A stretch of 64,000 nt of DNA. Origin: Woeseiaceae bacterium. Its GTDB lineage: Bacteria; Pseudomonadota; Gammaproteobacteria; Steroidobacterales; Woeseiaceae. The stretch covers positions 1-64,000 of the forward strand of contig JAPKEL010000007.1 of assembly GCA_028822065.1 (NCBI GenBank). The letters are read 5' to 3'. This document shows positions 1 to 64,000 of the stretch, piece after piece. The notes beneath the pieces are model-generated. The model was given only the letters and a program-made list of their open reading frames with translations. It was not told where the DNA came from and did no database searches. Both the position numbers and the translations under genes were made by a program. How positions within the stretch are numbered: the first letter of the stretch is position 1; each line of letters opens with the position of its first letter.

Positions 1-60
1 GGTGCTTCTTCAGCGGCAGGTGCTTCTGCTGGTGCTTCTTCAGCGGCAGGTGCTTCTGCT
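1..60 (-). repeat. Two exact tandem copies of a 30-bp coding repeat in the rpsF tail
   Basis: Bases 1-30 and 31-60 are identical. In the rpsF frame each unit encodes ten residues, [10 protein letters not shown] in register. The array may continue past the left window edge. Perfect identity at synonymous positions points to recent duplication by slippage or unequal recombination. Confidence 0.95.
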
Positions 61-455
61 GGAGTAGTCATTACGTTTGATGCAGCTTTTGCATCTCTTC
101 GACGTTGCGACTCTTCTTCTCTAACTTTTTCCTCTTCTACAGATTTTGACATAGGTGATTGTGATTTAACCGCATCTTTTTGGTTGAGTACAAGGTATCT
201 TAATACAGCATCATTAAAGCTAAATGCAGTAGTCATTTCCGCAATTACTTCATGAGAACATTCAACATTCATAAGTAAATAATGTGCTTTATGCGCTTTT
301 TTAACAGGATGAGCGAGTTGACGTCTGCCCCAATCTTCACTTCTGTGAATTAAGCCGCCAGTGCTGGTAATCATTGACTGATACTTCTCTACCATAGCTG
401 GTACTTGTTCGCTCTGATCTGGATGAACCAGAAAGACAATTTCATAATGTCTCAT
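1..455 (-). CDS. rpsF: 30S ribosomal protein S6 (C-terminal end cut by window edge), with Ala/Glu/Pro repeat tail
   Basis: S6 binds S18 on the platform of the small ribosomal subunit. The reading frame opens at ATG 455 ([14 protein letters not shown]) behind an AAGGGG ribosome binding site and shows the S6 motif [19 protein letters not shown]. It runs off the left edge, so the stop is not seen and the protein has at least 151 residues. After about residue 105 the S6 fold gives way to a charged linker ([20 protein letters not shown]) and then to a tail of [10 protein letters not shown] decapeptides encoded by exact 30-bp DNA repeats. Many S6 proteins have acidic tails; a perfectly repeated one is unusual. 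Upstream in the same direction are rlmB and rnr, the usual gammaproteobacterial order, and rpsR/rplI would be expected beyond the edge. Confidence 0.96.
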
Positions 456-460
456 AGTAT

Positions 461-509
461 CCCCTTACGGATTGTAGCCTCCTATTTTATTGTATAGTGA
501 GGCAAGGAG
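461..509 (-). promoter_or_regulatory. Probable S6:S18-binding autoregulatory mRNA leader of rpsF
   Basis: On the minus strand the rpsF leader can fold into two stacked helices. CUCCUU (509-504) pairs with AAGGGG (466-461), with one G-U pair. GCCUC (503-499) pairs perfectly with GAGGC (481-477). Between the two 3' arms is a one-sided bulge, UACAAUCCGU (476-467), that contains CCG. This matches the published S6:S18 mRNA motif, in which a stem with an asymmetric CCG-containing bulge mimics the 16S rRNA site bound by the S6:S18 pair. The outer helix buries the AAGGGG ribosome binding site, so binding could repress translation. The pairing is read directly from the sequence; the regulatory role is inferred from the known family. 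Confidence 0.75.
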
Positions 510-547
510 TTAAAAATAATTATTAATCACCATATAGATGGATGCGA

Positions 548-576
548 ATCGTACCCAAGGATGAGGGTTCGTGCAA
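548..576 (-). promoter_or_regulatory. Candidate sigma70 promoter for rpsF
   Basis: On the minus strand TTGCAC (576-571) and TACGAT (553-548) are 17 bases apart, in the gap between rlmB and rpsF. Transcription would start near 541 and carry the whole predicted S6:S18 leader. The hexamers match consensus only partly, so this is a weak call; rpsF may also be read through from rnr-rlmB. Confidence 0.32.
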
Positions 577-610
577 GTCTAAATGACATATTTTCTTAAG
601 TTTAAATCTT

Positions 611-1375
611 TCACTTAACCTCAATTCTCTTTCTAACTATTTCAAAAAGACAAATGCCAGTCGCGACCGATACATTTAAACTAGAAATTGAGCCATACAT
701 TGGTATACAAGCAAGTTTATCGCAACGACTCGTAATCATTTTACTGATTCCGGAATGCTCGTGGCCCATTATTAATGTAACAGGACCTTTATGATCTATA
801 TCATAGAGACTTTCAGAGGCTGCATCAGAAGTACCAATGCGTGTAATGCCGTAATCGCCCATCCATGCAAGCACTTTGCCTAGATTTTTTACTGTAACGA
901 CGGGCACATGCTCGGCAGCACCTGCTGCTACCTTGCTAGTTGTAGGCCCTAGTGAAGCTGAATTATCCTGCCCAATTATAATAGCATCCACTCCGGCCGC
1001 ATCAGCCGTTCGAATGCATGCACCAAGATTATGAGGATCCTGGATTCGTTCAAGCATTAACAAAAATAAAGGCTTATCTCCAATGAGAGCGAGTCTTTCC
1101 TCTATCATAGTTCTTAAATCAGCTTCATTGTTAATTAACTTCCTTCTCACCTCTGCAACAATTCCTTGATGTGAAAACTCTCCACAAATCTGACCTAGCC
1201 TTGATCGATTTGCCGGCTTAACAATTATATCCATTTCATTTGCAGACTTTATAATTGCCTGCAATCTTTTATTTTCACTCTGATATTCCGCATAAATTTT
1301 TTTAATTACACTATTTTTATTACCCATCAACTGCTCAATAGCGCGAAGACCAATAACATAATTACTCTTATTCAT
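611..1375 (-). CDS. rlmB: 23S rRNA (guanosine-2251-2'-O)-methyltransferase RlmB
   Basis: A SpoU/TrmH-family SAM-dependent 2'-O-ribose methyltransferase that modifies G2251 in the peptidyl-transferase P loop of 23S rRNA. An N-terminal rRNA-binding domain (residues 1-80) precedes the knotted catalytic domain. The three SPOUT motifs are visible: NLGACIRTADAAG near 117-129, MGHEHSGI near 203-210, and IPMYGSISSLNVSVATG near 224-240. The 254 residues are close to the family norm. Its start lies one base from the rnr stop, so the two are surely co-transcribed, as in E. coli. Confidence 0.95.
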   Translation of the reverse strand: MNKSNYVIGLRAIEQLMGNKNSVIKKIYAEYQSENKRLQAIIKSANEMDIIVKPANRSRLGQICGEFSHQGIVAEVRRKLINNEADLRTMIEERLALIGDKPLFLLMLERIQDPHNLGACIRTADAAGVDAIIIGQDNSASLGPTTSKVAAGAAEHVPVVTVKNLGKVLAWMGDYGITRIGTSDAASESLYDIDHKGPVTLIMGHEHSGISKMITSRCDKLACIPMYGSISSLNVSVATGICLFEIVRKRIEVK

Positions 1376-1376
1376 C

Positions 1377-3527
1377 TTAATGACTGCCCTTCTTTATTTT
1401 TTTTATTAGTAAGAAATTTATTCTTCGCATACTTAAATCGACCTCACTCACCTTAATTTCGAGTCGATCACCGATATTATAAATAATTTTATTTTTTTCC
1501 CCTATCAAGCTTAATGAACGCTCATCATAAATGTAATAATCATTTTTTAGAGTTGAAATATGAACCAAGCCTTCAATTAAGGTTTCATCAAGCCGCACAA
1601 ATAAACCAAAATTTGTAATGCTAGTAACCGACCCCTGAAAGGTCAATCCAACTTTATTTTCCATATATTGGCACTTCAATATCGCATCAACTTCACGGGT
1701 CGCTTTTTCAGCTCGGCGCTCTCTCTCAGAACAAGTTTCTCCAAAATTTTGCATATCGTTATTGTTATAACAGTATTTACCAAGTTTTTTCTGCGTTGAA
1801 ATATGTCGAATAGCTCGATGTACCAATAGGTCCGGGTAACGCCTAATAGGTGATGTAAAATGCGTATATGTTTTTAACGCTAAACCAAAATGACCTATGT
1901 TTTCTGCTTGATACACCGCTTGTTTAAAAGATCGTAGTATCGTCATAGATAATGATGAGCTGTAATTACTGTCCTTAGTCTGCTTAATAATCAAATTATA
2001 ATCATTTGGAGTTAAATGCTGAGGATGAGGTGCCTTCATACCTAGAGATATTATATATGACCTTATTTGTTCGAAATCTTCAGCCTCAGGTTTGGCATGA
2101 TTTCGATACAAAGCAGGAACCTTATTCTCATTGATAAATCTGGCCGCTTCCACATTTGCAGCAATCATACATTCCTCAATCAAACGATGCGCATCATTTC
2201 TTTTAACTATATCTATGCTTTCAATATCTCCATTTTCTTTGAATTTAATTTTAGATTGTGGGATATCGAGATCAATCGCCCCTCTTGCATCTCTTGCTAT
2301 GGACATAACTTCATACATAGCAAAAAGATTATCAAGAACGGATTCCACTTTTACAGGAATTGATATTGCATTACTCTCATTATGATAATTATTAACTTGG
2401 GAATAAGTTAATCTTGCCTTCGATTTTATTACAGCTTCAAAGAAATTAGAATCAACCACTCTTCCGTCATCACCAATCTGCATATCACAAACCAAAGCCA
2501 AACGATCTACATCTGGATTTAATGAACACAGCCCATTTGACAGTACCTCTGGCAGCATCGGGACAACTCGATCAGGAAAATAAACAGACGTTCCCCTCCA
2601 ATGAGCCTCTTTATCCAAGGGAGAATTAGGTTGCACATAAAAATCAACATCAGCAATGGCTACCAATAATCGCCATCCATTATTATTATTTTCACAATAT
2701 ACAGCATCATCAAAGTCTCGGGCATCTTCGCCATCTATAGTAATTAAATTGTAGCCTCGTAAGTCATTACGGCGCTCAACTTCCTTAATATCCAATGCCT
2801 CATCTGAAGCAAATTTCTTAATCTCTAAATTAACTTCTTTGGGCCAGCTGCATGGAAGTTCATAATTTTTAATCGCTATATCAGTGTGGATTCCTTTCTC
2901 CTCTTTACTGCCTAAACTTTCTCTGATCACACCGTACATTGACGACTTTTTTGATGGGTATTGAGTAATATCTACTTCAACATATTCACCGATGTTTGCC
3001 CCTGATAAATTTTCTTTTTTTATATTTATTTTTGTCGCGTTATTTTTCTTATGTGCATCCACATAGTAACCACCATATTTAAACGCTAATTGACCAACAA
3101 TTTTTTTTGTCCCTCTTTTTAAGATTTCCATCAACTGCCCGGACTGACGTTCAGTATTATTCCCCAGTAATTTTATAGAAACATGATCTCCATCCATTAA
3201 GGACCGCATCTCATGAACTGACAAATAAACATCTTTTTGTCGATCTTTCACTATCACGAAACCATACCCTTCAAGATGAGCTGAAACGATTCCATTGACC
3301 AAACCTTTTTGCTTGAGAAAATAATAAGCACCTTTTTTATTCTTTTTAAGTAATTTTTCTTTTACTAAGTTATAAAGTATTTTTTTTAGTGCTGTCATTG
3401 ACTTCATGTTTTTCACATTAAATTGCATACATAAATGCTCGAAAGTGACGGCTTGATCTACTTTTTCTAGAAAAGTAAGCAATTGATTAATATTGGGAAC
3501 TAAGTGTTGATAGGATTTTTTTTTCAT
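1377..3527 (-). CDS. rnr: Ribonuclease R, form lacking the long basic C-terminal tail
   Basis: A processive 3'-5' exoribonuclease of the RNase II/RNB family that degrades structured RNA and takes part in rRNA and tmRNA quality control. Order of domains: a winged-helix region (about 8-75), two cold-shock OB folds (about 80-220), the RNB catalytic domain opened by DGEDARDFDDAV near 265-276 with its metal-binding aspartates, and a C-terminal S1 domain (about 630-712). At 716 residues it is roughly 100 shorter than E. coli RNase R (813); it ends just after S1 and has only a short KKIKKGSH end instead of the lysine-rich tail. It is the first gene of rnr-rlmB(-rpsF). Confidence 0.95.
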   Translation of the reverse strand: MKKKSYQHLVPNINQLLTFLEKVDQAVTFEHLCMQFNVKNMKSMTALKKILYNLVKEKLLKKNKKGAYYFLKQKGLVNGIVSAHLEGYGFVIVKDRQKDVYLSVHEMRSLMDGDHVSIKLLGNNTERQSGQLMEILKRGTKKIVGQLAFKYGGYYVDAHKKNNATKINIKKENLSGANIGEYVEVDITQYPSKKSSMYGVIRESLGSKEEKGIHTDIAIKNYELPCSWPKEVNLEIKKFASDEALDIKEVERRNDLRGYNLITIDGEDARDFDDAVYCENNNNGWRLLVAIADVDFYVQPNSPLDKEAHWRGTSVYFPDRVVPMLPEVLSNGLCSLNPDVDRLALVCDMQIGDDGRVVDSNFFEAVIKSKARLTYSQVNNYHNESNAISIPVKVESVLDNLFAMYEVMSIARDARGAIDLDIPQSKIKFKENGDIESIDIVKRNDAHRLIEECMIAANVEAARFINENKVPALYRNHAKPEAEDFEQIRSYIISLGMKAPHPQHLTPNDYNLIIKQTKDSNYSSSLSMTILRSFKQAVYQAENIGHFGLALKTYTHFTSPIRRYPDLLVHRAIRHISTQKKLGKYCYNNNDMQNFGETCSERERRAEKATREVDAILKCQYMENKVGLTFQGSVTSITNFGLFVRLDETLIEGLVHISTLKNDYYIYDERSLSLIGEKNKIIYNIGDRLEIKVSEVDLSMRRINFLLIKKIKKGSH

Positions 3528-3588
3528 AACATTTTGATTTATTTGATTTCTTTAGGTTGTATCTTTATATTTTAATAGCATTCAATCA

Positions 3589-3618
3589 TTACTTTAAGTA
3601 AAGTCCCATATCCATAAT
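3589..3618 (+). promoter_or_regulatory. Candidate promoter for tRNA-Leu
   Basis: TTACTT (3589-3594) and CATAAT (3613-3618) are 18 bases apart and end 22 bases before the first base of the tRNA, a suitable position for a short 5' leader. The hexamers are imperfect. Confidence 0.42.
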
Positions 3619-3640
3619 GATTAACATTTTTAACCCACAT

Positions 3641-3727
3641 GCCGAGGTGGCGGAATTGGTAGACGCGCTAGCTTCAGGTGCTAGTGGGGGAAACCCCGTG
3701 GAGGTTCAAGTCCTCTTCTCGGCACCA
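3641..3727 (+). tRNA. leuT: tRNA-Leu (anticodon CAG)
   Basis: A complete class II tRNA with encoded CCA. The acceptor arm GCCGAGG pairs with the 3' CCTCGGC-like end (TTCTCGGC). The D arm is GCGGAATTGGTAGACGC. The anticodon stem CTAGC/GCTAG encloses loop TTCAGGT, giving anticodon CAG, which decodes CUG. A variable arm (GGGGGAAACCCC region) and T arm GGTTCAAGTCC follow. It sits alone in the divergent gap between rnr and the alanine symporter gene. The Leu(CAG) identity is clear; the symbol suffix is only nominal. Confidence 0.95.
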
Positions 3728-3825
3728 TAATTGCCATATTTTTAATAATTTTCTCGATTAAATATTTCACTCAACAAGCACTATGCCTCAAAGAGAATCA
3801 TATTAATAATTATAAAATTTTTTAA

Positions 3826-3868
3826 TTAGGTAATCATTTATTTTTTAGGTAAGATTCATCAACCTAAA
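3826..3868 (+). promoter_or_regulatory. Direct and inverted repeats just before the symporter gene
   Basis: TTAGGTAA occurs at 3826-3833 and again at 3845-3852, 19 bases later. The second copy also forms a perfect 7-bp inverted repeat, TTTAGGT (3844-3850) with ACCTAAA (3862-3868), across an 11-base loop. The structure ends right before the AGGAT ribosome binding site and the ATG at 3879. It could be a repressor or activator site or an mRNA hairpin that affects initiation; no family is recognised. Confidence 0.35.
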
Positions 3869-3878
3869 TAGGATAATT

Positions 3879-5387
3879 ATGCAAACATTTGTCGATACTA
3901 TTAATTCATATATCTGGAGTGATTCACTCATTTATTTTGCGTTAGGCGCGGGCTTATTTTTTTCCATTAAAACAAGATTCGTCCAAATACGATTAATTCG
4001 TGAAATGGTAAATCTACTCTTCTCTGGAAAGAGTTCAAAAAAAGGTATCTCAACATTCCAAGCCTTATCCGTCTCCTTATCTGGGCGTGTTGGTACAGGC
4101 AATATAGCTGGAGTAGCAGCCGCAATAGGCTTTGGTGGCCCTGGGGCTGTATTTTGGATGTGGGTTGTGGCTTTTCTAGGCGCCTCAACAGCTTACATAG
4201 AGTCCACTCTTGGGCAAATATACAAAGAAGATAGTGATGGTCAGTATCGAGGTGGGCCAGCTTATTACATTGAAAAAGCGATGGGACAAAAATGGTACGC
4301 ATGGATTTTTGCTTTTGCCACAATTATAGCGACGGGTATCTTACTTCCAGGCGTGCAAGCCAATAGTATTGGCAACGCTGCTGAATTAGCTTTTGGTGGT
4401 GGTGAAATCGTACAAACTGTTGTTGGACCATTAAGTACAACAAAAATATCAATGTCGATTGTCGTCGTCATCCTTCTTGGTTTTATTATTTTTGGTGGTG
4501 TAAAGAGGATCGCTAATTTTACGCAAGTAGTCGTACCATTTATGGCCTTTGCCTATGTGATTACAGCGCTGGCAGTCATCGGCCTTAATATTTCTCGTCT
4601 ACCTGAAATCATTAATCTGATTTTAACAGATGCCTTTTCACCTATGGCTGGTGTTGGAGCTGCTGTTGGGTGGGGTGTAAAAAGAGGGATTTATTCTAAT
4701 GAAGCAGGTCAAGGGACAGGAGTTCACGCGGCGGCAGCCGCTGAAGTTGCTCATCCCGCGCAACAAGGGTTAGTACAAGCCTTCTCTGTCTACATAGATA
4801 CGTTATTTGTCTGTTCAGCTACTGCTTTTATGATACTAATAACAGGAGCTTACAATGTTCATACTGATGAGGGTAAAATCCCCGGCTTTATCATTCAAAA
4901 TTTAAGTGCATCAGCAGATGCAAATAGCCCAGCATTTACTCAATACGCATTAGAGACTTCTTTGCCAGGAATGGGAGCACCCTTTATTGCTATTGCATTG
5001 TTCTTTTTCGCCTTTACCACCATTCTTGCTTATTATTATATTGCCGAGACGAATATCGCATACATTAGACGTTCATTTAAAATGCCGGGTGATATGCTTT
5101 TATTAAAAATAATCATGCTAACCGCTGTATTTTATGGTTCCATAAAAACAGCCAGCATTGCTTGGGGCCTGGGTGATATTGGGGTAGGAATCATGGCCTG
5201 GCTAAATATTCTCAGTATTTTAATTATTTTCTTTATGACCAAACCCGCCATAAAAGCATTAAAAGATTACGAGTCTCAAAAAAATAATAATGTTAAACAA
5301 TATTCATTCAATCCAGTCTCTTTAGGTATCAAGAATGCCCATTTTTGGGAAGAACGCCTAAACAATAATCAAAAAGATACCATGTAA
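3879..5387 (+). CDS. Alanine or glycine:cation symporter (AGCS family)
   Basis: An inner-membrane sodium-coupled amino acid carrier of the AGCS/AlsT family. The 502-residue protein has about ten hydrophobic segments and the two family signatures: GRVGTGNIAGVAAAIGFGGP near 69-88 and NEAGQGTGVHAAAAAEVAHP near 274-293. The N terminus, VDTINSYIWS, is typical. An AGGAT ribosome binding site precedes the ATG. It stands alone on the plus strand after tRNA-Leu, and its last 19 bases overlap the convergent patatin gene. Substrate (alanine, glycine or a related amino acid) is inferred from the family only. Confidence 0.92.
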   Translation: MQTFVDTINSYIWSDSLIYFALGAGLFFSIKTRFVQIRLIREMVNLLFSGKSSKKGISTFQALSVSLSGRVGTGNIAGVAAAIGFGGPGAVFWMWVVAFLGASTAYIESTLGQIYKEDSDGQYRGGPAYYIEKAMGQKWYAWIFAFATIIATGILLPGVQANSIGNAAELAFGGGEIVQTVVGPLSTTKISMSIVVVILLGFIIFGGVKRIANFTQVVVPFMAFAYVITALAVIGLNISRLPEIINLILTDAFSPMAGVGAAVGWGVKRGIYSNEAGQGTGVHAAAAAEVAHPAQQGLVQAFSVYIDTLFVCSATAFMILITGAYNVHTDEGKIPGFIIQNLSASADANSPAFTQYALETSLPGMGAPFIAIALFFFAFTTILAYYYIAETNIAYIRRSFKMPGDMLLLKIIMLTAVFYGSIKTASIAWGLGDIGVGIMAWLNILSILIIFFMTKPAIKALKDYESQKNNNVKQYSFNPVSLGIKNAHFWEERLNNNQKDTM

Positions 5388-6439
5388 TCGGCCAGTTTAT
5401 CCTTCTCAAGGATTTCATTGAAATCTTCAGCGAGAACCTTACTCATCTCAGTTACAGCCTTCCATCTTTTCATTCTTTCTGAATTTGAAAAATTTTTAAA
5501 ATCTGACCGATCTGGAATTTTAGCGCCCGGTAATTTCTCTATAAATTTTTCTGATGGGCAAATAAATATAGTTCTATCTAAATTATTTATTTGTAAATTT
5601 CGCCAAAATAATGGCCGATCAAACCAGCCTGGCTTCAAAAGGTCAAAGAAATGCGGATACAAAGCATAATGCTCCTTATCAACCGGCATAACATCTAAAT
5701 GATAGTCAAGAATTCCGCCATCTCTATATACCCCCTCCGGTGCTCCTTTTATATTTCGTACCCCTTCTAGAAAAATCGGAATAGAGCTTGACGCAATAAC
5801 CGCATCCTTTAAATTTCCAATTGTTAATGGCGTGTGATGCATTGGAAAGTCATTGTTTTTAATAAAAAATGGAGCTTCTCTTGAATCAAAAAACAACCCT
5901 CTTGAAAAAAAGTACCTCAACGCTCTCCTATTAAACAAATTTACCAACATCGCAATTAACAAACCTAAAGCGAGAAGCGGATCGCGCTCAGATTTTAAAA
6001 TATGATTATTTTTTGTTGTTAAAATGCTTGTTCTTAATTGCGGATGATGAACAATTGCCTCTAGATCGGATACGCTACAAGTTAAATCCAGCATCCCTCT
6101 TAAGTGTTCACTGATCTGTTTCTTCCCTGCATTCAGAGGCAGATTCTGCTCTATATATCCTCGTTCAAATTCATCAATTGCCTTGATAGGATTATCTTGT
6201 GCATAGCATAAAAATCTCCAAACCCCAATTGAAGAGGAAATCAAGTGAATTGGGTGTTTAATTTGAGGAATAATTTTATCTAAAATTAAACGATCCAGCT
6301 GACTAAGGACAAGCCATTTTGGCCCGCCAGAGGCACCTAGAATAGCTTTTATCTTTGTGACATCGAAACCCTGCTCTCGAATGTCTCGGTAAGCACTCGG
6401 TCCAACTCTAATAGTTAAGGAGTTCATCTCTTTCAACAA
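5369..6439 (-). CDS. Patatin-like phospholipase family protein
   Basis: Probable acyl hydrolase with the patatin Ser-Asp dyad. It has a glycine-rich oxyanion-hole segment GASGGPKWL near residue 35, a nucleophile elbow SSSIGVWR near 69-76, and the aspartate motif YRDGG near 240. The first glycine of the usual GxSxG elbow is serine here. It starts at TTG 6439 with AAGG six bases upstream; an ATG at 6427 is the alternative (MNSLTIRVGP). The GPSAYRDIREQGF opening is typical of a proteobacterial subgroup of unknown substrate. It lies downstream of purA in the same direction, and its 3' end overlaps the convergent symporter gene by 19 bp. Confidence 0.8.
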   Translation of the reverse strand: MLKEMNSLTIRVGPSAYRDIREQGFDVTKIKAILGASGGPKWLVLSQLDRLILDKIIPQIKHPIHLISSSIGVWRFLCYAQDNPIKAIDEFERGYIEQNLPLNAGKKQISEHLRGMLDLTCSVSDLEAIVHHPQLRTSILTTKNNHILKSERDPLLALGLLIAMLVNLFNRRALRYFFSRGLFFDSREAPFFIKNNDFPMHHTPLTIGNLKDAVIASSSIPIFLEGVRNIKGAPEGVYRDGGILDYHLDVMPVDKEHYALYPHFFDLLKPGWFDRPLFWRNLQINNLDRTIFICPSEKFIEKLPGAKIPDRSDFKNFSNSERMKRWKAVTEMSKVLAEDFNEILEKDKLADYMVSF

Positions 6440-6474
6440 GTAATGCCTTGTTAATAATAAATTTTATTGATATA

Positions 6475-7776
<1,302 letters not shown>

Positions 7777-7790
7777 TCACATATCATGAC

Positions 7791-7979
7791 TTAAGTCCTA
7801 ATAAAAAATAATAATAACAAACCAATTAACATGGATATTAAGCCTATAAAACGAAGGTTATTATCTTTTAACTGCGACATCCTTTCCACAAAATTCTTAA
7901 ATCTTAATGGGCTCACAAAGGGAATGATTCCTTCAATTATCAACACCAAAGCAATAGCTGTAACTATTTCTTGCCACAT
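7791..7979 (-). CDS. yjeT: Small inner-membrane protein YjeT (DUF2065)
   Basis: A 62-residue protein with two hydrophobic helices around a central IPFVSPLRFKNFVERM segment, the DUF2065 pattern. Family members lie between hflC and purA, as here. Function is not established; the constant linkage to the HflKC genes suggests a role beside that membrane complex, which is only inference. Confidence 0.85.
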   Translation of the reverse strand: MWQEIVTAIALVLIIEGIIPFVSPLRFKNFVERMSQLKDNNLRFIGLISMLIGLLLLFFIRT

Positions 7980-8029
7980 ACTTTAATTAAATATAACTCA
8001 TATTTACTAAACAACTCTTAAAGGATTAT

Positions 8030-8899
8030 TTACTGAATTTTTGAATTATTCAGATAACGAAAAAATTCATTATTTGGATCGATCACCAGCAAGTCATTAG
8101 AATTACCAATGGAGGTTCGATAAGCATCAATGCTGCGATAAAACGCATAAAATTCTGGATCTTGAGTATATGCTTCAGCGTATATTTCTGCAGCCTTAGC
8201 ATCACCCACCCCTCTTAATTTTTGAGAATCTCTATTCGCATTTGCTAGAATAATTGTCTTTTCTTTGTCGGCAGTAGATTTCTTCCGTTCTGAAACTTCC
8301 ATACCTTCTGCTCGACGCTCCGCCGCTATCCTGCCCCTCTCTTGACGCATCTGTTGATACACAGAATTACGAACATCATCAGGAAACTCAACTTCCTTTA
8401 CTCGAACGTCAATTAATTCTACCCCCAAACCAGCAGTAGTAGTGGTTGCAGTTGCAAGCATATCTCTCATCAATTCGGCACGCTCAACGGATATAGCTTC
8501 TTGTACAGTTCTTTTACCAAACTCCGTAACAATCGCATTCTTAATAATTTCTGAGATCCGATCTTGAGCCACTCTGTCAGAACCACCAGTAGCAACATAG
8601 AAATTAACCGTATTAACTATTCGCCACTTAACAAAAAAATCAACATCCATTGCTAAACGTTCACCAGTGAAAATTCTCTCTGGTCGCCCATCAATAGTTT
8701 GGATTCGTTTTGGGAATTTTCTGATTGTTTGTACAAATGGGAGCTTAAAATGTAGTCCGGGTTTATAGTCTGATTGAACAACTTCACCCACTTGGAGTTT
8801 AATTGCCAAATCTCTTTCGTTTACAGTAAAAGTTGTAAGATTAATAACTATTAAAGTTAAACCTATGATTGTAAAAATTAAGGGTTTTCCCATGCTCAT
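8030..8899 (-). CDS. hflC: FtsH-protease modulator HflC
   Basis: An SPFH/stomatin-family membrane protein that, with HflK, forms a periplasmic cage around the FtsH protease and limits its access to membrane substrates. One N-terminal transmembrane helix (about 6-24) is followed by the SPFH domain (about 26-220), including VNERDLAIKLQVGEV and the coiled-coil RQERGRIAAERRAEG. The 289 residues are normal for the family. Its start overlaps the hflK stop by 4 bp, indicating translational coupling and likely 1:1 synthesis. Confidence 0.95.
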   Translation of the reverse strand: MSMGKPLIFTIIGLTLIVINLTTFTVNERDLAIKLQVGEVVQSDYKPGLHFKLPFVQTIRKFPKRIQTIDGRPERIFTGERLAMDVDFFVKWRIVNTVNFYVATGGSDRVAQDRISEIIKNAIVTEFGKRTVQEAISVERAELMRDMLATATTTTAGLGVELIDVRVKEVEFPDDVRNSVYQQMRQERGRIAAERRAEGMEVSERKKSTADKEKTIILANANRDSQKLRGVGDAKAAEIYAEAYTQDPEFYAFYRSIDAYRTSIGNSNDLLVIDPNNEFFRYLNNSKIQ

Positions 8900-10005
8900 T
8901 GGCGCTGTCTCCTATCACGATTTGAAGAGACATCAGATGAATCATTTTGAGCACCTGATGTCGATAAAGTATTTTGATTATTAGCTCTGTTTCTACTCTC
9001 TCCGATTAATTTATCGATTGGTAAATACAAGAGATTGCCGCTGCCTTTTGAATCAAGAATTACTTTATTTGAATTTCTATAAACTTCCTCAACGGCGTCT
9101 ATATAAAGTCTATCTCGAGTTACTCTTGGGGCTTTTTGATATTCAGTCAATAGAGACAGAAACCTGCTTGCTTGACCGTCTGCATCAGCAATCACACGAT
9201 CACGATAAGCCTCGGCATCTTGAAGAATTCTTTGTGCCGCTCCTCTTGCTCCCGGAATTAACTCTTGAGCATACTTTTCAGCCTCTAAAATGAATCGATC
9301 ACTATCATTTCTTGCTCTTTGAGTATCATCAACGGCATCTTGAACAGCCATAGGATAATCTAATTTCTCAAGGTTTATCGACGTTACTGTTATTCCAGCC
9401 TGATAGGCGTCCAATGTGTTTTGAAGTACTAACTGGGTTTTTGGGCCGATCTCATCTCGTTTTTCATTAACCAGTACTTCCAAAGAACTGGTACCAACTA
9501 CCTCTCTTAAGGCACTTTGCGTTAAATCTTGGAGTGTTGCTTCTGGATTAACGACCTCAAAACTATATTTGACTGGATCATTACGGAAATATTGCACCAC
9601 CATTTGCACAAATACATATTGCTCATCAGCCGTCAATATTTCAGTGCTATAACCATAATCTTCCACAATACCGGTATTTACAATATCGACCGATTCTATT
9701 GGGAAAGGGATATGCCAATGCAGTCCTGGGAACGTAGTTACTGTGTAGGCTCCAAATCTTTGCACAACACCTCTTTCTGCCTGATCGACTGTATACAAAC
9801 CAGTAAACAACCAAGCAACCAATAAAAATATGGCTAATATTGAGGTACCTTTAGATCCACCGGACCCTTTTTTAGTACTCTTTCCACCACCAATTATTGC
9901 ATTTATTTTTTTTTGCCATCCTTGGATAATTTTATCCAAATCATCTGGTTGATTATTGTTACCTTTCCATGGGTCTTGCCCATTTCCCGAATCATTCCAA
10001 CTCAT
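8896..10005 (-). CDS. hflK: FtsH-protease modulator HflK
   Basis: Partner of HflC in the HflKC complex. The N-terminal cytoplasmic segment starts MSWNDSGNGQDPWKG, the typical HflK opening with a Gly/Asn-rich stretch. A transmembrane helix follows near 54-73 and an SPFH domain near 75-260 (VDQAERGVVQRFG). The C-terminal tail is Ser/Asn/Asp/Arg-rich and ends RDRRQRQ. It lies downstream of hflX with a 39-bp gap and overlaps hflC. Confidence 0.95.
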   Translation of the reverse strand: MSWNDSGNGQDPWKGNNNQPDDLDKIIQGWQKKINAIIGGGKSTKKGSGGSKGTSILAIFLLVAWLFTGLYTVDQAERGVVQRFGAYTVTTFPGLHWHIPFPIESVDIVNTGIVEDYGYSTEILTADEQYVFVQMVVQYFRNDPVKYSFEVVNPEATLQDLTQSALREVVGTSSLEVLVNEKRDEIGPKTQLVLQNTLDAYQAGITVTSINLEKLDYPMAVQDAVDDTQRARNDSDRFILEAEKYAQELIPGARGAAQRILQDAEAYRDRVIADADGQASRFLSLLTEYQKAPRVTRDRLYIDAVEEVYRNSNKVILDSKGSGNLLYLPIDKLIGESRNRANNQNTLSTSGAQNDSSDVSSNRDRRQRQ

Positions 10006-10044
10006 AGTTTATTTCTCTATTTTTTATTTAATTGTGATCTTAAC

Positions 10045-11319
10045 CTATATCTTAACAAAAGCATCTGCTTTCATGCCTTCTTTTTTTAAAAATCGATAGA
10101 TATCTTGCTTAGTAATCTCAAGAGCTAATTTCCAGCTGCCATCTTTTAATATTTTTTCCTCTTTTACTGCCCCCATTTGAAATAATTTTGCACGTTGCTT
10201 GCCTTGATTGTTACTAAGCTCAATACTCCCTGATAATAGATTTCTTGCAAAAAAACTACTTATGCCACCCATCAATAAATCCAATCCATCCCCTTTCATG
10301 GCCGATATCCAAGCTGCTCTACCGCTGCCATTTACTCTTTTTGTGAGTTTTGGCATATAATTTAACTTATCAATCTTATTATAAACCCTTAGTTGTGGGA
10401 CTTTATCAGCTTCCAACTGTTTCAGGATATTATTGACTTGCTTTATTCTTTGCCATTTATTGGGGTCACTTCCATCAATAATATGTAAAATTAAATCAGC
10501 TTCACTAGCTTCTTGAAGAGTTGCCCTAAATGCCGCAACTAATTCATGCGGTAATTCTTTAATAAACCCTACTGTATCAACTAATATAATGGGTGCACCT
10601 TCGGGTAAATCAAGTCTTCTCATAGTTGGGTCTAACGTAGCAAATAACTGATCTTTTACCAAAACATCGGCTCCAGTTAATTGCTTAAATAAAGTAGATT
10701 TTCCGGCATTGGTATAACCAACAATTGCCACTGTTGGAATTTCAGATTTTAATCTATTTTGACGATTCATAGATCGTCTCTTATCTACTTGATTGAGGCG
10801 CAATCTTAATTGGCGGATACGCTTATCAATAAGACGCCTATCTGTTTCTAGCTGTGTTTCACCCGGCCCCCTTAAACCTATCCCTCCTTTTTGTCGCTCT
10901 AAATGAGTCCACCCTCTTATTAGACGAGTAGATATATGCCTTAGTTGCGCGAGTTCCACTTGCAATTTACCTTCGAAGCTTCTGGCTCTTTGTGCGAAGA
11001 TATCCAATATCAAACCACTGCGATCTAAAACCCTACATTTTAAATATTGCTCAATATTTTTTTCCTGACTAGGATTAAGTGCTGCATCGATAATGACCAA
11101 CTCAGAATCATTTTTTTCAATACATAAACGCAATTCATCTAATTTACCCTTACCCAGATAAAAACGAGCATTCGGTCTCTTTCCGGAGGCAAAAATGTTA
11201 TCAGCGATAAGAGCACCTGCCGACTGAGCTAACTCTATAAATTCAAACGATTGACTCTCATCTATTTTTGACGAGTGAACCAAAATTGCTTTTTCTCCGA
11301 TTTTTGGCCTTTCAAACAA
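10045..11319 (-). CDS. hflX: Ribosome-associated GTPase HflX
   Basis: An Obg-HflX superfamily GTPase that binds the 50S subunit and splits stalled 70S ribosomes under stress. The N-terminal HflX domain (about 1-180) includes FYLGKGKLDEL and the signature GGIGLRGPGETQLETDRR. The G domain carries the P-loop GYTNAGKSTL near 201-210, the G3 motif DTVGF near 247, and NKID near 332. The 424 residues are normal. The gene begins only 15 bases after miaA, so the hfq gene usually found between them is not there. Confidence 0.95.
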   Translation of the reverse strand: MFERPKIGEKAILVHSSKIDESQSFEFIELAQSAGALIADNIFASGKRPNARFYLGKGKLDELRLCIEKNDSELVIIDAALNPSQEKNIEQYLKCRVLDRSGLILDIFAQRARSFEGKLQVELAQLRHISTRLIRGWTHLERQKGGIGLRGPGETQLETDRRLIDKRIRQLRLRLNQVDKRRSMNRQNRLKSEIPTVAIVGYTNAGKSTLFKQLTGADVLVKDQLFATLDPTMRRLDLPEGAPIILVDTVGFIKELPHELVAAFRATLQEASEADLILHIIDGSDPNKWQRIKQVNNILKQLEADKVPQLRVYNKIDKLNYMPKLTKRVNGSGRAAWISAMKGDGLDLLMGGISSFFARNLLSGSIELSNNQGKQRAKLFQMGAVKEEKILKDGSWKLALEITKQDIYRFLKKEGMKADAFVKI

Positions 11320-11334
11320 ATTAAAATCTCACTT

Positions 11335-12264
11335 CTAGATTTTTGAGTTAATAATTGACATAACATTCTTACCATCCAAATCAACAGGGATTGTACTTGT
11401 AGTATTCCGGAGCCATGTAATTTGTCTTTTTGCGAGTTGCCTGGTTGATGCTTGCGCTTTTTTTGTAGCTTCCTCAATGGTGATGAGATCGTCAAGATAA
11501 GCCCATATTTGACGGTAACCAACCGCTCTCATTGAAGAATGATCTGATGTTAAATATTCTCTTTGTTTTAATAACTGTACTTCTTGAATAAAGCCTTCAT
11601 CTAACATTCTCAAAAATCGAGCATTGATTCTTTGATGAATTTCTAAGCGTGAATGGTGATTAATGGCAAATTTTATAAATCGATAATCATTATTTTTGTT
11701 TTTCCTGGATTGCCAATCTGTAATATTGCGACCACTTAACTCAAACACTTCTAATGCTCTTTGGATACGCTGACTATCATGCGGATTAATTTTCTTTGCT
11801 GCGATATGATCTATATCAGCTAATTTATTATGCATTTCAGGCCAACCTATTAGTTTAGCTTCAGTGTTGATAATGTTTCTAATATTTTTATCGCCCTCAG
11901 GGAGATCAGATAGACCCTCTATCAGAGCATGAAAATATAACATTGTCCCACCAACTAATAATGGAATTCTGCCATCGTTATGAATACGTTTAATTTCTAT
12001 ATTTGCATCTTTAATAAAATTACCAACAGAATATGACTTCTCTGGATCTAAAATATCAATTAAACGATGCGGAAATTGATCAAGAGTTTCCTTTGATGGC
12101 TTGGCCGTCCCTATGTCCATACCTCGATATATTTGAGCGGAATCAACATTAATTATATCCAAGGGGAATTCTTTTGAAAGCTTTAAAGCCAGCTCAGTCT
12201 TACCTGAAGCGGTTGGGCCCAAAAGACAGATCACAGGTAAATCAAAATAACGATTAGAATTCAT
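11335..12264 (-). CDS. miaA: tRNA dimethylallyltransferase MiaA
   Basis: Transfers a dimethylallyl group to N6 of A37 in tRNAs that read codons starting with U. The P-loop GPTASGKTELAL is near residue 16-27. The substrate-binding SAQIYRGMDIGTAKP is near 42-56, and PLLVGGTMLYFHALIEGL is near 100-117. The 309 residues are typical. It follows amiB after a 23-bp gap, with no mutL in between. Confidence 0.96.
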   Translation of the reverse strand: MNSNRYFDLPVICLLGPTASGKTELALKLSKEFPLDIINVDSAQIYRGMDIGTAKPSKETLDQFPHRLIDILDPEKSYSVGNFIKDANIEIKRIHNDGRIPLLVGGTMLYFHALIEGLSDLPEGDKNIRNIINTEAKLIGWPEMHNKLADIDHIAAKKINPHDSQRIQRALEVFELSGRNITDWQSRKNKNNDYRFIKFAINHHSRLEIHQRINARFLRMLDEGFIQEVQLLKQREYLTSDHSSMRAVGYRQIWAYLDDLITIEEATKKAQASTRQLAKRQITWLRNTTSTIPVDLDGKNVMSIINSKI

Positions 12265-12287
12265 AGGGATAAAAAAAAATTCTCATA

Positions 12288-13604
12288 CTAGTAATACAAA
12301 GGAATTTGCAATGTTTGTCCTATCTTGATATTACTGCCATTGATTTGATTAAATCTTCGCAGCACAGACAAACTGATACTGTATAGATCGGCAATCTCAC
12401 TGAGAGTATCACCCCGTCTAACTATGTAACTAATGGTTCTTGATTGATTCTGTAGATTCTTTGCAAACTTAGTTTCCTCAGGAGGGTTAACCAAAAAATA
12501 ATTACGAACTCCCTTCAAAATAGCGTTCGCTAGTTTATTCTGAAAATTTCTATCTTTTAATTTCTTCTCTTCATTAGGATTGGATATATATGTTGTCTCA
12601 ATAAGAATAGAAGGTACATCGGGAGATTTTAGTACAAGCAAGCCAGACTGCTGTACTTTCTTTTTACGTATAGAGCTAACGCGAGATAATTCCGTTAACA
12701 CAAATTCACCAATCTCCAAACTCGCCTCATTGGTAGCGCCTTGAGACAAATCCATCATAAGCGAAGCAAACGAGTCATCTTTACCTGATAAAGATACGTC
12801 ACCAATTGAAATATCCTCATTCTCACGTTTAGCTAAACGCTTAGAAGCCTCATCAACTGCCCCTTTATCTGACAATGTATATATTGAGGCGCCTCTAACA
12901 CGAGGATTATTATCCAGAGCATCAGCATGAATTGAGACAAATAAATCGGCTTTGCGCTCTCTTGCAATTTCCATTCGATCTCTCAAAGGAACAAAACTAT
13001 CACCACTTCGAGTTAAAAAAGCACGCATATCTTGCGTCTTGTTAATTTGTTCTGCCAGCCTTTGACTCACTGCTAGTGCTACAACGCTCTCCCATGTACC
13101 ATTTGGTCCTATTGCCCCGGGGTCTTTTCCACCATGACCTGGATCTATAACTATTCTAATATCTCGTAGAAGGTCAGATGAAACCTGATTTTGAGATAAT
13201 TTAGAAGAATTTTCAGGAAAACTTATATCAACCACCATTCTTGTATTTTGAGTTTGATTGCCTGGAATCATAAAATGTGTAAATTTAGTTATTCTCGCTA
13301 CATCCAAAACAACTCTCAATGCTTCTTTAACGCCCCCACCAAAACGAATATCGCGAATAAAATTATTCTGTAAATTATCTTTTTTAATTGATTTTGATAA
13401 AATTGTGTTTTCTAAATCAATCACTAATCGATGTGGATTTTGTAAGGAGAATACGTGAGTATTGACGTTTGAATCTAAATCTAACACCAATCTAACTTGA
13501 TTATTATGTTTTGCCATACGGACATCTTTAAGCAATGCCGCAGACCAACTATGGGTGACCATAAAATATAAAGCACAAAAAAGGCCTATTCGTTTTATAA
13601 GCAT
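12288..13604 (-). CDS. amiB: N-acetylmuramoyl-L-alanine amidase with AMIN and LysM domains
   Basis: A periplasmic zinc amidase that cuts peptide stems from peptidoglycan during cell separation. After a signal peptide (about 1-23) come an AMIN localisation domain (about 25-125), an Amidase_3 catalytic domain (about 150-375) and a C-terminal LysM module (about 394-437, YIVRRGDTLSEIADLY). Zinc ligands are seen in IDPGHGGKDPGAIG (His), WESVVALAV (Glu) and SIHADA (His); the catalytic glutamate lies in LIETTYISN. Activators of such enzymes include NlpD, which is also encoded in this window (55917-56600). Confidence 0.94.
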   Translation of the reverse strand: MLIKRIGLFCALYFMVTHSWSAALLKDVRMAKHNNQVRLVLDLDSNVNTHVFSLQNPHRLVIDLENTILSKSIKKDNLQNNFIRDIRFGGGVKEALRVVLDVARITKFTHFMIPGNQTQNTRMVVDISFPENSSKLSQNQVSSDLLRDIRIVIDPGHGGKDPGAIGPNGTWESVVALAVSQRLAEQINKTQDMRAFLTRSGDSFVPLRDRMEIARERKADLFVSIHADALDNNPRVRGASIYTLSDKGAVDEASKRLAKRENEDISIGDVSLSGKDDSFASLMMDLSQGATNEASLEIGEFVLTELSRVSSIRKKKVQQSGLLVLKSPDVPSILIETTYISNPNEEKKLKDRNFQNKLANAILKGVRNYFLVNPPEETKFAKNLQNQSRTISYIVRRGDTLSEIADLYSISLSVLRRFNQINGSNIKIGQTLQIPLYY

Positions 13605-13620
13605 CGATTACTTTCTTTAT

Positions 13621-14109
13621 TTACTTGATTGCATATTTATTTTGATAAAATTTACGAACCTTTGAAAGTATATCATCACCAACTAATGACGATGATTTAA
13701 TTGTAACCTCACGCCCCGATTGTTTAAAGTTTATAGTAAAATTGATATCCGCTTGTTCTGATATTGTTGGAATTCTTTGTGGCCATTCGATAAACATTAA
13801 ACCATCACTTAAATCATCCCACCCAAGAAAATTAAGCTCATCATGATCATTAATTCTATATAGATCAATATGATATATTTTTCTAAAGCCAAACTCATAA
13901 GGCTCTATTAGAGTATATGTTGGGCTGGGTACGATATCTTCATATCCCATACCTCTGAGTACCGCACGAACGAGCGTTGATTTACCTGCACCCACCTCAC
14001 CGCTCAGTGTTATGGTAATTCCAGATAGAACTTGGGGAAGGGCCCTAGATAATTGCTTTCCTAACTCCTTGGTAGCTTGCTCATTTGGTAAAGTTATATC
14101 GAAATTCAT
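13621..14109 (-). CDS. tsaE: tRNA threonylcarbamoyladenosine biosynthesis ATPase TsaE
   Basis: The ATPase that supports TsaB-TsaD in making t6A37 on ANN-decoding tRNAs. Walker A GEVGAGKSTLVRAVLRGMG is at about 37-55, and SPTYTLIEPY near 64 and HIDLYRI near 79 are family motifs. The 162 residues are normal. Its ATG overlaps the TGA of the broken nnr fragment by the ATGA pattern, a relic of the usual nnr-tsaE coupling. Confidence 0.94.
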   Translation of the reverse strand: MNFDITLPNEQATKELGKQLSRALPQVLSGITITLSGEVGAGKSTLVRAVLRGMGYEDIVPSPTYTLIEPYEFGFRKIYHIDLYRINDHDELNFLGWDDLSDGLMFIEWPQRIPTISEQADINFTINFKQSGREVTIKSSSLVGDDILSKVRKFYQNKYAIK

Positions 14110-14300
14110 GGATGATTGCAGTCTCTAATATTTTCAATTAAATCGCCAGCTAAAAATCGAAACTGGTATTTACCATCAACTTTATTACTAGCTATAGTGT
14201 GTATTCCAATTGCCATTATCGTCGCTTAGAAATATTAACTTCAATCTTATAATAGCCTAGCTATTATAACTGCGTATGTATGACCCATACCAGCTGAAGC
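14106..14300 (-). pseudogene. nnr: Decayed 3' remnant of nnr (NAD(P)H-hydrate dehydratase/epimerase)
   Basis: Reading the minus strand from 14300 in a single frame gives ASAGMGHTYAVIIARLL, then four stop codons within eight positions, then ATIMAIGIHTIA and later FLAGDLIENIRDCNHP and a TGA at 14108-14106. The first part matches the dehydratase-domain core ASAGMGDVLxGIIAxLL of Nnr. The last part matches the Nnr C terminus (GLLASDLIxxIR), and the spacing between them is right. The TGA overlaps the tsaE ATG. Nnr normally sits directly before tsaE and repairs hydrated NAD(P)H. Only about 65 codons remain recognisable, and the catalytic aspartate in GMGD is now His. Confidence 0.75.
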
Positions 14301-14520
14301 GAAAAAATATCTATCATATTCTTAATTTAAAAAATCTTCCTTATCTTTAGAAAAGAAAATTATCACTCTTCTCATTGAAAGATAACCATCTTCTTTTTTA
14401 CTGATTCATAACTATGGATTCATCGCTTCTTCATATAGCGGAATAAATATATATTCATTGTTATAATTGAATCTAAATTATTAATCACAAAACTATTATA
14501 CTAGCCCTTGTGGATGATTA
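14301..14520. other. Non-coding stretch between queG and the nnr remnant
   Basis: Together with the nnr remnant this makes the only gap over 300 bases in the window (14110-14520). I see no open frame and no clear homology here. It is very AT-rich and probably holds the queG promoter plus unrecognisable nnr sequence. A perfect 10-bp inverted repeat with a 3-base loop lies in the neighbouring remnant at 14247-14269 (TTATAATAGC/GCTATTATAA). Confidence 0.6.
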
Positions 14521-15591
14521 ATGGTTATGAATAAAAGTAACATAATAAATAAAAACAAACTTGCCAATGATATAAAGCTGTGGGGCAAAGATCTTGGTTT
14601 TCAAGAAATAGGTTTCACCAACATAGATCTATCCAAAGCTGAGAAAAATCTGAAGAAATGGCTCGATATGAAATTCCATGGAGAAATGTATTATATGGAG
14701 AAGCATGGCCTCAAAAGAAGCAGGCCAGATATTCTGATACCCAATACAATCAGCATTATATCTGCACGAATGGATTACCTTACAGCTAATGAAAAATCTA
14801 CAAAATCCCTGCTTGATCATCCCAAGAAAGCCTATATTTCTCGCTATGCCCTTGGAAGGGATTATCATAAGGTATTAAGACAGCGACTTAAGCGCTTAGG
14901 GGAGAAAATTGAAGCATCAATCAATAATTTCGGTTATCGAGTATTTGTTGATAGCGCTCCCGTTCTCGAGAAGCCATTAGCTGAAAAAGCCGGACTTGGG
15001 TGGATTGGGAAACACACAAATCTTATCGATAAAAAAACAGGTTCTTGGTTTTTTCTTGGTGAGCTCTACACAGATCTAGTTCTCCCTATCTCATCACCCA
15101 GTAAAGGGTATTGCGGCTCTTGCCATGAATGTATTGATGTTTGTCCAACACAAGCCATAATTGCTCCATATGTATTAGATGCAAGACGCTGTATCTCATA
15201 CTTAACCATTGAATTAAAAGGTTCAATTCCCCTAGAGTATAGGAAATTAATTGGTAATCGAATCTATGGTTGCGATGACTGTCAAATATTTTGCCCTTGG
15301 AATAAGTTTGCAAAGCAATCATCAATAACAGATTTCAATCCAAGGCATAAGCTTGAATCACTGGACTTAATAGAAGCATTCCTATGGAACGAGGAAACTT
15401 GGTTAAGAAAAACAGAAGGAAGCGCATTAAGAAGAATTGGATTTGAACAATGGTTAAGAAATGTGGCCACTGCATTAGGTAACGCGAAAAAAAGTAAAGA
15501 GATTGTGGCCGCACTTAATACAAGAAAAAATTCTGACTCCACATTGGTTAAAGAGCATGTTCATTGGGCTCTTGATCAGCACTCATCTTAA
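14521..15591 (+). CDS. queG: Epoxyqueuosine reductase QueG
   Basis: A cobalamin- and iron-sulfur-dependent enzyme that reduces epoxyqueuosine to queuosine at tRNA wobble position 34, the last step of queuosine synthesis. Two [4Fe-4S] motifs are visible: CGSCHECIDVCP from residue 198, and CDDCQIFCPWN near 250-260. The N-terminal domain has the conserved GFTNIDLS and YMEKHGLKRSRPDIL regions. The start ATG 14521 has GGA six to eight bases upstream; ATG 14527 is also possible. It is divergent from the nnr remnant and tsaE, the same arrangement as in E. coli. Confidence 0.95.
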   Translation: MVMNKSNIINKNKLANDIKLWGKDLGFQEIGFTNIDLSKAEKNLKKWLDMKFHGEMYYMEKHGLKRSRPDILIPNTISIISARMDYLTANEKSTKSLLDHPKKAYISRYALGRDYHKVLRQRLKRLGEKIEASINNFGYRVFVDSAPVLEKPLAEKAGLGWIGKHTNLIDKKTGSWFFLGELYTDLVLPISSPSKGYCGSCHECIDVCPTQAIIAPYVLDARRCISYLTIELKGSIPLEYRKLIGNRIYGCDDCQIFCPWNKFAKQSSITDFNPRHKLESLDLIEAFLWNEETWLRKTEGSALRRIGFEQWLRNVATALGNAKKSKEIVAALNTRKNSDSTLVKEHVHWALDQHSS

Positions 15592-15608
15592 TCAAAAAAG
15601 ACTCAATA

Positions 15609-16466
15609 TCAACCTATTATAATATTATCAATTAACCTAACGTCTTCGATAATAACGCTGGCAAGAATAATTAATTTCTTAGCGTCTTTATCTGGGATAC
15701 TCAAATCTATAGATGATCTTATTGAAATGTAATCAACAAAGAACCCATAACCAATCAATCGCTCTTCAGTCTCTCTTTGTATAGATGCAAACCCTATCTT
15801 TCTATCCCTAATCGAACCACTCGCCTCTATAAGAGTTTCATATAATTTTGCGGCAGTTAATTTTGCGGTACTGGATAGATGCTGATTACGAGAGCTCATG
15901 GCAAGACCATTATCCTCTCTAATAATTGGGGCACCAATAATGTTTATGCCTAAGGATAAATCTGTCGTCATCCACTCTATCAATAATTTTTGCTGAAAAT
16001 CTTTTTGTCCAAAAATAGAGAAATCGGGTTTAATAATATTGAACAATCTTAATACAATTGAAGTAACGCCCTCAAAATGACCTGGCCTAACCTTACCGCA
16101 TAAATCATTACTCATTTCGGGAATAATTACTTTAGCAGCATGATCAATGCCATAAGGATAAATGCAAGAGCAATCAGGTAAAAACAAAAGGCTAACATTC
16201 GCTAGGCTTAATTTCTCGATATCACTTTCTAGTGTTCTTGGGTAATTATCAAAGTCTTTATTATCAGTAAACTGCGTAGGATTAATAAAGATCGAAACCA
16301 CAACATAATCTGCGTGCTCTCTTGCCAATTCAATTAAGCTCAAATGACCGTCATGTAAGTTACCCATAGTGGGAATGAGGATTATCTTACTATTTTTCCT
16401 TCGTTGCTCATCCAGTAAGATTTGCGCTTCACTTTTATCGTTAATTACATCCAAGGAGGTACTCAA
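15609..16466 (-). CDS. panC: Pantoate-beta-alanine ligase
   Basis: ATP-dependent joining of pantoate and beta-alanine to pantothenate, the coenzyme A precursor. The adenylate-forming HIGH-like motif is PTMGNLHDGHLSLI near 27-40. FINPTQF (near 61), GQKDFQQKLLI (near 152) and the KMSKS-like MSSRNQHL (near 189) are also present. The 285 residues are normal. It is the last gene of pcnB-folK-dNK-panB-panC and is convergent with queG. Confidence 0.96.
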   Translation of the reverse strand: MSTSLDVINDKSEAQILLDEQRRKNSKIILIPTMGNLHDGHLSLIELAREHADYVVVSIFINPTQFTDNKDFDNYPRTLESDIEKLSLANVSLLFLPDCSCIYPYGIDHAAKVIIPEMSNDLCGKVRPGHFEGVTSIVLRLFNIIKPDFSIFGQKDFQQKLLIEWMTTDLSLGINIIGAPIIREDNGLAMSSRNQHLSSTAKLTAAKLYETLIEASGSIRDRKIGFASIQRETEERLIGYGFFVDYISIRSSIDLSIPDKDAKKLIILASVIIEDVRLIDNIIIG

Positions 16467-16478
16467 TAAGTATAATAG

Positions 16479-17309
16479 TTATGAGAAACAATGTTCTGGA
16501 GCAGGGTACTCCTTATTTTTTACTGCTTGAACGTATGATTCAATAGCATTAATTGGTGATGCCTGATCAAGCATAAAATTCCTGACAAATTTTGGAGTGG
16601 ATCCTTGTGTAATATCTAAAATATCATACAAGACCAAAATCTGACCATCCACAAAAGGACCTGCTCCTATACCAATAACGGGTACATCTAAATTTTCTTT
16701 AATCGACTTACCTAATTCATTTGGTACGCATTCAAGCAATACAACATCAGCACCTGCATCTTGAAGGGCTTTTGCATTATCCAATATTTTCTTAGCTTCT
16801 TTAGGGTCCCTGCCCTGCACTCTAAATCCACCTATCTTATGAACAGACTGTGGCTTTAGGCCCAAATGCGCACAAACTGCAATATCATGCCTAGCCAAAT
16901 GCTCAACTATTGCTATTTGATCTTCTCCACCTTCTAATTTTACCATCATTGCACCACCTTCTTGCATCAAACGAACGGCATTTTCAAGTGCTTGATTCGG
17001 GTCCGAATAACTCATGAATGGCATATCAGCAACCAAAAAAGCTCTTTGTAAGCCACGAGAAACATTGCGCGTATGATATATGACATCTTCTACAGTAACC
17101 GGAACAGTAGTGTCATGACCTTGTATAACCATGCCCAAAGAATCCCCCACGAGAACCATATCAATTCCAGCCCTATCAACAGCTAAAGCAAAGCTGGCAT
17201 CGTAAGCAGTTATACATGCGATGGCTTCGCCGTCGCACTTCATTTTCTTTAATGAGGCAACATTGATTGGCGGCTCAGCCATACTTCGTTGTTCTAATTG
17301 TGTATACAT
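16479..17309 (-). CDS. panB: 3-methyl-2-oxobutanoate hydroxymethyltransferase
   Basis: Uses methylenetetrahydrofolate to hydroxymethylate alpha-ketoisovalerate, giving ketopantoate. A TIM-barrel enzyme with ITAYDASFALAVDRAGIDM, VGDSLGMVIQGH near 55-66, ADMPFMSY and the catalytic region LLECVPNELGKSI visible. The 276 residues include a short N-terminal extension (MYTQLEQRS) before the usual start region; the chosen ATG has an AGAG site six bases upstream. The gap to panC is 12 bp. The folate gene folK lies two genes upstream. Confidence 0.96.
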   Translation of the reverse strand: MYTQLEQRSMAEPPINVASLKKMKCDGEAIACITAYDASFALAVDRAGIDMVLVGDSLGMVIQGHDTTVPVTVEDVIYHTRNVSRGLQRAFLVADMPFMSYSDPNQALENAVRLMQEGGAMMVKLEGGEDQIAIVEHLARHDIAVCAHLGLKPQSVHKIGGFRVQGRDPKEAKKILDNAKALQDAGADVVLLECVPNELGKSIKENLDVPVIGIGAGPFVDGQILVLYDILDITQGSTPKFVRNFMLDQASPINAIESYVQAVKNKEYPAPEHCFS

Positions 17310-17338
17310 ATATCTCTAGTTTGACTGATTAATATAAT

Positions 17339-18016
17339 CTATGAAAATCCAATTGCCGTCAAAGGATTGAAAAAATGACGTCCGCCCGTAGTGCATTTTA
17401 TTTGATCTAATAATTGCTCATAATCTTCATGATTATTAATAAGATCAATCGATGTGGTATTTACAATCAATAATGGGCCATCATCATAATTATGATAATG
17501 ACTTGCAAACGTTTCTATTAATTTCTCTAAGTAATCTCTATCAATAAATTTCTCACTTGGCACTCCACGCCGAGCAATCCTCTCTAGCAAAATATCAGGA
17601 TCTGCCTGAAGATAGATTACTAAATTAGGTGTTGTTTTTTTGATATCCATTTTTTCATATATTTGTTCATATAAAGCCATTTCGCTTGGATCTAAATTAA
17701 CCGAAGCAAATAATCTGTCTTTCTCTATATGAAAATCTGCAATACTAATATTTGAAAATAAATCGGATTGACGAAGTGATTCTAATTGCTTAGCTCTTTG
17801 AAATAGAAAAAATAATTGGGCGGGCAAACCGCTATCACGACCACCCTGATAAAAACGATCTAAAAAAGGATTATTTTCTATATTTTCCAGCACAAGTGTC
17901 CCAGATAAACTATCAGCAAGTCTTTTAGCTAAGCTTGTTTTACCTACTCCTATTGGGCCTTCGACCACAATATAACGAGAAGTATCACAATTAATATTAA
18001 TATTTTCAATATTCAT
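17339..18016 (-). CDS. Deoxynucleoside kinase family protein
   Basis: A P-loop kinase of the deoxyadenosine/deoxycytidine kinase type. Walker A EGPIGVGKTSLAKRLA is near 19-34, and FLDRFYQGG, VIYLQADPDILLERI and the lid RRGVPSEKFIDRDYLE are visible. Proteins of this group often lie between folK and panB in gammaproteobacteria. The natural substrate is not known from sequence. Salvage of deoxynucleosides is the family-based expectation; the linkage to pantothenate genes hints at another phosphate acceptor, unproven. Confidence 0.85.
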   Translation of the reverse strand: MNIENININCDTSRYIVVEGPIGVGKTSLAKRLADSLSGTLVLENIENNPFLDRFYQGGRDSGLPAQLFFLFQRAKQLESLRQSDLFSNISIADFHIEKDRLFASVNLDPSEMALYEQIYEKMDIKKTTPNLVIYLQADPDILLERIARRGVPSEKFIDRDYLEKLIETFASHYHNYDDGPLLIVNTTSIDLINNHEDYEQLLDQIKCTTGGRHFFNPLTAIGFS

Positions 18017-18023
18017 ACTATCT

Positions 18024-18530
18024 TCAACCTAAACATCTTATTCTTATTGGATTATTCTCTATCTTTTTCAATAAATCTACTATATTCGCTAGACCGGGAA
18101 TCTTAATATCCGGCGCAATATCCATTAATGGCAACAATACAAAGATTCTATTTTGGATCTCTGGATGTGGCAAATTAAGTACTTCATCTTCGATTATTTC
18201 CTTACCTTGTACTAAGAGATCAAGATCAATAGTTCGAGGCCCCCACTTGACATCACGAACTCTTTTTTGTTTACGCTCTATTTTCTGTAGCTCATTAAGC
18301 AACGAATGCGGTTCTAAGTAAGAAACTATCGCCACAACTGCATTAATAAAGTCGGGCTGATCCGAAGGTCCCATCGGTGACGAATTATATAGCTTTGAAG
18401 ATACAACATACCGTGAATTTGGTATCTTTTTAATATTTTCTATCGCTAATTTTATTTGTTTTAATGGGTCACTCAGATTACTACCAAGACCAATATAAAC
18501 AGATTTCCAAATTTTTCTTTCAAATATCAT
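18024..18530 (-). CDS. folK: 2-amino-4-hydroxy-6-hydroxymethyldihydropteridine pyrophosphokinase
   Basis: Transfers pyrophosphate from ATP to the pterin precursor of folate. Motifs are YIGLGSNLSDP near 12-22, SSPMGPSDQPDFINAV near 50-65, and the metal/ATP signature GPRTIDLDLL near 97-106. The 168 residues are normal. Its start overlaps pcnB by 4 bp, as in many gammaproteobacteria. Confidence 0.95.
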   Translation of the reverse strand: MIFERKIWKSVYIGLGSNLSDPLKQIKLAIENIKKIPNSRYVVSSKLYNSSPMGPSDQPDFINAVVAIVSYLEPHSLLNELQKIERKQKRVRDVKWGPRTIDLDLLVQGKEIIEDEVLNLPHPEIQNRIFVLLPLMDIAPDIKIPGLANIVDLLKKIENNPIRIRCLG

Positions 18531-19789
18531 CGCTTATGTCTAGATATCTTATTGTTTTTGTATTTTGTATTTACCTTATGATTTGTTTGCTGTTCAACAT
18601 TAGTCCAAAAATCAATCACTTCTTTCGGGCAGTCTCCTGCCATCGATCGTAACAATAAAAAATCATAAGCAGCTCTAAATATTCTCGAATTTGTCATTTT
18701 TTTTGCTTGTTTATCTGTAGTTATTTCAAATTTCGCTTGCATAACCAACATTTCTCTCATGATGCCAGAAAATCGTTTTGGTATAGCTATTTTATCCTGA
18801 TGCCCTCCAATTACATCATAAGAAGCCATCAATAAAGACTGGGCTTTCGAACAATGAGATTTTAACTTTATTTGATGGGCTTTATTAGATATCGGCCCCC
18901 ATAAAAGAACACCGAGAAGAAACATAGGTGTTGTTGATTGGCTTTTTTGAACCCTTAAATCCGTATTTTTTAAGGCAATTTCAATGAAATACTTTAAGTT
19001 ACTTTCATTTTTAATTTGTGCATCTGTTTCTGGAAATAACTCCTTAAATAAATCAAAGCTCAGCAGAGATTGAAAGGTTTTTTCAGCATATCCTGATTGA
19101 AATAACTTCATAAATTCATCAAAAATCCTCGCCGAGGGTATGTTGTTTAGCAATCCAGCATTTCGCCTAATTTGACCGGTTAATTTTGAATCAACCTTAA
19201 ATCCAAGTTTAGCAGAGAATCTAGCGGCTCTTAACATCCTAACAGGATCTTCCTGTATTCTCTTATTAGCATCACCAATGAAATGTAATTGGCATTTTTT
19301 TATATCATTTAATCCTTCAACAAAATCCCATACACAATCTTTGGCGCTATCATAATAAAGGGCGTTACATTTGAAATCCCTTCTGTAGACATCTTCCTCA
19401 ATTTTCCCATAAACATTATCTCTTAATATACGGCCTTTATTATCACGTTTGGATTTTTCGTTATCTGGCTCTGCAGAAGAACGATAAGTTGCAACTTCGA
19501 TCAGTTCTCGGCCAAATCGAATATGAGCTAAGCGAAATCGTCTTCCAATTAAACGACAATTCCTAAAAAGATGTTTAATTTCTTCAGGTTCTGCATTGGT
19601 AGCTATATCAAAGTCTTTTGGTCTTATTCCTAACAAAAGATCCCTAATACACCCACCGACTAAGAATGCTTGAAAACCTGATTTGTTAAGCCTATGAAGC
19701 ACTTTTAATGCATTATTAGAAATCAACTCTTTGTTTAAATCCAAAGATACGGCTTTCACTTTATTTGGCTGTAATGATTGTTTTACCAA
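18527..19789 (-). CDS. pcnB: Poly(A) polymerase I
   Basis: A class II nucleotidyltransferase that adds 3' poly(A) tails and so marks RNA for decay. It shows AFLVGGCIRDLLLG near 35-48, the catalytic DFD in RPKDFDIATNAEPEEIKHL, the poly(A)-polymerase-type RLIGRRFRLAHIRFG, and DPVRMLRAARFSAKLGF in the neck region. At 420 residues it is shorter than the E. coli protein and has only a short basic end (KYKNNKISRHKR). The alternative, a CCA-adding enzyme, is less likely because of the FRNCRLIGRRFRLAH motif and the folK linkage. Confidence 0.92.
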   Translation of the reverse strand: MVKQSLQPNKVKAVSLDLNKELISNNALKVLHRLNKSGFQAFLVGGCIRDLLLGIRPKDFDIATNAEPEEIKHLFRNCRLIGRRFRLAHIRFGRELIEVATYRSSAEPDNEKSKRDNKGRILRDNVYGKIEEDVYRRDFKCNALYYDSAKDCVWDFVEGLNDIKKCQLHFIGDANKRIQEDPVRMLRAARFSAKLGFKVDSKLTGQIRRNAGLLNNIPSARIFDEFMKLFQSGYAEKTFQSLLSFDLFKELFPETDAQIKNESNLKYFIEIALKNTDLRVQKSQSTTPMFLLGVLLWGPISNKAHQIKLKSHCSKAQSLLMASYDVIGGHQDKIAIPKRFSGIMREMLVMQAKFEITTDKQAKKMTNSRIFRAAYDFLLLRSMAGDCPKEVIDFWTNVEQQTNHKVNTKYKNNKISRHKR

Positions 19790-19921
19790 AAAACTAATCC
19801 TTATCGAGATCGATTGATTACTTGAGATTTCATCTAACTGAGGAAGAGAGCTTTGTTTAATGTAACCAGCAATGAAGTTACCTCTGAGTATAGATATAAA
19901 AGTTCAAATAAATAGCTTCCA

Positions 19922-19952
19922 TTAACAAAAAAGCATGTTATTAAGTTATACT
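19922..19952 (+). promoter_or_regulatory. Candidate promoter for the small membrane protein gene
   Basis: TTAACA (19922-19927) and TATACT (19947-19952) each match consensus at five of six positions; the 19-base spacer is one or two bases long. Transcription near 19959 would exclude the upstream ATG at 19935 and favours the start at 19995. Confidence 0.4.
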
Positions 19953-19994
19953 GTTTTTAACCAATCCTACAGCAAGAAATCAAGGAATAATATC

Positions 19995-20297
19995 ATGCTT
20001 AATAAGCTCTCTTTTCTCGCCCGTAAGTCATTTTTACCAATAATCATTCTAATTATTATTGGCTGGTTTGCTGGAGACTTTATTATAGAGCGCCTACCAT
20101 CATCAGCACGTAATTCTATTGAAGATAACATTATTATTCCTATTCAGAAGATTAGTACTAATTGCCCCGCTTTAAATGAAGAGATAAAAACAGATGAACA
20201 GTGTCGTTGGTCCCTCAATTGTACTATGTCAAGAAACGAACAAGCTGCATATCAGAAAAGAAAATTAGAATACGAAACATTCTGTGAGATAAAATAA
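19995..20297 (+). CDS. Hypothetical single-pass membrane protein with Cys-rich C-terminal domain
   Basis: I do not recognise this gene. From ATG 19995 (AAGGA nine bases upstream) it encodes 100 residues: a basic N terminus, one strong hydrophobic segment (about 13-30, IIILIIIGWFAGDFII) and a polar domain with four cysteines (CPALNEE, EQCRW, NCTMS, FCEIK), which suggests disulfides in the periplasm. The frame is open back to 19935, but the promoter and ribosome binding site favour 19995. It is divergent from pcnB, and its stop is 7 bp from the convergent sulfatase-fold gene. Confidence 0.65.
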   Translation: MLNKLSFLARKSFLPIIILIIIGWFAGDFIIERLPSSARNSIEDNIIIPIQKISTNCPALNEEIKTDEQCRWSLNCTMSRNEQAAYQKRKLEYETFCEIK

Positions 20298-20304
20298 CAC
20301 AAAA

Positions 20305-22257
20305 TCAATCAATTGATCGGTAGAAATCTTTTTTATAAGCCAAACTACCCCATAATGCATTTGCTTTAGCTTTTATAACGAGCTCTGGATTACTTTCCTT
20401 GCTACCTACTAGGTTTTCATTCTTTCTATCATAATAAAACTCTACTGGTGATTTTTCAGGCTGCAAAACTACAACATTATTTTGCCCATCCATCCAAGCA
20501 AAGTTTTTGTAAAACTGCATCATGGCTCTTAGTTTAACCTGCGGAATTTCTTGAGTTAAGTCATGCCCAATCATAGGGTTATCACTATCTACACCAATTA
20601 ATGATAACAATGTTTGAGGTAAGTCTATTTGACTCGCTAACCTTGTATCTTGACGATGAATTATATCGCTCCCAACAATGACGGCTGGAATATGAAAATG
20701 CTTAATTGGGACTAATTGATCTCCATAAGCTCGAGAATCATGGTCCGCTACAATCAAGAAAATAGTATCCGCCCAATAGGCTGATTTTTTCGCATTTTCA
20801 AAGAATTTTCCAAGTGCATAATCAGAGTATTTGGCCGCATTTTCTCTGGTCTCTTTAGGCTGATTATAAAGTTCAATTCTGCCATCAGGATAATCAAATG
20901 GCGTATGATTTGAGGTTGTAAAAACTAAACTAAAGAAAGGTTTTCGTTGTTCGTGCAAAACAGAAAACTGAAGATGAGCTTTAGCATAAAGATCTTCATC
21001 AGATGCACCCCATGAGCCAACAAAAGTTGGCTCTTTAAAGGTACCAAAGTCTTGCATATCATCAAATCCGTTACCAAGAAAGAAACTCTTCATATTATCA
21101 AAATGACTTTCGCCTCCATAAATAAATTGTGTGTGATAACCGTTCTTTTTTAAGAGATGAGCGATTGAGAAAAATCCACTTTGACTTTTACCTAATTTAA
21201 CCACCGATCTTGCCGGGGTGGGTGAAAAACCTGTAATAATAGCCTCTATACCTCTAACTGAACGTGTTCCTGTTGCATAGACATTAGTAAAATTCCACCC
21301 CTCCTCCATTAGCTTGTCTATATTTGGGGTAAGCGGCAATCCGCCCAGCTTGCCAACATATCTTGCACCTAAGCTTTCTTGAAGAAGAATTACTAAATTC
21401 TTCTTTTGACCTCTATATGAAGACTTATGCGATGCCATTGTTGGAAATTCTTTTGAAAAATATTTATTTAAACCAAGATTAGTGGAATCTCTTACCAAAT
21501 TTATGACTTCATCCTCATCCATTTGGCCATAATATTTAAATGCATCGTCTTCGTTTTGTAATTGCTTAACAGCAAATAACATGGAATAAGTTGAATTTAA
21601 AGTAAGGTCATTCATTAAGGGATCTATAGAAAAAGCAACCATAGCCGGATTTAAAGGCCGATGACCCAGAGATGATCGTGCACCCATAACACCCAATAAT
21701 AAAACCAATATCGCTAACAAAGGTCGCCAATACCACACAGGCATTGCTGGCTCATTTAAAACTACCGCTGAGCCCTTCCAAGAAAAATACAGCGTCAAAG
21801 AACTTAAAAACGTCACAATAGTTAACTCGGTTTTATAGCCACTAAGGAGCATGTTCATTAGCTCGCTCGGGTACATTAGATACTCTACAAATAATCTATT
21901 TGGACGGACATCATACTCTAAGATAAATGAGGGCGTCACAACCTCCATAAAAACCAAAAGCCAGATACTTAATACAATCCATATCCTTAAAAAGAAAAGC
22001 CATATTTTTTTTAAATTTTTATAATTTATCATCAAACATGTGATTAATGCAGGTATGACAAATAAATAAGACAATGTGGCAATATCCACTCTTAAGCCAC
22101 TTATGAATATTTCGCTCCAGCCGTTTACATTTGTAACTCTGTCGAAATTCCACATAGAAAGAAAAAATCTAGAGATGGTTAAGAAGATTAAGCCAAATAA
22201 AAAAATATAAAGATAAGGAGAAAAAATACCTAGGCGTTTTATTACAAGAGAATGCAT
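20305..22257 (-). CDS. LTA synthase-type sulfatase-fold phosphotransferase (membrane)
   Basis: A 650-residue inner-membrane protein with about five N-terminal transmembrane helices and a periplasmic alkaline-phosphatase/sulfatase domain (about 285-590). The metal and nucleophile region reads LLQESLGARYVG near 291 and ATGTRSVRG near 329, with threonine as the likely nucleophile. GGESHFDNM and VADHDSRAYGDQ supply further metal ligands. Relatives transfer phosphoglycerol or phosphoethanolamine from membrane lipids to glycans. The next gene is dgkA, which recycles the diacylglycerol such transfers release, so a phosphoglycerol or phosphoethanolamine transferase acting on an envelope glycan is likely. 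Confidence 0.85.
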   Translation of the reverse strand: MHSLVIKRLGIFSPYLYIFLFGLIFLTISRFFLSMWNFDRVTNVNGWSEIFISGLRVDIATLSYLFVIPALITCLMINYKNLKKIWLFFLRIWIVLSIWLLVFMEVVTPSFILEYDVRPNRLFVEYLMYPSELMNMLLSGYKTELTIVTFLSSLTLYFSWKGSAVVLNEPAMPVWYWRPLLAILVLLLGVMGARSSLGHRPLNPAMVAFSIDPLMNDLTLNSTYSMLFAVKQLQNEDDAFKYYGQMDEDEVINLVRDSTNLGLNKYFSKEFPTMASHKSSYRGQKKNLVILLQESLGARYVGKLGGLPLTPNIDKLMEEGWNFTNVYATGTRSVRGIEAIITGFSPTPARSVVKLGKSQSGFFSIAHLLKKNGYHTQFIYGGESHFDNMKSFFLGNGFDDMQDFGTFKEPTFVGSWGASDEDLYAKAHLQFSVLHEQRKPFFSLVFTTSNHTPFDYPDGRIELYNQPKETRENAAKYSDYALGKFFENAKKSAYWADTIFLIVADHDSRAYGDQLVPIKHFHIPAVIVGSDIIHRQDTRLASQIDLPQTLLSLIGVDSDNPMIGHDLTQEIPQVKLRAMMQFYKNFAWMDGQNNVVVLQPEKSPVEFYYDRKNENLVGSKESNPELVIKAKANALWGSLAYKKDFYRSID

Positions 22258-22281
22258 GACTATATATGGTGAATTAAATTA

Positions 22282-22671
22282 CTAAAAAGTAAGATAAAAG
22301 TTCTTCCAAAGAATAAAGCACCAAACTAAAATTACAATCAATAAAGAGATCAGGACTGCAGCAGAGGCCAGGTCTTTCGCTCTAGCAGACAATTCGTGCT
22401 CTTCCAAACCTATTCTATCGATAATTGCCTCTATCGCTGAATTAATAAGCTCAATCATCAGGACTGGCAGCATACTAACAATAAGGATAAATTTATCAGC
22501 TAAGTCGACCGGTAATAATAAGGCAATCACACCAAGAGCTATAAATATAAACAACTCTTGCCTGAAAGCCGCTTCATATGACCATGCAGCCATAAAGCCT
22601 TTCCATGAGTTCCGACATGCACTAATCAGCCTTTTCAGACCTTTCTTTTTATATCGTTCACCATTTAGCAT
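22282..22671 (-). CDS. dgkA: Diacylglycerol kinase
   Basis: Small trimeric inner-membrane kinase that phosphorylates diacylglycerol to phosphatidic acid. The 129 residues hold an amphipathic N terminus (GLKRLISACRNSWKGF), three transmembrane helices and the catalytic ELINSAIEAIIDRIG motif near 74-88, with the downstream HELSARAKDLASAAV. It follows MAPEG and precedes the LTA-synthase-like gene, which would produce its substrate. Confidence 0.95.
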   Translation of the reverse strand: MLNGERYKKKGLKRLISACRNSWKGFMAAWSYEAAFRQELFIFIALGVIALLLPVDLADKFILIVSMLPVLMIELINSAIEAIIDRIGLEEHELSARAKDLASAAVLISLLIVILVWCFILWKNFYLTF

Positions 22672-22695
22672 AAATAATCTAAAATTAAATTATCT

Positions 22696-23079
22696 TTATA
22701 TTAATGATCCAATTGTGTTTACCAGCACCCCAATGAAGCATATAAGTATTGATAATAATCCTATTAAAAATCCTAGAGCCCTTCCTGCTGGGTCGGCCAA
22801 ATAAGCTCTACGAAATACAAATCGCCCAACAAAAAAAACTACTCCTAATCCAGCCGCAATACTTTGACTAACGAATAAGCCAAATAGCCATAACGAAGGA
22901 AGAAAAATAACCAACTGCTCAAGAGTATTTTGATGGATACGGTAATGCCGTTCAAACATTACATCACCAGATATGGCTGGCGCCTTAACGTTATATTTGC
23001 CCCGAGCTTTACCGACTTCGATGGCAAAATACATCGCTTGAGCTAATAAAAAAATCGTAACAATAGCAATCAATTCCAT
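22696..23079 (-). CDS. MAPEG family membrane protein
   Basis: A 127-residue protein with four hydrophobic helices and the MAPEG signature FERHYRIHQNTLEQ near 43-56, found in microsomal glutathione S-transferase-like proteins. LADPAGRALGFLIG near 95 is also typical. AAGG lies seven bases before the ATG. Glutathione-dependent detoxification is the family expectation, but bacterial members are largely untested. It heads the short MAPEG-dgkA-LTA synthase-like run and is divergent from the RDD gene. Confidence 0.85.
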   Translation of the reverse strand: MELIAIVTIFLLAQAMYFAIEVGKARGKYNVKAPAISGDVMFERHYRIHQNTLEQLVIFLPSLWLFGLFVSQSIAAGLGVVFFVGRFVFRRAYLADPAGRALGFLIGLLSILICFIGVLVNTIGSLI

Positions 23080-23226
23080 GACTTAACCTTTATAAATATA
23101 ATGTATAATAACCATACTATTATATACATAATCATATATATCGATATACCAATTATAAATGAAAAAATATTATAGGGGCTTACCTAATTAATCATAATCA
23201 AACACCAAAGGAATAAGATTGATCTA

Positions 23227-23640
23227 ATGTCAAATGTAAATTTAAAACGTCGTTTTATGTCAATAATTTATGACAGTTTATTAATTTTATCTATTATGGT
23301 TATCGGAACCCTTCCTTTCATCGCTATTCGCTATGGAGAGGCTGTAGAATCCAATTCCAATTACTATCAATTTACTTTATTTATTATTATTTATTTTTTC
23401 TTAGTTGGCTTTTGGAGCATTTCTGGCAGGACCTTAGGCATGCAATCTTGGGGCTTACGTCTTGAAACGCTCGATGGCCATAGGCCTAATATTATTCAAT
23501 GCAGTATTCGTTTTTTTGCAGCAATCGTCTCTTGGTTACCATTTGGTTTGGGTTTCTGGTGGCAGCTTTTTGATAAACAAAATCTCACTTGGCACGACCG
23601 AATTTCAAAGACTAAAATATTTTATTACCCAAGAAATTAG
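23227..23640 (+). CDS. RDD family membrane protein
   Basis: A 137-residue protein with the RDD pattern: an Arg/Asp pair in the first helix (RRFMSIIYDSLLIL), a central GRTLGMQSWGLRLE motif and a final helix with WHDRISKTKI. About three transmembrane segments. Function is unknown for this type; some relatives act in ion transport. It is convergent with lptG, with only three bases between the stops. Confidence 0.85.
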   Translation: MSNVNLKRRFMSIIYDSLLILSIMVIGTLPFIAIRYGEAVESNSNYYQFTLFIIIYFFLVGFWSISGRTLGMQSWGLRLETLDGHRPNIIQCSIRFFAAIVSWLPFGLGFWWQLFDKQNLTWHDRISKTKIFYYPRN

Positions 23641-23643
23641 GTA

Positions 23644-24714
23644 TCAAGATCGGCGTGCATAATTTAATTTAAACAACGTATAAATGCCTAATAATAATGG
23701 TGGTGTCCAGGCAGTTAATATTGGATTCATGTTATACACTTGGCCATAATTAAAAATCAGTTCGCTCATCAAGAAATAAACTAAGCCAATCACTAAGCCT
23801 ATAGTCAGTCTTGCACCGGCCCCCACCTCACGAAGCGAGCCAAATACAAAAGCTAACGCAAGCATAGGCATTAGAATAATGGTTAATACGGAAGATATTC
23901 GTGACCAGAGTTCAATTTCATATCGGCTTGAGAAAAGATCATTTTTCTTTAAATAGCGTACATAACCAATCAACTCCCTAATTGATAAGCTTATTGGTTT
24001 TACGAGAGTAACCCCAAGTAAGTCACTATTTAATTCAAATGATTCATTGATAGTCTGCGATGAACTAGTAACCACTTGATTCTTTTCAAAACGTGTTTCT
24101 CTGAAATTATTCAATACCCATTCTTCATTCCTATCAATCCCAGAATTTTCTGCAACTGCTATTGATTTCAAAGAGTTATCATCATTGAATCGAAATAAAT
24201 AAAGACTACCGAAATCGTACTCTGTATTCACTCTCTCAAGATGCAATATAGTCTGGTCATCTTTTACCCATACGGCGCTACCAAAATCCGCGCCTTGACT
24301 ATCATAGCGTGCTTCATCACGCATATTTCTAGCGTAATAATCTAAAGATGGACCAATAAATTCACCCATGAGAATAGAAAATAAAACAATAAAGAGTCCA
24401 CTCAAACCGACCATCTTTAATATCTTTCTGGTCGATACACCCGCTGTCTGCATAACTATTAATTCGCTGTTTGTCGCCAGCAAGCCAAGGCACAAAAGAG
24501 ATCCAATTAGTGTAGCAATCGGGAGCATCTCAAATGACAGTTGTGGTAACCGTAGTAAAGCAAATAAGAATGCTTGAAGCGCTCCATATTCTCCTTCGAG
24601 ATTTCCTAACTGACTAATAAATTCATATAAGGCAGTAATTGATAAAAGCAACATTAATACCAAAAAAGTACTTTTCAAGATGGATCTAACTAGATATTTT
24701 GCAAGAATACTCAT
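23644..24714 (-). CDS. lptG: LPS export ABC transporter permease LptG
   Basis: One of the two permease subunits of LptB2FG, which extracts lipopolysaccharide from the inner membrane. The YjgP/YjgQ pattern is clear: six transmembrane helices in two groups of three around a periplasmic beta-jellyroll region (about 120-260). The N-terminal YLVRSILKSTFLV and the segment MQTAGVSTRKILKMV (coupling region) are typical. The 356 residues are normal. It overlaps lptF by 4 bp. Confidence 0.93.
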   Translation of the reverse strand: MSILAKYLVRSILKSTFLVLMLLLSITALYEFISQLGNLEGEYGALQAFLFALLRLPQLSFEMLPIATLIGSLLCLGLLATNSELIVMQTAGVSTRKILKMVGLSGLFIVLFSILMGEFIGPSLDYYARNMRDEARYDSQGADFGSAVWVKDDQTILHLERVNTEYDFGSLYLFRFNDDNSLKSIAVAENSGIDRNEEWVLNNFRETRFEKNQVVTSSSQTINESFELNSDLLGVTLVKPISLSIRELIGYVRYLKKNDLFSSRYEIELWSRISSVLTIILMPMLALAFVFGSLREVGAGARLTIGLVIGLVYFLMSELIFNYGQVYNMNPILTAWTPPLLLGIYTLFKLNYARRS

Positions 24715-25811
24715 TTTAAATAACTGAGCTTATTTAAAAATCGACGAAGAAATCTTTTTTCTTTTATCACGATTACCAACATTACACTCAGCATTATGAG
24801 GTGCACCCACCAAAGGCCAAGACGATAATCAATCAAATCATTCTCAAGCCATGATCTTCCAGCTGAAAGCAAATTAAAATATATAATAAACGTAACTATA
24901 CCAATAAATATTTTATTATATTGACCTTGCCTTGGCTCACTTTTACTCATTGGTATAGCCAACATCACAAGTATTAATGTAGAGATAGGCACCCCTATTC
25001 TCCAGTGAAATTCGGCATTCTTTTCTTTATTTTGAAAATCAAAAAGCTCACTAAACATCATGGTTTTCACGTTAATTTTTGGCTGAATAATTTCAGGTAA
25101 TACATAGGGTATGCCATGCTCCTGAAATTCCATAATCGTATAATTGGTCGTTCCAGGCTCACCTATATAACGCTTTCCATTATATAGTACAAAATAACGT
25201 TGATTATCATCCCCCGATTCACGCTGATCGCCACGCTCAGCTACCACAACTTCTATTCCTTGAGCTTCTGTTGAAAATTGAAAAAAAACATTTTTTAATT
25301 CGCCATCTTCATTAATCTCTTCTGCGTATATAACGGTTCCAAGGCCATCATCAACAATAAACCTTCCGGGCTCAATACTATCAAGATCTATATTACGACG
25401 AGCCTCCGTATTAATCTCATCAATCATCATTAATGCTTTTGGGCCAAAATCTATCGTCACCCATGCCGCAAGAAAAACTAATGGTAATGTCAAAAATAAA
25501 ATGGGCCGATAAATACCAGACATACTGACCCTACAAGCTAAAAGCGCTGACATCTCACTGTTTGCATAAAGCCGCCCTAATGCCATCAATATAGATAAAA
25601 ATAATCCAATAGGTATCAAAATGGTTAAATATTGCATTCCAGTAAGTGTTATTAACTCAATGATTGCTTCTTTTGGTAATTTATCTTTTGCCACGTCTCC
25701 TAAAATTCTAGCAAATTGATTGGTAAGCAATATGCACAACAGCGCGACAGTCACAGTAAGCCAGGTTCTAAAGACTTCTCGAAAAATATATCGATCGATG
25801 ATTCGAAACAT
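24711..25811 (-). CDS. lptF: LPS export ABC transporter permease LptF
   Basis: Partner of LptG in LPS transport. MFRIIDRYIFREVFRTWL is the classic LptF opening, and LIPIGLFLSILMALGRLYANSEMSAL carries the coupling helix. The C-terminal SKSEPRQGQYNKI and six transmembrane helices also fit. The 366 residues are normal. It is divergent from pepA, as in many gammaproteobacteria, so the 147-bp gap between them holds both promoters. A TATAAT-like element lies on the minus strand at 25831-25836. Confidence 0.93.
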   Translation of the reverse strand: MFRIIDRYIFREVFRTWLTVTVALLCILLTNQFARILGDVAKDKLPKEAIIELITLTGMQYLTILIPIGLFLSILMALGRLYANSEMSALLACRVSMSGIYRPILFLTLPLVFLAAWVTIDFGPKALMMIDEINTEARRNIDLDSIEPGRFIVDDGLGTVIYAEEINEDGELKNVFFQFSTEAQGIEVVVAERGDQRESGDDNQRYFVLYNGKRYIGEPGTTNYTIMEFQEHGIPYVLPEIIQPKINVKTMMFSELFDFQNKEKNAEFHWRIGVPISTLILVMLAIPMSKSEPRQGQYNKIFIGIVTFIIYFNLLSAGRSWLENDLIDYRLGLWWVHLIMLSVMLVIVIKEKRFLRRFLNKLSYLK

Positions 25812-25849
25812 AAATTACATACTTCTTTATATTATAAAAATATTCCAGT

Positions 25850-25874
25850 TAACTTATACTGCATTCATAAGTTA
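25850..25874. promoter_or_regulatory. Perfect inverted repeat in the lptF/pepA divergent promoter region
   Basis: TAACTTAT (25850-25857) and ATAAGTTA (25867-25874) form a perfect 8-bp inverted repeat around nine bases. It lies between the two divergent genes, just upstream (for lptF) of the TATAAT-like box at 25831-25836. It could be an operator or a start-site hairpin. No known regulator consensus is recognised. Confidence 0.35.
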
Positions 25875-25958
25875 GACTAACGTTTTTTGTACTCGTGTCA
25901 AACACAATACACACCTTAAAGAATGCAATATCATTATTTACATAGATAGGAAAAAACC

Positions 25959-27458
25959 ATGAATTATATGACCTCCACGGAACCTGCATCAAAAATCTCA
26001 ACGGATTGTTTAATTGTAGGAGTATACAAAAATAATAAGCTCAGTATAGCCGCACAAGATATTGATAAAAATTGCGATGGTTTTATCCTAAAATTACTTA
26101 AAAATGGTGATTTACTCTCAGGATTGGGCGAGCACAAAATATTTCATTCTGTAAAAAATATAAGTGCAAAAAGACTCTTAATCGTGGGTCTTGGAGACAG
26201 TGACACCTTTGGTATTAATGAACTAAAAAAAGCAAATGAAGCATTAACCATAGCTATTCGTAACTGCAAATTAAAAAGTATTGCTAATTACTTGACGCTG
26301 GAAACTAAGGATAATGCCGACAGTTGTTTTATTGCAAGACAAAGCATTGAACCATTTTTAAATAATCTATATCAGTTCAATGAGATGAAATCTAAAGCTC
26401 GTAATTATGCGTGCTCCCCTAAAAAAATAATAATAGCGGTAGATAAAAAAACTAATATAAAAAAAATAATATTGGCATGCGAACAAGCTGATGCAATCTC
26501 TAAAGGTATGAATATAGCCAGAGATTTGGGAAATTTTCCTGCAAATATTTGTACACCATCTTTTTTAGCAAAAAAATCACAAGAAATTGCTAAATCTTAT
26601 TCAAATCTTTCGACAAAAATTTACGATGAAAATACCATAAAAAAACTGGGCATGCGTTCATTTTTATCTGTAACCGCAGGGTCAAAGGAGCCCGCAAAAC
26701 TTATTGTAATGCAATACAAAGGAGCCGGCTCAAAAGCACCTTTAGTTTTAGTTGGAAAAGGAGTGACTTTTGATACTGGAGGTATATCAATAAAACCCAG
26801 TGCAGCAATGGATGAAATGAAATATGACATGTGTGGAGCAGCAACAGTTATTGGAACAATCACTGCCGTTGCACAATTACAATTACCGATTAATTTAACG
26901 ATTGTGGTACCTGCTTGTGAAAATCGCCCTAGCAGTACGGCTACTCTTCCAGGTGATATTGTTAAAAGTATGTCTGGACAGACCATCGAAATATTAAATA
27001 CGGATGCTGAAGGCCGGTTGATTCTTTGTGATGCTCTTACATTTGCTGAGAGATTTAAGCCAAAATATATTATTGATGTAGCCACATTAACCGGTGCTTG
27101 TGTCGTTGCTCTTGGGCATCATCGTACTGCTGTGATGAGTAATTGTGATGAATTGAGCAAGTTAATAATGAATGCTGGGGAAAACTCCTTAGATCGGGCC
27201 TGGGCCATGCCTATGGGAGATGAGTACGAAGCTCAGCTTAAAAGTAACTTCGCTGATTTTGCAAATATTGGTGGTGGTGGTGGTGGATCAATTACTGCTG
27301 CATGCTTCCTTGGAAAATTTACTAAAAATATGAAATGGGCTCATCTTGATATTGCTGGAACTGCTTGGGTTTCTGGGGAGAAAAAAGGAAGTACTGGTAG
27401 GCCTGTCCCATTGCTTACAGAATTTATTATCAATCAAAGTATCGATAAAACAACATAA
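25959..27458 (+). CDS. pepA: Leucyl (cytosol) aminopeptidase
   Basis: An M17 dizinc aminopeptidase that removes N-terminal residues from peptides; E. coli PepA also binds DNA. It has 499 residues, with an N-terminal macro-like domain and a C-terminal catalytic domain. The metal and catalytic motifs are GKGVTFDTGGISIKP near 266-280, MKYDMCGAA near 287, and the signature NTDAEGRL near 347-354. AGGA lies just before the ATG. It is followed after one base by holC and then valS, the conserved gammaproteobacterial order. Confidence 0.96.
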   Translation: MNYMTSTEPASKISTDCLIVGVYKNNKLSIAAQDIDKNCDGFILKLLKNGDLLSGLGEHKIFHSVKNISAKRLLIVGLGDSDTFGINELKKANEALTIAIRNCKLKSIANYLTLETKDNADSCFIARQSIEPFLNNLYQFNEMKSKARNYACSPKKIIIAVDKKTNIKKIILACEQADAISKGMNIARDLGNFPANICTPSFLAKKSQEIAKSYSNLSTKIYDENTIKKLGMRSFLSVTAGSKEPAKLIVMQYKGAGSKAPLVLVGKGVTFDTGGISIKPSAAMDEMKYDMCGAATVIGTITAVAQLQLPINLTIVVPACENRPSSTATLPGDIVKSMSGQTIEILNTDAEGRLILCDALTFAERFKPKYIIDVATLTGACVVALGHHRTAVMSNCDELSKLIMNAGENSLDRAWAMPMGDEYEAQLKSNFADFANIGGGGGGSITAACFLGKFTKNMKWAHLDIAGTAWVSGEKKGSTGRPVPLLTEFIINQSIDKTT

Positions 27459-27459
27459 T

Positions 27460-27888
27460 ATGCCTCAAATTGATTTCTATATTTTATCCAGCCAGAGTGA
27501 AAAATCTAAACAATTATTCGCCTGTCGCATAACCGAAAAAGCGTACAAAATGCAACATAGTATTGTCATACAGTCAGAAAATAATAAAGATGCTGAATAC
27601 CTTGATGAGTTACTTTGGAATTTCCGGGATGACAGCTTTGTTCCGCATCACACCAGTAATGATAAAACAAATAGCGCTGTCCAATCTATTGTAGTTCCTG
27701 ATAATAAAAAACAAACTAATAAGGATGATATCCTTATCAATTTATCCGGGTTAATAAGTGATGATCATCAAAAATATCAACGAATAATTGAAATAGTAAT
27801 CAATGAAAACAATGATAAAGAAAATGCAAGGAAGCGATTTGCGGCTTACCGTGAACTGGGTTATGAAATAAAGTCACATAACATCTAA
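27460..27888 (+). CDS. holC: DNA polymerase III chi subunit
   Basis: Chi links the clamp-loader (through psi) to single-stranded-DNA-binding protein at the replication fork. The start at ATG 27460 (MPQIDFYILSS) gives 142 residues, close to the 147 of E. coli, and follows the pepA stop by one base. The longer open frame from 27346 only overlaps pepA. The motif DELLWNFRDDSFVPH near 48-62 and a C-terminal ELGYEI are typical. Confidence 0.93.
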   Translation: MPQIDFYILSSQSEKSKQLFACRITEKAYKMQHSIVIQSENNKDAEYLDELLWNFRDDSFVPHHTSNDKTNSAVQSIVVPDNKKQTNKDDILINLSGLISDDHQKYQRIIEIVINENNDKENARKRFAAYRELGYEIKSHNI

Positions 27889-27934
27889 ACTCTAATTTTG
27901 ATGTTATAAATATAATTACTAAATTAAGCGCATT

Positions 27935-30706
27935 ATGGAAAAACGTTATCAACCAAGCAATATAGAACAGCGTCATTATCAGCGCTGGGAAGAAAATAAT
28001 TACTTCGAGCCTCAAGGTAATGGTAATCCATTTTGCATTGTCATTCCCCCACCTAATATAACTGGAACATTACATATGGGGCATGCTTTTCAAGACACAA
28101 TCATGGATACATTGACCCGTTACCATAGAATGATGGGGGATAATACTTTATGGCAACCAGGTATGGATCATGCGGGAATAGCCACTCAAATGGTTGTTGA
28201 GAGATTATTGAATTCAGAAGGCTTGTCACGTCTAGACATGGAAAGAGATGAATTTATTGAACGTGTCTGGGAATGGAAAAATCAATCTGGAGGAACTATT
28301 GCCAAACAACTTAGAAGAATGGGCGCCTCTCTGGATTGGAAACGAGACTGCTTTACTATGGATCCAAAACTCAATGATGCTGTAACTGAAGTTTTCATCT
28401 CTCTATATGAAGAAGGATTAATTTACCGTGGAAAACGCCTAGTTAATTGGGACCCTATATTACATACAGCGTTATCAGATTTAGAGGTTCTTGTTACTGA
28501 AGAAGCTGGTCATTTATGGCATTTGCGATACCCATTAGCAAATGATGGTGGCTATCTAATTGTCGCAACAACACGTCCTGAAACCTGTTTAGGAGATAGC
28601 GCTATTGCCGTTCATCCAAATGATGAACGTTATCAAAAATTAATTGGTGAACATGCGGTTGTCCCAATCATTAACCGTAAAATTCCTATAATAGCTGATG
28701 AATATGTTGATCCAGAATTTGGCTCTGGGTGCGTCAAGATTACTCCTGCTCATGATTTTAATGATTATGAGGTTGGTGTTAGACACAATCTCCCATTAAT
28801 TAATATTTTTAATGACAATGCTGAGCTAAATGAAACGACACCAAAAGAACTGCAAGGACTATCAAGAGAAAAAGCCAGAGAAGCAATTATTGAGAAATTT
28901 AAGGTGCTTAACCTGATTGATGAAATAAAAGAACATCACAGCAATATTCCTAGAGGAGATAGAAGCGAATCAATCATCGAGCCTTATCTAACAGATCAAT
29001 GGTATGTAAATATAAAACCATTAGCTGAACCTGCTATAAAAGCGGTAAAAGAAAAAGAAATCCGTTTTATCCCGGAAGATTGGTCAAAAACATACTTTGA
29101 ATGGATGGAAAACATACAAGATTGGTGTATCAGTCGACAGTTATGGTGGGGGCACAGAATACCCGCTTGGTATGATGAGGAAAAAAATATCTTTGTTGGT
29201 AGAAATGAATCAGAAATAAGAAAAAAATATAAATTAAATGAAAATACAAAATTAACTCAAGATAATGATGTCCTAGATACTTGGTTCTCATCTGCATTAT
29301 GGCCTTTCAGCACGCAGGGATGGCCTAATAAAACCGAATCTCTTGAAACATTTTATCCGGGCCAGGTGCTGGTGACTGGTTTCGATATTATCTTTTTTTG
29401 GGTAGCTAGAATGATAATGATGGGAATTAAGTTTACTGGAAAAGTTCCATTTCATGAGGTTTATATTCATGGCTTAATCAGAGATCAAAATGGACAAAAA
29501 ATGTCTAAATCTAAAGGCAATGTCTTGGATCCAATTGATCTTATTGATGGAACAAATCTTGAGGATCTTATAAAGAAACGCACTGTCGGTTTAATGCAAG
29601 ATCATATGAAGCCAGAAATTAAAAAAAATACAATAAAACAATTTCCAAATGGTATTGAAAGTTATGGGGCAGATGCTCTCAGATTTACATTTGCCTCTTT
29701 AGCAACCACCGGGAGAGATATAAGATTTGATCTAGGCCGAATTGAGGGGTACAAAAATTTCTGCAATAAAATATGGAATGCGGCACATTTTGTTTTATTG
29801 AACACAAATGATCTAGAAATCAAAGAACAAGAAGTTATTCAATATAGTGTCGCAGACAAATGGATAATATCGAGCTTAAACAAAGCCACCAAGTCTATAC
29901 ACGAACATTTTTCTAATTATCGATTTGATTTAGCTGCTCAGTGCTTGCATGAATTTATCTGGCATGAATATTGTGACTGGTATCTTGAGTTAGCTAAAGC
30001 AACATTACAAAGCGATGCTACTGATAACAAAATAAAACTCGGCGCCAAGTACACCTTAATAAAAAGCCTTGAAAGTATATTAAGGCTCCTCCATCCAATA
30101 ATGCCCTTCATTACTGAGGAAATATGGCTTAACCTCAGATCAAAATTGGCATTAAAGGAAGAAACTATCATGTTGCGGCCTTACCCTGAATACTGCCCTA
30201 CGAAAGATGATTTTGAGGCGGAAAAAGAAATAACATGGATCAAGCAATTTATTGCAGGTATTAGACAAATTCGCGGTGAAATGAACATCTCTCCTGGAAA
30301 AAAACTCCCAGTTATATTACAAAATACATCGAATTCAGATCAAAAATTAGCTAATGAGCATCTGGATCTGCTAAAACGTATAGGGAGAATTGATAACATC
30401 CGCCCCCTCGAGTTAAAAGAAAACGAACCTATATCTTCAACAGCCATGCATGGAAAAATGAAGTTACTTATACCTCTCGCTGATCTTATCGATATTGATG
30501 ATGAAATCGCTCGATTAACAAAACAAATAACCCATACACACAATGAAGTGACGAAAAGCACAGCAAAATTAGATAATAAAAATTTTATAAATAATGCACC
30601 ATCAGAAATAGTGAGTAAAGAATATCAGCGTATAGATGAAAATAAACTCTTAATAAAAGATTTAGAAAATCAAATTGATAAACTTCAAAAAATACCAAAT
30701 AAATAG
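27935..30706 (+). CDS. valS: Valyl-tRNA synthetase
   Basis: A class Ia synthetase that charges tRNA-Val, with a CP1 editing domain that clears Thr-tRNA-Val. The HIGH motif is PPPNITGTLHMGHAFQ (HMGH near 46). The editing region includes TTRPETCLGDSAIAVHP, and the KMSKS motif GQKMSKSKGN is near 520. The anticodon-binding domain and a C-terminal coiled coil (about 860-923) complete the protein. The 923 residues are normal for a bacterial ValS. Confidence 0.97.
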   Translation: MEKRYQPSNIEQRHYQRWEENNYFEPQGNGNPFCIVIPPPNITGTLHMGHAFQDTIMDTLTRYHRMMGDNTLWQPGMDHAGIATQMVVERLLNSEGLSRLDMERDEFIERVWEWKNQSGGTIAKQLRRMGASLDWKRDCFTMDPKLNDAVTEVFISLYEEGLIYRGKRLVNWDPILHTALSDLEVLVTEEAGHLWHLRYPLANDGGYLIVATTRPETCLGDSAIAVHPNDERYQKLIGEHAVVPIINRKIPIIADEYVDPEFGSGCVKITPAHDFNDYEVGVRHNLPLINIFNDNAELNETTPKELQGLSREKAREAIIEKFKVLNLIDEIKEHHSNIPRGDRSESIIEPYLTDQWYVNIKPLAEPAIKAVKEKEIRFIPEDWSKTYFEWMENIQDWCISRQLWWGHRIPAWYDEEKNIFVGRNESEIRKKYKLNENTKLTQDNDVLDTWFSSALWPFSTQGWPNKTESLETFYPGQVLVTGFDIIFFWVARMIMMGIKFTGKVPFHEVYIHGLIRDQNGQKMSKSKGNVLDPIDLIDGTNLEDLIKKRTVGLMQDHMKPEIKKNTIKQFPNGIESYGADALRFTFASLATTGRDIRFDLGRIEGYKNFCNKIWNAAHFVLLNTNDLEIKEQEVIQYSVADKWIISSLNKATKSIHEHFSNYRFDLAAQCLHEFIWHEYCDWYLELAKATLQSDATDNKIKLGAKYTLIKSLESILRLLHPIMPFITEEIWLNLRSKLALKEETIMLRPYPEYCPTKDDFEAEKEITWIKQFIAGIRQIRGEMNISPGKKLPVILQNTSNSDQKLANEHLDLLKRIGRIDNIRPLELKENEPISSTAMHGKMKLLIPLADLIDIDDEIARLTKQITHTHNEVTKSTAKLDNKNFINNAPSEIVSKEYQRIDENKLLIKDLENQIDKLQKIPNK

Positions 30707-30800
30707 AAACTTCAATTTCCTTCAAATGATATATTAGAACTAATATCTGTCATAATTAGAATTTAACCCCTTTTTAAACAAACAATCATTAAAATCAGTA

Positions 30801-33800
30801 ATGATAAATTTTCCTATACTCTCAAACAATAAAGCCAAAGATCTCAATTCTATTGGGCGAGCTATTGGCCCAAGTAACGCACTTATTCTTTATGAAATCG
30901 CAATTTCAAAAAATAACCCTGTAATTATTTTGGCAGAAAATACTCAGCATGCAGAACAATTAAAAGATGAAATAACATTTTTCAATAAAGACGATTGTTC
31001 GATTGATCTATTTCCAGAATGGGAAACACTGCCATACGATAGTTTTTCTCCTCATCAAGATATTATTTCAAATCGACTGACTATTTTAAGTAATCAAATA
31101 AAGTCGCAACGAAGAATTATTATTTTATCTGCCAGTGCTTTGCTCAATAAATTACCGCCCTGCAAATATATTAATTCTCATTCTTTATCGCTAGATGTCG
31201 GTCATGAGCTCAAACATCAAGATCTAGCCAATAGACTCGTCCATAATGGCTATCGAAAAGTTGCACAAGTTGAAGATCATGGAGAATTTGCAACCAGAGG
31301 ATCACTGCTTGATATATTCCCGATGGGCACAACAAAACCCATTAGGGTTGAGATATATGACAGTGAGATCGAATCATTACGTTATTTTAATGTAGATTCA
31401 CAATTATCGGAGAAATTAGTTAAATCGGTAGTTATCCTTCCAGCAAATGAAATCCCTCTAGATGAAGACTCCATTCGGTATTTCAGACAACGCTACAGAG
31501 AAAGATTTGAAGGTGCGCCATCTCAATCCCGAGTTTATAATGAAATTTCTAATGGCATTGCTCATGGTGGTATTGAATATTACTTGCCTTTATTTTACAA
31601 AAAAACCACAAATTTTTTTGATTATTTCAACAAAAATATTACTGTATTTGCACCTAATAATCTTGAAGAAATATTAGCTATTTACTGGGAAGATATTCTA
31701 AGTCGCTACAAATTACACGGTCATAATATCGAAAAACCTCTTCTTGAACCTTCCGAGGCATTCATTGATATCGATGCTATTAAAAAAATACTAAAAAATA
31801 AAGCTGTTATAAACTACAGCCAGGTCACTGTTAACGAAAATAAAAATACAATCAATTTAAAAACAAAACTACCGCCGCCCATTAAAATAAAAGTCCAGCA
31901 CAAAGAGCCGTCTGCTGAGTTAAAACGATTTCTAAAAAATTATAATGGCAAGATCCTTTTCACAGCTGATTCAGCTGGGCACAGAGAACTAATTTATGAT
32001 TATTTAAGTAATTTACAACTTAGTATTAAGCGTATTGAAAATTGGGCTGAGTTTTGTAAGCTAAAATTTGATTATGCTGTCACAATTGCCCCTTTTCAAG
32101 AAAGCGTCTTAATTGCAAATGCTAATATTGCAATTATCACTGAACAACAAATTTTTGGTGACAAGCCTAAACAACGCCATCATAAATACAACAACAGAGA
32201 TCCTGAGACAATTATCAAGCAATTGACTGATCTTACTATAGGCGCTCCAGTGGTTCATATTGTTTATGGTATTGGTCGATTCCAAGGTTTAATCAAACTT
32301 AAATACAGTGATTATATGGAAGAATTTCTTCACCTTGAATACGCAGAAGGAGATAAGCTTTATGTACCTGTACATGCTTTAGATTTAATATCACGTTACA
32401 CAGGCTCATCGCCAGAGCATGCTCCCTTGCATAGACTGGGCAGCGATCAATGGAGTAAAGCAAAAAAACGTGCCATAAAGAAAATATACGATGTTGCTGC
32501 TGAACTCTTGGATGTTTATGCAAGAAGAGCAGCAAAAAAAGGACATGCTTTTAATTGGCCAGAAAATGAATACCGTGCATTTGAAGCAGGTTTTCCTTAC
32601 GAAACAACCGCAGACCAAGAAAGTGCAATTTCAGATGTTTTAGAGGATTTATCTTCAAGCAAGCCCATGGATAGAGTTATATGCGGTGATGTAGGCTTTG
32701 GCAAAACAGAGGTCGCTCTTCGAGCAGCATTTGCAGTTACCCTTGGTGGAAAACAAGTTGCTTTAATGGTTCCCACGACATTACTAGCACAACAACATGT
32801 ACAAACATTTCAAAATCGTTTTGCTGATTGGCCAATTAGAATCGCAGTGTTATCTAGATTTCAATCTAAAAAAGAAATTCAAGCTTCAATTGCAGAAATC
32901 CGATCTGGTAAAATAGATATTGTCATTGGTACCCATAAAATTTTGCAACACACAAAAGATTTTTATCATTTAGGTTTAGTTGTCATTGATGAAGAGCATC
33001 GATTTGGTGTTCGTCATAAAGAAGCCATAAAGAACTTGAGAAGTGACATTGATATTCTCACACTAACAGCCACTCCCATACCCAGAACATTAAATATGAC
33101 GCTCGGTGGTATTAGAGAGTTATCCCTAATAACAACTCCGCCCGATAATCGCTTAGCGGTAAAGACATTCATTACCGAATGGCGTGATATAAATATTCGT
33201 GAAGCCTGCTTGAGAGAAATAAAGCGTGGTGGGCAGATATATTTTATTCATAATCGGGTTGAGGATATTGAGAATATTAAACAACGATTAGAAAAAATAC
33301 TTCCTGAAGTAAGCATTAAAATTGGTCACGGACAGATGCCGGAAAGACAATTAGAGGAAGTAATGCGTGATTTCTATCAACGTCGCTTTAATATGTTGCT
33401 GTGCACCACAATAGTGGAAAGTGGTCTCGATATTCCAACAGCAAATACTATAATAATAAATCGTGCCGATAGATTTGGTTTGGCACAACTGCATCAACTT
33501 AGAGGGCGTGTTGGTAGATCTCATCATCGTGCATATGCTTACCTGCTATCACCGCCCAAAAATACCATTACAGCTGATGCCAATAAGCGCCTTGAAGCTA
33601 TATGCTCATTGGAAGATCTGGGTTCAGGTTTTACTTTAGCAACACATGATCTGGAGATACGTGGGGCTGGAGAGTTACTGGGAGATATTCAAAGCGGACA
33701 AATTCAAGAGATAGGATTTTCACTTTATACTGATATGCTAGCGCGTGCAGTAAAATCAATGAAAAAAGGCGATAAAGCTAATCTCGATGAGCCTTTTAAT

Positions 33801-34232
33801 TCAGGAGTTGATATTAATTTAAGGGTACCCTGCTTACTTCCTAATGATTACGTTCCAGATGTACATCTCCGCTTAATTCTCTATAAACGCATCGCTAGTG
33901 CAAATAACGAAGAATTAATAAAAATTAAAATTGAACTTATTGATCGTTTCGGCTTACTCCCCGATGAAGCTATTTACTTACTTCGAATGAATGGTATTAA
34001 ACAAAACTGCAATATAATAGGTATCCAGAAGGCAAATCTCGATACTGAAGGCGGGTATATTCAATTTTCTGATTGCTCAAAAATAAACCCTGAAAAATTA
34101 ATCGCTATCATTAGTAGTAAGAACATATACCGTATGCGTGGCCCACAGAGATTAAGCTTCAAAACTGATTTAATCTCACCAGAGGAACGTTTTCATTTTA
34201 TAGAAACTCTTCTTGATGGACTGATAAACTGA
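30801..34232 (+). CDS. mfd: Transcription-repair coupling factor Mfd
   Basis: A DNA translocase that removes stalled RNA polymerase and recruits UvrA. The UvrB-like N-terminal region (about 1-340), the RNA-polymerase-interacting domain (about 470-540, IGAPVVHIVYGIGRFQGL), RecG-like translocase motifs and a C-terminal TRCF domain are all present. Walker A GDVGFGKTEVALRAAF is near 629 and DEEHRFG is near 731. At 1143 residues it is full length. It is followed by a csiV-type gene, the common gammaproteobacterial order. Confidence 0.97.
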   Translation: MINFPILSNNKAKDLNSIGRAIGPSNALILYEIAISKNNPVIILAENTQHAEQLKDEITFFNKDDCSIDLFPEWETLPYDSFSPHQDIISNRLTILSNQIKSQRRIIILSASALLNKLPPCKYINSHSLSLDVGHELKHQDLANRLVHNGYRKVAQVEDHGEFATRGSLLDIFPMGTTKPIRVEIYDSEIESLRYFNVDSQLSEKLVKSVVILPANEIPLDEDSIRYFRQRYRERFEGAPSQSRVYNEISNGIAHGGIEYYLPLFYKKTTNFFDYFNKNITVFAPNNLEEILAIYWEDILSRYKLHGHNIEKPLLEPSEAFIDIDAIKKILKNKAVINYSQVTVNENKNTINLKTKLPPPIKIKVQHKEPSAELKRFLKNYNGKILFTADSAGHRELIYDYLSNLQLSIKRIENWAEFCKLKFDYAVTIAPFQESVLIANANIAIITEQQIFGDKPKQRHHKYNNRDPETIIKQLTDLTIGAPVVHIVYGIGRFQGLIKLKYSDYMEEFLHLEYAEGDKLYVPVHALDLISRYTGSSPEHAPLHRLGSDQWSKAKKRAIKKIYDVAAELLDVYARRAAKKGHAFNWPENEYRAFEAGFPYETTADQESAISDVLEDLSSSKPMDRVICGDVGFGKTEVALRAAFAVTLGGKQVALMVPTTLLAQQHVQTFQNRFADWPIRIAVLSRFQSKKEIQASIAEIRSGKIDIVIGTHKILQHTKDFYHLGLVVIDEEHRFGVRHKEAIKNLRSDIDILTLTATPIPRTLNMTLGGIRELSLITTPPDNRLAVKTFITEWRDINIREACLREIKRGGQIYFIHNRVEDIENIKQRLEKILPEVSIKIGHGQMPERQLEEVMRDFYQRRFNMLLCTTIVESGLDIPTANTIIINRADRFGLAQLHQLRGRVGRSHHRAYAYLLSPPKNTITADANKRLEAICSLEDLGSGFTLATHDLEIRGAGELLGDIQSGQIQEIGFSLYTDMLARAVKSMKKGDKANLDEPFNSGVDINLRVPCLLPNDYVPDVHLRLILYKRIASANNEELIKIKIELIDRFGLLPDEAIYLLRMNGIKQNCNIIGIQKANLDTEGGYIQFSDCSKINPEKLIAIISSKNIYRMRGPQRLSFKTDLISPEERFHFIETLLDGLIN

Positions 34233-34290
34233 GTGTTGTTATTGTTCATACTTAATTTATAAAAAATAATACCAAATAATACCTACTGCA

Positions 34291-35862
34291 ATGATAAGAA
34301 ATAACCTCAATAACAATAGATATGATATAAGAATTAATTCACTATTTATATGCTTTTTGATTTCAATTTTTTGCAGTAATTTAGTAGCAAATGCAGATGA
34401 TGTTCAAGAAATCTATGCCAATTACTCATTAGAAATTATTATATTTAAATATCTCGATGAAGAATCTGGAGGGACTGAATTATTTGAAAAAAATATAACT
34501 CCAATCAATCCTGACAAAGAAATACAAGATATCGAAATGTTTGAAAATAATAACTCGACTCAGAGCTTATCCGATCAGGGCTTCATAAACAAAGAGCCTA
34601 GAGAAGAAGAAATAAATAGCATTGAAGCGCTCCCCTCTGACAATCAAATATTATTTAATATTATTCCCAATAAACAACTAACTCTGGGAACAGCTCATAA
34701 TAGATTGAATCGTATAAGAGTTTATCAGCCGATAATATGGAGTGGCTGGAAACAAATATTAAATACTATCGAATTAACGCCTGAAGTTAAACTAAGGCGC
34801 CTACAAAATACGCTGGGTGAATTTGAAGGTAATTTCAAATTTTACAAAAGTAATGGTGGCAAACTAAGATTGGCAGTTGATGTGAATATGCATAAAGAAC
34901 AACCAATTCATCCTATTACTTTAAATAAAAATCTCGAAGAAGACACAACACAAGATCTTCCATCTATGACAAACATCATACCAGAAACATTAAAGTATCC
35001 ACTTTCAGATGATAAAGAAATAAGGTTAGATGAAATTCGATATTTTGATCATCCTAAATTTGGAATACTGGCTAAAGTTTCAGAAATAAGCCCATTAAAT
35101 TTAAAAGAAAAAAATACAAAGATCGAAATAAAACCAGCCGCCGGTAATGTGTTTAACGAGAAGCTCTTAAAAGAAAGAAAAAATTATATCTCCGCCATTG
35201 AAAGAGGAATAGTAGGTCTTGGGAAAACTGGTAAATTTATATCCTTAATTCTTAATAAAAACGGTAGCTTTATTACTCATATTGCCGACCAACTTGCCAT
35301 TGATAAATTAAATTCTAATGAGGTTGCATACGATGCTTTTATTTATTCAGTGAATAATGGAAAAACCATAGAGCAAAATAAACTCACAATTGAAATTAAT
35401 GGGATTAATGATCCGCCGCTATCCAAAGACAAAAAGATCGTAATAGGTAGTTATACTTACTATGATTTCAGTTTAGACGATTTTTTCTTTGAAGATATCG
35501 AGGGAAATGAACTAAGTCATATTATAATTACACAATTACCGAAAACTGGGGATTTATATCTAGAATATCCATTTGGTATTTGGGCTATAAAAAGTGGTAT
35601 GCATATAACAAAAGCTGAGATTCCTTTCTTAAAATACAAGCCATCATTAACCGAAAATCTAAACTTAATGGCATTAACTAAAGATGGTAACCCAATTATA
35701 TCAATCCATTTCAAGGTTAATGATGGAGAAATAGACAGTAAAAAAGAGAATAAATTTGAATTTCAATTCCCGGTAACTAAAAACCCAGATAATACGGAAA
35801 ATAAAAATTCACTCATTAAACTCAAAAAATTCAACAATATTATCCACTTAATTCGAAATTAG
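34291..35862 (+). CDS. csiV: CsiV-family periplasmic protein fused to VCBS and cadherin-like domains
   Basis: CsiV proteins are periplasmic peptidoglycan-binding factors, usually about 250 residues, encoded after mfd. Here a signal peptide (about 15-35) precedes a recognisable CsiV core: NYSLEIIIFKYLDE near 44, RVYQPIIWSGWKQ, KLRLAVDVNM near 195, and RLDEIRYFDHPKFGILAKV near 246-264. It then continues for about 260 residues. Residues 309-376 look like a VCBS repeat (LILNKNGSFITHIAD, AYDAFIYSVNNGKT, IEINGINDPP). Residues 387-483 look like a cadherin-like tandem-95 domain (YDFSLDDFFFEDIEGNELSH, LPKTGDLYLE, FKVNDGEID). Such domains belong to secreted adhesins, so this fusion is odd. The 3' end overlaps convergent nagZ by 23 bp. 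Confidence 0.75.
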   Translation: MIRNNLNNNRYDIRINSLFICFLISIFCSNLVANADDVQEIYANYSLEIIIFKYLDEESGGTELFEKNITPINPDKEIQDIEMFENNNSTQSLSDQGFINKEPREEEINSIEALPSDNQILFNIIPNKQLTLGTAHNRLNRIRVYQPIIWSGWKQILNTIELTPEVKLRRLQNTLGEFEGNFKFYKSNGGKLRLAVDVNMHKEQPIHPITLNKNLEEDTTQDLPSMTNIIPETLKYPLSDDKEIRLDEIRYFDHPKFGILAKVSEISPLNLKEKNTKIEIKPAAGNVFNEKLLKERKNYISAIERGIVGLGKTGKFISLILNKNGSFITHIADQLAIDKLNSNEVAYDAFIYSVNNGKTIEQNKLTIEINGINDPPLSKDKKIVIGSYTYYDFSLDDFFFEDIEGNELSHIIITQLPKTGDLYLEYPFGIWAIKSGMHITKAEIPFLKYKPSLTENLNLMALTKDGNPIISIHFKVNDGEIDSKKENKFEFQFPVTKNPDNTENKNSLIKLKKFNNIIHLIRN

Positions 35863-36886
35863 ATTGTTGCAAGTGGCTATTTAAATAACTCGTAGCTTTA
35901 CTCCAATCCTTGCTATCTAAGAGCTGCTCTCTGGAGATACTTTTCTTTCCTCTTAATCTAGCTAAACGCAGCATTGATGAGGGGTTATGATAATCTTTAA
36001 GCAATTTAACGGTTTCTTCTGATCCTTCTCGATCATTACACATTATTAACATATCACAACTGGCTTTTAGGGCTAAAGTAGCTCTCTGAGTAAGATTACC
36101 GTATGCACATAAAGCCTTCATGCTGAGGTCATCACAAAAGACTACTCCGTTAAATCCCAACTGTTGGCGCAGATGATTTTTGATCCAATACTCAGATATA
36201 CTGGCTGGCATTGAATCAGTTTGTTTATATATTATGTGTGACATCATTATGGCGGAAATGGCTTGCTTTCGAATTAGGCCTTCATACGGATAGATATCAT
36301 CCAGTAATTCACTGAAATCCCTCCGATCAATTGGTAATTGTTCATGAGAATCGTTAACTACAAATCCATGGCCAGGAAAGTGCTTTGCTACCGCTTGCAT
36401 GCCGGCACTTTTTAATCCACGAGTGAATTTATAGCTCAGCTCCTCTACAATTCTTTTATCTCGATGAAATGATCTATCGCCAATAATGGCGCTTGAGCCC
36501 CAGTCAAGATCGACACAAGGTCCGAAGCATAAATCAACTCCAATAGCACGAAGCTCAGCGCCAATAATCCAGCCAATAAAAAAAGCAAGCTCATGAGCTG
36601 CAGCTTGATTTTGATCATACAAATGACCAACATGTCGCATAGATGGTATCTTTGTAAAACCATTTCGGAATCTCTGTACCCGCCCCCCCTCATGATCTAC
36701 AGCAATCAGTAATGATGGAGTTTGTATTTTTCGTATTTCACTAATCAAATTGATTATTTGGTTCGGAGATTCGTAATTTCGACTGAATAAAATCACACCA
36801 CCTACATTCGAAGATCGTAATAAGGTTCGATCAGCCGAGGTTAACTCAAGGCCTTCAATGTCCAACATAATAAAACCACGCGCCAT
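35840..36886 (-). CDS. nagZ: Beta-N-acetylhexosaminidase NagZ
   Basis: A glycoside hydrolase family 3 enzyme that removes GlcNAc from cytoplasmic anhydro-muropeptides during cell-wall recycling. Motifs are MLDIEGLELT near 7-16, GGVILFSRNY near 29-38, DHEGGRVQRFR near 63, and the catalytic loop KHFPGHGFVVNDSHEQLP near 165-182 with its Asp-His pair. The 348 residues are normal. It is the last gene of the long lepA-to-nagZ run, 97 bp after rlmD. Confidence 0.95.
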   Translation of the reverse strand: MARGFIMLDIEGLELTSADRTLLRSSNVGGVILFSRNYESPNQIINLISEIRKIQTPSLLIAVDHEGGRVQRFRNGFTKIPSMRHVGHLYDQNQAAAHELAFFIGWIIGAELRAIGVDLCFGPCVDLDWGSSAIIGDRSFHRDKRIVEELSYKFTRGLKSAGMQAVAKHFPGHGFVVNDSHEQLPIDRRDFSELLDDIYPYEGLIRKQAISAIMMSHIIYKQTDSMPASISEYWIKNHLRQQLGFNGVVFCDDLSMKALCAYGNLTQRATLALKASCDMLIMCNDREGSEETVKLLKDYHNPSSMLRLARLRGKKSISREQLLDSKDWSKATSYLNSHLQQSNFELSG

Positions 36887-36983
36887 AACACAAAGATTAT
36901 GCGTGAAGAATTAAAGGATCAAGTTCATGAATGAATAATTTAAAGTTATTCTAGGTAATATTTATAAATTACTGATAAATATA

Positions 36984-38300
36984 CTATTTTTTGAATACAG
37001 TTATTGATTCTACATGCGTCGTATGTGGAAACATATCAATAATCCCCGCAGCATCTAGCGTATAATTTTCTTGATTAACTAAAATATCTGCATCTCTGGC
37101 TAAGGTCCCAGGGTGACACGAAACATATACGATTTTTTGAGCATTAAATAATTTTATATGTTTAACGATCTCAAAAGCTCCGCTTCTAGCTGGATCTAAA
37201 AGCAATTTATCGCACTCCAAATCAGATCTATTATTATCTAAATTAAATAAATCACCTGAAAAAAATTTGATATTTTTAATATTATTTAATTTTGCGTTAT
37301 GCTCAGCTCTCTGAACCAACTCTTCTAGTAACTCAATCCCTATCACTTCTTTTGCATATCTTGCTAAGGGCAAACTAAAGTTACCAATACCGCAAAATAA
37401 ATCAATTACACGATCTGTTTTTTGAGGTTCGAGCAACTCAATGGCTCGTGAAACCATTAACTTATTAACCTGATTGTTAATTTGAATAAAATCAGTAGAG
37501 ATAAACTCACTGATAATATTATGCGATTCATGAGCATAACTTAGAGGTTGAAATGAAGATCCAGTATCAAGCAATTTAATCGTATGTGGTCCACCGGTTT
37601 GCAAGGCGATCCTTAATTTATTCTTCTCGGCAAATGTACTGAGTAATTTCTTGTCTTTTTTAGTGGGTGGCTCAAGCACGCGAATTACAAGTTCCACACA
37701 GTGATCCCCTACCGCAATCTCTATCTGAGGCACATGACTTCTAATACTTAAGGATCCTATCAAATCACTAAGCGGGTCAATTAATTCATTTACAGGGTGT
37801 TGTAATACCTCACAACGATGCATATCAGTAATAAATGGTGCATATCGCTCTCTAAACCCAACCAGAACGCGATTTTTTCTTTCTACATATTTTACTCCTA
37901 ATCGTGCACGACGACGGTAGTTCCAGCTGCCATTTTCACCAGGTGCGTATATAGATTCGAGCCATCTATTTGGAGAAACCTTGCCTATACGTGATAGATT
38001 GTCCTTTAAGGTCTGAAGCTTTAAGTCGCGTTGGGCGTCAGAAGATAGATGTTGTAATGAACAACCTCCGCATCGACCAAATACATCACAACGTGGCTTT
38101 ATTCTTGATAAGCTAGGCGCCAATACCTCAAGTAATTCAGCCTCATCGTATTTCCGACGACGTTTGCGGCGCTGAAACATTACTTTTTCACCCTCCAAGG
38201 CGCCTGCAACAAAGACTTTTTTTCCGTCTATATCTGCAATACCGCGACCATCGTGTGTAGATGAAACTATATAAGCAATCTCAGATGTATTTTTTTCCAT
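36984..38300 (-). CDS. rlmD: 23S rRNA (uracil-1939-C5)-methyltransferase RlmD
   Basis: A SAM-dependent, iron-sulfur-containing RNA m5U methyltransferase. An N-terminal TRAM domain (about 5-65) is followed by the [4Fe-4S] ligands in CDVFGRCGGCSLQHL near 72-86. SAM motif VIDLFCGIGNFSLPLA, DPARSG near 377 and the catalytic-cysteine region VYVSCHPGTLARD near 394-406 are present. The 438 residues match the family. TrmA-like or RlmC-like roles are less likely because of the TRAM domain and length. Confidence 0.93.
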   Translation of the reverse strand: MEKNTSEIAYIVSSTHDGRGIADIDGKKVFVAGALEGEKVMFQRRKRRRKYDEAELLEVLAPSLSRIKPRCDVFGRCGGCSLQHLSSDAQRDLKLQTLKDNLSRIGKVSPNRWLESIYAPGENGSWNYRRRARLGVKYVERKNRVLVGFRERYAPFITDMHRCEVLQHPVNELIDPLSDLIGSLSIRSHVPQIEIAVGDHCVELVIRVLEPPTKKDKKLLSTFAEKNKLRIALQTGGPHTIKLLDTGSSFQPLSYAHESHNIISEFISTDFIQINNQVNKLMVSRAIELLEPQKTDRVIDLFCGIGNFSLPLARYAKEVIGIELLEELVQRAEHNAKLNNIKNIKFFSGDLFNLDNNRSDLECDKLLLDPARSGAFEIVKHIKLFNAQKIVYVSCHPGTLARDADILVNQENYTLDAAGIIDMFPHTTHVESITVFKK

Positions 38301-38312
38301 AAAATTAAAATT

Positions 38313-39086
38313 TTAGGTTTCTGCCCAAGCTGACAAAAATTCATTGAGATGATCATGATTATCAGAAACTAAGGAAGCTCTTACCAGATTAAACTCTTCT
38401 TGCAGTGCAGATTCGGTTAAATTACCGCGCATGAACTCAAAACTCAGATACACCAAATATGTATTAATAACATCAGTTTCACAGTAATTTCGAATTGCAG
38501 TAATCTCACCTTGCAACCAACAAGGCCAAACCTTATCCCCACTCATTCCGAGCTTACCCGGATATCCAAGCATAATAGCAATTTGATCCAGACTAGCTCT
38601 TGCCTTCATTTGATAGCCTGATAACACATCCATTAAATCAATGTGTCTTGCATGAAAACGACTCAGATAATTATTGTAACGAAAATTATTGTCAATTTTA
38701 CCTGAATCCCAATATTTTGGAGCCTGAATTTTATGCTTTAATGCCCGATAATGAAGTACGGGTAGATCAAAACCCACTCCATTCCATGACAAGAGATCCG
38801 GCGTGTATTTTTGAATACCATCAAAAAATCGCTGTACTATCTCGCTTTCAGGAGCCTCTTCATCACCAAGACTCCATACTTTAAATGTATCTTTATTTCT
38901 AAGAGCAACAGAAATAGCTACAATCTTATGCTGATGGAGAGGTAAAAATTCAGAGTTTGTTTTTTGCTTCTGCTTGAACATCATAGTATTACCTATATCC
39001 TCATCAGAAAGACCCTCTAAATCCCACATTTTTCTCCCAAATTCAACGTCTGGGATGGTTTCAATATCAAACGCAAAACAATTCAT
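38313..39086 (-). CDS. Predicted 3'-5' exonuclease (PolB-type DEDD exonuclease domain)
   Basis: A 257-residue stand-alone exonuclease-like protein. FAFDIETIPD near 4-13 is the ExoI motif (Asp, Glu); SWNGVGFDLPVLHYR near 99-113 is ExoII; a C-terminal YCETDVINTYLVYL near 207-220 supplies the ExoIII aspartate. This family is related to the proofreading domain of family B polymerases but carries no polymerase. Its physiological role is not known. It lies between acpS and rlmD with gaps of 3 and 12 bp. Confidence 0.85.
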   Translation of the reverse strand: MNCFAFDIETIPDVEFGRKMWDLEGLSDEDIGNTMMFKQKQKTNSEFLPLHQHKIVAISVALRNKDTFKVWSLGDEEAPESEIVQRFFDGIQKYTPDLLSWNGVGFDLPVLHYRALKHKIQAPKYWDSGKIDNNFRYNNYLSRFHARHIDLMDVLSGYQMKARASLDQIAIMLGYPGKLGMSGDKVWPCWLQGEITAIRNYCETDVINTYLVYLSFEFMRGNLTESALQEEFNLVRASLVSDNHDHLNEFLSAWAET

Positions 39087-39089
39087 TGT

Positions 39090-39473
39090 TTATATATCCT
39101 TCATCATTATCGAAAACGCTAAAATTAAGCCAGCTTCATCACTTAAACTGATATGGCCATCCCCAATACCCAGTTTTTTACATACCGACTTACCCCTATT
39201 TGAGAAAACAACTAAAGGCTTTCCAAGTTTATTATTAACAACACCAATATCCCTGATCCAAATTCCATTCGAGAAGCCGGTACCCATGGCTTTTACAATG
39301 GCTTCTTTCGCTGCAAAACGCATAGCTAAAAAACGAATCGGATGATGAGATTTTTCAAATAAAGCATGCTCTTCTGGCATCAATAATCTATTTATAAAAT
39401 GATCACCAAAACGTGCATGAGTTTTTTTTATTCGCGAGAACTTGACAATATCAGTGCCAATACCGAAAATCAC
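39090..39473 (-). CDS. acpS: Holo-[acyl-carrier-protein] synthase
   Basis: Transfers 4'-phosphopantetheine from coenzyme A to acyl carrier protein. The family start MIFGIGTDIV is encoded from GTG at 39473, giving 127 residues, the usual length. An ATG at 39503 in the same frame would add MRREFDFVKI and overlap pdxJ by 17 bp, which is less likely. The metal-binding Asp is in GTDIV, and the Glu-containing motif is FAAKEAIVKAMG near 54-65. It follows pdxJ, as in most gammaproteobacteria. Confidence 0.93.
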   Translation of the reverse strand: MIFGIGTDIVKFSRIKKTHARFGDHFINRLLMPEEHALFEKSHHPIRFLAMRFAAKEAIVKAMGTGFSNGIWIRDIGVVNNKLGKPLVVFSNRGKSVCKKLGIGDGHISLSDEAGLILAFSIMMKDI

Positions 39474-39486
39474 AATCTTAACGAAA

Positions 39487-40230
39487 TCAAACTCTCGCCT
39501 CATTCATTAACTGTATCATTTCACCAATGGCACGATCTATTCCTTCAAAAGCAGCATAAGCAATCACAGAATGGCCAATATTTAATTCTTTAATCGCACC
39601 TATCATCGCTATATGCGATACATTTTGATAATTCAAACCATGGCCAGCATTTACAATTAACCCTTGCTCATGAGCATAATACGCAGCTTCAACTATTCTT
39701 TGTAGCTCCATTTCCTTTGCCACTCCAGAGGCATCAGCATAAGCGCCAGTGTGCAGCTCTATTACTGGTACTTTTATCTCTAAAGTTGCGTCAATTTGGT
39801 GAAAATCAGGATCAATAAATAAAGACACTCTTATATTGTTCTCACTGAGTTTTTTGGATGCATCAGCTATTGATTCAATTTTTTTAACCACATCCAATCC
39901 ACCTTCTGTGGTTAATTCTTCCCTACTTTCAGGGACAAGACAGCAGTCTTGTGGCTTTAAATCACATGCAATTTCAAGCATTTCATCAGTCACCGCCATC
40001 TCTAAATTTAAATGTGTTTGCATCAGATTTGAAAAATTATAAATATCTTCTTTTTGGATATGTCGCCGATCCTCTCTTAAATGCATTGTAATGCTATCTG
40101 CACCCGCTTTTTCTGCTCTAAGTGCAGCCTCCACAGGATCAGGATAAAACCCTCTTCTAGCCTGACGCAAAGTCGCAATATGATCAACATTTACACCGAG
40201 GTTAAGTTTATTTGAGTGGTTATCTTTCAT
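39487..40230 (-). CDS. pdxJ: Pyridoxine 5'-phosphate synthase
   Basis: Condenses 1-deoxy-D-xylulose 5-phosphate with 3-amino-2-oxopropyl phosphate, the ring-closing step of vitamin B6 synthesis. LGVNVDHIATLRQARRG near 11-27 is diagnostic, with ADSITMHLREDRRHI, CLVPE and LHTGAYA motifs. The 247 residues are normal. Its first 11 bases overlap recO. Implies the deoxyxylulose-dependent B6 route in this organism. Confidence 0.97.
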   Translation of the reverse strand: MKDNHSNKLNLGVNVDHIATLRQARRGFYPDPVEAALRAEKAGADSITMHLREDRRHIQKEDIYNFSNLMQTHLNLEMAVTDEMLEIACDLKPQDCCLVPESREELTTEGGLDVVKKIESIADASKKLSENNIRVSLFIDPDFHQIDATLEIKVPVIELHTGAYADASGVAKEMELQRIVEAAYYAHEQGLIVNAGHGLNYQNVSHIAMIGAIKELNIGHSVIAYAAFEGIDRAIGEMIQLMNEARV

Positions 40231-40945
40231 TTCTTTTCATTTCCTCTATTACTTTTCTAGTCATTAACTTCCTACCTCCTAATTGATAGGATATAACATG
40301 TCTTAATAAGCGATTTGCACACATTAAGGTATCTTCACATTCAAAATTTTGCTGCTGTATTGATTTTAGCTGGCTCCCAAGAAAAGTCATTGGACCTTTA
40401 TTATTTTCAACCTCAATAGGTCCCATATCAGGCCTATACTCATAATATGATAATGGATCAAGCGATTTATGTGTATCACTCACTTCATTCAGATTCAATG
40501 CATAACCAATCAACTTAAGTAACTTTATCTCAAATTGTCGCAACAATGGTGCAAGCTGATTCGTTAAACTAAGTTTCTTTATTGTCTCAGAGTAAAGCAA
40601 AAAAATCTCATTATGGGGATCGTCTTTATGTAATAATTTTAGTAATAATTCATTGGCATAATAGCCAGATATTAAGGCATCTCCATTAAGAGAAATTGGC
40701 GCACCTTGAACTTCTGCTTCAATCAGAGTTCCCAAATTTGCACGTGAAAGCCAAGATATATTCAAAGGCATAAAAGGCCTCAATATTCCTCTAAATTTAG
40801 ATTTTGCCGAGCGACTGCCTTTTGCAATTACCGAGATTCGACCATACTCACACGTCATAATATCCAGAATCATACTTGAATTACTAAATGGACGATGATG
40901 CAAAATCCATGCCGATTGATTTTGAATGCGTTTTTTATTTGACAT
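40220..40945 (-). CDS. recO: DNA repair protein RecO
   Basis: A recombination mediator that, with RecR, loads RecA on SSB-coated gaps. The N-terminal OB fold shows AWILHHRPFSNSSMILDIMT and VIAKGSRSAKSKF (about 12-50); a helical domain with GYYANELLLKLL follows near 90-101. The 241 residues are typical. The era-recO-pdxJ-acpS order is conserved. Confidence 0.94.
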   Translation of the reverse strand: MSNKKRIQNQSAWILHHRPFSNSSMILDIMTCEYGRISVIAKGSRSAKSKFRGILRPFMPLNISWLSRANLGTLIEAEVQGAPISLNGDALISGYYANELLLKLLHKDDPHNEIFLLYSETIKKLSLTNQLAPLLRQFEIKLLKLIGYALNLNEVSDTHKSLDPLSYYEYRPDMGPIEVENNKGPMTFLGSQLKSIQQQNFECEDTLMCANRLLRHVISYQLGGRKLMTRKVIEEMKRNER

Positions 40946-40954
40946 AATTGATCC

Positions 40955-41848
40955 CTAAAGATCATAGCCAAGGCTTTGAAGATCTTTTTCGCTATCAGCC
41001 CAATTAAGTTTAACCTTAACCCATAAACTAAGATGGATGGATTTTTGCAAACGCTCTTTCAGATCGATTCTTGCTGCAGTCCCTACTCTCTTTAAAAGCG
41101 AACCATTTTTTCCAACAACGATACCTTTTTGAGTTTCCCTTTCAACCCAGATAATGGCCTGTATAAGAATATTTTTTTTAGTATCTTCGTAATTCTCAAT
41201 TTCAACTGTCAAACCATAAGGAATCTCTTGCCTTAACTCTAAGATTAATTTCTCTCTAATTGTTTCTGACGCGGTAAATGCAGGACTTCGATCAGTAATA
41301 GTTTTACCAGAAAATAATTGCGGTGATAGCGGAAGATATTTAGGGAGTAGATCTATCAAAACTTTCAGAGAATCCCTTCTCCTCGCAGTGATGGGTATTA
41401 CTTCCTCAAATCCATAACGAGCAGACATCTTCGCAAGTTTTTCTAATAAAATTTCTTTCGGATGAACCTGATCAATTTTATTCAATAACACAATAGCAGG
41501 CACTGTACTTTTCTGAATTCGATCAAGCACATCTTGATCTTCCTCAGTCCAAGATCTAGCCTCGCATACAAATAAATTTAAATCGGCATCCATCAGTGCA
41601 TTTGTGGCAGTTTTATTCATCATTTTATTCATCATTTTTTCGGCTTTACGATGCAACCCTGGAGTATCTATAAATATTGCTTGAAAATTTAATTGGGTAT
41701 AAATACCGAGAATTCGATGTCTGGTCGTTTGTGGTTTCCTAGTAACAATACTCACTTTACTTTTAAGTATTGTATTTATTAGTGTTGATTTACCCACATT
41801 AGGTCTTCCAACCACTGAAATAAAACCACTTTTATAATTTTCTGTCAT
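40955..41848 (-). CDS. era: Ribosome-assembly GTPase Era
   Basis: Binds the 3' end of 16S rRNA and acts in 30S maturation. The G domain has P-loop GRPNVGKSTLIN near 14-25, switch motif TRHRILGIYT, DTPGLH near 59 and NKID near 123. The C-terminal KH domain includes VGKNGSLLKRVGTAARIDLK near 248-267. The 297 residues are normal. The gap to rnc is 12 bp. Confidence 0.97.
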   Translation of the reverse strand: MTENYKSGFISVVGRPNVGKSTLINTILKSKVSIVTRKPQTTRHRILGIYTQLNFQAIFIDTPGLHRKAEKMMNKMMNKTATNALMDADLNLFVCEARSWTEEDQDVLDRIQKSTVPAIVLLNKIDQVHPKEILLEKLAKMSARYGFEEVIPITARRRDSLKVLIDLLPKYLPLSPQLFSGKTITDRSPAFTASETIREKLILELRQEIPYGLTVEIENYEDTKKNILIQAIIWVERETQKGIVVGKNGSLLKRVGTAARIDLKERLQKSIHLSLWVKVKLNWADSEKDLQSLGYDL

Positions 41849-41860
41849 CTAATTAAAACC

Positions 41861-42547
41861 TTACTCATTTAATTTTTTCAACATCTCTTTAGCTGCCTGT
41901 TGCTCAGCATTCCTTCTTGATGAACCCTGACCAATTGTCTGTAGATCATTTTTTTTGATCTTACAATCGACATAAAATACTTGATCATGATCTGCGCCCA
42001 TGGTTTTTTTCAAGATATAGGAAGGTAAGGCATCGCCATCATGCTGCAACAATTCTTGTAGCTGAGTTTTTGAGTCCTTCAATGCATTTAAATCAGGTAA
42101 ATTAGTGAGCCATGAATCGAATAATCTTTTAATTAACTCTCTTGTTTGCTGATAGCCACCATCGATATAAACCGCGCCAATCAGAGCCTCAAGAGTATCG
42201 GATAAGACTGAGGGCCGGTATTTAACGCCACTCTTTTTTTCGCCAGAACCTAAAATAATATAATCACTCAGATTCATAGTTACAGCAATTTTATGCAAGG
42301 TTGATTCTTGTACTAAATGAGCGCGTAATCTCGTTAAATTTCCCTCATCTATTTCTTGTTTCAATTGATACACAAGATCTGCAATTACAAACCCTAAAAT
42401 TGAGTCACCTAAAAACTCCAATCTTTCATTATTTACCGATGATACGCTTCGGTGCGTTAAGGCTAAAACCAGAAGCGACTGATCTTGGAACTCATACTTC
42501 AAACTCTGTTTAGACCATTGGTCCGTTTCAATCATGGAATAATTCAT
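41861..42547 (-). CDS. rnc: Ribonuclease III
   Basis: A double-strand-specific endoribonuclease that starts rRNA maturation and cuts regulatory RNA duplexes. The RNase III signature NERLEFLGDSILGFV is near 40-54, and the second acidic site DTLEALIGAVYIDGG near 117-131. A C-terminal double-stranded-RNA-binding domain (about 156-225) ends in NAEQQAAKEMLKKL. The 228 residues are normal. It sits between lepB and era, as in E. coli. Confidence 0.97.
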   Translation of the reverse strand: MNYSMIETDQWSKQSLKYEFQDQSLLVLALTHRSVSSVNNERLEFLGDSILGFVIADLVYQLKQEIDEGNLTRLRAHLVQESTLHKIAVTMNLSDYIILGSGEKKSGVKYRPSVLSDTLEALIGAVYIDGGYQQTRELIKRLFDSWLTNLPDLNALKDSKTQLQELLQHDGDALPSYILKKTMGADHDQVFYVDCKIKKNDLQTIGQGSSRRNAEQQAAKEMLKKLNE

Positions 42548-42565
42548 AGTTATCTTATAAGCATA

Positions 42566-43324
42566 TTAATTAATTTCACGCCCAATACGTTTCCATTTTG
42601 GCCATTCTATACCATCCATATGCATCCAAATCATAGCTGCTTTTCCGACCAAGAATGACTCAGGAATAGCCTCAATAAACCGACTGTCGCGACTATTATC
42701 TCGATTATCACCCATCATAAAATAACTGCCTTCAGGCACTACATAATAACCTTCCCCAATAGTATTCATAGTATTAGCAATAAGTATTGTATGGCTACTT
42801 TGATCAATAGATTCTATATATTGGGGTTTCATTTCGTAAGATGGATTAGCTGGATCTCGCTCCAGCTCAACCAGACGACCATTAATAGTCAATCTATGGT
42901 CTTGATAAATAATTTTATCGCCAGGCAATCCAATAACGCGTTTTATATAATTGATACTTGGATCTGAAGGGAGGCGAAAAACGGCTACATCGCCTCTTTT
43001 CGGATCATCAACTTCCCATATTTTAGTTTCTAAAACTGGCAACCTTAGGCCATAAGAGTATTTTTTTACAAATATAAAATCACCAATCCATAAAGTTGGT
43101 TTCATGGAGCCTGATGGAATTCTAAATGGCTCAAAAATAAAAGAGCGTATTATAAGAACAAAAAATAACACAGGGAAAAAAGCATAAGAATATTCTAAGA
43201 CTGTATTCTTAAGATTTTTTTCTGTTTTATTATGATTTGATTGTTTTTTCCAAAATAAAATATCGGATAAAATAAATATCCCACTAAACAACGTCAAGGA
43301 CACAAGTATCAAAGCTAAATTCAT
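42566..43324 (-). CDS. lepB: Signal peptidase I
   Basis: Cleaves Sec and Tat signal peptides at the outer face of the inner membrane. Two N-terminal hydrophobic segments precede the catalytic serine in FRIPSGSMKPTL near 68-79. The lysine is in YIKRVIGLPGDKI near 126-138, and the box MGDNRDNSRDSRF is near 203-215. The 252 residues are slightly shorter than in E. coli. Its first base overlaps the end of lepA. Confidence 0.97.
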   Translation of the reverse strand: MNLALILVSLTLFSGIFILSDILFWKKQSNHNKTEKNLKNTVLEYSYAFFPVLFFVLIIRSFIFEPFRIPSGSMKPTLWIGDFIFVKKYSYGLRLPVLETKIWEVDDPKRGDVAVFRLPSDPSINYIKRVIGLPGDKIIYQDHRLTINGRLVELERDPANPSYEMKPQYIESIDQSSHTILIANTMNTIGEGYYVVPEGSYFMMGDNRDNSRDSRFIEAIPESFLVGKAAMIWMHMDGIEWPKWKRIGREIN

Positions 43325-45129
43325 TATTTTTTTCCTTTTTTTCCGTCAACACTTAATATTGTTAAAAATGCTTCCTGAGGGATTTCAACGGAACCGATTT
43401 GCTTCATTCTTTTCTTACCAGCCTTCTGTTTTTCTAGTAATTTTCTTTTTCTACTAACATCACCACCATAGCATTTTGCAGTAACATTTTTACGTAATGC
43501 TTTAACGGTACTGCGAGAAAGTATTTGATTACCTATTGCTGCTTGAATGGCAACATCAAACATTTGTCTTGGAATCAATTTTCTCATTTTCTCGACAATT
43601 TCCCTGCCTCTAAAAATTGAATTATTACGATGAATAATTACTGCTAATGCATCTACTCGCTCCCCATTAATAAGAATATCAAGACGCACAAGAGGGGCGA
43701 CTTGAAATCTTTGAAACTGATAATCATATGAAGCATACCCACGACTAACAGATTTAAGTCGATCAAAAAAATCTAAGACAACCTCTGCCAGTGGCATTTC
43801 ATATTCCAACGAAACTTGTTTACCTAGATATCTAATTTGTTTTTGTTGACCCCTTTTCTCGATACATAATTTAATTACTGACCCTACATGCTCTTGGGGT
43901 ACTAAAATATTAGCTAAGATTATGGGTTCTCTTAACTCAATAACTTCATTCGGAGGGGGTAATTTTGCAGGATTATCAACAAATATGACCTCATTTTTAT
44001 CATTTAGAATCTCAAAAATTACAGTTGGAGCTGTGGTAATCAGGTCGAGATTATACTCTCTTTCTAACCGCTCCTGAATGATTTCTAAGTGCAACATACC
44101 AAGAAAACCACAACGAAAACCCAGACCTAGTGCGGTTGAGCTCTCTGGCTCAAAATGCAATGATGCATCATTAAGACGAAGTTTTTTTAATGCCTCACGA
44201 AAACTCTCAAAATCATCCGAACTTATTGGGAATAATCCTGCAAATACTCTAGGTTGAACCTGCTTAAAATCTGGTAGCGCTTTATCACATTGATTTGCAG
44301 TTAAGGTCAACGTATCGCCTACAGGCGCTCCATCGATATCCTTGATCCCCGCTATTACAAATCCCACTTCTCCAGTTCTAAGGATGTCACGATCATCCAT
44401 TTTTGGGGTGAAACAGCCAACCCGATCTGCAATATGAGATTGTTGTGATGACATCACAGTCATTTTACTGCCTTTTTTTAATTCACCATTAACAATTCTC
44501 ACTAGAGATACAACACCCACATAATTATCGAACCATGAATCTATAATTAATGCTTGTAAAGGAGCATTTGGATTTCCTTCTGGAGGAGGAATCATCTCAA
44601 CTAATTGTTCCAATAATTCGTTGATTCCTTTACCTGTTTTAGCGCTGACTAAGGCTGCGTGTTTTGCATCTATACCAATTACATCCTCAATCTCATTTAT
44701 TACACGCTCAGTATCTGCAGCAGGCAAATCTATTTTATTTAGCACAGGAAGGACTTCTAGATCCTGATCGATAGCGGTAATACAATTTGCTACACTTTGC
44801 GCCTCAACGCCCTGTGCCGCATCCACAACGAGCAAAGCCCCCTCGCATGCCGCCAAGGACCTTGATACCTCGTAAGAGAAATCAACATGGCCCGGGGTAT
44901 CGATCAGGTTTAGCTGGTATGTCTGCCCATTAATTCCCGTATAGTCCAATGAAACACTTTGCGCTTTAATGGTGATACCTCTTTCTTTTTCAATATCCAT
45001 TGAATCAAGTACTTGTTCAGACATCTCTCTTTCTTGGAGACCGCCACATATCTGAATAAATCTATCCGCTAAGGTAGATTTACCATGATCAATATGTGCA
45101 ATAATCGAAAAATTTCTTATGTGTTTCAT
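43324..45129 (-). CDS. lepA: Elongation factor 4 (LepA)
   Basis: A translational GTPase that acts on ribosomes in initiation, assembly or back-translocation. The G domain shows [14 protein letters not shown] near 10-23, [12 protein letters not shown] near 77 and NKID near 131. EF-G-like domains II, III and V follow, and the LepA-specific C-terminal domain begins near residue 490. It has 601 residues (E. coli 599). It heads the lepA-lepB-rnc-era-recO-pdxJ-acpS series. Confidence 0.97.
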
Positions 45130-45195
45130 GAGTCTCAGATATCAAAAAAATTATGTAAATTATATACGTTATATAGCTCAGCTATGGAATTATTC

Positions 45196-45441
45196 CTAAT
45201 TTGACTGCTGATTCAATACATCTTCTATAATAGAACTATCAAGATGATACTGGAACAGTGATTGACCTTGATGCCTTACAACTGGGATTCTTGTTTTGTA
45301 CTTCTCTAATAGGTGATTAGATTCTTCAATATCTTTGATTTTTATTTCCGCCCGGTCACGCACCAGTTCACATAATTGCTCAATCAATATCTCGCAAAGA
45401 TGACACCCTTTTTTACTGTAAACTTCAAAAATTGGTTTCAT
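45196..45441 (-). CDS. Glutaredoxin-like thioredoxin-fold protein (DUF836)
   Basis: An 81-residue protein with the redox motif KKGCHLCE near 10-17, a thioredoxin-fold CxxC, followed by KIKDIEESNHLLEKY and RIPVVRHQG with the conserved cis-proline. Typical of small glutaredoxin-family (DUF836) proteins of unknown partner. It lies between sdhE and lepA in the same direction, with gaps of 22 and 66 bp. Confidence 0.82.
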   Translation of the reverse strand: MKPIFEVYSKKGCHLCEILIEQLCELVRDRAEIKIKDIEESNHLLEKYKTRIPVVRHQGQSLFQYHLDSSIIEDVLNQQSN

Positions 45442-45463
45442 TTTGGGCTCATTTCTTCACGAT

Positions 45464-45697
45464 TTAACGAATAATCAATATCTTTTGAATAATCAAATTA
45501 ATTGATTCAAACTCAGACTCGTAAGGAGTTAATAATAATTTAATTAATTCTGGATCACTTAATTGAAGTAATTCCTGAAAAGCTTTTTTTTCATCGTTAG
45601 TTGATTGCGTATAATGCTTATTCAAATAGCTAACTAACAGCTCATCCAATTCTCTCATACCACGGCGACACTGCCAACGAAGTCTAGAATTAGGCAT
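45464..45697 (-). CDS. sdhE: FAD assembly factor SdhE
   Basis: Promotes covalent attachment of FAD to the flavoprotein subunit SdhA. The 77 residues contain the invariant RGMRELD (the RGxxE motif, 12-18) and a five-helix-type sequence with LSDPELIKLL. It follows sdhB after 23 bp, so it is made with its client. YgfZ, its usual E. coli neighbour, is encoded divergently at the other end of the sdh operon. Confidence 0.93.
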   Translation of the reverse strand: MPNSRLRWQCRRGMRELDELLVSYLNKHYTQSTNDEKKAFQELLQLSDPELIKLLLTPYESEFESINLIIQKILIIR

Positions 45698-45720
45698 ATA
45701 CTTTATTCTTAAGAAATATT

Positions 45721-46503
45721 TTAAGTATGTCTTTCAATTAACATTTTCTTTGTATTAGCTATTGCTTCAGCTGGATTCAGGCCTTTAGGACAAGTATTTG
45801 TACAATTCATAATTGTATGGCAACGATACAAACGAAAAGAATCCTCTAAATCGTTCAATCTCTCTTCTTGTGCATCATCACGACTATCTACAAGCCAGCG
45901 ATAAGATGCTAATAATGCAGCCGGGCCCAAAAAACGATCGCTGTTCCACCAATAACTTGGGCAGCTGGTAGAGCAGCATGCACACAATATACATGCGGCA
46001 GGCTCATCAATTTTCTCTTGATCTTCTTTTGATTGAATTCGCTCACTACCCTCAGGTGGATTTGTTTTATTTTGAAGCCATGGTTTGATAGAAGCATATT
46101 GAGCATAAAAATTTGTTAGATCAGGAACCAAGTCTTTAATAACAGGCATATGAGGTAATGGGTATATTTTAGTATCACCCATCACTGAATCTGCTGAAAT
46201 CGTGCACGCCAGTGTATTACCGCCGTTTATATTCATCGCGCATGACCCGCAGATACCCTCTCTACAAGACCTTCGAAACGTTAAAGTAGGATCAATTTCA
46301 TTTTTTATTTTAATTAAAACATCCAATACCATTGGTCCACAATTATCCATATCGATATCAAATGTATCCATTCTTGGATTATCACTGATATCTGGATCAT
46401 AGCGGTAAACAATAAAGCGTTTTACATTTTTTGTATCACCGGGTGCCACAAAATGTTTGCCTTTTTTTACTCTTGATTTTAAAGGTAATCTAAATTCAGC
46501 CAT
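45721..46503 (-). CDS. sdhB: Succinate dehydrogenase iron-sulfur subunit
   Basis: Carries electrons from FAD in SdhA to ubiquinone. The three cluster motifs are present: [2Fe-2S] [21 protein letters not shown]'s core CREGICGSC near 80-88, [4Fe-4S] [12 protein letters not shown] near 171-182, and [3Fe-4S] [14 protein letters not shown] near 228-241. The 260 residues resemble the alphaproteobacterial/mitochondrial type. Order in the operon is DUF1674-sdhC-sdhD-sdhA-sdhB-sdhE. Confidence 0.97.
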
Positions 46504-46528
46504 TGTAAACCTCGCGTATTTTTTTCAT

Positions 46529-48316
46529 CTAATACACCCTTGCTTTTGGAGGAATGGCTTCAACCTCATCAGATAAAGTCTCTTGATGGACCGGTCGATA
46601 GTCAAAACTTACTTCGCCTGGCTCACCAACCCAACATAAAGTATGTGTCATCCACAATTTATCATCGCGATCAGGAAAATCCTCACGTGCATGAGCACCA
46701 CGACTCTCTTTTCGATTTGAGGCAGACTCAATGGTTGCAGATGCATTGATAAGTAAATTCTCAAGCTCCATTGTTTCAATTAAATCTGTATTCCAAATCA
46801 ATGAGCGATCCGCCACTGAGATATCCGCAAACGTTTTGTAAGATTCTCTCAGCAAATCAACACCCTCATCAAGGGATTCACCTGTACGAAAAACTGCGGC
46901 ATGATTTTGCATAATTTTTTGCATTTCGAGACGAATTTCTGATGTTAACCTTGATCCATTCGCGTTCCTGAGTTTATCTATTCTAGATATACTATTATTG
47001 CCTGCATTATCCGGTAACACTTTGAATGTCTTTTTATCTTTTAGTTTTTCAGCGCAATATTTGGCCGCAGAACGGCCGAATACCACTAAATCTAATAACG
47101 AGTTAGAGCCTAGGCGATTTGCGCCATGAACTGATACACAACCAGCTTCACCTACTGCCATTAAACCATTAACGACTGACTCAGGATCATCATTACGCTT
47201 AGTAACCACCTCTCCCTTGTAATTGGTCGGTATCCCGCCCATATTGTAATGGACAGTTGGTAAGACTGGGATGGGCTCTTTAGTGACGTCAACGGCTGCG
47301 AATACTCTTGCAGATTCAGCGATCCCTGGCAATCTCTCATTAATAACCTCTGACCCAAGATGTTCAAGATGCAAATTAATATGGTCTTTTTCAGGACCAA
47401 CACCCCTTCCTTCTTGAATTTCAATTGTCATGGAACGACTGACAACATCTCTGGAAGCTAAGTCTTTTGTGTTAGGTGCGTATCGCTCCATAAACCGCTC
47501 ACCTTCAGAATTCGTCAGATAGCCACCTTCACCTCTCGCACCTTCAGTAATCAACATACCTGCGCCATAAATACCTGTAGGATGAAATTGTACAAATTCC
47601 ATATCCTGTACCGGCAGTCCAGCTCTTAAAACCATAGCACTGCCATCTCCAGTACAAGTATGAGCAGATGTACAAGAAAAATATGACCTACCATAGCCAC
47701 CTGTAGCCAAAATTACTTGATGCGATCTAAATCGATGTAACTTACCGGTCGCCATCTCAAGAGCTACTATGCCATGGCATTCTTGATTTTCCATAATTAA
47801 ATCAATAGCAAAAAATTCAATGAAAAATTCAGCTGATTTTTTCAATGATTGTTGGTATAAAGTATGCAGCATTGCATGCCCAGTTCGATCTGCAGCAGCG
47901 CAGGTTCTCTGCGCAATCCCCTCACCATAATGAGTCGTCATCCCACCAAATGGTCGCTGATAAATTAAGCCATCTTCGGTTCTAGAGAAAGGCACACCAT
48001 AATGCTCAAGCTCAATGACTGCGTCGGGTGCTTCTTTACACATATATTCAATAGCATCTTGATCTCCCAGCCAGTCTCCACCTTTGACCGTATCGTACAT
48101 ATGCCATCGCCAGTCATCTTCACCCATGTTACCTAAGGCAGCACTGATACCACCTTGTGCAGCAACAGTATGACTTCGAGTCGGGAATACCTTTGTGATG
48201 CATGCGGTCTTTAAATCACCCTCAGCAAGACCAAATGTTGCTCTTAATCCAGCACCGCCAGCACCGACAACTACAACATCATAGTCATGATCTATGAATT
48301 TATATTCACTCATCAA
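46529..48316 (-). CDS. sdhA: Succinate dehydrogenase flavoprotein subunit
   Basis: Oxidises succinate to fumarate with covalently bound FAD. The dinucleotide fold [15 protein letters not shown] is near 16-30, and the covalent-FAD histidine is in [10 protein letters not shown] near 47-56. The active-site segments HPTGIYG and [19 protein letters not shown] are present. It has 595 residues. Its start overlaps sdhD by 4 bp and sdhB follows after 25 bp. Confidence 0.97.
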
Positions 48317-48696
48317 ATAACCCCATAATAAATGACGATCAAAGAAACTATTAAAACAATACTTAGAATTAAATGAATTTTTTTATTCAAGTTCAAACAA
48401 AATTTTCTCTGGGAAGGTTGGTGTATATAATCTTCAATAATCACGTCTAGTCCGAGGGAAGAATGATAAGTTAATGACAGGCCAAAGAAAATTAACATCA
48501 TAAGATTGAGTGGATATCCAACCCAACTCCTCATCTCGGCATACTGATAGCTATCAAACGTTGTTAAGGAAATCAAAAACCAACCGCCAAAAATGATCAA
48601 AAAAACTGCAGTCAATCTTTGAGACCACCAATGAGCTGAGGCACCCTTAACTAAAGGATTGTTAAACAGGATATTTAAAAAACTTTTATAATTCAT
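48313..48696 (-). CDS. sdhD: Succinate dehydrogenase membrane anchor subunit SdhD
   Basis: A three-helix membrane anchor that, with SdhC, holds heme b and the ubiquinone site. The 127 residues include [16 protein letters not shown] near 22-37 and the heme/quinone region [16 protein letters not shown] near 77-92. It overlaps both sdhC and sdhA by 4 bp, showing tight translational coupling. Confidence 0.93.
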
Positions 48697-49067
48697 TTAG
48701 CTAACCAAAAAAATACTGTCAAAACAACACTCCCGAGAATCACTAGTCGAGCAGAGAGTTCAACTTTATCTTTATTAAATCCACGCCCCGTATCCCAGTA
48801 TAAATGACGGATACCATTACAAAAATGAAGAAAAAAAGCGAAACTCCAAAGAAAGAGAGCTAGCTGGCCTAACCATGATTTCATGATTAAAAGAAAAAAG
48901 TCATAACCACTTTGACTGAACGCAATAGTTACCAACCATAAAATAAAAACCATCATACCGAAAGATAATGCAGCTCCCGTGACACGATGCATTATCGATA
49001 AAATCATAGTTATTGGCCAGCGATAAATCGTTAAATGAGGCGATAGTGGTCTTGGGCGGTTAGCCAT
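48693..49067 (-). CDS. sdhC: Succinate dehydrogenase cytochrome b556 subunit SdhC
   Basis: The larger membrane anchor of complex II. RPLSPHLTIYRWPITMILSI near 6-25 and HRVTGAALS near 27-35 are the SdhC signatures. The heme-ligand region HFCNGIRHLYWDTGRGF is near 81-97. It has 124 residues and three transmembrane helices. A small DUF1674 gene ends 37 bp upstream. Confidence 0.95.
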   Translation of the reverse strand: MANRPRPLSPHLTIYRWPITMILSIMHRVTGAALSFGMMVFILWLVTIAFSQSGYDFFLLIMKSWLGQLALFLWSFAFFLHFCNGIRHLYWDTGRGFNKDKVELSARLVILGSVVLTVFFWLAK

Positions 49068-49104
49068 ATTTATAATATTCTCAATAAAAAAACAATGGTT
49101 TTAC

Positions 49105-49266
49105 TTAAAAATCAATACAACGTCCATTTTTTTCCCAATCCCCGTATCTAGAGGGATCTAGTCCACCTCTCCCTCCTATTTCTTTCTTATTTAATACGCT
49201 AGACGCGGAGGTAATTTTACTATTCTTTAATTTTATTTCAGTGTCATTTTTAGATCTACTTTTCAT
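49105..49266 (-). CDS. SdhAF4-like succinate dehydrogenase assembly factor (DUF1674)
   Basis: A 53-residue gene read from ATG 49266 to TAA 49105. After a Lys/Ser-rich start, its C terminus reads GGRGGLDPSRYGDWEKNGRC and then IDF. That is the DUF1674 signature (GPEPTRYGDWEKKGxxxDF), shared with eukaryotic SdhAF4/Sdh8, which binds flavinylated SdhA and aids its joining to SdhB. Its place directly before sdhC, in the same direction, fits this role. It has no strong ribosome binding site, but the conserved end makes the call good. Confidence 0.85.
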   Translation of the reverse strand: MKSRSKNDTEIKLKNSKITSASSVLNKKEIGGRGGLDPSRYGDWEKNGRCIDF

Positions 49267-49317
49267 AAGACAATTATGCCAGAATAATCAAACCGATGTA
49301 GACTATTAACCTTTCTA

Positions 49318-50175
49318 ATGTTACAAATGCATACAAGAATGAATGAAAAATTATTTGACATAATCCAAGTATCAGGCGCCGATCGTATTGCCTTTCTGCA
49401 GGGGCAATTTACTCAGGATATTAAGCTATTGTCTTCGTCAAAGATTCTCTTCGGTGCACTGTGCAACCCCAAAGGACGGGTATTTGCAACATGTCAATTA
49501 TTTACTACGAAGGACAAGGTTAATATCATCTTACCAGCCTCAATGATCGATCATGTCATAAAAAGATTAAGTCTTTACAAACTTAGATCTGATGTTTGCA
49601 TAGAGAGAAATAAGCATATTCAATCTTTCTGTATTCAATATACAGATAGTGCATCATCCTTTAGTCAGTCTGTTCATGATAATCAAGAATTGGGAAATGC
49701 TTACGTGTCACATCAGCTTAAAAGAACAAATGACATCGAATTCTTTATTTATGAGAATAATTCAGATTCTAATACAACCAAGCCAATTACTCATCTTAAT
49801 AATGACCAATGGAAAGCAGCAAGAATTGCAAACGGAATAGTTGATGTGGTGCCTGATACTTCAGAAAAATATACTCCACATATGCTCAATCTTGACATCA
49901 TGAAAGGAATAAGTTTCGACAAAGGTTGTTATATAGGTCAAGAGATTGTCGCCAGAACAGAATTTATAGGAAAAGTTAAAAGACGTGCCGTTTCTTATTC
50001 ATTATCCTCAAAAATAAATTCGCGTGATGAAAAGTTTTATCTCGGTGAAGATACCATAGGAATCGATATTTTATCTATCTCCGCTGAAATGATGATTGCC
50101 CTAGTAAATACCTCCATCGCTAGTAAAAAGTTAACTTACAAAAGAGGTATTGCAACCCCAATCAATACAGAATAA
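49318..50175 (+). CDS. ygfZ: Folate-binding protein YgfZ (iron-sulfur cluster repair/assembly)
   Basis: A tetrahydrofolate-dependent GcvT-like protein (IBA57 homologue) needed for some [4Fe-4S] enzymes. The family signature KGCYIGQEIVAR, with its essential cysteine, is near 202-213. The N-terminal GADRIAFLQGQFTQDI near 20-35 and FGALCNPKGRVFATCQL near 46 are also typical. The 285 residues are slightly short. It is divergent from the sdh operon and convergent with lysS (15-bp gap). Several in-frame ATGs (49318, 49327, 49339) could serve as start. Confidence 0.9.
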   Translation: MLQMHTRMNEKLFDIIQVSGADRIAFLQGQFTQDIKLLSSSKILFGALCNPKGRVFATCQLFTTKDKVNIILPASMIDHVIKRLSLYKLRSDVCIERNKHIQSFCIQYTDSASSFSQSVHDNQELGNAYVSHQLKRTNDIEFFIYENNSDSNTTKPITHLNNDQWKAARIANGIVDVVPDTSEKYTPHMLNLDIMKGISFDKGCYIGQEIVARTEFIGKVKRRAVSYSLSSKINSRDEKFYLGEDTIGIDILSISAEMMIALVNTSIASKKLTYKRGIATPINTE

Positions 50176-50190
50176 AAAAAATTATATCCT

Positions 50191-51696
50191 TTAATCAAAG
50201 TTTTCATGTCGCATATATGGAAAAAGTAACACATCCCTTATTGATGCAGAGTCAGTAAAAAGCATTACCAATCGATCTATTCCAATACCCAGACCAGCAG
50301 TTGGTGGTAATCCATATTCAAGTGCTCTGATGTAGTCATGATCAAAAGACATAGCCTCTTCATCACCGGCCGATGCATTTGATACTTGCTCTAAAAATCT
50401 TTGCGCTTGATCTTCTGAATCGTTTAATTCAGAGAATCCGTTTGCTAGCTCACGACCTGATACAAAAAATTCAAACCGATCAGTAACAAATGGGTCCTTA
50501 TCATTCTTCCTTGATAAAGGTGAAATTTCAGTTGGGTATGCACAAATAAAAGTCGGTGCAATTAAATGGGACTCACATGTTTTGTCAAAAATTTCAGCTT
50601 GGATTTTTCCAGGACCATAATTAGCTTGTATCTTTATACCCATTTTTTCTGCAAATTCTGTCAGGTAATTTAGATCCCGAATATCTTCACTTTTGATATT
50701 TTCATTATATTTACAGATCACCTCTTCCATTGTGAAGCGCTGAAAGGGTTTTGAGAAGTCTATCGATTGTTCTTGGTATTGTATTGTCAAAGAATTATGA
50801 ATTATTTCACTAATCCCACGCATTAAATTTTCTACTAAAGTCATAAAATCTTCATAATCAGCATAGGCCCTGTATAGCTCCAGCATGGTAAACTCTGGAT
50901 TATGCTGCGTAGAAACGCCCTCGTTTCTAAAATTTCTATTGATCTCATAAACACGCTCAAAGCCCCCTACCACTAATCTTTTTAAAAAAAGTTCTGGCGC
51001 TATTCTTAGAAAAAGATTCATATCAAGCGCGTTATGATGAGTCTCAAATGGTTTTGCAACTGCTCCACCGGGAACACTGTGCATCATAGGTGTTTCAACT
51101 TCCATAAAATCCTGAGAATCCAAGAAAGTTCTAATAAAGGATACGATTTTAGTTCTTACCAGAAAAACATCTCTGCTTTCTTTGTTCATTATTAGATCAA
51201 CATACCGCTGTCGATAGCGAGTTTCCTGATCTGCCAAGCCATGAAATTTTTCTGGTAGAGGCCTGAGTGACTTTGTTAAGATCTCGGCCTGATCTGCTAG
51301 AACGGTTAATTCATTTGTGTTTGTTTTAAATAAAATTCCGGTGATATTGAGAATATCGCCGACATCCCATTTTTTAAAGTCCTGATAAAGACCATCAGGC
51401 AAGCGGTCTCGCTCCATCCTAACTTGAATTTGGCCTGAAGCATCTTGTATTTTGATGAAACTCGCTTTACCCATGACTCGTTTTACCATCATGCGCCCCG
51501 CCACAGTCGTACTGATCTGTAATTTTTCTAGGCTCTCTTTATCAGAACTATCATATTCTACATGTAATTCATCAGCGAAACTTGATCGACGAAAGTGGTT
51601 AGGAAAGGCATTGCCTTGCTCTCTCAACAATGACAACTTTCTTCTTCTTTCAGTAATTAACTCATTTTCATCATTATTTTTATTTTTATTATCCAC
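50191..51696 (-). CDS. lysS: Lysyl-tRNA synthetase (class II)
   Basis: Charges tRNA-Lys. An N-terminal OB-fold anticodon-binding domain (about 60-150, [20 protein letters not shown]) precedes the class II core: motif 1 near 185-215, motif 2 [20 protein letters not shown] near 262-281, and motif 3 [14 protein letters not shown] near 470-483. The 501 residues are normal. The prfB stop at 51697 directly abuts its start; the prfB-lysS pair is widely conserved. Confidence 0.97.
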
Positions 51697-52795
51697 TTAT
51701 AATCCTTGCTTTAAGCTAGCCTCAATAAATTTATCAAGATCTCCGTCCAATACGGCTTGTGTATTGCCAGTCTCTATACCTGTTCTTAGGTCTTTTATAC
51801 GACTTTGATCTAACACGTAAGATCTTATTTGACTTCCCCAGCCAACATCTGCCTTGGAATCTTCAAGCAGAGATGCTTCTGAACCTTTTCTCTGCAACTC
51901 CAATTCATAAAGCTTTGCCTTTAATTGCTTCATCGCTGTGGCCTTATTTTTATGTTGGGATCTATCATTTTGACATTGTACTACTACATTGGTCGGTAAG
52001 TGAGTAATTCTAACCGCTGATTCTGTTCGATTTACATGCTGACCACCCGCACCACTAGCGCGATAGACATCAATCCTCAAATCCGATGGATCTATCTCAA
52101 TTTCGATATCATCATTCACTTCAGGCATAACAAATACTGATGCAAAAGAAGTGTGCCTTTTATTGCTAGAGTCAAATGGTGATTTTCTAACCAATCTATG
52201 CACACCAGTTTCAGTTCTCAGCCATCCGTATACATATTCTCCAGAAACCTGAATAGTGGCACTCTTTATTCCAGCAACATCTCCGGCTGAAACTTCAATA
52301 ACCTCAACCTTATAATCATGTGATTCAGCCCATCTAAGATACATTCTCAACATCATTTCAGCCCAGTCTTGAGCCTCTGTACCGCCCGCCCCTGATTGGA
52401 TATCAATAAATGCATTAGAGTCATCCATTTCACCACTAAACATTCTCCGAAACTCTAATAACGCGATCTGTTTATCTAAATCTTCAATTTCAGTGGTAAT
52501 ATCTTGTATGGTTGATAAATCATTCTCAGCAACCGCTAAATCCATTAACTCATTGGCATCAGTGCATGAGATCTGCATGGTATCCAATCCATCGACAATC
52601 AATTCTAAACTAGCACGTTCTCTACCCAATGCCTGAGCTCGATCGGGCTCACTCCATACATTAGGATCTTCAAGCTCTCTTTTAACTTCAGTGAGTCTCT
52701 CAGACTTAATTTCATAGTCAAAGGTACCCCCTAAGCGAATCTATACGCTCAAGTATATTATTGATAAGTTGTTTTAAATTATTGATTTCAATCAT
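51697..52795 (-). CDS. prfB: Peptide chain release factor 2, with programmed +1 frameshift
   Basis: RF2 ends translation at UGA and UAA. Codons 1-25 run from ATG 52795 to 52721 ([11 protein letters not shown] ... SLRGYL), then an in-frame TGA at 52720-52718. Skipping the T at 52720 lets reading continue from GAC at 52719 ([18 protein letters not shown]) to the stop at 51697. Total 365 residues, equal to E. coli RF2. The GGQ loop [18 protein letters not shown] is near residue 245-262. The start overlaps recJ by 8 bp. An in-frame ATG at 52629 would miss the N-terminal domain. Confidence 0.97.
52718..52735 (-). promoter_or_regulatory. RF2 autoregulatory +1 frameshift site
   Basis: The minus strand reads CTTAGGGGGTACCTTTGAC here. 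An internal Shine-Dalgarno-like AGGGGG lies three bases before the slippery CTT, which is followed by TGA and C. When RF2 is scarce, termination at this UGAC is slow and ribosomes slip forward by one base to make full-length RF2. This is the classical element with one base changed (GTACCTT instead of GTATCTT). Confidence 0.96.
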
Positions 52796-54497
52796 AATAT
52801 TCATTAATAAAAATATTCTCTACAAGTAACTGAGCTGAGGCTTTACCTCTAAATTCATTTACTTGAAGCTTGTAAATTAATTCTACCGCATCTCTAGCTA
52901 CAATACTGACCTGATTGAAAGCAATGGCATCTATTGAAACCTCACTTCCTATTGATTTAACTCTCATTTTAAGATGGTTATTACCCACTACACGCTGCTC
53001 TAATAGATGAAATTTTCCATGGAATATCGGCTCATCAAATCCCGCTCCCCATGGTCCATAACTTTCAATCATGCGAGCAAATTCAATGGTCAATTTTTGA
53101 TATGGTATTTGACCATCAACATATATTGCGCCAGTAAAATCGATAGTTGGATAAAGTTTTTTTATGTGTGCAGAGGCATGAGTTTTAAATTTATCAAAAT
53201 ACTTCTCTTTAATCGTTAAGCCAGCCGCCATTGAATGACCACCAAATTTTTCTATTAACTGAGGATTTTCAGTGGCAATTGATTCAAGCAAATCTTTTAT
53301 ATGCAAACCAGGAATAGATCTTGCAGATCCTTTTAAAATTCCTTTACTCTCTTCTGCAAAAGCGATGACAGGTCTATTGCAATGATCTTTGAGTCTAGAA
53401 GCAACCAAGCCAACTATACCTTGATGCCATTTTTTGTCATAAATACACAGGCATAATGGTAAATTAGTCTCAGTAAACCTTTCAATATAGGCATATGCTT
53501 CACGCTGCATTTGCTGCTCAATATCCTGGCGTTTTTTATTTTTTTCACCTAGAGCAATAGCACATTTCAAAGCAATTGAATTATCATCAGTAAGAAGACA
53601 TTCGATCCCTATCGATATATCCTCAAGTCTTCCTGCGGCATTAATTTTTGGACCTAAAGAGAACCCTAAATCCATACTTGTTAGCTTATTATAATCCTTT
53701 CCTGACTCCTTAATAAGTGCCAAAATTCCTGGTACGCAGAGTTTATTTTGAATTCTTTTCAAGCCTTCTTTGACTAAAACCCGATTATTAAAATCTAATT
53801 TTACTACATCCGCAATTGTTCCAAGTGCTACTAAATCAAGGTAACGAGTTGAAACCTTTGCTGCACCAACTTGTCCTTTAATTTCTAATTCCCTGCCAAG
53901 AGCGGCCATTAGATAGAATGCCACTCCAACACCAGCTAAATTTTTACTAATAAATTTACTGTTCTTTATATTTGGGTTCACTATTACATTAGCATTTGGT
54001 AAATCAGGGCCTGGCAAGTGATGATCGGTCACCAAAACATCAATACCGAATTGTCGGGCCTTGTCCACCCCTTCGATACTTGAAATACCATTATCAACAG
54101 TAATTAAAAGCTTAGGATTGTATGTCTTTGCTTGCTCAACAACTTCTAAAGTCAATCCATAACCATAATCAAATCTATTTGGCACGATATAGTTAATTTT
54201 TTTAAACCCATAATCACCAAGACAGCGCATCAAAAGAGCTATACTTGTTGCACCATCAACATCGTAATCACCTATGATAAGTATATTTTCATCCTTATAC
54301 TTTTGTATTATTTTTATTGCGTTGTCTAGATTCTCCAGAGAACTAACGGGCGCTAGAGCTCTTAATTGGTAGTTATATTCTTCCTTATTATTAACTCCTC
54401 TAGCTGATAAAATTCTAGCTATCAAAGGGTCAATTTCTCCCAATAAATTGCTGTCGTTGTATTTTCTTTCGTAAATGATTGGATTTTTTTGCCTCAT
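52788..54497 (-). CDS. recJ: Single-stranded-DNA-specific exonuclease RecJ
   Basis: A 5'-3' single-strand exonuclease of the DHH family used in recombination and mismatch repair. The metal motifs are present: IIGDYDVDGATSIALLMRC near 74-92, TVDNGIS near 133, and VTDHHLPGPD near 155. The DHHA1 domain has GGHSMAAGL near 424, preceded by INAAGRLED. The 569 residues are normal. It overlaps prfB by 8 bp and the upstream RpfE-like gene by 4 bp. Confidence 0.96.
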   Translation of the reverse strand: MRQKNPIIYERKYNDSNLLGEIDPLIARILSARGVNNKEEYNYQLRALAPVSSLENLDNAIKIIQKYKDENILIIGDYDVDGATSIALLMRCLGDYGFKKINYIVPNRFDYGYGLTLEVVEQAKTYNPKLLITVDNGISSIEGVDKARQFGIDVLVTDHHLPGPDLPNANVIVNPNIKNSKFISKNLAGVGVAFYLMAALGRELEIKGQVGAAKVSTRYLDLVALGTIADVVKLDFNNRVLVKEGLKRIQNKLCVPGILALIKESGKDYNKLTSMDLGFSLGPKINAAGRLEDISIGIECLLTDDNSIALKCAIALGEKNKKRQDIEQQMQREAYAYIERFTETNLPLCLCIYDKKWHQGIVGLVASRLKDHCNRPVIAFAEESKGILKGSARSIPGLHIKDLLESIATENPQLIEKFGGHSMAAGLTIKEKYFDKFKTHASAHIKKLYPTIDFTGAIYVDGQIPYQKLTIEFARMIESYGPWGAGFDEPIFHGKFHLLEQRVVGNNHLKMRVKSIGSEVSIDAIAFNQVSIVARDAVELIYKLQVNEFRGKASAQLLVENIFINEYYD

Positions 54498-55459
54498 AAA
54501 TTACGCTCAATTTTTTTTATAACATCTGAATTACGCCACATTCTATATTTATGAAAAGTACTTATATCAGCCGTCCATCCATCTCTGAAGATCAAAATCA
54601 ATCGCTCAGGTTTAAATTTTAATTGATACTGATGAATAGCAGATAAAGAAATTCGTAGCTGCTCTTCATTTGATATTTCAGAAACCTGATTATCCGGCGA
54701 AACAGCAACAAAAGCACCTCGCTCTTGACTGCAAAATTCCTCTAAACTTTTATTAAAAGAACTCACATTTGATTTAGATAAATACCAGTACCCTTTAATA
54801 ATAGGGTCATTAGCATATAAAGTTGGTAATTTATGAGTTGTTAAAGAATTGAGCTGACCGCCACCCCATACCCACAAAGAATTCATTAAGTTACTATCAA
54901 TAAAATCACTATTATGAATTATCATCTGAATTTCATTGATTAATTGGCCGTATATATTTGATTTATCATTTTTAGGTAAGACTTCATTAATAGCTAGATT
55001 AGATATTTCACTTGGTGAGTGCATACTTACTGGAATCGGAATCTCTGATTGCAAATAACCTGTTATGCCATTGGTTGTTAATTCTATTGAATAATGACTG
55101 GCCAAGTTTTGGTTTATTTCATTATAGGCACGGACCATATTTTCCATATCTTCTTGAGTTCGATTAATCGGTTTTATACGCATTCGATTTAAATGGGCTT
55201 GAACGAAAACTGGATCAGCCGCAGCTATCCATTTACTTGGCTTTTTCTTGGTTTCTCCATAGAATCTCAGTGCTCCGACATTGTATAACTGCTCTTTAAT
55301 ATTAAAATAATACAAAATCCGATTAATGATACTTGCAGAGGACTTGTCATAAGATAGATTAGATCTGGCAAGCCAGTTTTTCAGCTGAGGATCAATATCA
55401 TGATATCCCGCTAATTTAGGCAACACTATGATAGAAAGAGAATGTTTTGCTGATGGCAT
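54494..55459 (-). CDS. RpfE-like protein (annotated in relatives as phosphoglycerate-mutase-like)
   Basis: A protein of unclear function found next to recJ in several gammaproteobacteria (rpfE in Xanthomonas). I chose ATG 55459 (MPSAKHSLSIIVLPKLAG, GGTG nearby), giving 321 residues, because the family starts just before a hydrophobic LPxLA motif. The frame is open to a TTG at 55528 and an ATG at 55474, which would add a hydrophobic leader. Conserved parts are AAADPVFVQAHLNRMRI near 75-91 and MNSLWVWGGGQL near 194-205, followed by a stretch about one residue further on, LYANDPIIKGYW. It overlaps recJ by 4 bp. Confidence 0.65.
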   Translation of the reverse strand: MPSAKHSLSIIVLPKLAGYHDIDPQLKNWLARSNLSYDKSSASIINRILYYFNIKEQLYNVGALRFYGETKKKPSKWIAAADPVFVQAHLNRMRIKPINRTQEDMENMVRAYNEINQNLASHYSIELTTNGITGYLQSEIPIPVSMHSPSEISNLAINEVLPKNDKSNIYGQLINEIQMIIHNSDFIDSNLMNSLWVWGGGQLNSLTTHKLPTLYANDPIIKGYWYLSKSNVSSFNKSLEEFCSQERGAFVAVSPDNQVSEISNEEQLRISLSAIHQYQLKFKPERLILIFRDGWTADISTFHKYRMWRNSDVIKKIERNL

Positions 55460-55542
55460 CGTTACACCAAACATATTATTATTAAATATTATCGCACAAA
55501 AAATTAAATATTTTTCATAACTCACCAAAAAGAAAGCACTAA

Positions 55543-55908
55543 ATGAAGTTTATAAAAGATCAAGGATCAGATATTACAATTAGACAAATTGAAAGTAATC
55601 GACTAAAGATCGGTAATGAATTTATTGATTACTCTTGTGTTGTAACTTCGGAGGAAATACTTGGAAAATGGATAAAAAAAAATGCAGACATTACAACCTA
55701 CGATGATCTCAAATTTATCTTAAAAAAGAAGCCAGATATATTAATTTTTGGTACCGGAAAAAAAGCAATTATACCAAATCGTAACTTAGTATTTGATCTA
55801 GCAAAAAAAAATATTGGGCTAGAGGTAATGACAACTGCAGCTGCTTGCAGGACATTTAATATATTAATATCTGAAGATAGAAGTCCAATAGCTATTTTAA
55901 TTATATAA
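55543..55908 (+). CDS. Mth938-like domain protein (DUF498, NDUFAF3-related)
   Basis: A 121-residue protein with the Mth938 core: KPDILIFGTGKKAIIPNRN near 64-82, and the diagnostic IGLEVMTTAAACRTFNILI near 91-109. Eukaryotic relatives (NDUFAF3) help assemble respiratory complex I; the bacterial role is not known. It is divergent from the RpfE-like gene and convergent with nlpD, with only 8 bp between the stops. Confidence 0.85.
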   Translation: MKFIKDQGSDITIRQIESNRLKIGNEFIDYSCVVTSEEILGKWIKKNADITTYDDLKFILKKKPDILIFGTGKKAIIPNRNLVFDLAKKNIGLEVMTTAAACRTFNILISEDRSPIAILII

Positions 55909-55916
55909 GCAAACTA

Positions 55917-56600
55917 TTAAGACCCTTCAATAAATTTTAATGGATCAACTGGATCACTGTTACGCCGTATCTCAAAGTATAATCTTGGTAATTTCTTCGG
56001 ATCCATGCCCATAGTAGCTATCTTTTGACCTTTAAGTATCCAGTCACCTTCCTTTACATTCAACGCCTGATTATGACCATAAGCACTAAGATAGGTTTTG
56101 TCATGCTCTATAATAACTAACTGTCCATAACCTACCAATCCATTACCCGCATAAACCACACGTCCATCTGAGGCAGCATTAATAGCTTGACCCAGTTTTC
56201 CATCTAACAAAATACCACTAAACAATTTTGAATTCTTAGAGAACCTTCTGGTGACTTTACCTTTTGTAGGACTGGCCCATTTTAAATTCTTATTAGTAAT
56301 TTTAGAATTTATTATTATTTTATTTGATTTAGGCGCAATTTTTTTTATCTTTTCATAACTAGTGGGCCCTGACAGTTTAATGATCTGACCTGGATAAATT
56401 AAACTTTTTGAAGAAATTTGATTCCATGCTATTAGGTCTTGATAATCCAAACCATAACGCCAAGCAATAAAATAAAGCGTTTCTCCAGTACGAACAAAAT
56501 GACGTTTCTCAGAAACCTTTTCCAATTGAATTGAGCTACAGGCAAAAAGAAACAAAGATAAAAATATTAAGCTCATAAACTTCTTGCTAGCAGTCAACAT
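55917..56600 (-). CDS. nlpD: NlpD-type lipoprotein, LysM plus degenerate M23 (LytM) domain
   Basis: An outer-membrane lipoprotein that activates the cell-separation amidase AmiC in E. coli. The signal peptide ends in a lipobox LFAC near 18-21. A LysM module (HFVRTGETLYFIAWRYG near 34-50) is followed by a LytM domain (about 108-225, GRVVYAGNGLVGYG, YLSAYGHNQ). The zinc-binding His/Asp of active M23 enzymes are missing (GILLDGKLGQAI; LYFEIR in place of LHFEIR), as expected for an activator rather than an enzyme. The amidase gene here is at 12288-13604. rpoS, normally next, is absent. Confidence 0.9.
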   Translation of the reverse strand: MLTASKKFMSLIFLSLFLFACSSIQLEKVSEKRHFVRTGETLYFIAWRYGLDYQDLIAWNQISSKSLIYPGQIIKLSGPTSYEKIKKIAPKSNKIIINSKITNKNLKWASPTKGKVTRRFSKNSKLFSGILLDGKLGQAINAASDGRVVYAGNGLVGYGQLVIIEHDKTYLSAYGHNQALNVKEGDWILKGQKIATMGMDPKKLPRLYFEIRRNSDPVDPLKFIEGS

Positions 56601-56639
56601 AATTGTTTTTCCTTACAAAATTAAATCTAATCTTTATCG

Positions 56640-57212
56640 TTATAAATACAAGAATAAAGCGGCTAGGATTAACACAATAAGCCAACCTATAAACTCCACA
56701 TACCTAGTTAGTATTATAGAAATACGCTCACCAAATAAAAATATTATAGCTGCAATTAAAAAAAATCTGGTACCACGACCAAAAGCAGAAAACAAAATAA
56801 ATCCAAATAAATTAATTCCTGTTATTCCAGCAGCAATGGTAAATATTTTATACGGAATAGGTGAAAAACCTGCTAATAAAACTGCCCATAAACCCCATTT
56901 TGCAAACCATTCCTTTGAGAGCTGAAATGCGCCCCAATAGTTTGAATTTATTAGCCATGATTCTAGTACATCAAAAATAAAATACCCTATAAAATAACCA
57001 AACACCCCACCAAGGACTGAAGCTAATGTAGTTAATAAAGCAAAATGCCAAACTTTTTTCTTATTAGCCAAACACATTGGCATTAACATTACATCTGGCG
57101 GGATTGGAAAAAATGAGGATTCAGCAAAACTTAAAATAAATAAATATCGAACGGCTTTCGGCCTGGCCGCCCATGAAATTACCTTTTGATATAAATTATT
57201 AAATATCTTCAT
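56640..57212 (-). CDS. YqaA/DedA-type VTT-domain membrane protein
   Basis: A 190-residue membrane protein of the VTT (DedA/SNARE-associated) type. It has FAESSFFPIPPDVMLMPM near 29-46 and a second signature, LLAGFSPIPYKIFTIAAGI near 112-130, with four to five hydrophobic segments. DedA relatives flip or support undecaprenyl-phosphate and phospholipid trafficking; the function of this subgroup is not settled. It lies between pcm and nlpD in the same direction. Confidence 0.85.
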   Translation of the reverse strand: MKIFNNLYQKVISWAARPKAVRYLFILSFAESSFFPIPPDVMLMPMCLANKKKVWHFALLTTLASVLGGVFGYFIGYFIFDVLESWLINSNYWGAFQLSKEWFAKWGLWAVLLAGFSPIPYKIFTIAAGITGINLFGFILFSAFGRGTRFFLIAAIIFLFGERISIILTRYVEFIGWLIVLILAALFLYL

Positions 57213-57267
57213 AGTTATTAGTTCTTATATATTCTAATCACTTGGTAAATAATCCAAAATTAATTTT

Positions 57268-57933
57268 TTATTTTTCCTTAACTAAAGGTACAAAACTGAC
57301 CGAGCCTAAATTTTTGCTCTCATAATGATCATGATTGCGCTTCACAAGTGTTAATTCCTGCTCTCCTGGTGCTCCAATGGGTATAATTAAGACCCCTCCA
57401 ATATCTAATTGCTCCAATAGATTGCTTGGCAGCTCTGATGCAGCAGCAGCTACAATAATCCCATTATAAAGACCATATTTTGACCACCCTTCCCATCCAT
57501 CACCATGACGAAAATGAACATTATATATATTCATAGTACGTAATCGTTGTTTTGTTTTTAGTAATAAACTTCGAATTCGTTCAATCGTGTAAATTTCCTT
57601 GAAAAATGAAGAAAGGATAGCCGTTTGATAGCCACAACCAGTGCCAACCTCCAGAATACGATCACCATCTACCGAATTTATAAGGGCTTCGGTCATTTTT
57701 GCAACAATAAAGGGCTGACTTATTGTTTGACCTAATCCAATTGGTAGGGCTGTGTCCTCATATGCTCTGGTAGCAAGCGCCTCATCTACAAACAAATGAC
57801 GAGGGATATTGCGAATTTGATCAAGCACAAGGTTGGATCTTATCCCTTGCTCTTTTAATCTTTTAATCAATCTGTCACGAGTTCGATCAGACGTCATTCC
57901 AATACCTTGATTTTGAGGTATTTGCTTACTCAC
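57268..57933 (-). CDS. pcm: Protein-L-isoaspartate O-methyltransferase
   Basis: Repairs aged proteins by methylating isoaspartyl residues with SAM. QTISQPFIVAKMTEAL near 69-84 and the SAM motif ILEVGTGCGYQTAIL near 93-107 are diagnostic; GDGWEGW and GVLIIPIGAPGEQEL follow. It has 221 residues with a short N-terminal addition. Its first 4 bases overlap surE, the conserved surE-pcm coupling. Confidence 0.96.
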   Translation of the reverse strand: MSKQIPQNQGIGMTSDRTRDRLIKRLKEQGIRSNLVLDQIRNIPRHLFVDEALATRAYEDTALPIGLGQTISQPFIVAKMTEALINSVDGDRILEVGTGCGYQTAILSSFFKEIYTIERIRSLLLKTKQRLRTMNIYNVHFRHGDGWEGWSKYGLYNGIIVAAAASELPSNLLEQLDIGGVLIIPIGAPGEQELTLVKRNHDHYESKNLGSVSFVPLVKEK

Positions 57934-58673
57934 TCAGTCAACCATAGTTCCATATCAGATAAAATTTTATGGTTTGTCATATCAATTTGAATAGGAGTAA
58001 TTGATACAGAATTATCAGCTATAGCATAAAAATCTGTCCCAGGTCCAGCATCCTTACCCTCTCCAGGAGGTCCTATTTTATAATTATAAATATTATTTTT
58101 ATTTGACTTCATTATTACTGGTTGTGAAAGATGTCGTGTCCCTAATCTAGTGGCAGCAATTCCATTTAATTCTCGATGACTCTTATCTGGTACATTGATA
58201 TTTAATATCGTATCAGATGGTAACGGATGATCGCTTAATTTCTTAACTATCTGCGTGGTTATTTTTCCTGCTACTTCATAACTATCTGTATTTTTCATAA
58301 TCGAAGAAACTGCAATAGAGGGCAAACCGAGAGCCCGGCCCTCGATAGCAGCAGCCACTGTTCCAGAATATAAAACGTCTTCACCTAAATTTGCACCATG
58401 ATTAATACCGGATATAACCATATCAGGCTCTTTACTCAGAAACCCTGATAAACCTAGATAAACTGTATCTGCTGGCGTACCGTTGACGCAATAAATATTC
58501 TTAGCAATTTTTTCAATCTGCAGCTCTGCGTGAAGAGATAGAGCGCTACTTGAGCCAGAATGGTTTTCCTTTGGTGCAAAAATGATTACCTCGGCAATTT
58601 CTTTCAAATGAGAAGCGAGTATATTAATACCTTCAGCTAAATACCCATCATCATTACTTAATAGAATAATCAT
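57930..58673 (-). CDS. surE: 5'/3'-nucleotidase SurE
   Basis: A metal-dependent phosphatase acting on nucleoside monophosphates and short polyphosphates. The N-terminal LLSNDDGYLAEGI near 4-16 carries the metal-binding Asp pair. SGSSSALSL near 43, SGINHGANLGEDVLYSGTVAAA near 90-111 (given as two family blocks) and ILNINVPD are present. The 247 residues are normal. It is divergent from the Smr gene. Confidence 0.96.
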   Translation of the reverse strand: MIILLSNDDGYLAEGINILASHLKEIAEVIIFAPKENHSGSSSALSLHAELQIEKIAKNIYCVNGTPADTVYLGLSGFLSKEPDMVISGINHGANLGEDVLYSGTVAAAIEGRALGLPSIAVSSIMKNTDSYEVAGKITTQIVKKLSDHPLPSDTILNINVPDKSHRELNGIAATRLGTRHLSQPVIMKSNKNNIYNYKIGPPGEGKDAGPGTDFYAIADNSVSITPIQIDMTNHKILSDMELWLTE

Positions 58674-58779
58674 ATCTAAATTTTACATTTTTCAATATCA
58701 AGCAGCTATATATTTATCATCTATTGTATAATTTAAAATATTAATATTAGTTAAATTAAGTTGCTACACTTAAACGATA

Positions 58780-59343
58780 ATGAGTAAAGGAAAAAATCAT
58801 AATAATAACACTACTATATTAAGCAAAGATGAAATCGAATTATTTCGGACTACAGTCGACGATACGAAACCCATCATAAATCAAAAAAACCCACCTTACC
58901 GTAAAACAATAAAAGCAAAAGCTCTTTTTACGAAAAAAGACAATCAATACGTACTAACAGAAAGCCTAAATGTCGACATTGACCTTCAGGAGGAAAATAA
59001 TAACGATATCTTGAGATTTCAACGTTCAAATATTACTCCAAATATTATGAAAAAATTATCACGTGGTTTTTTTAGTGTCCAAGCCGAGCTAGACCTTCAC
59101 GGAATGACGTCGAATGAAGCGAGTTCAATTTTAAAATCATTCATTAGCGAATCCATTCTAGATAACTTGACATGCGTTAGGGTAATACATGGAAAAGGAT
59201 TAGGCTCGGGCACAAGAGGTCCCGTCCTTAAACAACAAGTTAACCGCTTACTTAGAAGGTGGGATCAAGTCTTAGCTTTTATTTCTGCCCGTCAAGTCGA
59301 TGGTGGAACGGGAGCAGTTTATGTTTTGTTAAGGAAAAACTAA
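58780..59343 (+). CDS. Smr/MutS2-type nuclease-domain protein
   Basis: A 187-residue stand-alone Smr protein similar in length to E. coli SmrA and SmrB. The Smr domain covers about residues 102-187, with LDLHGMTSNEA near 105-115, VIHGKGLGSGTRGPVLK near 135-151 and a final TGAVYVLLRK. Relatives are endonucleases; E. coli SmrB cuts mRNA at collided ribosomes, while others act on DNA, so the substrate is not certain. It lies between surE and ftsB, where many gammaproteobacteria have ispD, ispF and truD. Confidence 0.87.
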   Translation: MSKGKNHNNNTTILSKDEIELFRTTVDDTKPIINQKNPPYRKTIKAKALFTKKDNQYVLTESLNVDIDLQEENNNDILRFQRSNITPNIMKKLSRGFFSVQAELDLHGMTSNEASSILKSFISESILDNLTCVRVIHGKGLGSGTRGPVLKQQVNRLLRRWDQVLAFISARQVDGGTGAVYVLLRKN

Positions 59344-59358
59344 TATTTAGCTTAATAC

Positions 59359-59649
59359 TTACTTTTTCTTTGGCTCTATAATTATATACATAACCTCATC
59401 TTTACCTATTAGGCCTAAGTCTGTCCTTGCCCTTTCCTCTATCGCCTCAATTCCAACTTTTAAATCCTGAATTTCAACCTTTAGTTTTTCATTTCTTATT
59501 CTTAATTGTGCGTTGTTTTTATTTTGAGTTTTTACATTTTCTTGCAAGTTATTCATCTGTTGATATCCATCTTTGGAGATCCATATCTTAATTTGCATAA
59601 ACAAAAAAATCATCGCAAGCAATAATATAATCCAACGAAAGTTTTCCAT
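59359..59649 (-). CDS. ftsB: Cell division protein FtsB
   Basis: A bitopic divisome protein that pairs with FtsL and FtsQ. The 96 residues hold one N-terminal transmembrane helix (about 5-22), then a periplasmic coiled coil (about 30-72), then the conserved end IEERARTDLGLIGKDEVMY near 70-88. It follows eno by 17 bp, the usual eno-ftsB pairing. Confidence 0.93.
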   Translation of the reverse strand: MENFRWIILLLAMIFLFMQIKIWISKDGYQQMNNLQENVKTQNKNNAQLRIRNEKLKVEIQDLKVGIEAIEERARTDLGLIGKDEVMYIIIEPKKK

Positions 59650-59666
59650 AGATCAGCTCATTCTTT

Positions 59667-60953
59667 TTAAACTCTTACAAGGGGCACTGAAAATGCATTC
59701 TCAGGGTCATAAACAGCTTCATCGCCAAGCATCTCTTCAATCCTTAATAGTTGATTATATTTCGCCATTCGATCTGACCTTGACAAGGATCCAGTTTTAA
59801 TTTGTGTAGCCTTTGAACCAACCGCTATATCTGAAATAGTATGATCTGAAGTTTCTCCAGATCGATGTGAAACAATCGCTGAATAATTAGCTGAAATCGC
59901 CAGATCTATGGCATCGAAGGTCTCAGATAAAGTACCTATCTGGTTTGGCTTTATAAGTATAGAATTAGCAATTCTCTTTTCTATTCCCGCCTTAAGAATA
60001 GCAGTGTTTGTTACAAAAAGATCATCTCCTACAAGCTGAATTCGATCACTCATTTTCTTACTCAGAATTGACCACCCTTCCCAGTCAGATTCATCCATCC
60101 CATCCTCAATGGTTATTATCGGATAGGTATCAACCAAATCAGTAAGAAATTCTGAAAATCCTAAGGCATCAAATTCTCGTCCTTCTGACTGAAGGTAATA
60201 CGTATCTTTAGAAAAGAATTCACTACTAGCGACATCCAGTCCTAGTAAAATATCTTTACCACATTTTAGACCGGTTATCTCTACAGCTTCGCAAATAACA
60301 TCAAGGGCAGCACGATTTGATTTTAAATCAGGAGCAAAACCACCTTCATCTCCAACCGCTGTATTTAGGCTTTTCTTCTGTAATACAGATCTAAGTGAAT
60401 GAAAGACTTCCACTCCATGCCTTAATGCCTCTCTAAAAGAATCCGCCCCCACAGGGATAATCATAAACTCTTGTATATCAATACTATTATCTGCATGGGC
60501 ACCACCATTAATAATATTCATCATTGGTATAGGCATAGTATTTTTTTCTCCGAAATATCTGAATAAGGGTATATTTTTTGAAGCTGCAATCGTTTTTGCG
60601 TAAGCCATAGATACTGCAAGTAACGCATTTGCACCTAAGTTACCTTTATTCTCTGTGCCGTCTAATCTTTTTAAAATATTATCGAAATTTTTTTGACTTA
60701 TTATCTCCATGTCAGTAAATTCACTACTAATCACTTCATTAATATTTTTTACAGCATTCATTACTCCCCTTCCAAGGTATCTAGATAAGTCACCATCTCT
60801 TAGCTCAATAGCTTCTCGACTCCCCGTAGAGGCTCCTGAAGGAACCGCTGCACGTCCAAAACTACCATCAGTTAATCTGATTTCCGCCTCTACTGTAGGA
60901 TTCCCCCTTGAGTCGATAATCTCTCTTCCATGAATATTGGATATTGATGTCAC
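59667..60953 (-). CDS. eno: Enolase
   Basis: Interconverts 2-phosphoglycerate and phosphoenolpyruvate; also part of the RNA degradosome in some gammaproteobacteria. [17 protein letters not shown] near 9-25, [19 protein letters not shown] near 36-54, the metal-binding region around [11 protein letters not shown] near 285, LIKPNQIGT near 337 and [10 protein letters not shown] near 367 are all present. The 428 residues are normal. kdsA lies 33 bp upstream. Confidence 0.98.
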
Positions 60954-60986
60954 AATCGACGCCCCCTAAAAATTAAGTGTTATTTT

Positions 60987-61837
60987 CTACTGATCGGACC
61001 ATTCTATCTGGTCCTCGATATAAGCTTTTTTCTTTACCGTTTCATCTAAAGAAATTAAAGTTTCTAGAAGCTCATGCATTCTATTTAATGGCCAAGAATT
61101 TGGGCCATCACTTAAAGCAAGATCAGGATTCTCATGTGTTTCTATAAATAATCCTGCGATACCCACAGCAATTGCAGCCCGAGCGAGTACGGGAACAAAT
61201 TCTCGACACCCTCCTGATTTATAACCTTTGCCTCCCGGTAATTGGACTGAATGAGTAGCATCATAAATTACTGGGCAATTAGTTTTCCTTAAAATGGGCA
61301 AAGATCTCATATCGGATATCAAATTATTGTACCCAAATGTAAAGCCTCTTTCGCAAACCATGATCTCTTTATTCCCAGTTGAATGCGCTTTATTTACAAC
61401 ATTTTGCATTTCATTGGGTGATAAAAACTGACCTTTTTTTATATTTACGGGTTTACCTTGCTTTGCCACATTCAAAATAAAATTAGTTTGCCTGCATAAA
61501 AAAGACGGTGTCTGAAGAACATCAACGACATCAGCAATTTCGTTTAAAGGTGAATCATCGTGAACATCTGTTATAACAGGAATTCCTATTTGAGATTTAA
61601 TTTCAGATAGGATTTTTAGCCCTTCTTCTACACCTGGTCCTCGAAAGCCGTCCTTTGAACTACGATTTGCTTTATCGAAAGAAGATTTATAAACGAATGA
61701 AATACCCAATTTTTGAGTAATTTCTTTTAATTTACCTGCAGTCTCAATGGCTGAGTCTCGGCTTTCTAAAACACAATTTCCAGCTATTAGAAAAAAAGGA
61801 GTATGATTATCAATATTAAAATTTGCCAGTTTCATCA

Positions 61838-61838
<1 letters not shown>
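60987..61838 (-). CDS. kdsA: 3-deoxy-8-phosphooctulonate (KDO-8-phosphate) synthase
   Basis: Condenses arabinose 5-phosphate with phosphoenolpyruvate to make the KDO precursor of LPS inner core. [11 protein letters not shown] near 18-28, [12 protein letters not shown] near 49-60, [17 protein letters not shown] near 110-119 and [11 protein letters not shown] near 194 are typical. The N-terminal NCV form suggests a metal-independent or -dependent type that I cannot decide by eye. The start overlaps the last base of pyrG. Confidence 0.96.
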
Positions 61839-63682
<1,844 letters not shown>

Positions 63683-64000
63683 CTAAGACAGTACTAGCTT
63701 AGGTTTCTGATGCCACTTAAAAGAACAGCCATTAAGTTTAGAAAATTTTTCCGCAACCCAAAAATCAGCAACACAAACTATTTCATTATCATATATTAAT
63801 ATAGGAATTCTATTTCTCATCCATGGAAAAATTTTTTTTTCTTGCAATAATTTCTTTAATTTTCGATTATGAACACTATCAATGGGACGTATATTTTCAC
63901 CACCTTCTCTAAAAACAATAGCCAAGCCTTGTTTTGCAATTTCTTTATCGATACCCCAATTATCTGAATGCACCAATGAGATACTTCCCATTCCAATACC
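63683..64000 (-). CDS. tilS: tRNA(Ile)-lysidine synthase TilS, C-terminal part (start beyond window)
   Basis: TilS converts C34 of tRNA-Ile(CAU) to lysidine so that it reads AUA. Only the C-terminal substrate-binding domain lies in the window: FREGGENIRPIDSVHNRKLK, then KIFPWMRNRIPILIYDNEIV and VADFWVAEKF, which match the TilS C domain. The frame is open to base 64000, so the ATG at 63991 is internal. The tilS-pyrG order is conserved in gammaproteobacteria. Confidence 0.87.
   Translation of the reverse strand, partial: GIGMGSISLVHSDNWGIDKEIAKQGLAIVFREGGENIRPIDSVHNRKLKKLLQEKKIFPWMRNRIPILIYDNEIVCVADFWVAEKFSKLNGCSFKWHQKPKLVLS

Follow-up and report, generated by a model that had tools for sequence, protein, structure and literature searches.

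A remnant of nnr upstream of tsaE in a marine Woeseiaceae lineage

The queG-tsaE gap and the remnant in it

The window, that is, the whole stretch of 64,000 nucleotides analysed, carries queG on the plus strand and tsaE on the minus strand, divergently arranged around a gap of 411 bases whose minus strand lacks any gene-sized open frame. Beyond tsaE and an amiB-type amidase gene follow miaA, hflX, hflK and a gene for a second Band_7 protein. The features of this region, in window positions, are the following.

11320-11334, no strand: miaA/hflX junction of 15 bases, where relatives hold hfq (gene order)
11335-12264, minus strand: miaA, intact (IPPT, PF01715)
12265-12287, no strand: amiB/miaA junction of 23 bases, where relatives in the family and order hold mutL (gene order)
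12288-13604, minus strand: amiB-type amidase gene, intact (Amidase_3, AMIN, LysM)
13621-14109, minus strand: tsaE, intact (PF02367, 115.1 bits)
14106-14300, minus strand: C-terminal remnant of nnr, the end of the ADP-dependent NAD(P)HX dehydratase domain; 64 codons and a terminal TGA, with four internal stops (profile match, shuffles)
14106-14216, minus strand: tail of the remnant, free of stops and opening with an ATG past the last internal stop; 36 codons and the TGA overlapping tsaE, a putative coupling ORF
14301-14445, minus strand: stretch in which no similarity was detected, either to Nnr or to the gaps of relatives (profile and shuffle comparison)
14446-14502, minus strand: conserved block with AGTATAATAG, putatively the former promoter and leader of nnr-tsaE; it is situated upstream of the divergent queG as well
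14521-15591, plus strand: queG, intact and divergent (PF08331 and PF13484)

Translated in a single frame, the minus strand from 14300 to 14106 reads ASAGMGHTYAVIIARLL, stop, D, stop, S, stop, YF, stop, ATIMAIGIHTIASNKVDGKYQFRFLAGDLIENIRDCNHP, stop. The translation thus runs from ASAGMG to FLAGDLIENIR in the original frame of nnr into tsaE, and its four internal stops (14249-14247, 14243-14241, 14237-14235 and 14228-14226) all fall within eight codons. The terminal TGA (14108-14106) overlaps the ATG of tsaE (14109-14107). With four stops, and 411 bases where about 1,500 are needed, the open frame of nnr is destroyed.

The remnant was compared with a profile of 89 non-redundant, near full-length Nnr proteins, obtained from 105 BLAST matches (loci fetched for the analysis) after removal of partial and identical ones. 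It matched the 62 columns 434-495 (of 497) without a gap, at 21.4 bits and a domain E of 1.3e-7. The runner-up among 30 translations (five gaps in six frames, stops read as X) reached -3.8 bits, and the highest-scoring other piece of the window, on both strands, 7.0 bits. When the rows of the genus were taken out of the profile, the remnant scored 23.1 bits and the intact end of the Nnr of a genus mate, G005, 84.9 bits. The remnant shares 19 of 63 residues with this G005 protein; the identities at the first, second and third codon positions (30, 43 and 23 of 63, respectively) bear the imprint of a past protein constraint. A score of merely 21.4 bits leaves room for the objection that the resemblance is due to chance and that the gap never contained nnr. 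However, the best of 2,000 dinucleotide shuffles, each read in three forward frames, attained 1.9 bits, the ungapped match ends correctly at the tsaE overlap, and in two genus mates (G003 and G005) this position is occupied by an intact nnr. The shuffles and the position rule out a chance match, the probability of which we consider negligible. The element before tsaE is a remnant of nnr; the in-frame fossil, with four stops and still overlapping tsaE, that had been proposed from the letters of this DNA is borne out by the translation and by its significant alignment to Nnr C termini.

No comparable trace of the N-terminal end was detected with the profile, its scores around 14450-14405 being negative. 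By eye only, IYSA-like letters are seen at about 14450-14405 (KIYSS in G007), possibly a degraded N-terminal remnant.

The same locus in genus mates and the fate of the operon

The genus set comprised nine genomes, with the window genome as G000. In the two keepers, an intact nnr lies between queG and tsaE (502 codons in G003, 501 in G005; the proteins are 77-82% identical, depending on the count), and in G005 its stop overlaps the ATG of tsaE. In five genomes there is no place for the gene: the queG-tsaE gap measures 411 bases in G000, 307 in G004, 301 in G002 and 222 in G007, and the gap of G008 is identical to that of G007. These last two are near copies at the locus and were thus counted as one lineage. 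From G001 (81% complete) and G006 (65%) the locus was not recovered, as neither contained tsaE, amiB or a true queG match. The sister genomes thus have an intact gene in two cases and a short gap in four. This comparison also bears on the idea that an intact gene was broken by sequencing or assembly error, for which it speaks that G000 is a draft of metagenome type in 104 contigs. Against it stand the four stops, a gap of 411 bases against some 1,500 required, and four other assemblies (G002, G004, G007, G008) that are also short at the same place; the latter rule it out, and we judge such an error very improbable.

The gaps of the other losers resemble the C-terminal remnant weakly: shuffles scored as well in 11 of 500 cases for G004, 18 of 500 for G002 and 207 of 500 for G007, so that homologous remnants in G004 and G002 are at most putative. 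For the stretch 14301-14445, the corresponding counts were 79, 102 and 490 of 500, so that no similarity was detectable in these three gaps.

Two further genes are missing from the operon. None of the nine genus genomes matched DNA_mis_repair (MutL) or Hfq, while MutL was found in 12 and Hfq in 13 of 15 other relatives, and relatives including G044, G040 and G014 hold nnr, mutL and hfq within about 7 kb of one contig. Most genus genomes are incomplete, and G004 (99% complete) and G000 (94%) weigh most in these absences. Because the keepers G003 and G005 are also without both genes, mutL and hfq were probably lost before nnr. The conserved operon would hence have eroded stepwise, losing mutL and hfq from the whole sampled genus and nnr from an inner clade only. 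A loss of mismatch repair across the whole genus may matter more than that of nnr.

Absence of Nnr and a putative lack of NAD(P)HX repair

The G000 assembly (94% complete, 104 contigs) and that of G004 (99% complete) gave no match to YjeF_N (PF03853), and the G005 Nnr used as query found nothing in the G000 contigs at E <= 1; with an intact sister Nnr as query, two of the nine genus genomes, G003 and G005, matched at this threshold. Carb_kinase (PF01256) gave two matches below cut-off in G000 (19.7 and 19.2 bits). As candidates for a second Nnr these were rejected, being PfkB-type kinases, one of them fused to a cytidylyltransferase domain. YjeF_N and Carb_kinase both above cut-off, taken as the mark of a functional Nnr, were not found in G000. 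A further nnr is thus absent from both assemblies, and the original prediction that the lineage may lack NAD(P)HX repair is upheld as far as repair by Nnr is concerned, which G000 very probably does not perform. A copy at an unrelated locus in the missing part of G000 is less likely, given that G004 is 99% complete. From the gene content we infer that the cell would perform no NAD(P)HX repair at all.

GAPDH is an enzymatic source of NAD(P)HX according to a published survey (PMC5938422). Gp_dh_C (GAPDH) was found in eight of the nine genus genomes, including G000 and G004, the one without it being G007 (65% complete). GAPDH has been kept, so the enzymatic source of the damage remains, and the possibility that the need for repair vanished with GAPDH is ruled out. 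A free-living marine clade with GAPDH and without Nnr could instead rely on an unrelated, unrecognised enzyme that repairs or removes NAD(P)HX; we find this unlikely, but if it were true, comparing genus mates with and without nnr could help to find that enzyme.

YjeF_N was present in 235 of 247 genomes of the order (completeness >= 90%), G000 and G004 being among the 12 without it. In the class, TIGR00197, a model of the N-terminal part, matched 214 of 276 genomes and left 62 without a match; the same model missed two of 14 control genomes. Genomes lacking the gene are therefore uncommon in the order, and in the class they are not rare. Since G009, one of the YjeF_N-less genomes, retains a partial dehydratase match, the 12 order genomes are not all losses. 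Of the more than 1,600 prokaryote genomes in the same survey, 1,248 carried both genes and 168 only the dehydratase (PMC5938422). Elsewhere in the order, in g24, a second genus with small genomes, one of two 1.4-Mb genomes (G048 and G505) lacks YjeF_N and the other keeps it, possibly another loss in progress. Within the family, G529 (genus g10, mostly 3-5 Mb), with 1.5 Mb, is also without YjeF_N.

Age and course of the loss

The age of the remnant was estimated by simulating the neutral decay of its profile score under simple models, and the fit was about 0.3 substitutions per site. Scores at least as high as observed were obtained in 95-97% of simulations at 0.2 substitutions per site, in 8-20% at 0.4 and in 1-4% at 0.5. 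For comparison, G000 and G004 agree at 45% of the fourfold sites of queG, equivalent to about 1.05-1.25 substitutions in total. Divided evenly between the two lineages, a total of about 1.1 amounts to some 0.55 on each, and nnr may then have died in G000 after the split from G004, a dating that unequal rates would blur. The QueG tree separates the five losers from the two keepers by a branch with 100/100 support (deeper forks are weak), so that a single loss suffices.

Parallel losses, with nnr dying in G000 after its split from G004 and G002 and separately in other lines instead of once in the ancestor, would fit a decay of about 0.3 per site set against the fourfold distance, and also the 1.3 to 3.7% of simulations, depending on the model, that retain the observed score at 0.5 per site. 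They would likewise fit the 62 remnant codons without an indel, while the gaps of G004 and G002 have lost much of the same stretch. Apart from the well-supported branch, what argues for one ancestral loss is that G000 has a short QueG branch (0.045 versus 0.089-0.099), which puts its share at about 0.35 per site and matches an ancestral death, the root and the intermediates being poorly sampled. Given this shorter branch, the death of nnr in G000 may date back to the split from G004. We hold parallel losses to be quite possible, if somewhat short of probable. The original prediction of a recent loss stands in part: the loss may postdate the G004 split, but the gene is absent from G002, G004, G007 and G008 too, and about 0.3 substitutions per site is old on the scale of species. 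A decay of this extent, together with the absence across the inner clade, indicates that this was not a strain-level event.

We consider it highly likely that this marine Woeseiaceae lineage has lost, by deletion and decay, the fused epimerase-dehydratase gene nnr, the first gene of an nnr-tsaE-amiB operon. One or more deletions would have removed some 1.1 kb from the body of the gene and left the last 64 codons as a non-coding remnant, which would have survived because they adjoin the start of tsaE. tsaE is essential, and the tail beside it was perhaps spared only since deletions into tsaE would be lethal. The driver would presumably be genome shrinkage with a deletion bias. A role for the tail itself, in which translation of the last 36 codons is coupled to that of tsaE, would agree with a stop-free tail of 39 codons and the retained ATGA overlap. 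Inspection by eye, however, showed no clear ribosome-binding site, G002, G004, G007 and G008 have not preserved this tail, and all the decay is compatible with neutrality; such coupling appears quite improbable.

The promoter-proximal block would also have survived the deletion, probably since the remaining genes of the operon depend on it. The AGTATAATAG-bearing (TATAAT) block at 14446-14502 is conserved across four lineages of the genus, whose gaps are otherwise not alignable. Over its first 40 nucleotides, it is identical to G000 at 34 positions in G004, 31 in G007 and, ungapped, 27 in G002, the low count in G002 arising because a 1-nt deletion shifts the block. The corresponding identities at queG fourfold sites are 0.45, 0.36 and 0.43. 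In G004 and G007, the block thus exceeds the fourfold sites, which suggests that it is constrained and may serve tsaE, queG or both. We infer that it is the operon promoter; a sigma-70 promoter scan listed four sites against 4.1 expected, did not include the TATAAT block and supported no standard sigma-70 pair, so the designation as promoter is a putative one.

A genus with both keepers and losers serves to date and document how a metabolite-repair enzyme was lost from cells that retain GAPDH, the source of the damage, and offers a natural comparison for when NAD(P)HX repair becomes dispensable. A brief literature search yielded no publication on the loss of nnr in pelagic Woeseiaceae. The type of event, the loss of a gene from a shrinking genome, is known and fairly ordinary.

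Compared with the intact queG-nnr-tsaE locus of G005, which encodes the Nnr/YjeF fusion of NAD(P)HX epimerase and dehydratase, the remnant has the same place, the same frame, the same C-terminal motifs (ASAGMG and AGD) and the same stop/start overlap. It differs from the intact fusion in lacking the epimerase domain at the N terminus and the greater part of the dehydratase domain, with four stops interrupting the rest. Pseudogenes and deletion remnants are a known class in reduced bacterial genomes. The nnr remnant resembles them in its in-frame sequence with stops, in the clade-wide absence of the whole gene and in the small genome, and there is no difference of principle.

Follow-up and report, generated by a model that had tools for sequence, protein, structure and literature searches.

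The window analysed here, a 64,000-nucleotide stretch of a Woeseiaceae genome (1.96 Mb, 93.65% complete), carries a csiV gene whose product continues beyond its CsiV domain into a VCBS domain and a cadherin-like domain, a fusion that is apparently undescribed in the literature searched. We favor, at a probability of roughly 0.45, the reading that an ordinary csiV was lengthened once by two adhesin-type domains, which would form a periplasmic binding or bridging arm on the CsiV-LpoA-PBP1A pathway. Five observations carry this reading: the domain architecture, its conservation across the genus, a single origin, purifying selection on the added domains, and the genes for LpoA and PBP1A in the same genomes.

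An extended CsiV protein between mfd and nagZ

The csiV reading frame is uninterrupted: its ATG lies 58 bases past the mfd stop codon, and it encodes 523 residues. The gene, its neighbors and the parts of its product are laid out as follows (window coordinates).

30801..34232, plus strand: mfd, conserved neighbor upstream of csiV
34291..35862, plus strand: csiV
34291..34398, plus strand: N-terminal hydrophobic segment, residues 1-36, a probable Sec signal peptide by sequence reading (LFICFLISIFCSNLVANA)
34399..35082, plus strand: CsiV domain, residues 37-264 (PF10972, E 4.2e-15)
35098..35208, plus strand: flexible linker, about residues 270-306 (pLDDT <50, lower conservation)
35209..35418, plus strand: VCBS domain, about residues 307-376, ending GINDPP (TIGR01965 above cut-off, pLDDT, VIA-align)
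35419..35775, plus strand: cadherin/CSPG-like beta-sandwich, residues 377-495 (profile-to-repeat matches, pLDDT, structural matches)
35840..35862: convergent overlap of csiV and nagZ
35840..36886, minus strand: nagZ, convergent, sharing 23 bases with the end of csiV

The N-terminal segment, hydrophobic by sequence reading, forms a helix at residues 14-29 in the structure model, and no lipobox was seen in reading it. PF10972 matches the next domain with 56.8 bits against a gathering cut-off of 27.4 and matches all eight genus members that carry the gene; in their alignment, RYFDHPK and W150/G152/W153 are invariant. Two more domains follow, so that the protein differs in architecture from a single-domain CsiV while the family membership of its CsiV domain is unaffected. 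The VCBS domain matches TIGR01965 (NCBIfam) over residues 312-378 with 22.7 bits against a curated cut-off of 15.5, and the same family is found in 8/8 genus members (best E 1.1e-8, E up to 1). For the third domain, the window protein stays below the gathering cut-off of Cadherin_4 (PF17803, E 0.044, 14.7 versus 25.1 bits), and matches are stronger in genus relatives (PF17803 at 4e-5, PF17963 at 3e-4); the tandem-95 repeat protein model NF012211 scores 16.1 bits, short of its cut-off of 90, with a single copy present here.

The earlier note had read this product as CsiV followed by VCBS-like and cadherin-like units, which profiles, conservation and a confident model bear out; its second half resembles both of these families. 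The boundaries it proposed hold to within about 10 residues, except that the third domain ends at about 495, not 483.

An initial AlphaFold2 run on 8 alignment rows was poor (mean pLDDT 46) and was superseded by a 52-row run with a mean of 74.9, whose rows include repeats recruited by the extension's own profile, making the model not independent of that homology. In the 52-row model, block means for the CsiV domain are mostly 77-98 over residues 121-210 and 231-270, the linker at 270-306 lies below 50, the VCBS domain reaches about 82-93 and the cadherin-like domain is mostly above 90. VIA-align places the VCBS part nearest to the split domains of the adhesins FrhA and MpPBD (Z 7.5 and 6.9) and finds CSPG4 repeats among the best matches of the third domain (Z 7.1-7.2), along with cadherins, which also rank first in Foldseek; the CsiV part has secretin-like structural matches of middling Z. 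None of the structural matches of the 52-row model reaches Z 8, so they indicate a shared beta-sandwich fold type rather than a function. Sequence searches of the PDB returned nothing at E <= 1 for the extension and chance-level matches for the VCBS part alone.

The fusion was found in a single genus

We compared the window genome with eight congeners of 1.1-1.8 Mb. The fusion occurs in 8/9 of these genomes, the exception being a 65% complete congener (G006) in which no CsiV was found at all. The earlier note had proposed to look for the same fusion after mfd in related genomes, and seven congeners carry it, each matching the window protein along nearly its full length. Named records for these loci come from Woeseiaceae genomes obtained from single cells or metagenomes: AM-375-N10, AG-319-E21, AG-313-J15, RS417, SP56, FRAM18_bin273 and MED-G80. 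Retention of the fusion in these relatives at 40-57% identity to the window protein, with all eight proteins aligning along their length, excludes an error of assembly or reading frame as its source.

Beyond the genus, matches in other Woeseiaceae are restricted to the CsiV half, except for one weak match to the arm in a 1262-residue frame (G033). An order-wide search found CsiV in 243/296 genomes; we read the tails of 20 CsiV regions among the best-scoring matches listed, mostly long frames but with two of ordinary length (256 and 308 residues) among them, and 19 end 6-24 residues past the CsiV domain. In a class-wide sample CsiV was present in 106/166 genomes, and 20 of the longest frames have tails of 1-49 residues. 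We therefore rejected the idea that other long CsiV frames represent the same fusion, since the tails of the 40 regions read span 1-49 residues with a single exception (G165). Wide sharing of the extension among other gammaproteobacteria, which the earlier note would have counted as a refutation, is not seen in those examined.

The exception is a 1.5 Mb Woeseiaceae genome from another genus (L058, G165:C7:18000-25000), whose CsiV carries an unrelated C-terminal tail of 155 residues that matches nothing significantly in Pfam and has no relative within the family. A low-complexity ELEDYELED stretch lies inside this CsiV, and LpoA is full length in the same genome.

The fusion sits between mfd and nagZ in all eight carriers, and the mfd-csiV order is kept at 22/22 other Woeseiaceae loci compared (L009-L030) as well as at all genus loci. 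Throughout the genus csiV and nagZ converge, with overlap in some genomes. The interval between them in four other Woeseiaceae examined contains minus-strand genes that are missing in the genus (named by eye rather than by profile: phosphorylase-like in 4/4, with GGDEF-like also in 2/4). Arm gain and the loss of these genes concern one and the same chromosomal spot. Fusion of csiV with a former downstream neighbor was considered and rejected: in the relatives examined the intervening genes run on the opposite strand, and a search with the extension profile detects no relative among them.

Single origin and purifying selection

In a tree of CsiV domains, the genus forms one clade with 100/100 support, nested inside the family, indicating a single gain of the arm, in the ancestor of the genus. 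The stem branch of this clade is long, at 1.61 changes per site, and every genus row has aberrant composition, leaving the exact sister unsure. On account of this divergence, the genus CsiV may have lost its peptidoglycan or LpoA binding.

VCBS and cadherin-like domains are typical of giant adhesive surface proteins. Against Woeseiaceae outside the genus, the extension profile matches just two genomes, in long unrelated proteins, and class-wide it matches repeats of giant VCBS/tandem-95-type proteins (E about 1e-20) in alignments running from the end of VCBS across the NDPP junction and through all of the third domain. Derivation of the arm from an adhesin-type gene is plausible, and recombination with such a gene, as suggested earlier, fits to that extent; no donor was found, nor did the genus genomes yield any further VCBS protein.

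The arm is under purifying selection, strongest on its VCBS domain, with dN/dS of 0.05-0.11 for VCBS, 0.12-0.23 for the cadherin-like domain and 0.20-0.36 for CsiV. VCBS is likewise the best-conserved part of the protein by mean identity (61%, versus 45% for CsiV), and mean pairwise identity falls to 32% in the linker stretch 269-298. Within VCBS, the patch YxSxIxRGIVGLxKxGxxxSLxLxxxG and the junction NDxP are invariant across the genus, as expected for a specific surface more than for a passive spacer, and the strong conservation of this one motif argues for a binding partner. This bears directly on an unlikely alternative, namely an arm that acts passively, as a spacer or for stability, and was retained without a partner of its own. 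In adhesins, VCBS and cadherin-like domains frequently act as extenders, and a flexible linker does part the arm from CsiV; spacers, however, usually drift faster, whereas here VCBS outranks CsiV itself in conservation and contains an invariant motif.

LpoA and PBP1A in the same genomes

LpoA lacks its N-terminal helical half in 9/9 genus genomes, is shortened to about 412-421 residues in those read, and matches its profile over positions 218-563 only. One example is the following, with further short-LpoA loci of the genus at L117, L119-L122, L124, L125, L127 and L153.

L118:1462-2715, minus strand: LpoA of G000, N-terminal helical half absent

The genus protein begins with a lipobox-like segment; a linker of about 40 residues follows, and the C-terminal domain that binds PBP1A is the only domain present. 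In other Woeseiaceae LpoA is mostly full length, although in G193 the match begins only at position 125 and just fragments are present in G242 and G022. A PBP1A with its OB-like domain is also encoded, and one class A PBP was found in 8/9 genus genomes and none in the ninth (G008, 52% complete). Separately, two Woeseiaceae genomes of 1.4-1.5 Mb (G193 and G218, 88-89% complete) have LpoA, and CsiV was not found in them.

Rather improbable, in our estimate, is a compensatory origin, in which the CsiV arm took over the reach or partner role of the lost LpoA half and short LpoA plus long CsiV make up one PBP1A activator. It draws on the short LpoA in all nine genus genomes next to mostly full-length relatives, on the direct LpoA binding of Vibrio CsiV, which also binds peptidoglycan (PMC4063736), and on E. 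coli LpoA, whose elongated N-terminal half is proposed to bind a further partner (PMC4111904). Yet a short LpoA is found in about 20/145 LpoA-bearing genomes of the class sample, five of which have a CsiV, each arm-less, and six genomes (G041, G338, G345, G350, G365 and G370) pair short LpoA with an ordinary CsiV, so that loss of the LpoA half needs no arm; moreover, both changes amount to one shared event in the genus, an association without independent replicate. As a general cause of the CsiV arm, LpoA truncation is unsupported in view of these six counter-examples. The coincidence of short LpoA and CsiV arm in the genus is suggestive and makes no rule, a direct swap being hypothesis only, and we regard as still more doubtful a rewired class A PBP activator in which reach or partner binding passed from the lost helical half of LpoA to an adhesin-derived VCBS/cadherin arm on CsiV, the loss of a domain in one subunit being paid for by a gain in its partner.

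Very improbable is a protein that is now chiefly a surface or released adhesin anchored to the wall by CsiV, for although its domain types derive from secreted adhesins, it is small (523 residues) with each domain in single copy and a probable Sec-type N-terminus, and no RTX family match or repeat, type I secretion signal, autotransporter feature or outer-membrane anchor was seen in it, which also makes the surface role less likely of the periplasmic or surface link proposed in the earlier note.

A model for the arm

Under the favored reading of a single lengthening into a periplasmic arm, we infer export, binding partners, calcium use and function as follows. The fusion protein would probably be Sec-exported to the periplasm, where its CsiV domain, acting as Vibrio CsiV does, would bind peptidoglycan and LpoA and thereby support PBP1A. 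On its flexible linker, the VCBS and cadherin-like pair would make a stiff binding or bridging arm, probably calcium-binding and calcium-stabilized, as judged from motif resemblance. Such an arm could hold another periplasmic protein at sites of wall synthesis, candidates being the shortened LpoA, PBP1A or another envelope protein.

If so, the arm suggests a rebuilt cell-wall control complex in a small-genome marine genus. A conserved fusion of single origin gives a natural way into the periplasmic contacts of CsiV, and its coincidence with a minimal LpoA where only one class A PBP was found provides a testable case of how the CsiV-LpoA-PBP1A pathway may be rebuilt in small genomes.

Comparison with known systems

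In fold, NDPP junction and the order of a VCBS followed by a cadherin-like unit, the arm resembles the large VCBS-repeat and tandem-95 adhesins (TIGR01965, NF012211, PF17803); unlike these giants, the genus protein has 523 residues and one copy of each domain, attached to an unrelated wall-binding domain. By VIA-align, the VCBS region comes closest to FrhA and MpPBD, RTX adhesins whose split domains (9y9w, 6x6q, 5k8g) it matches at 18-21% identity over about 82 residues and with Z of 6.6-7.5, the range of a common fold. From the split domain of these adhesins a ligand-binding domain buds out (PMC12077191), whereas the VCBS region here has no budding insertion. The closest parallel for the first half is CsiV (VC1887) of Vibrio cholerae (PF10972), with which the genus protein shares the CsiV domain, a probable export-type N-terminus and the company of LpoA and PBP1A genes in the same genome. 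Among CsiV homologues, a 2014 study reported none that carried a further domain of known function (PMC4063736). The Vibrio protein is small and consists of one domain, whereas in the genus described here two beta-sandwich domains follow CsiV.
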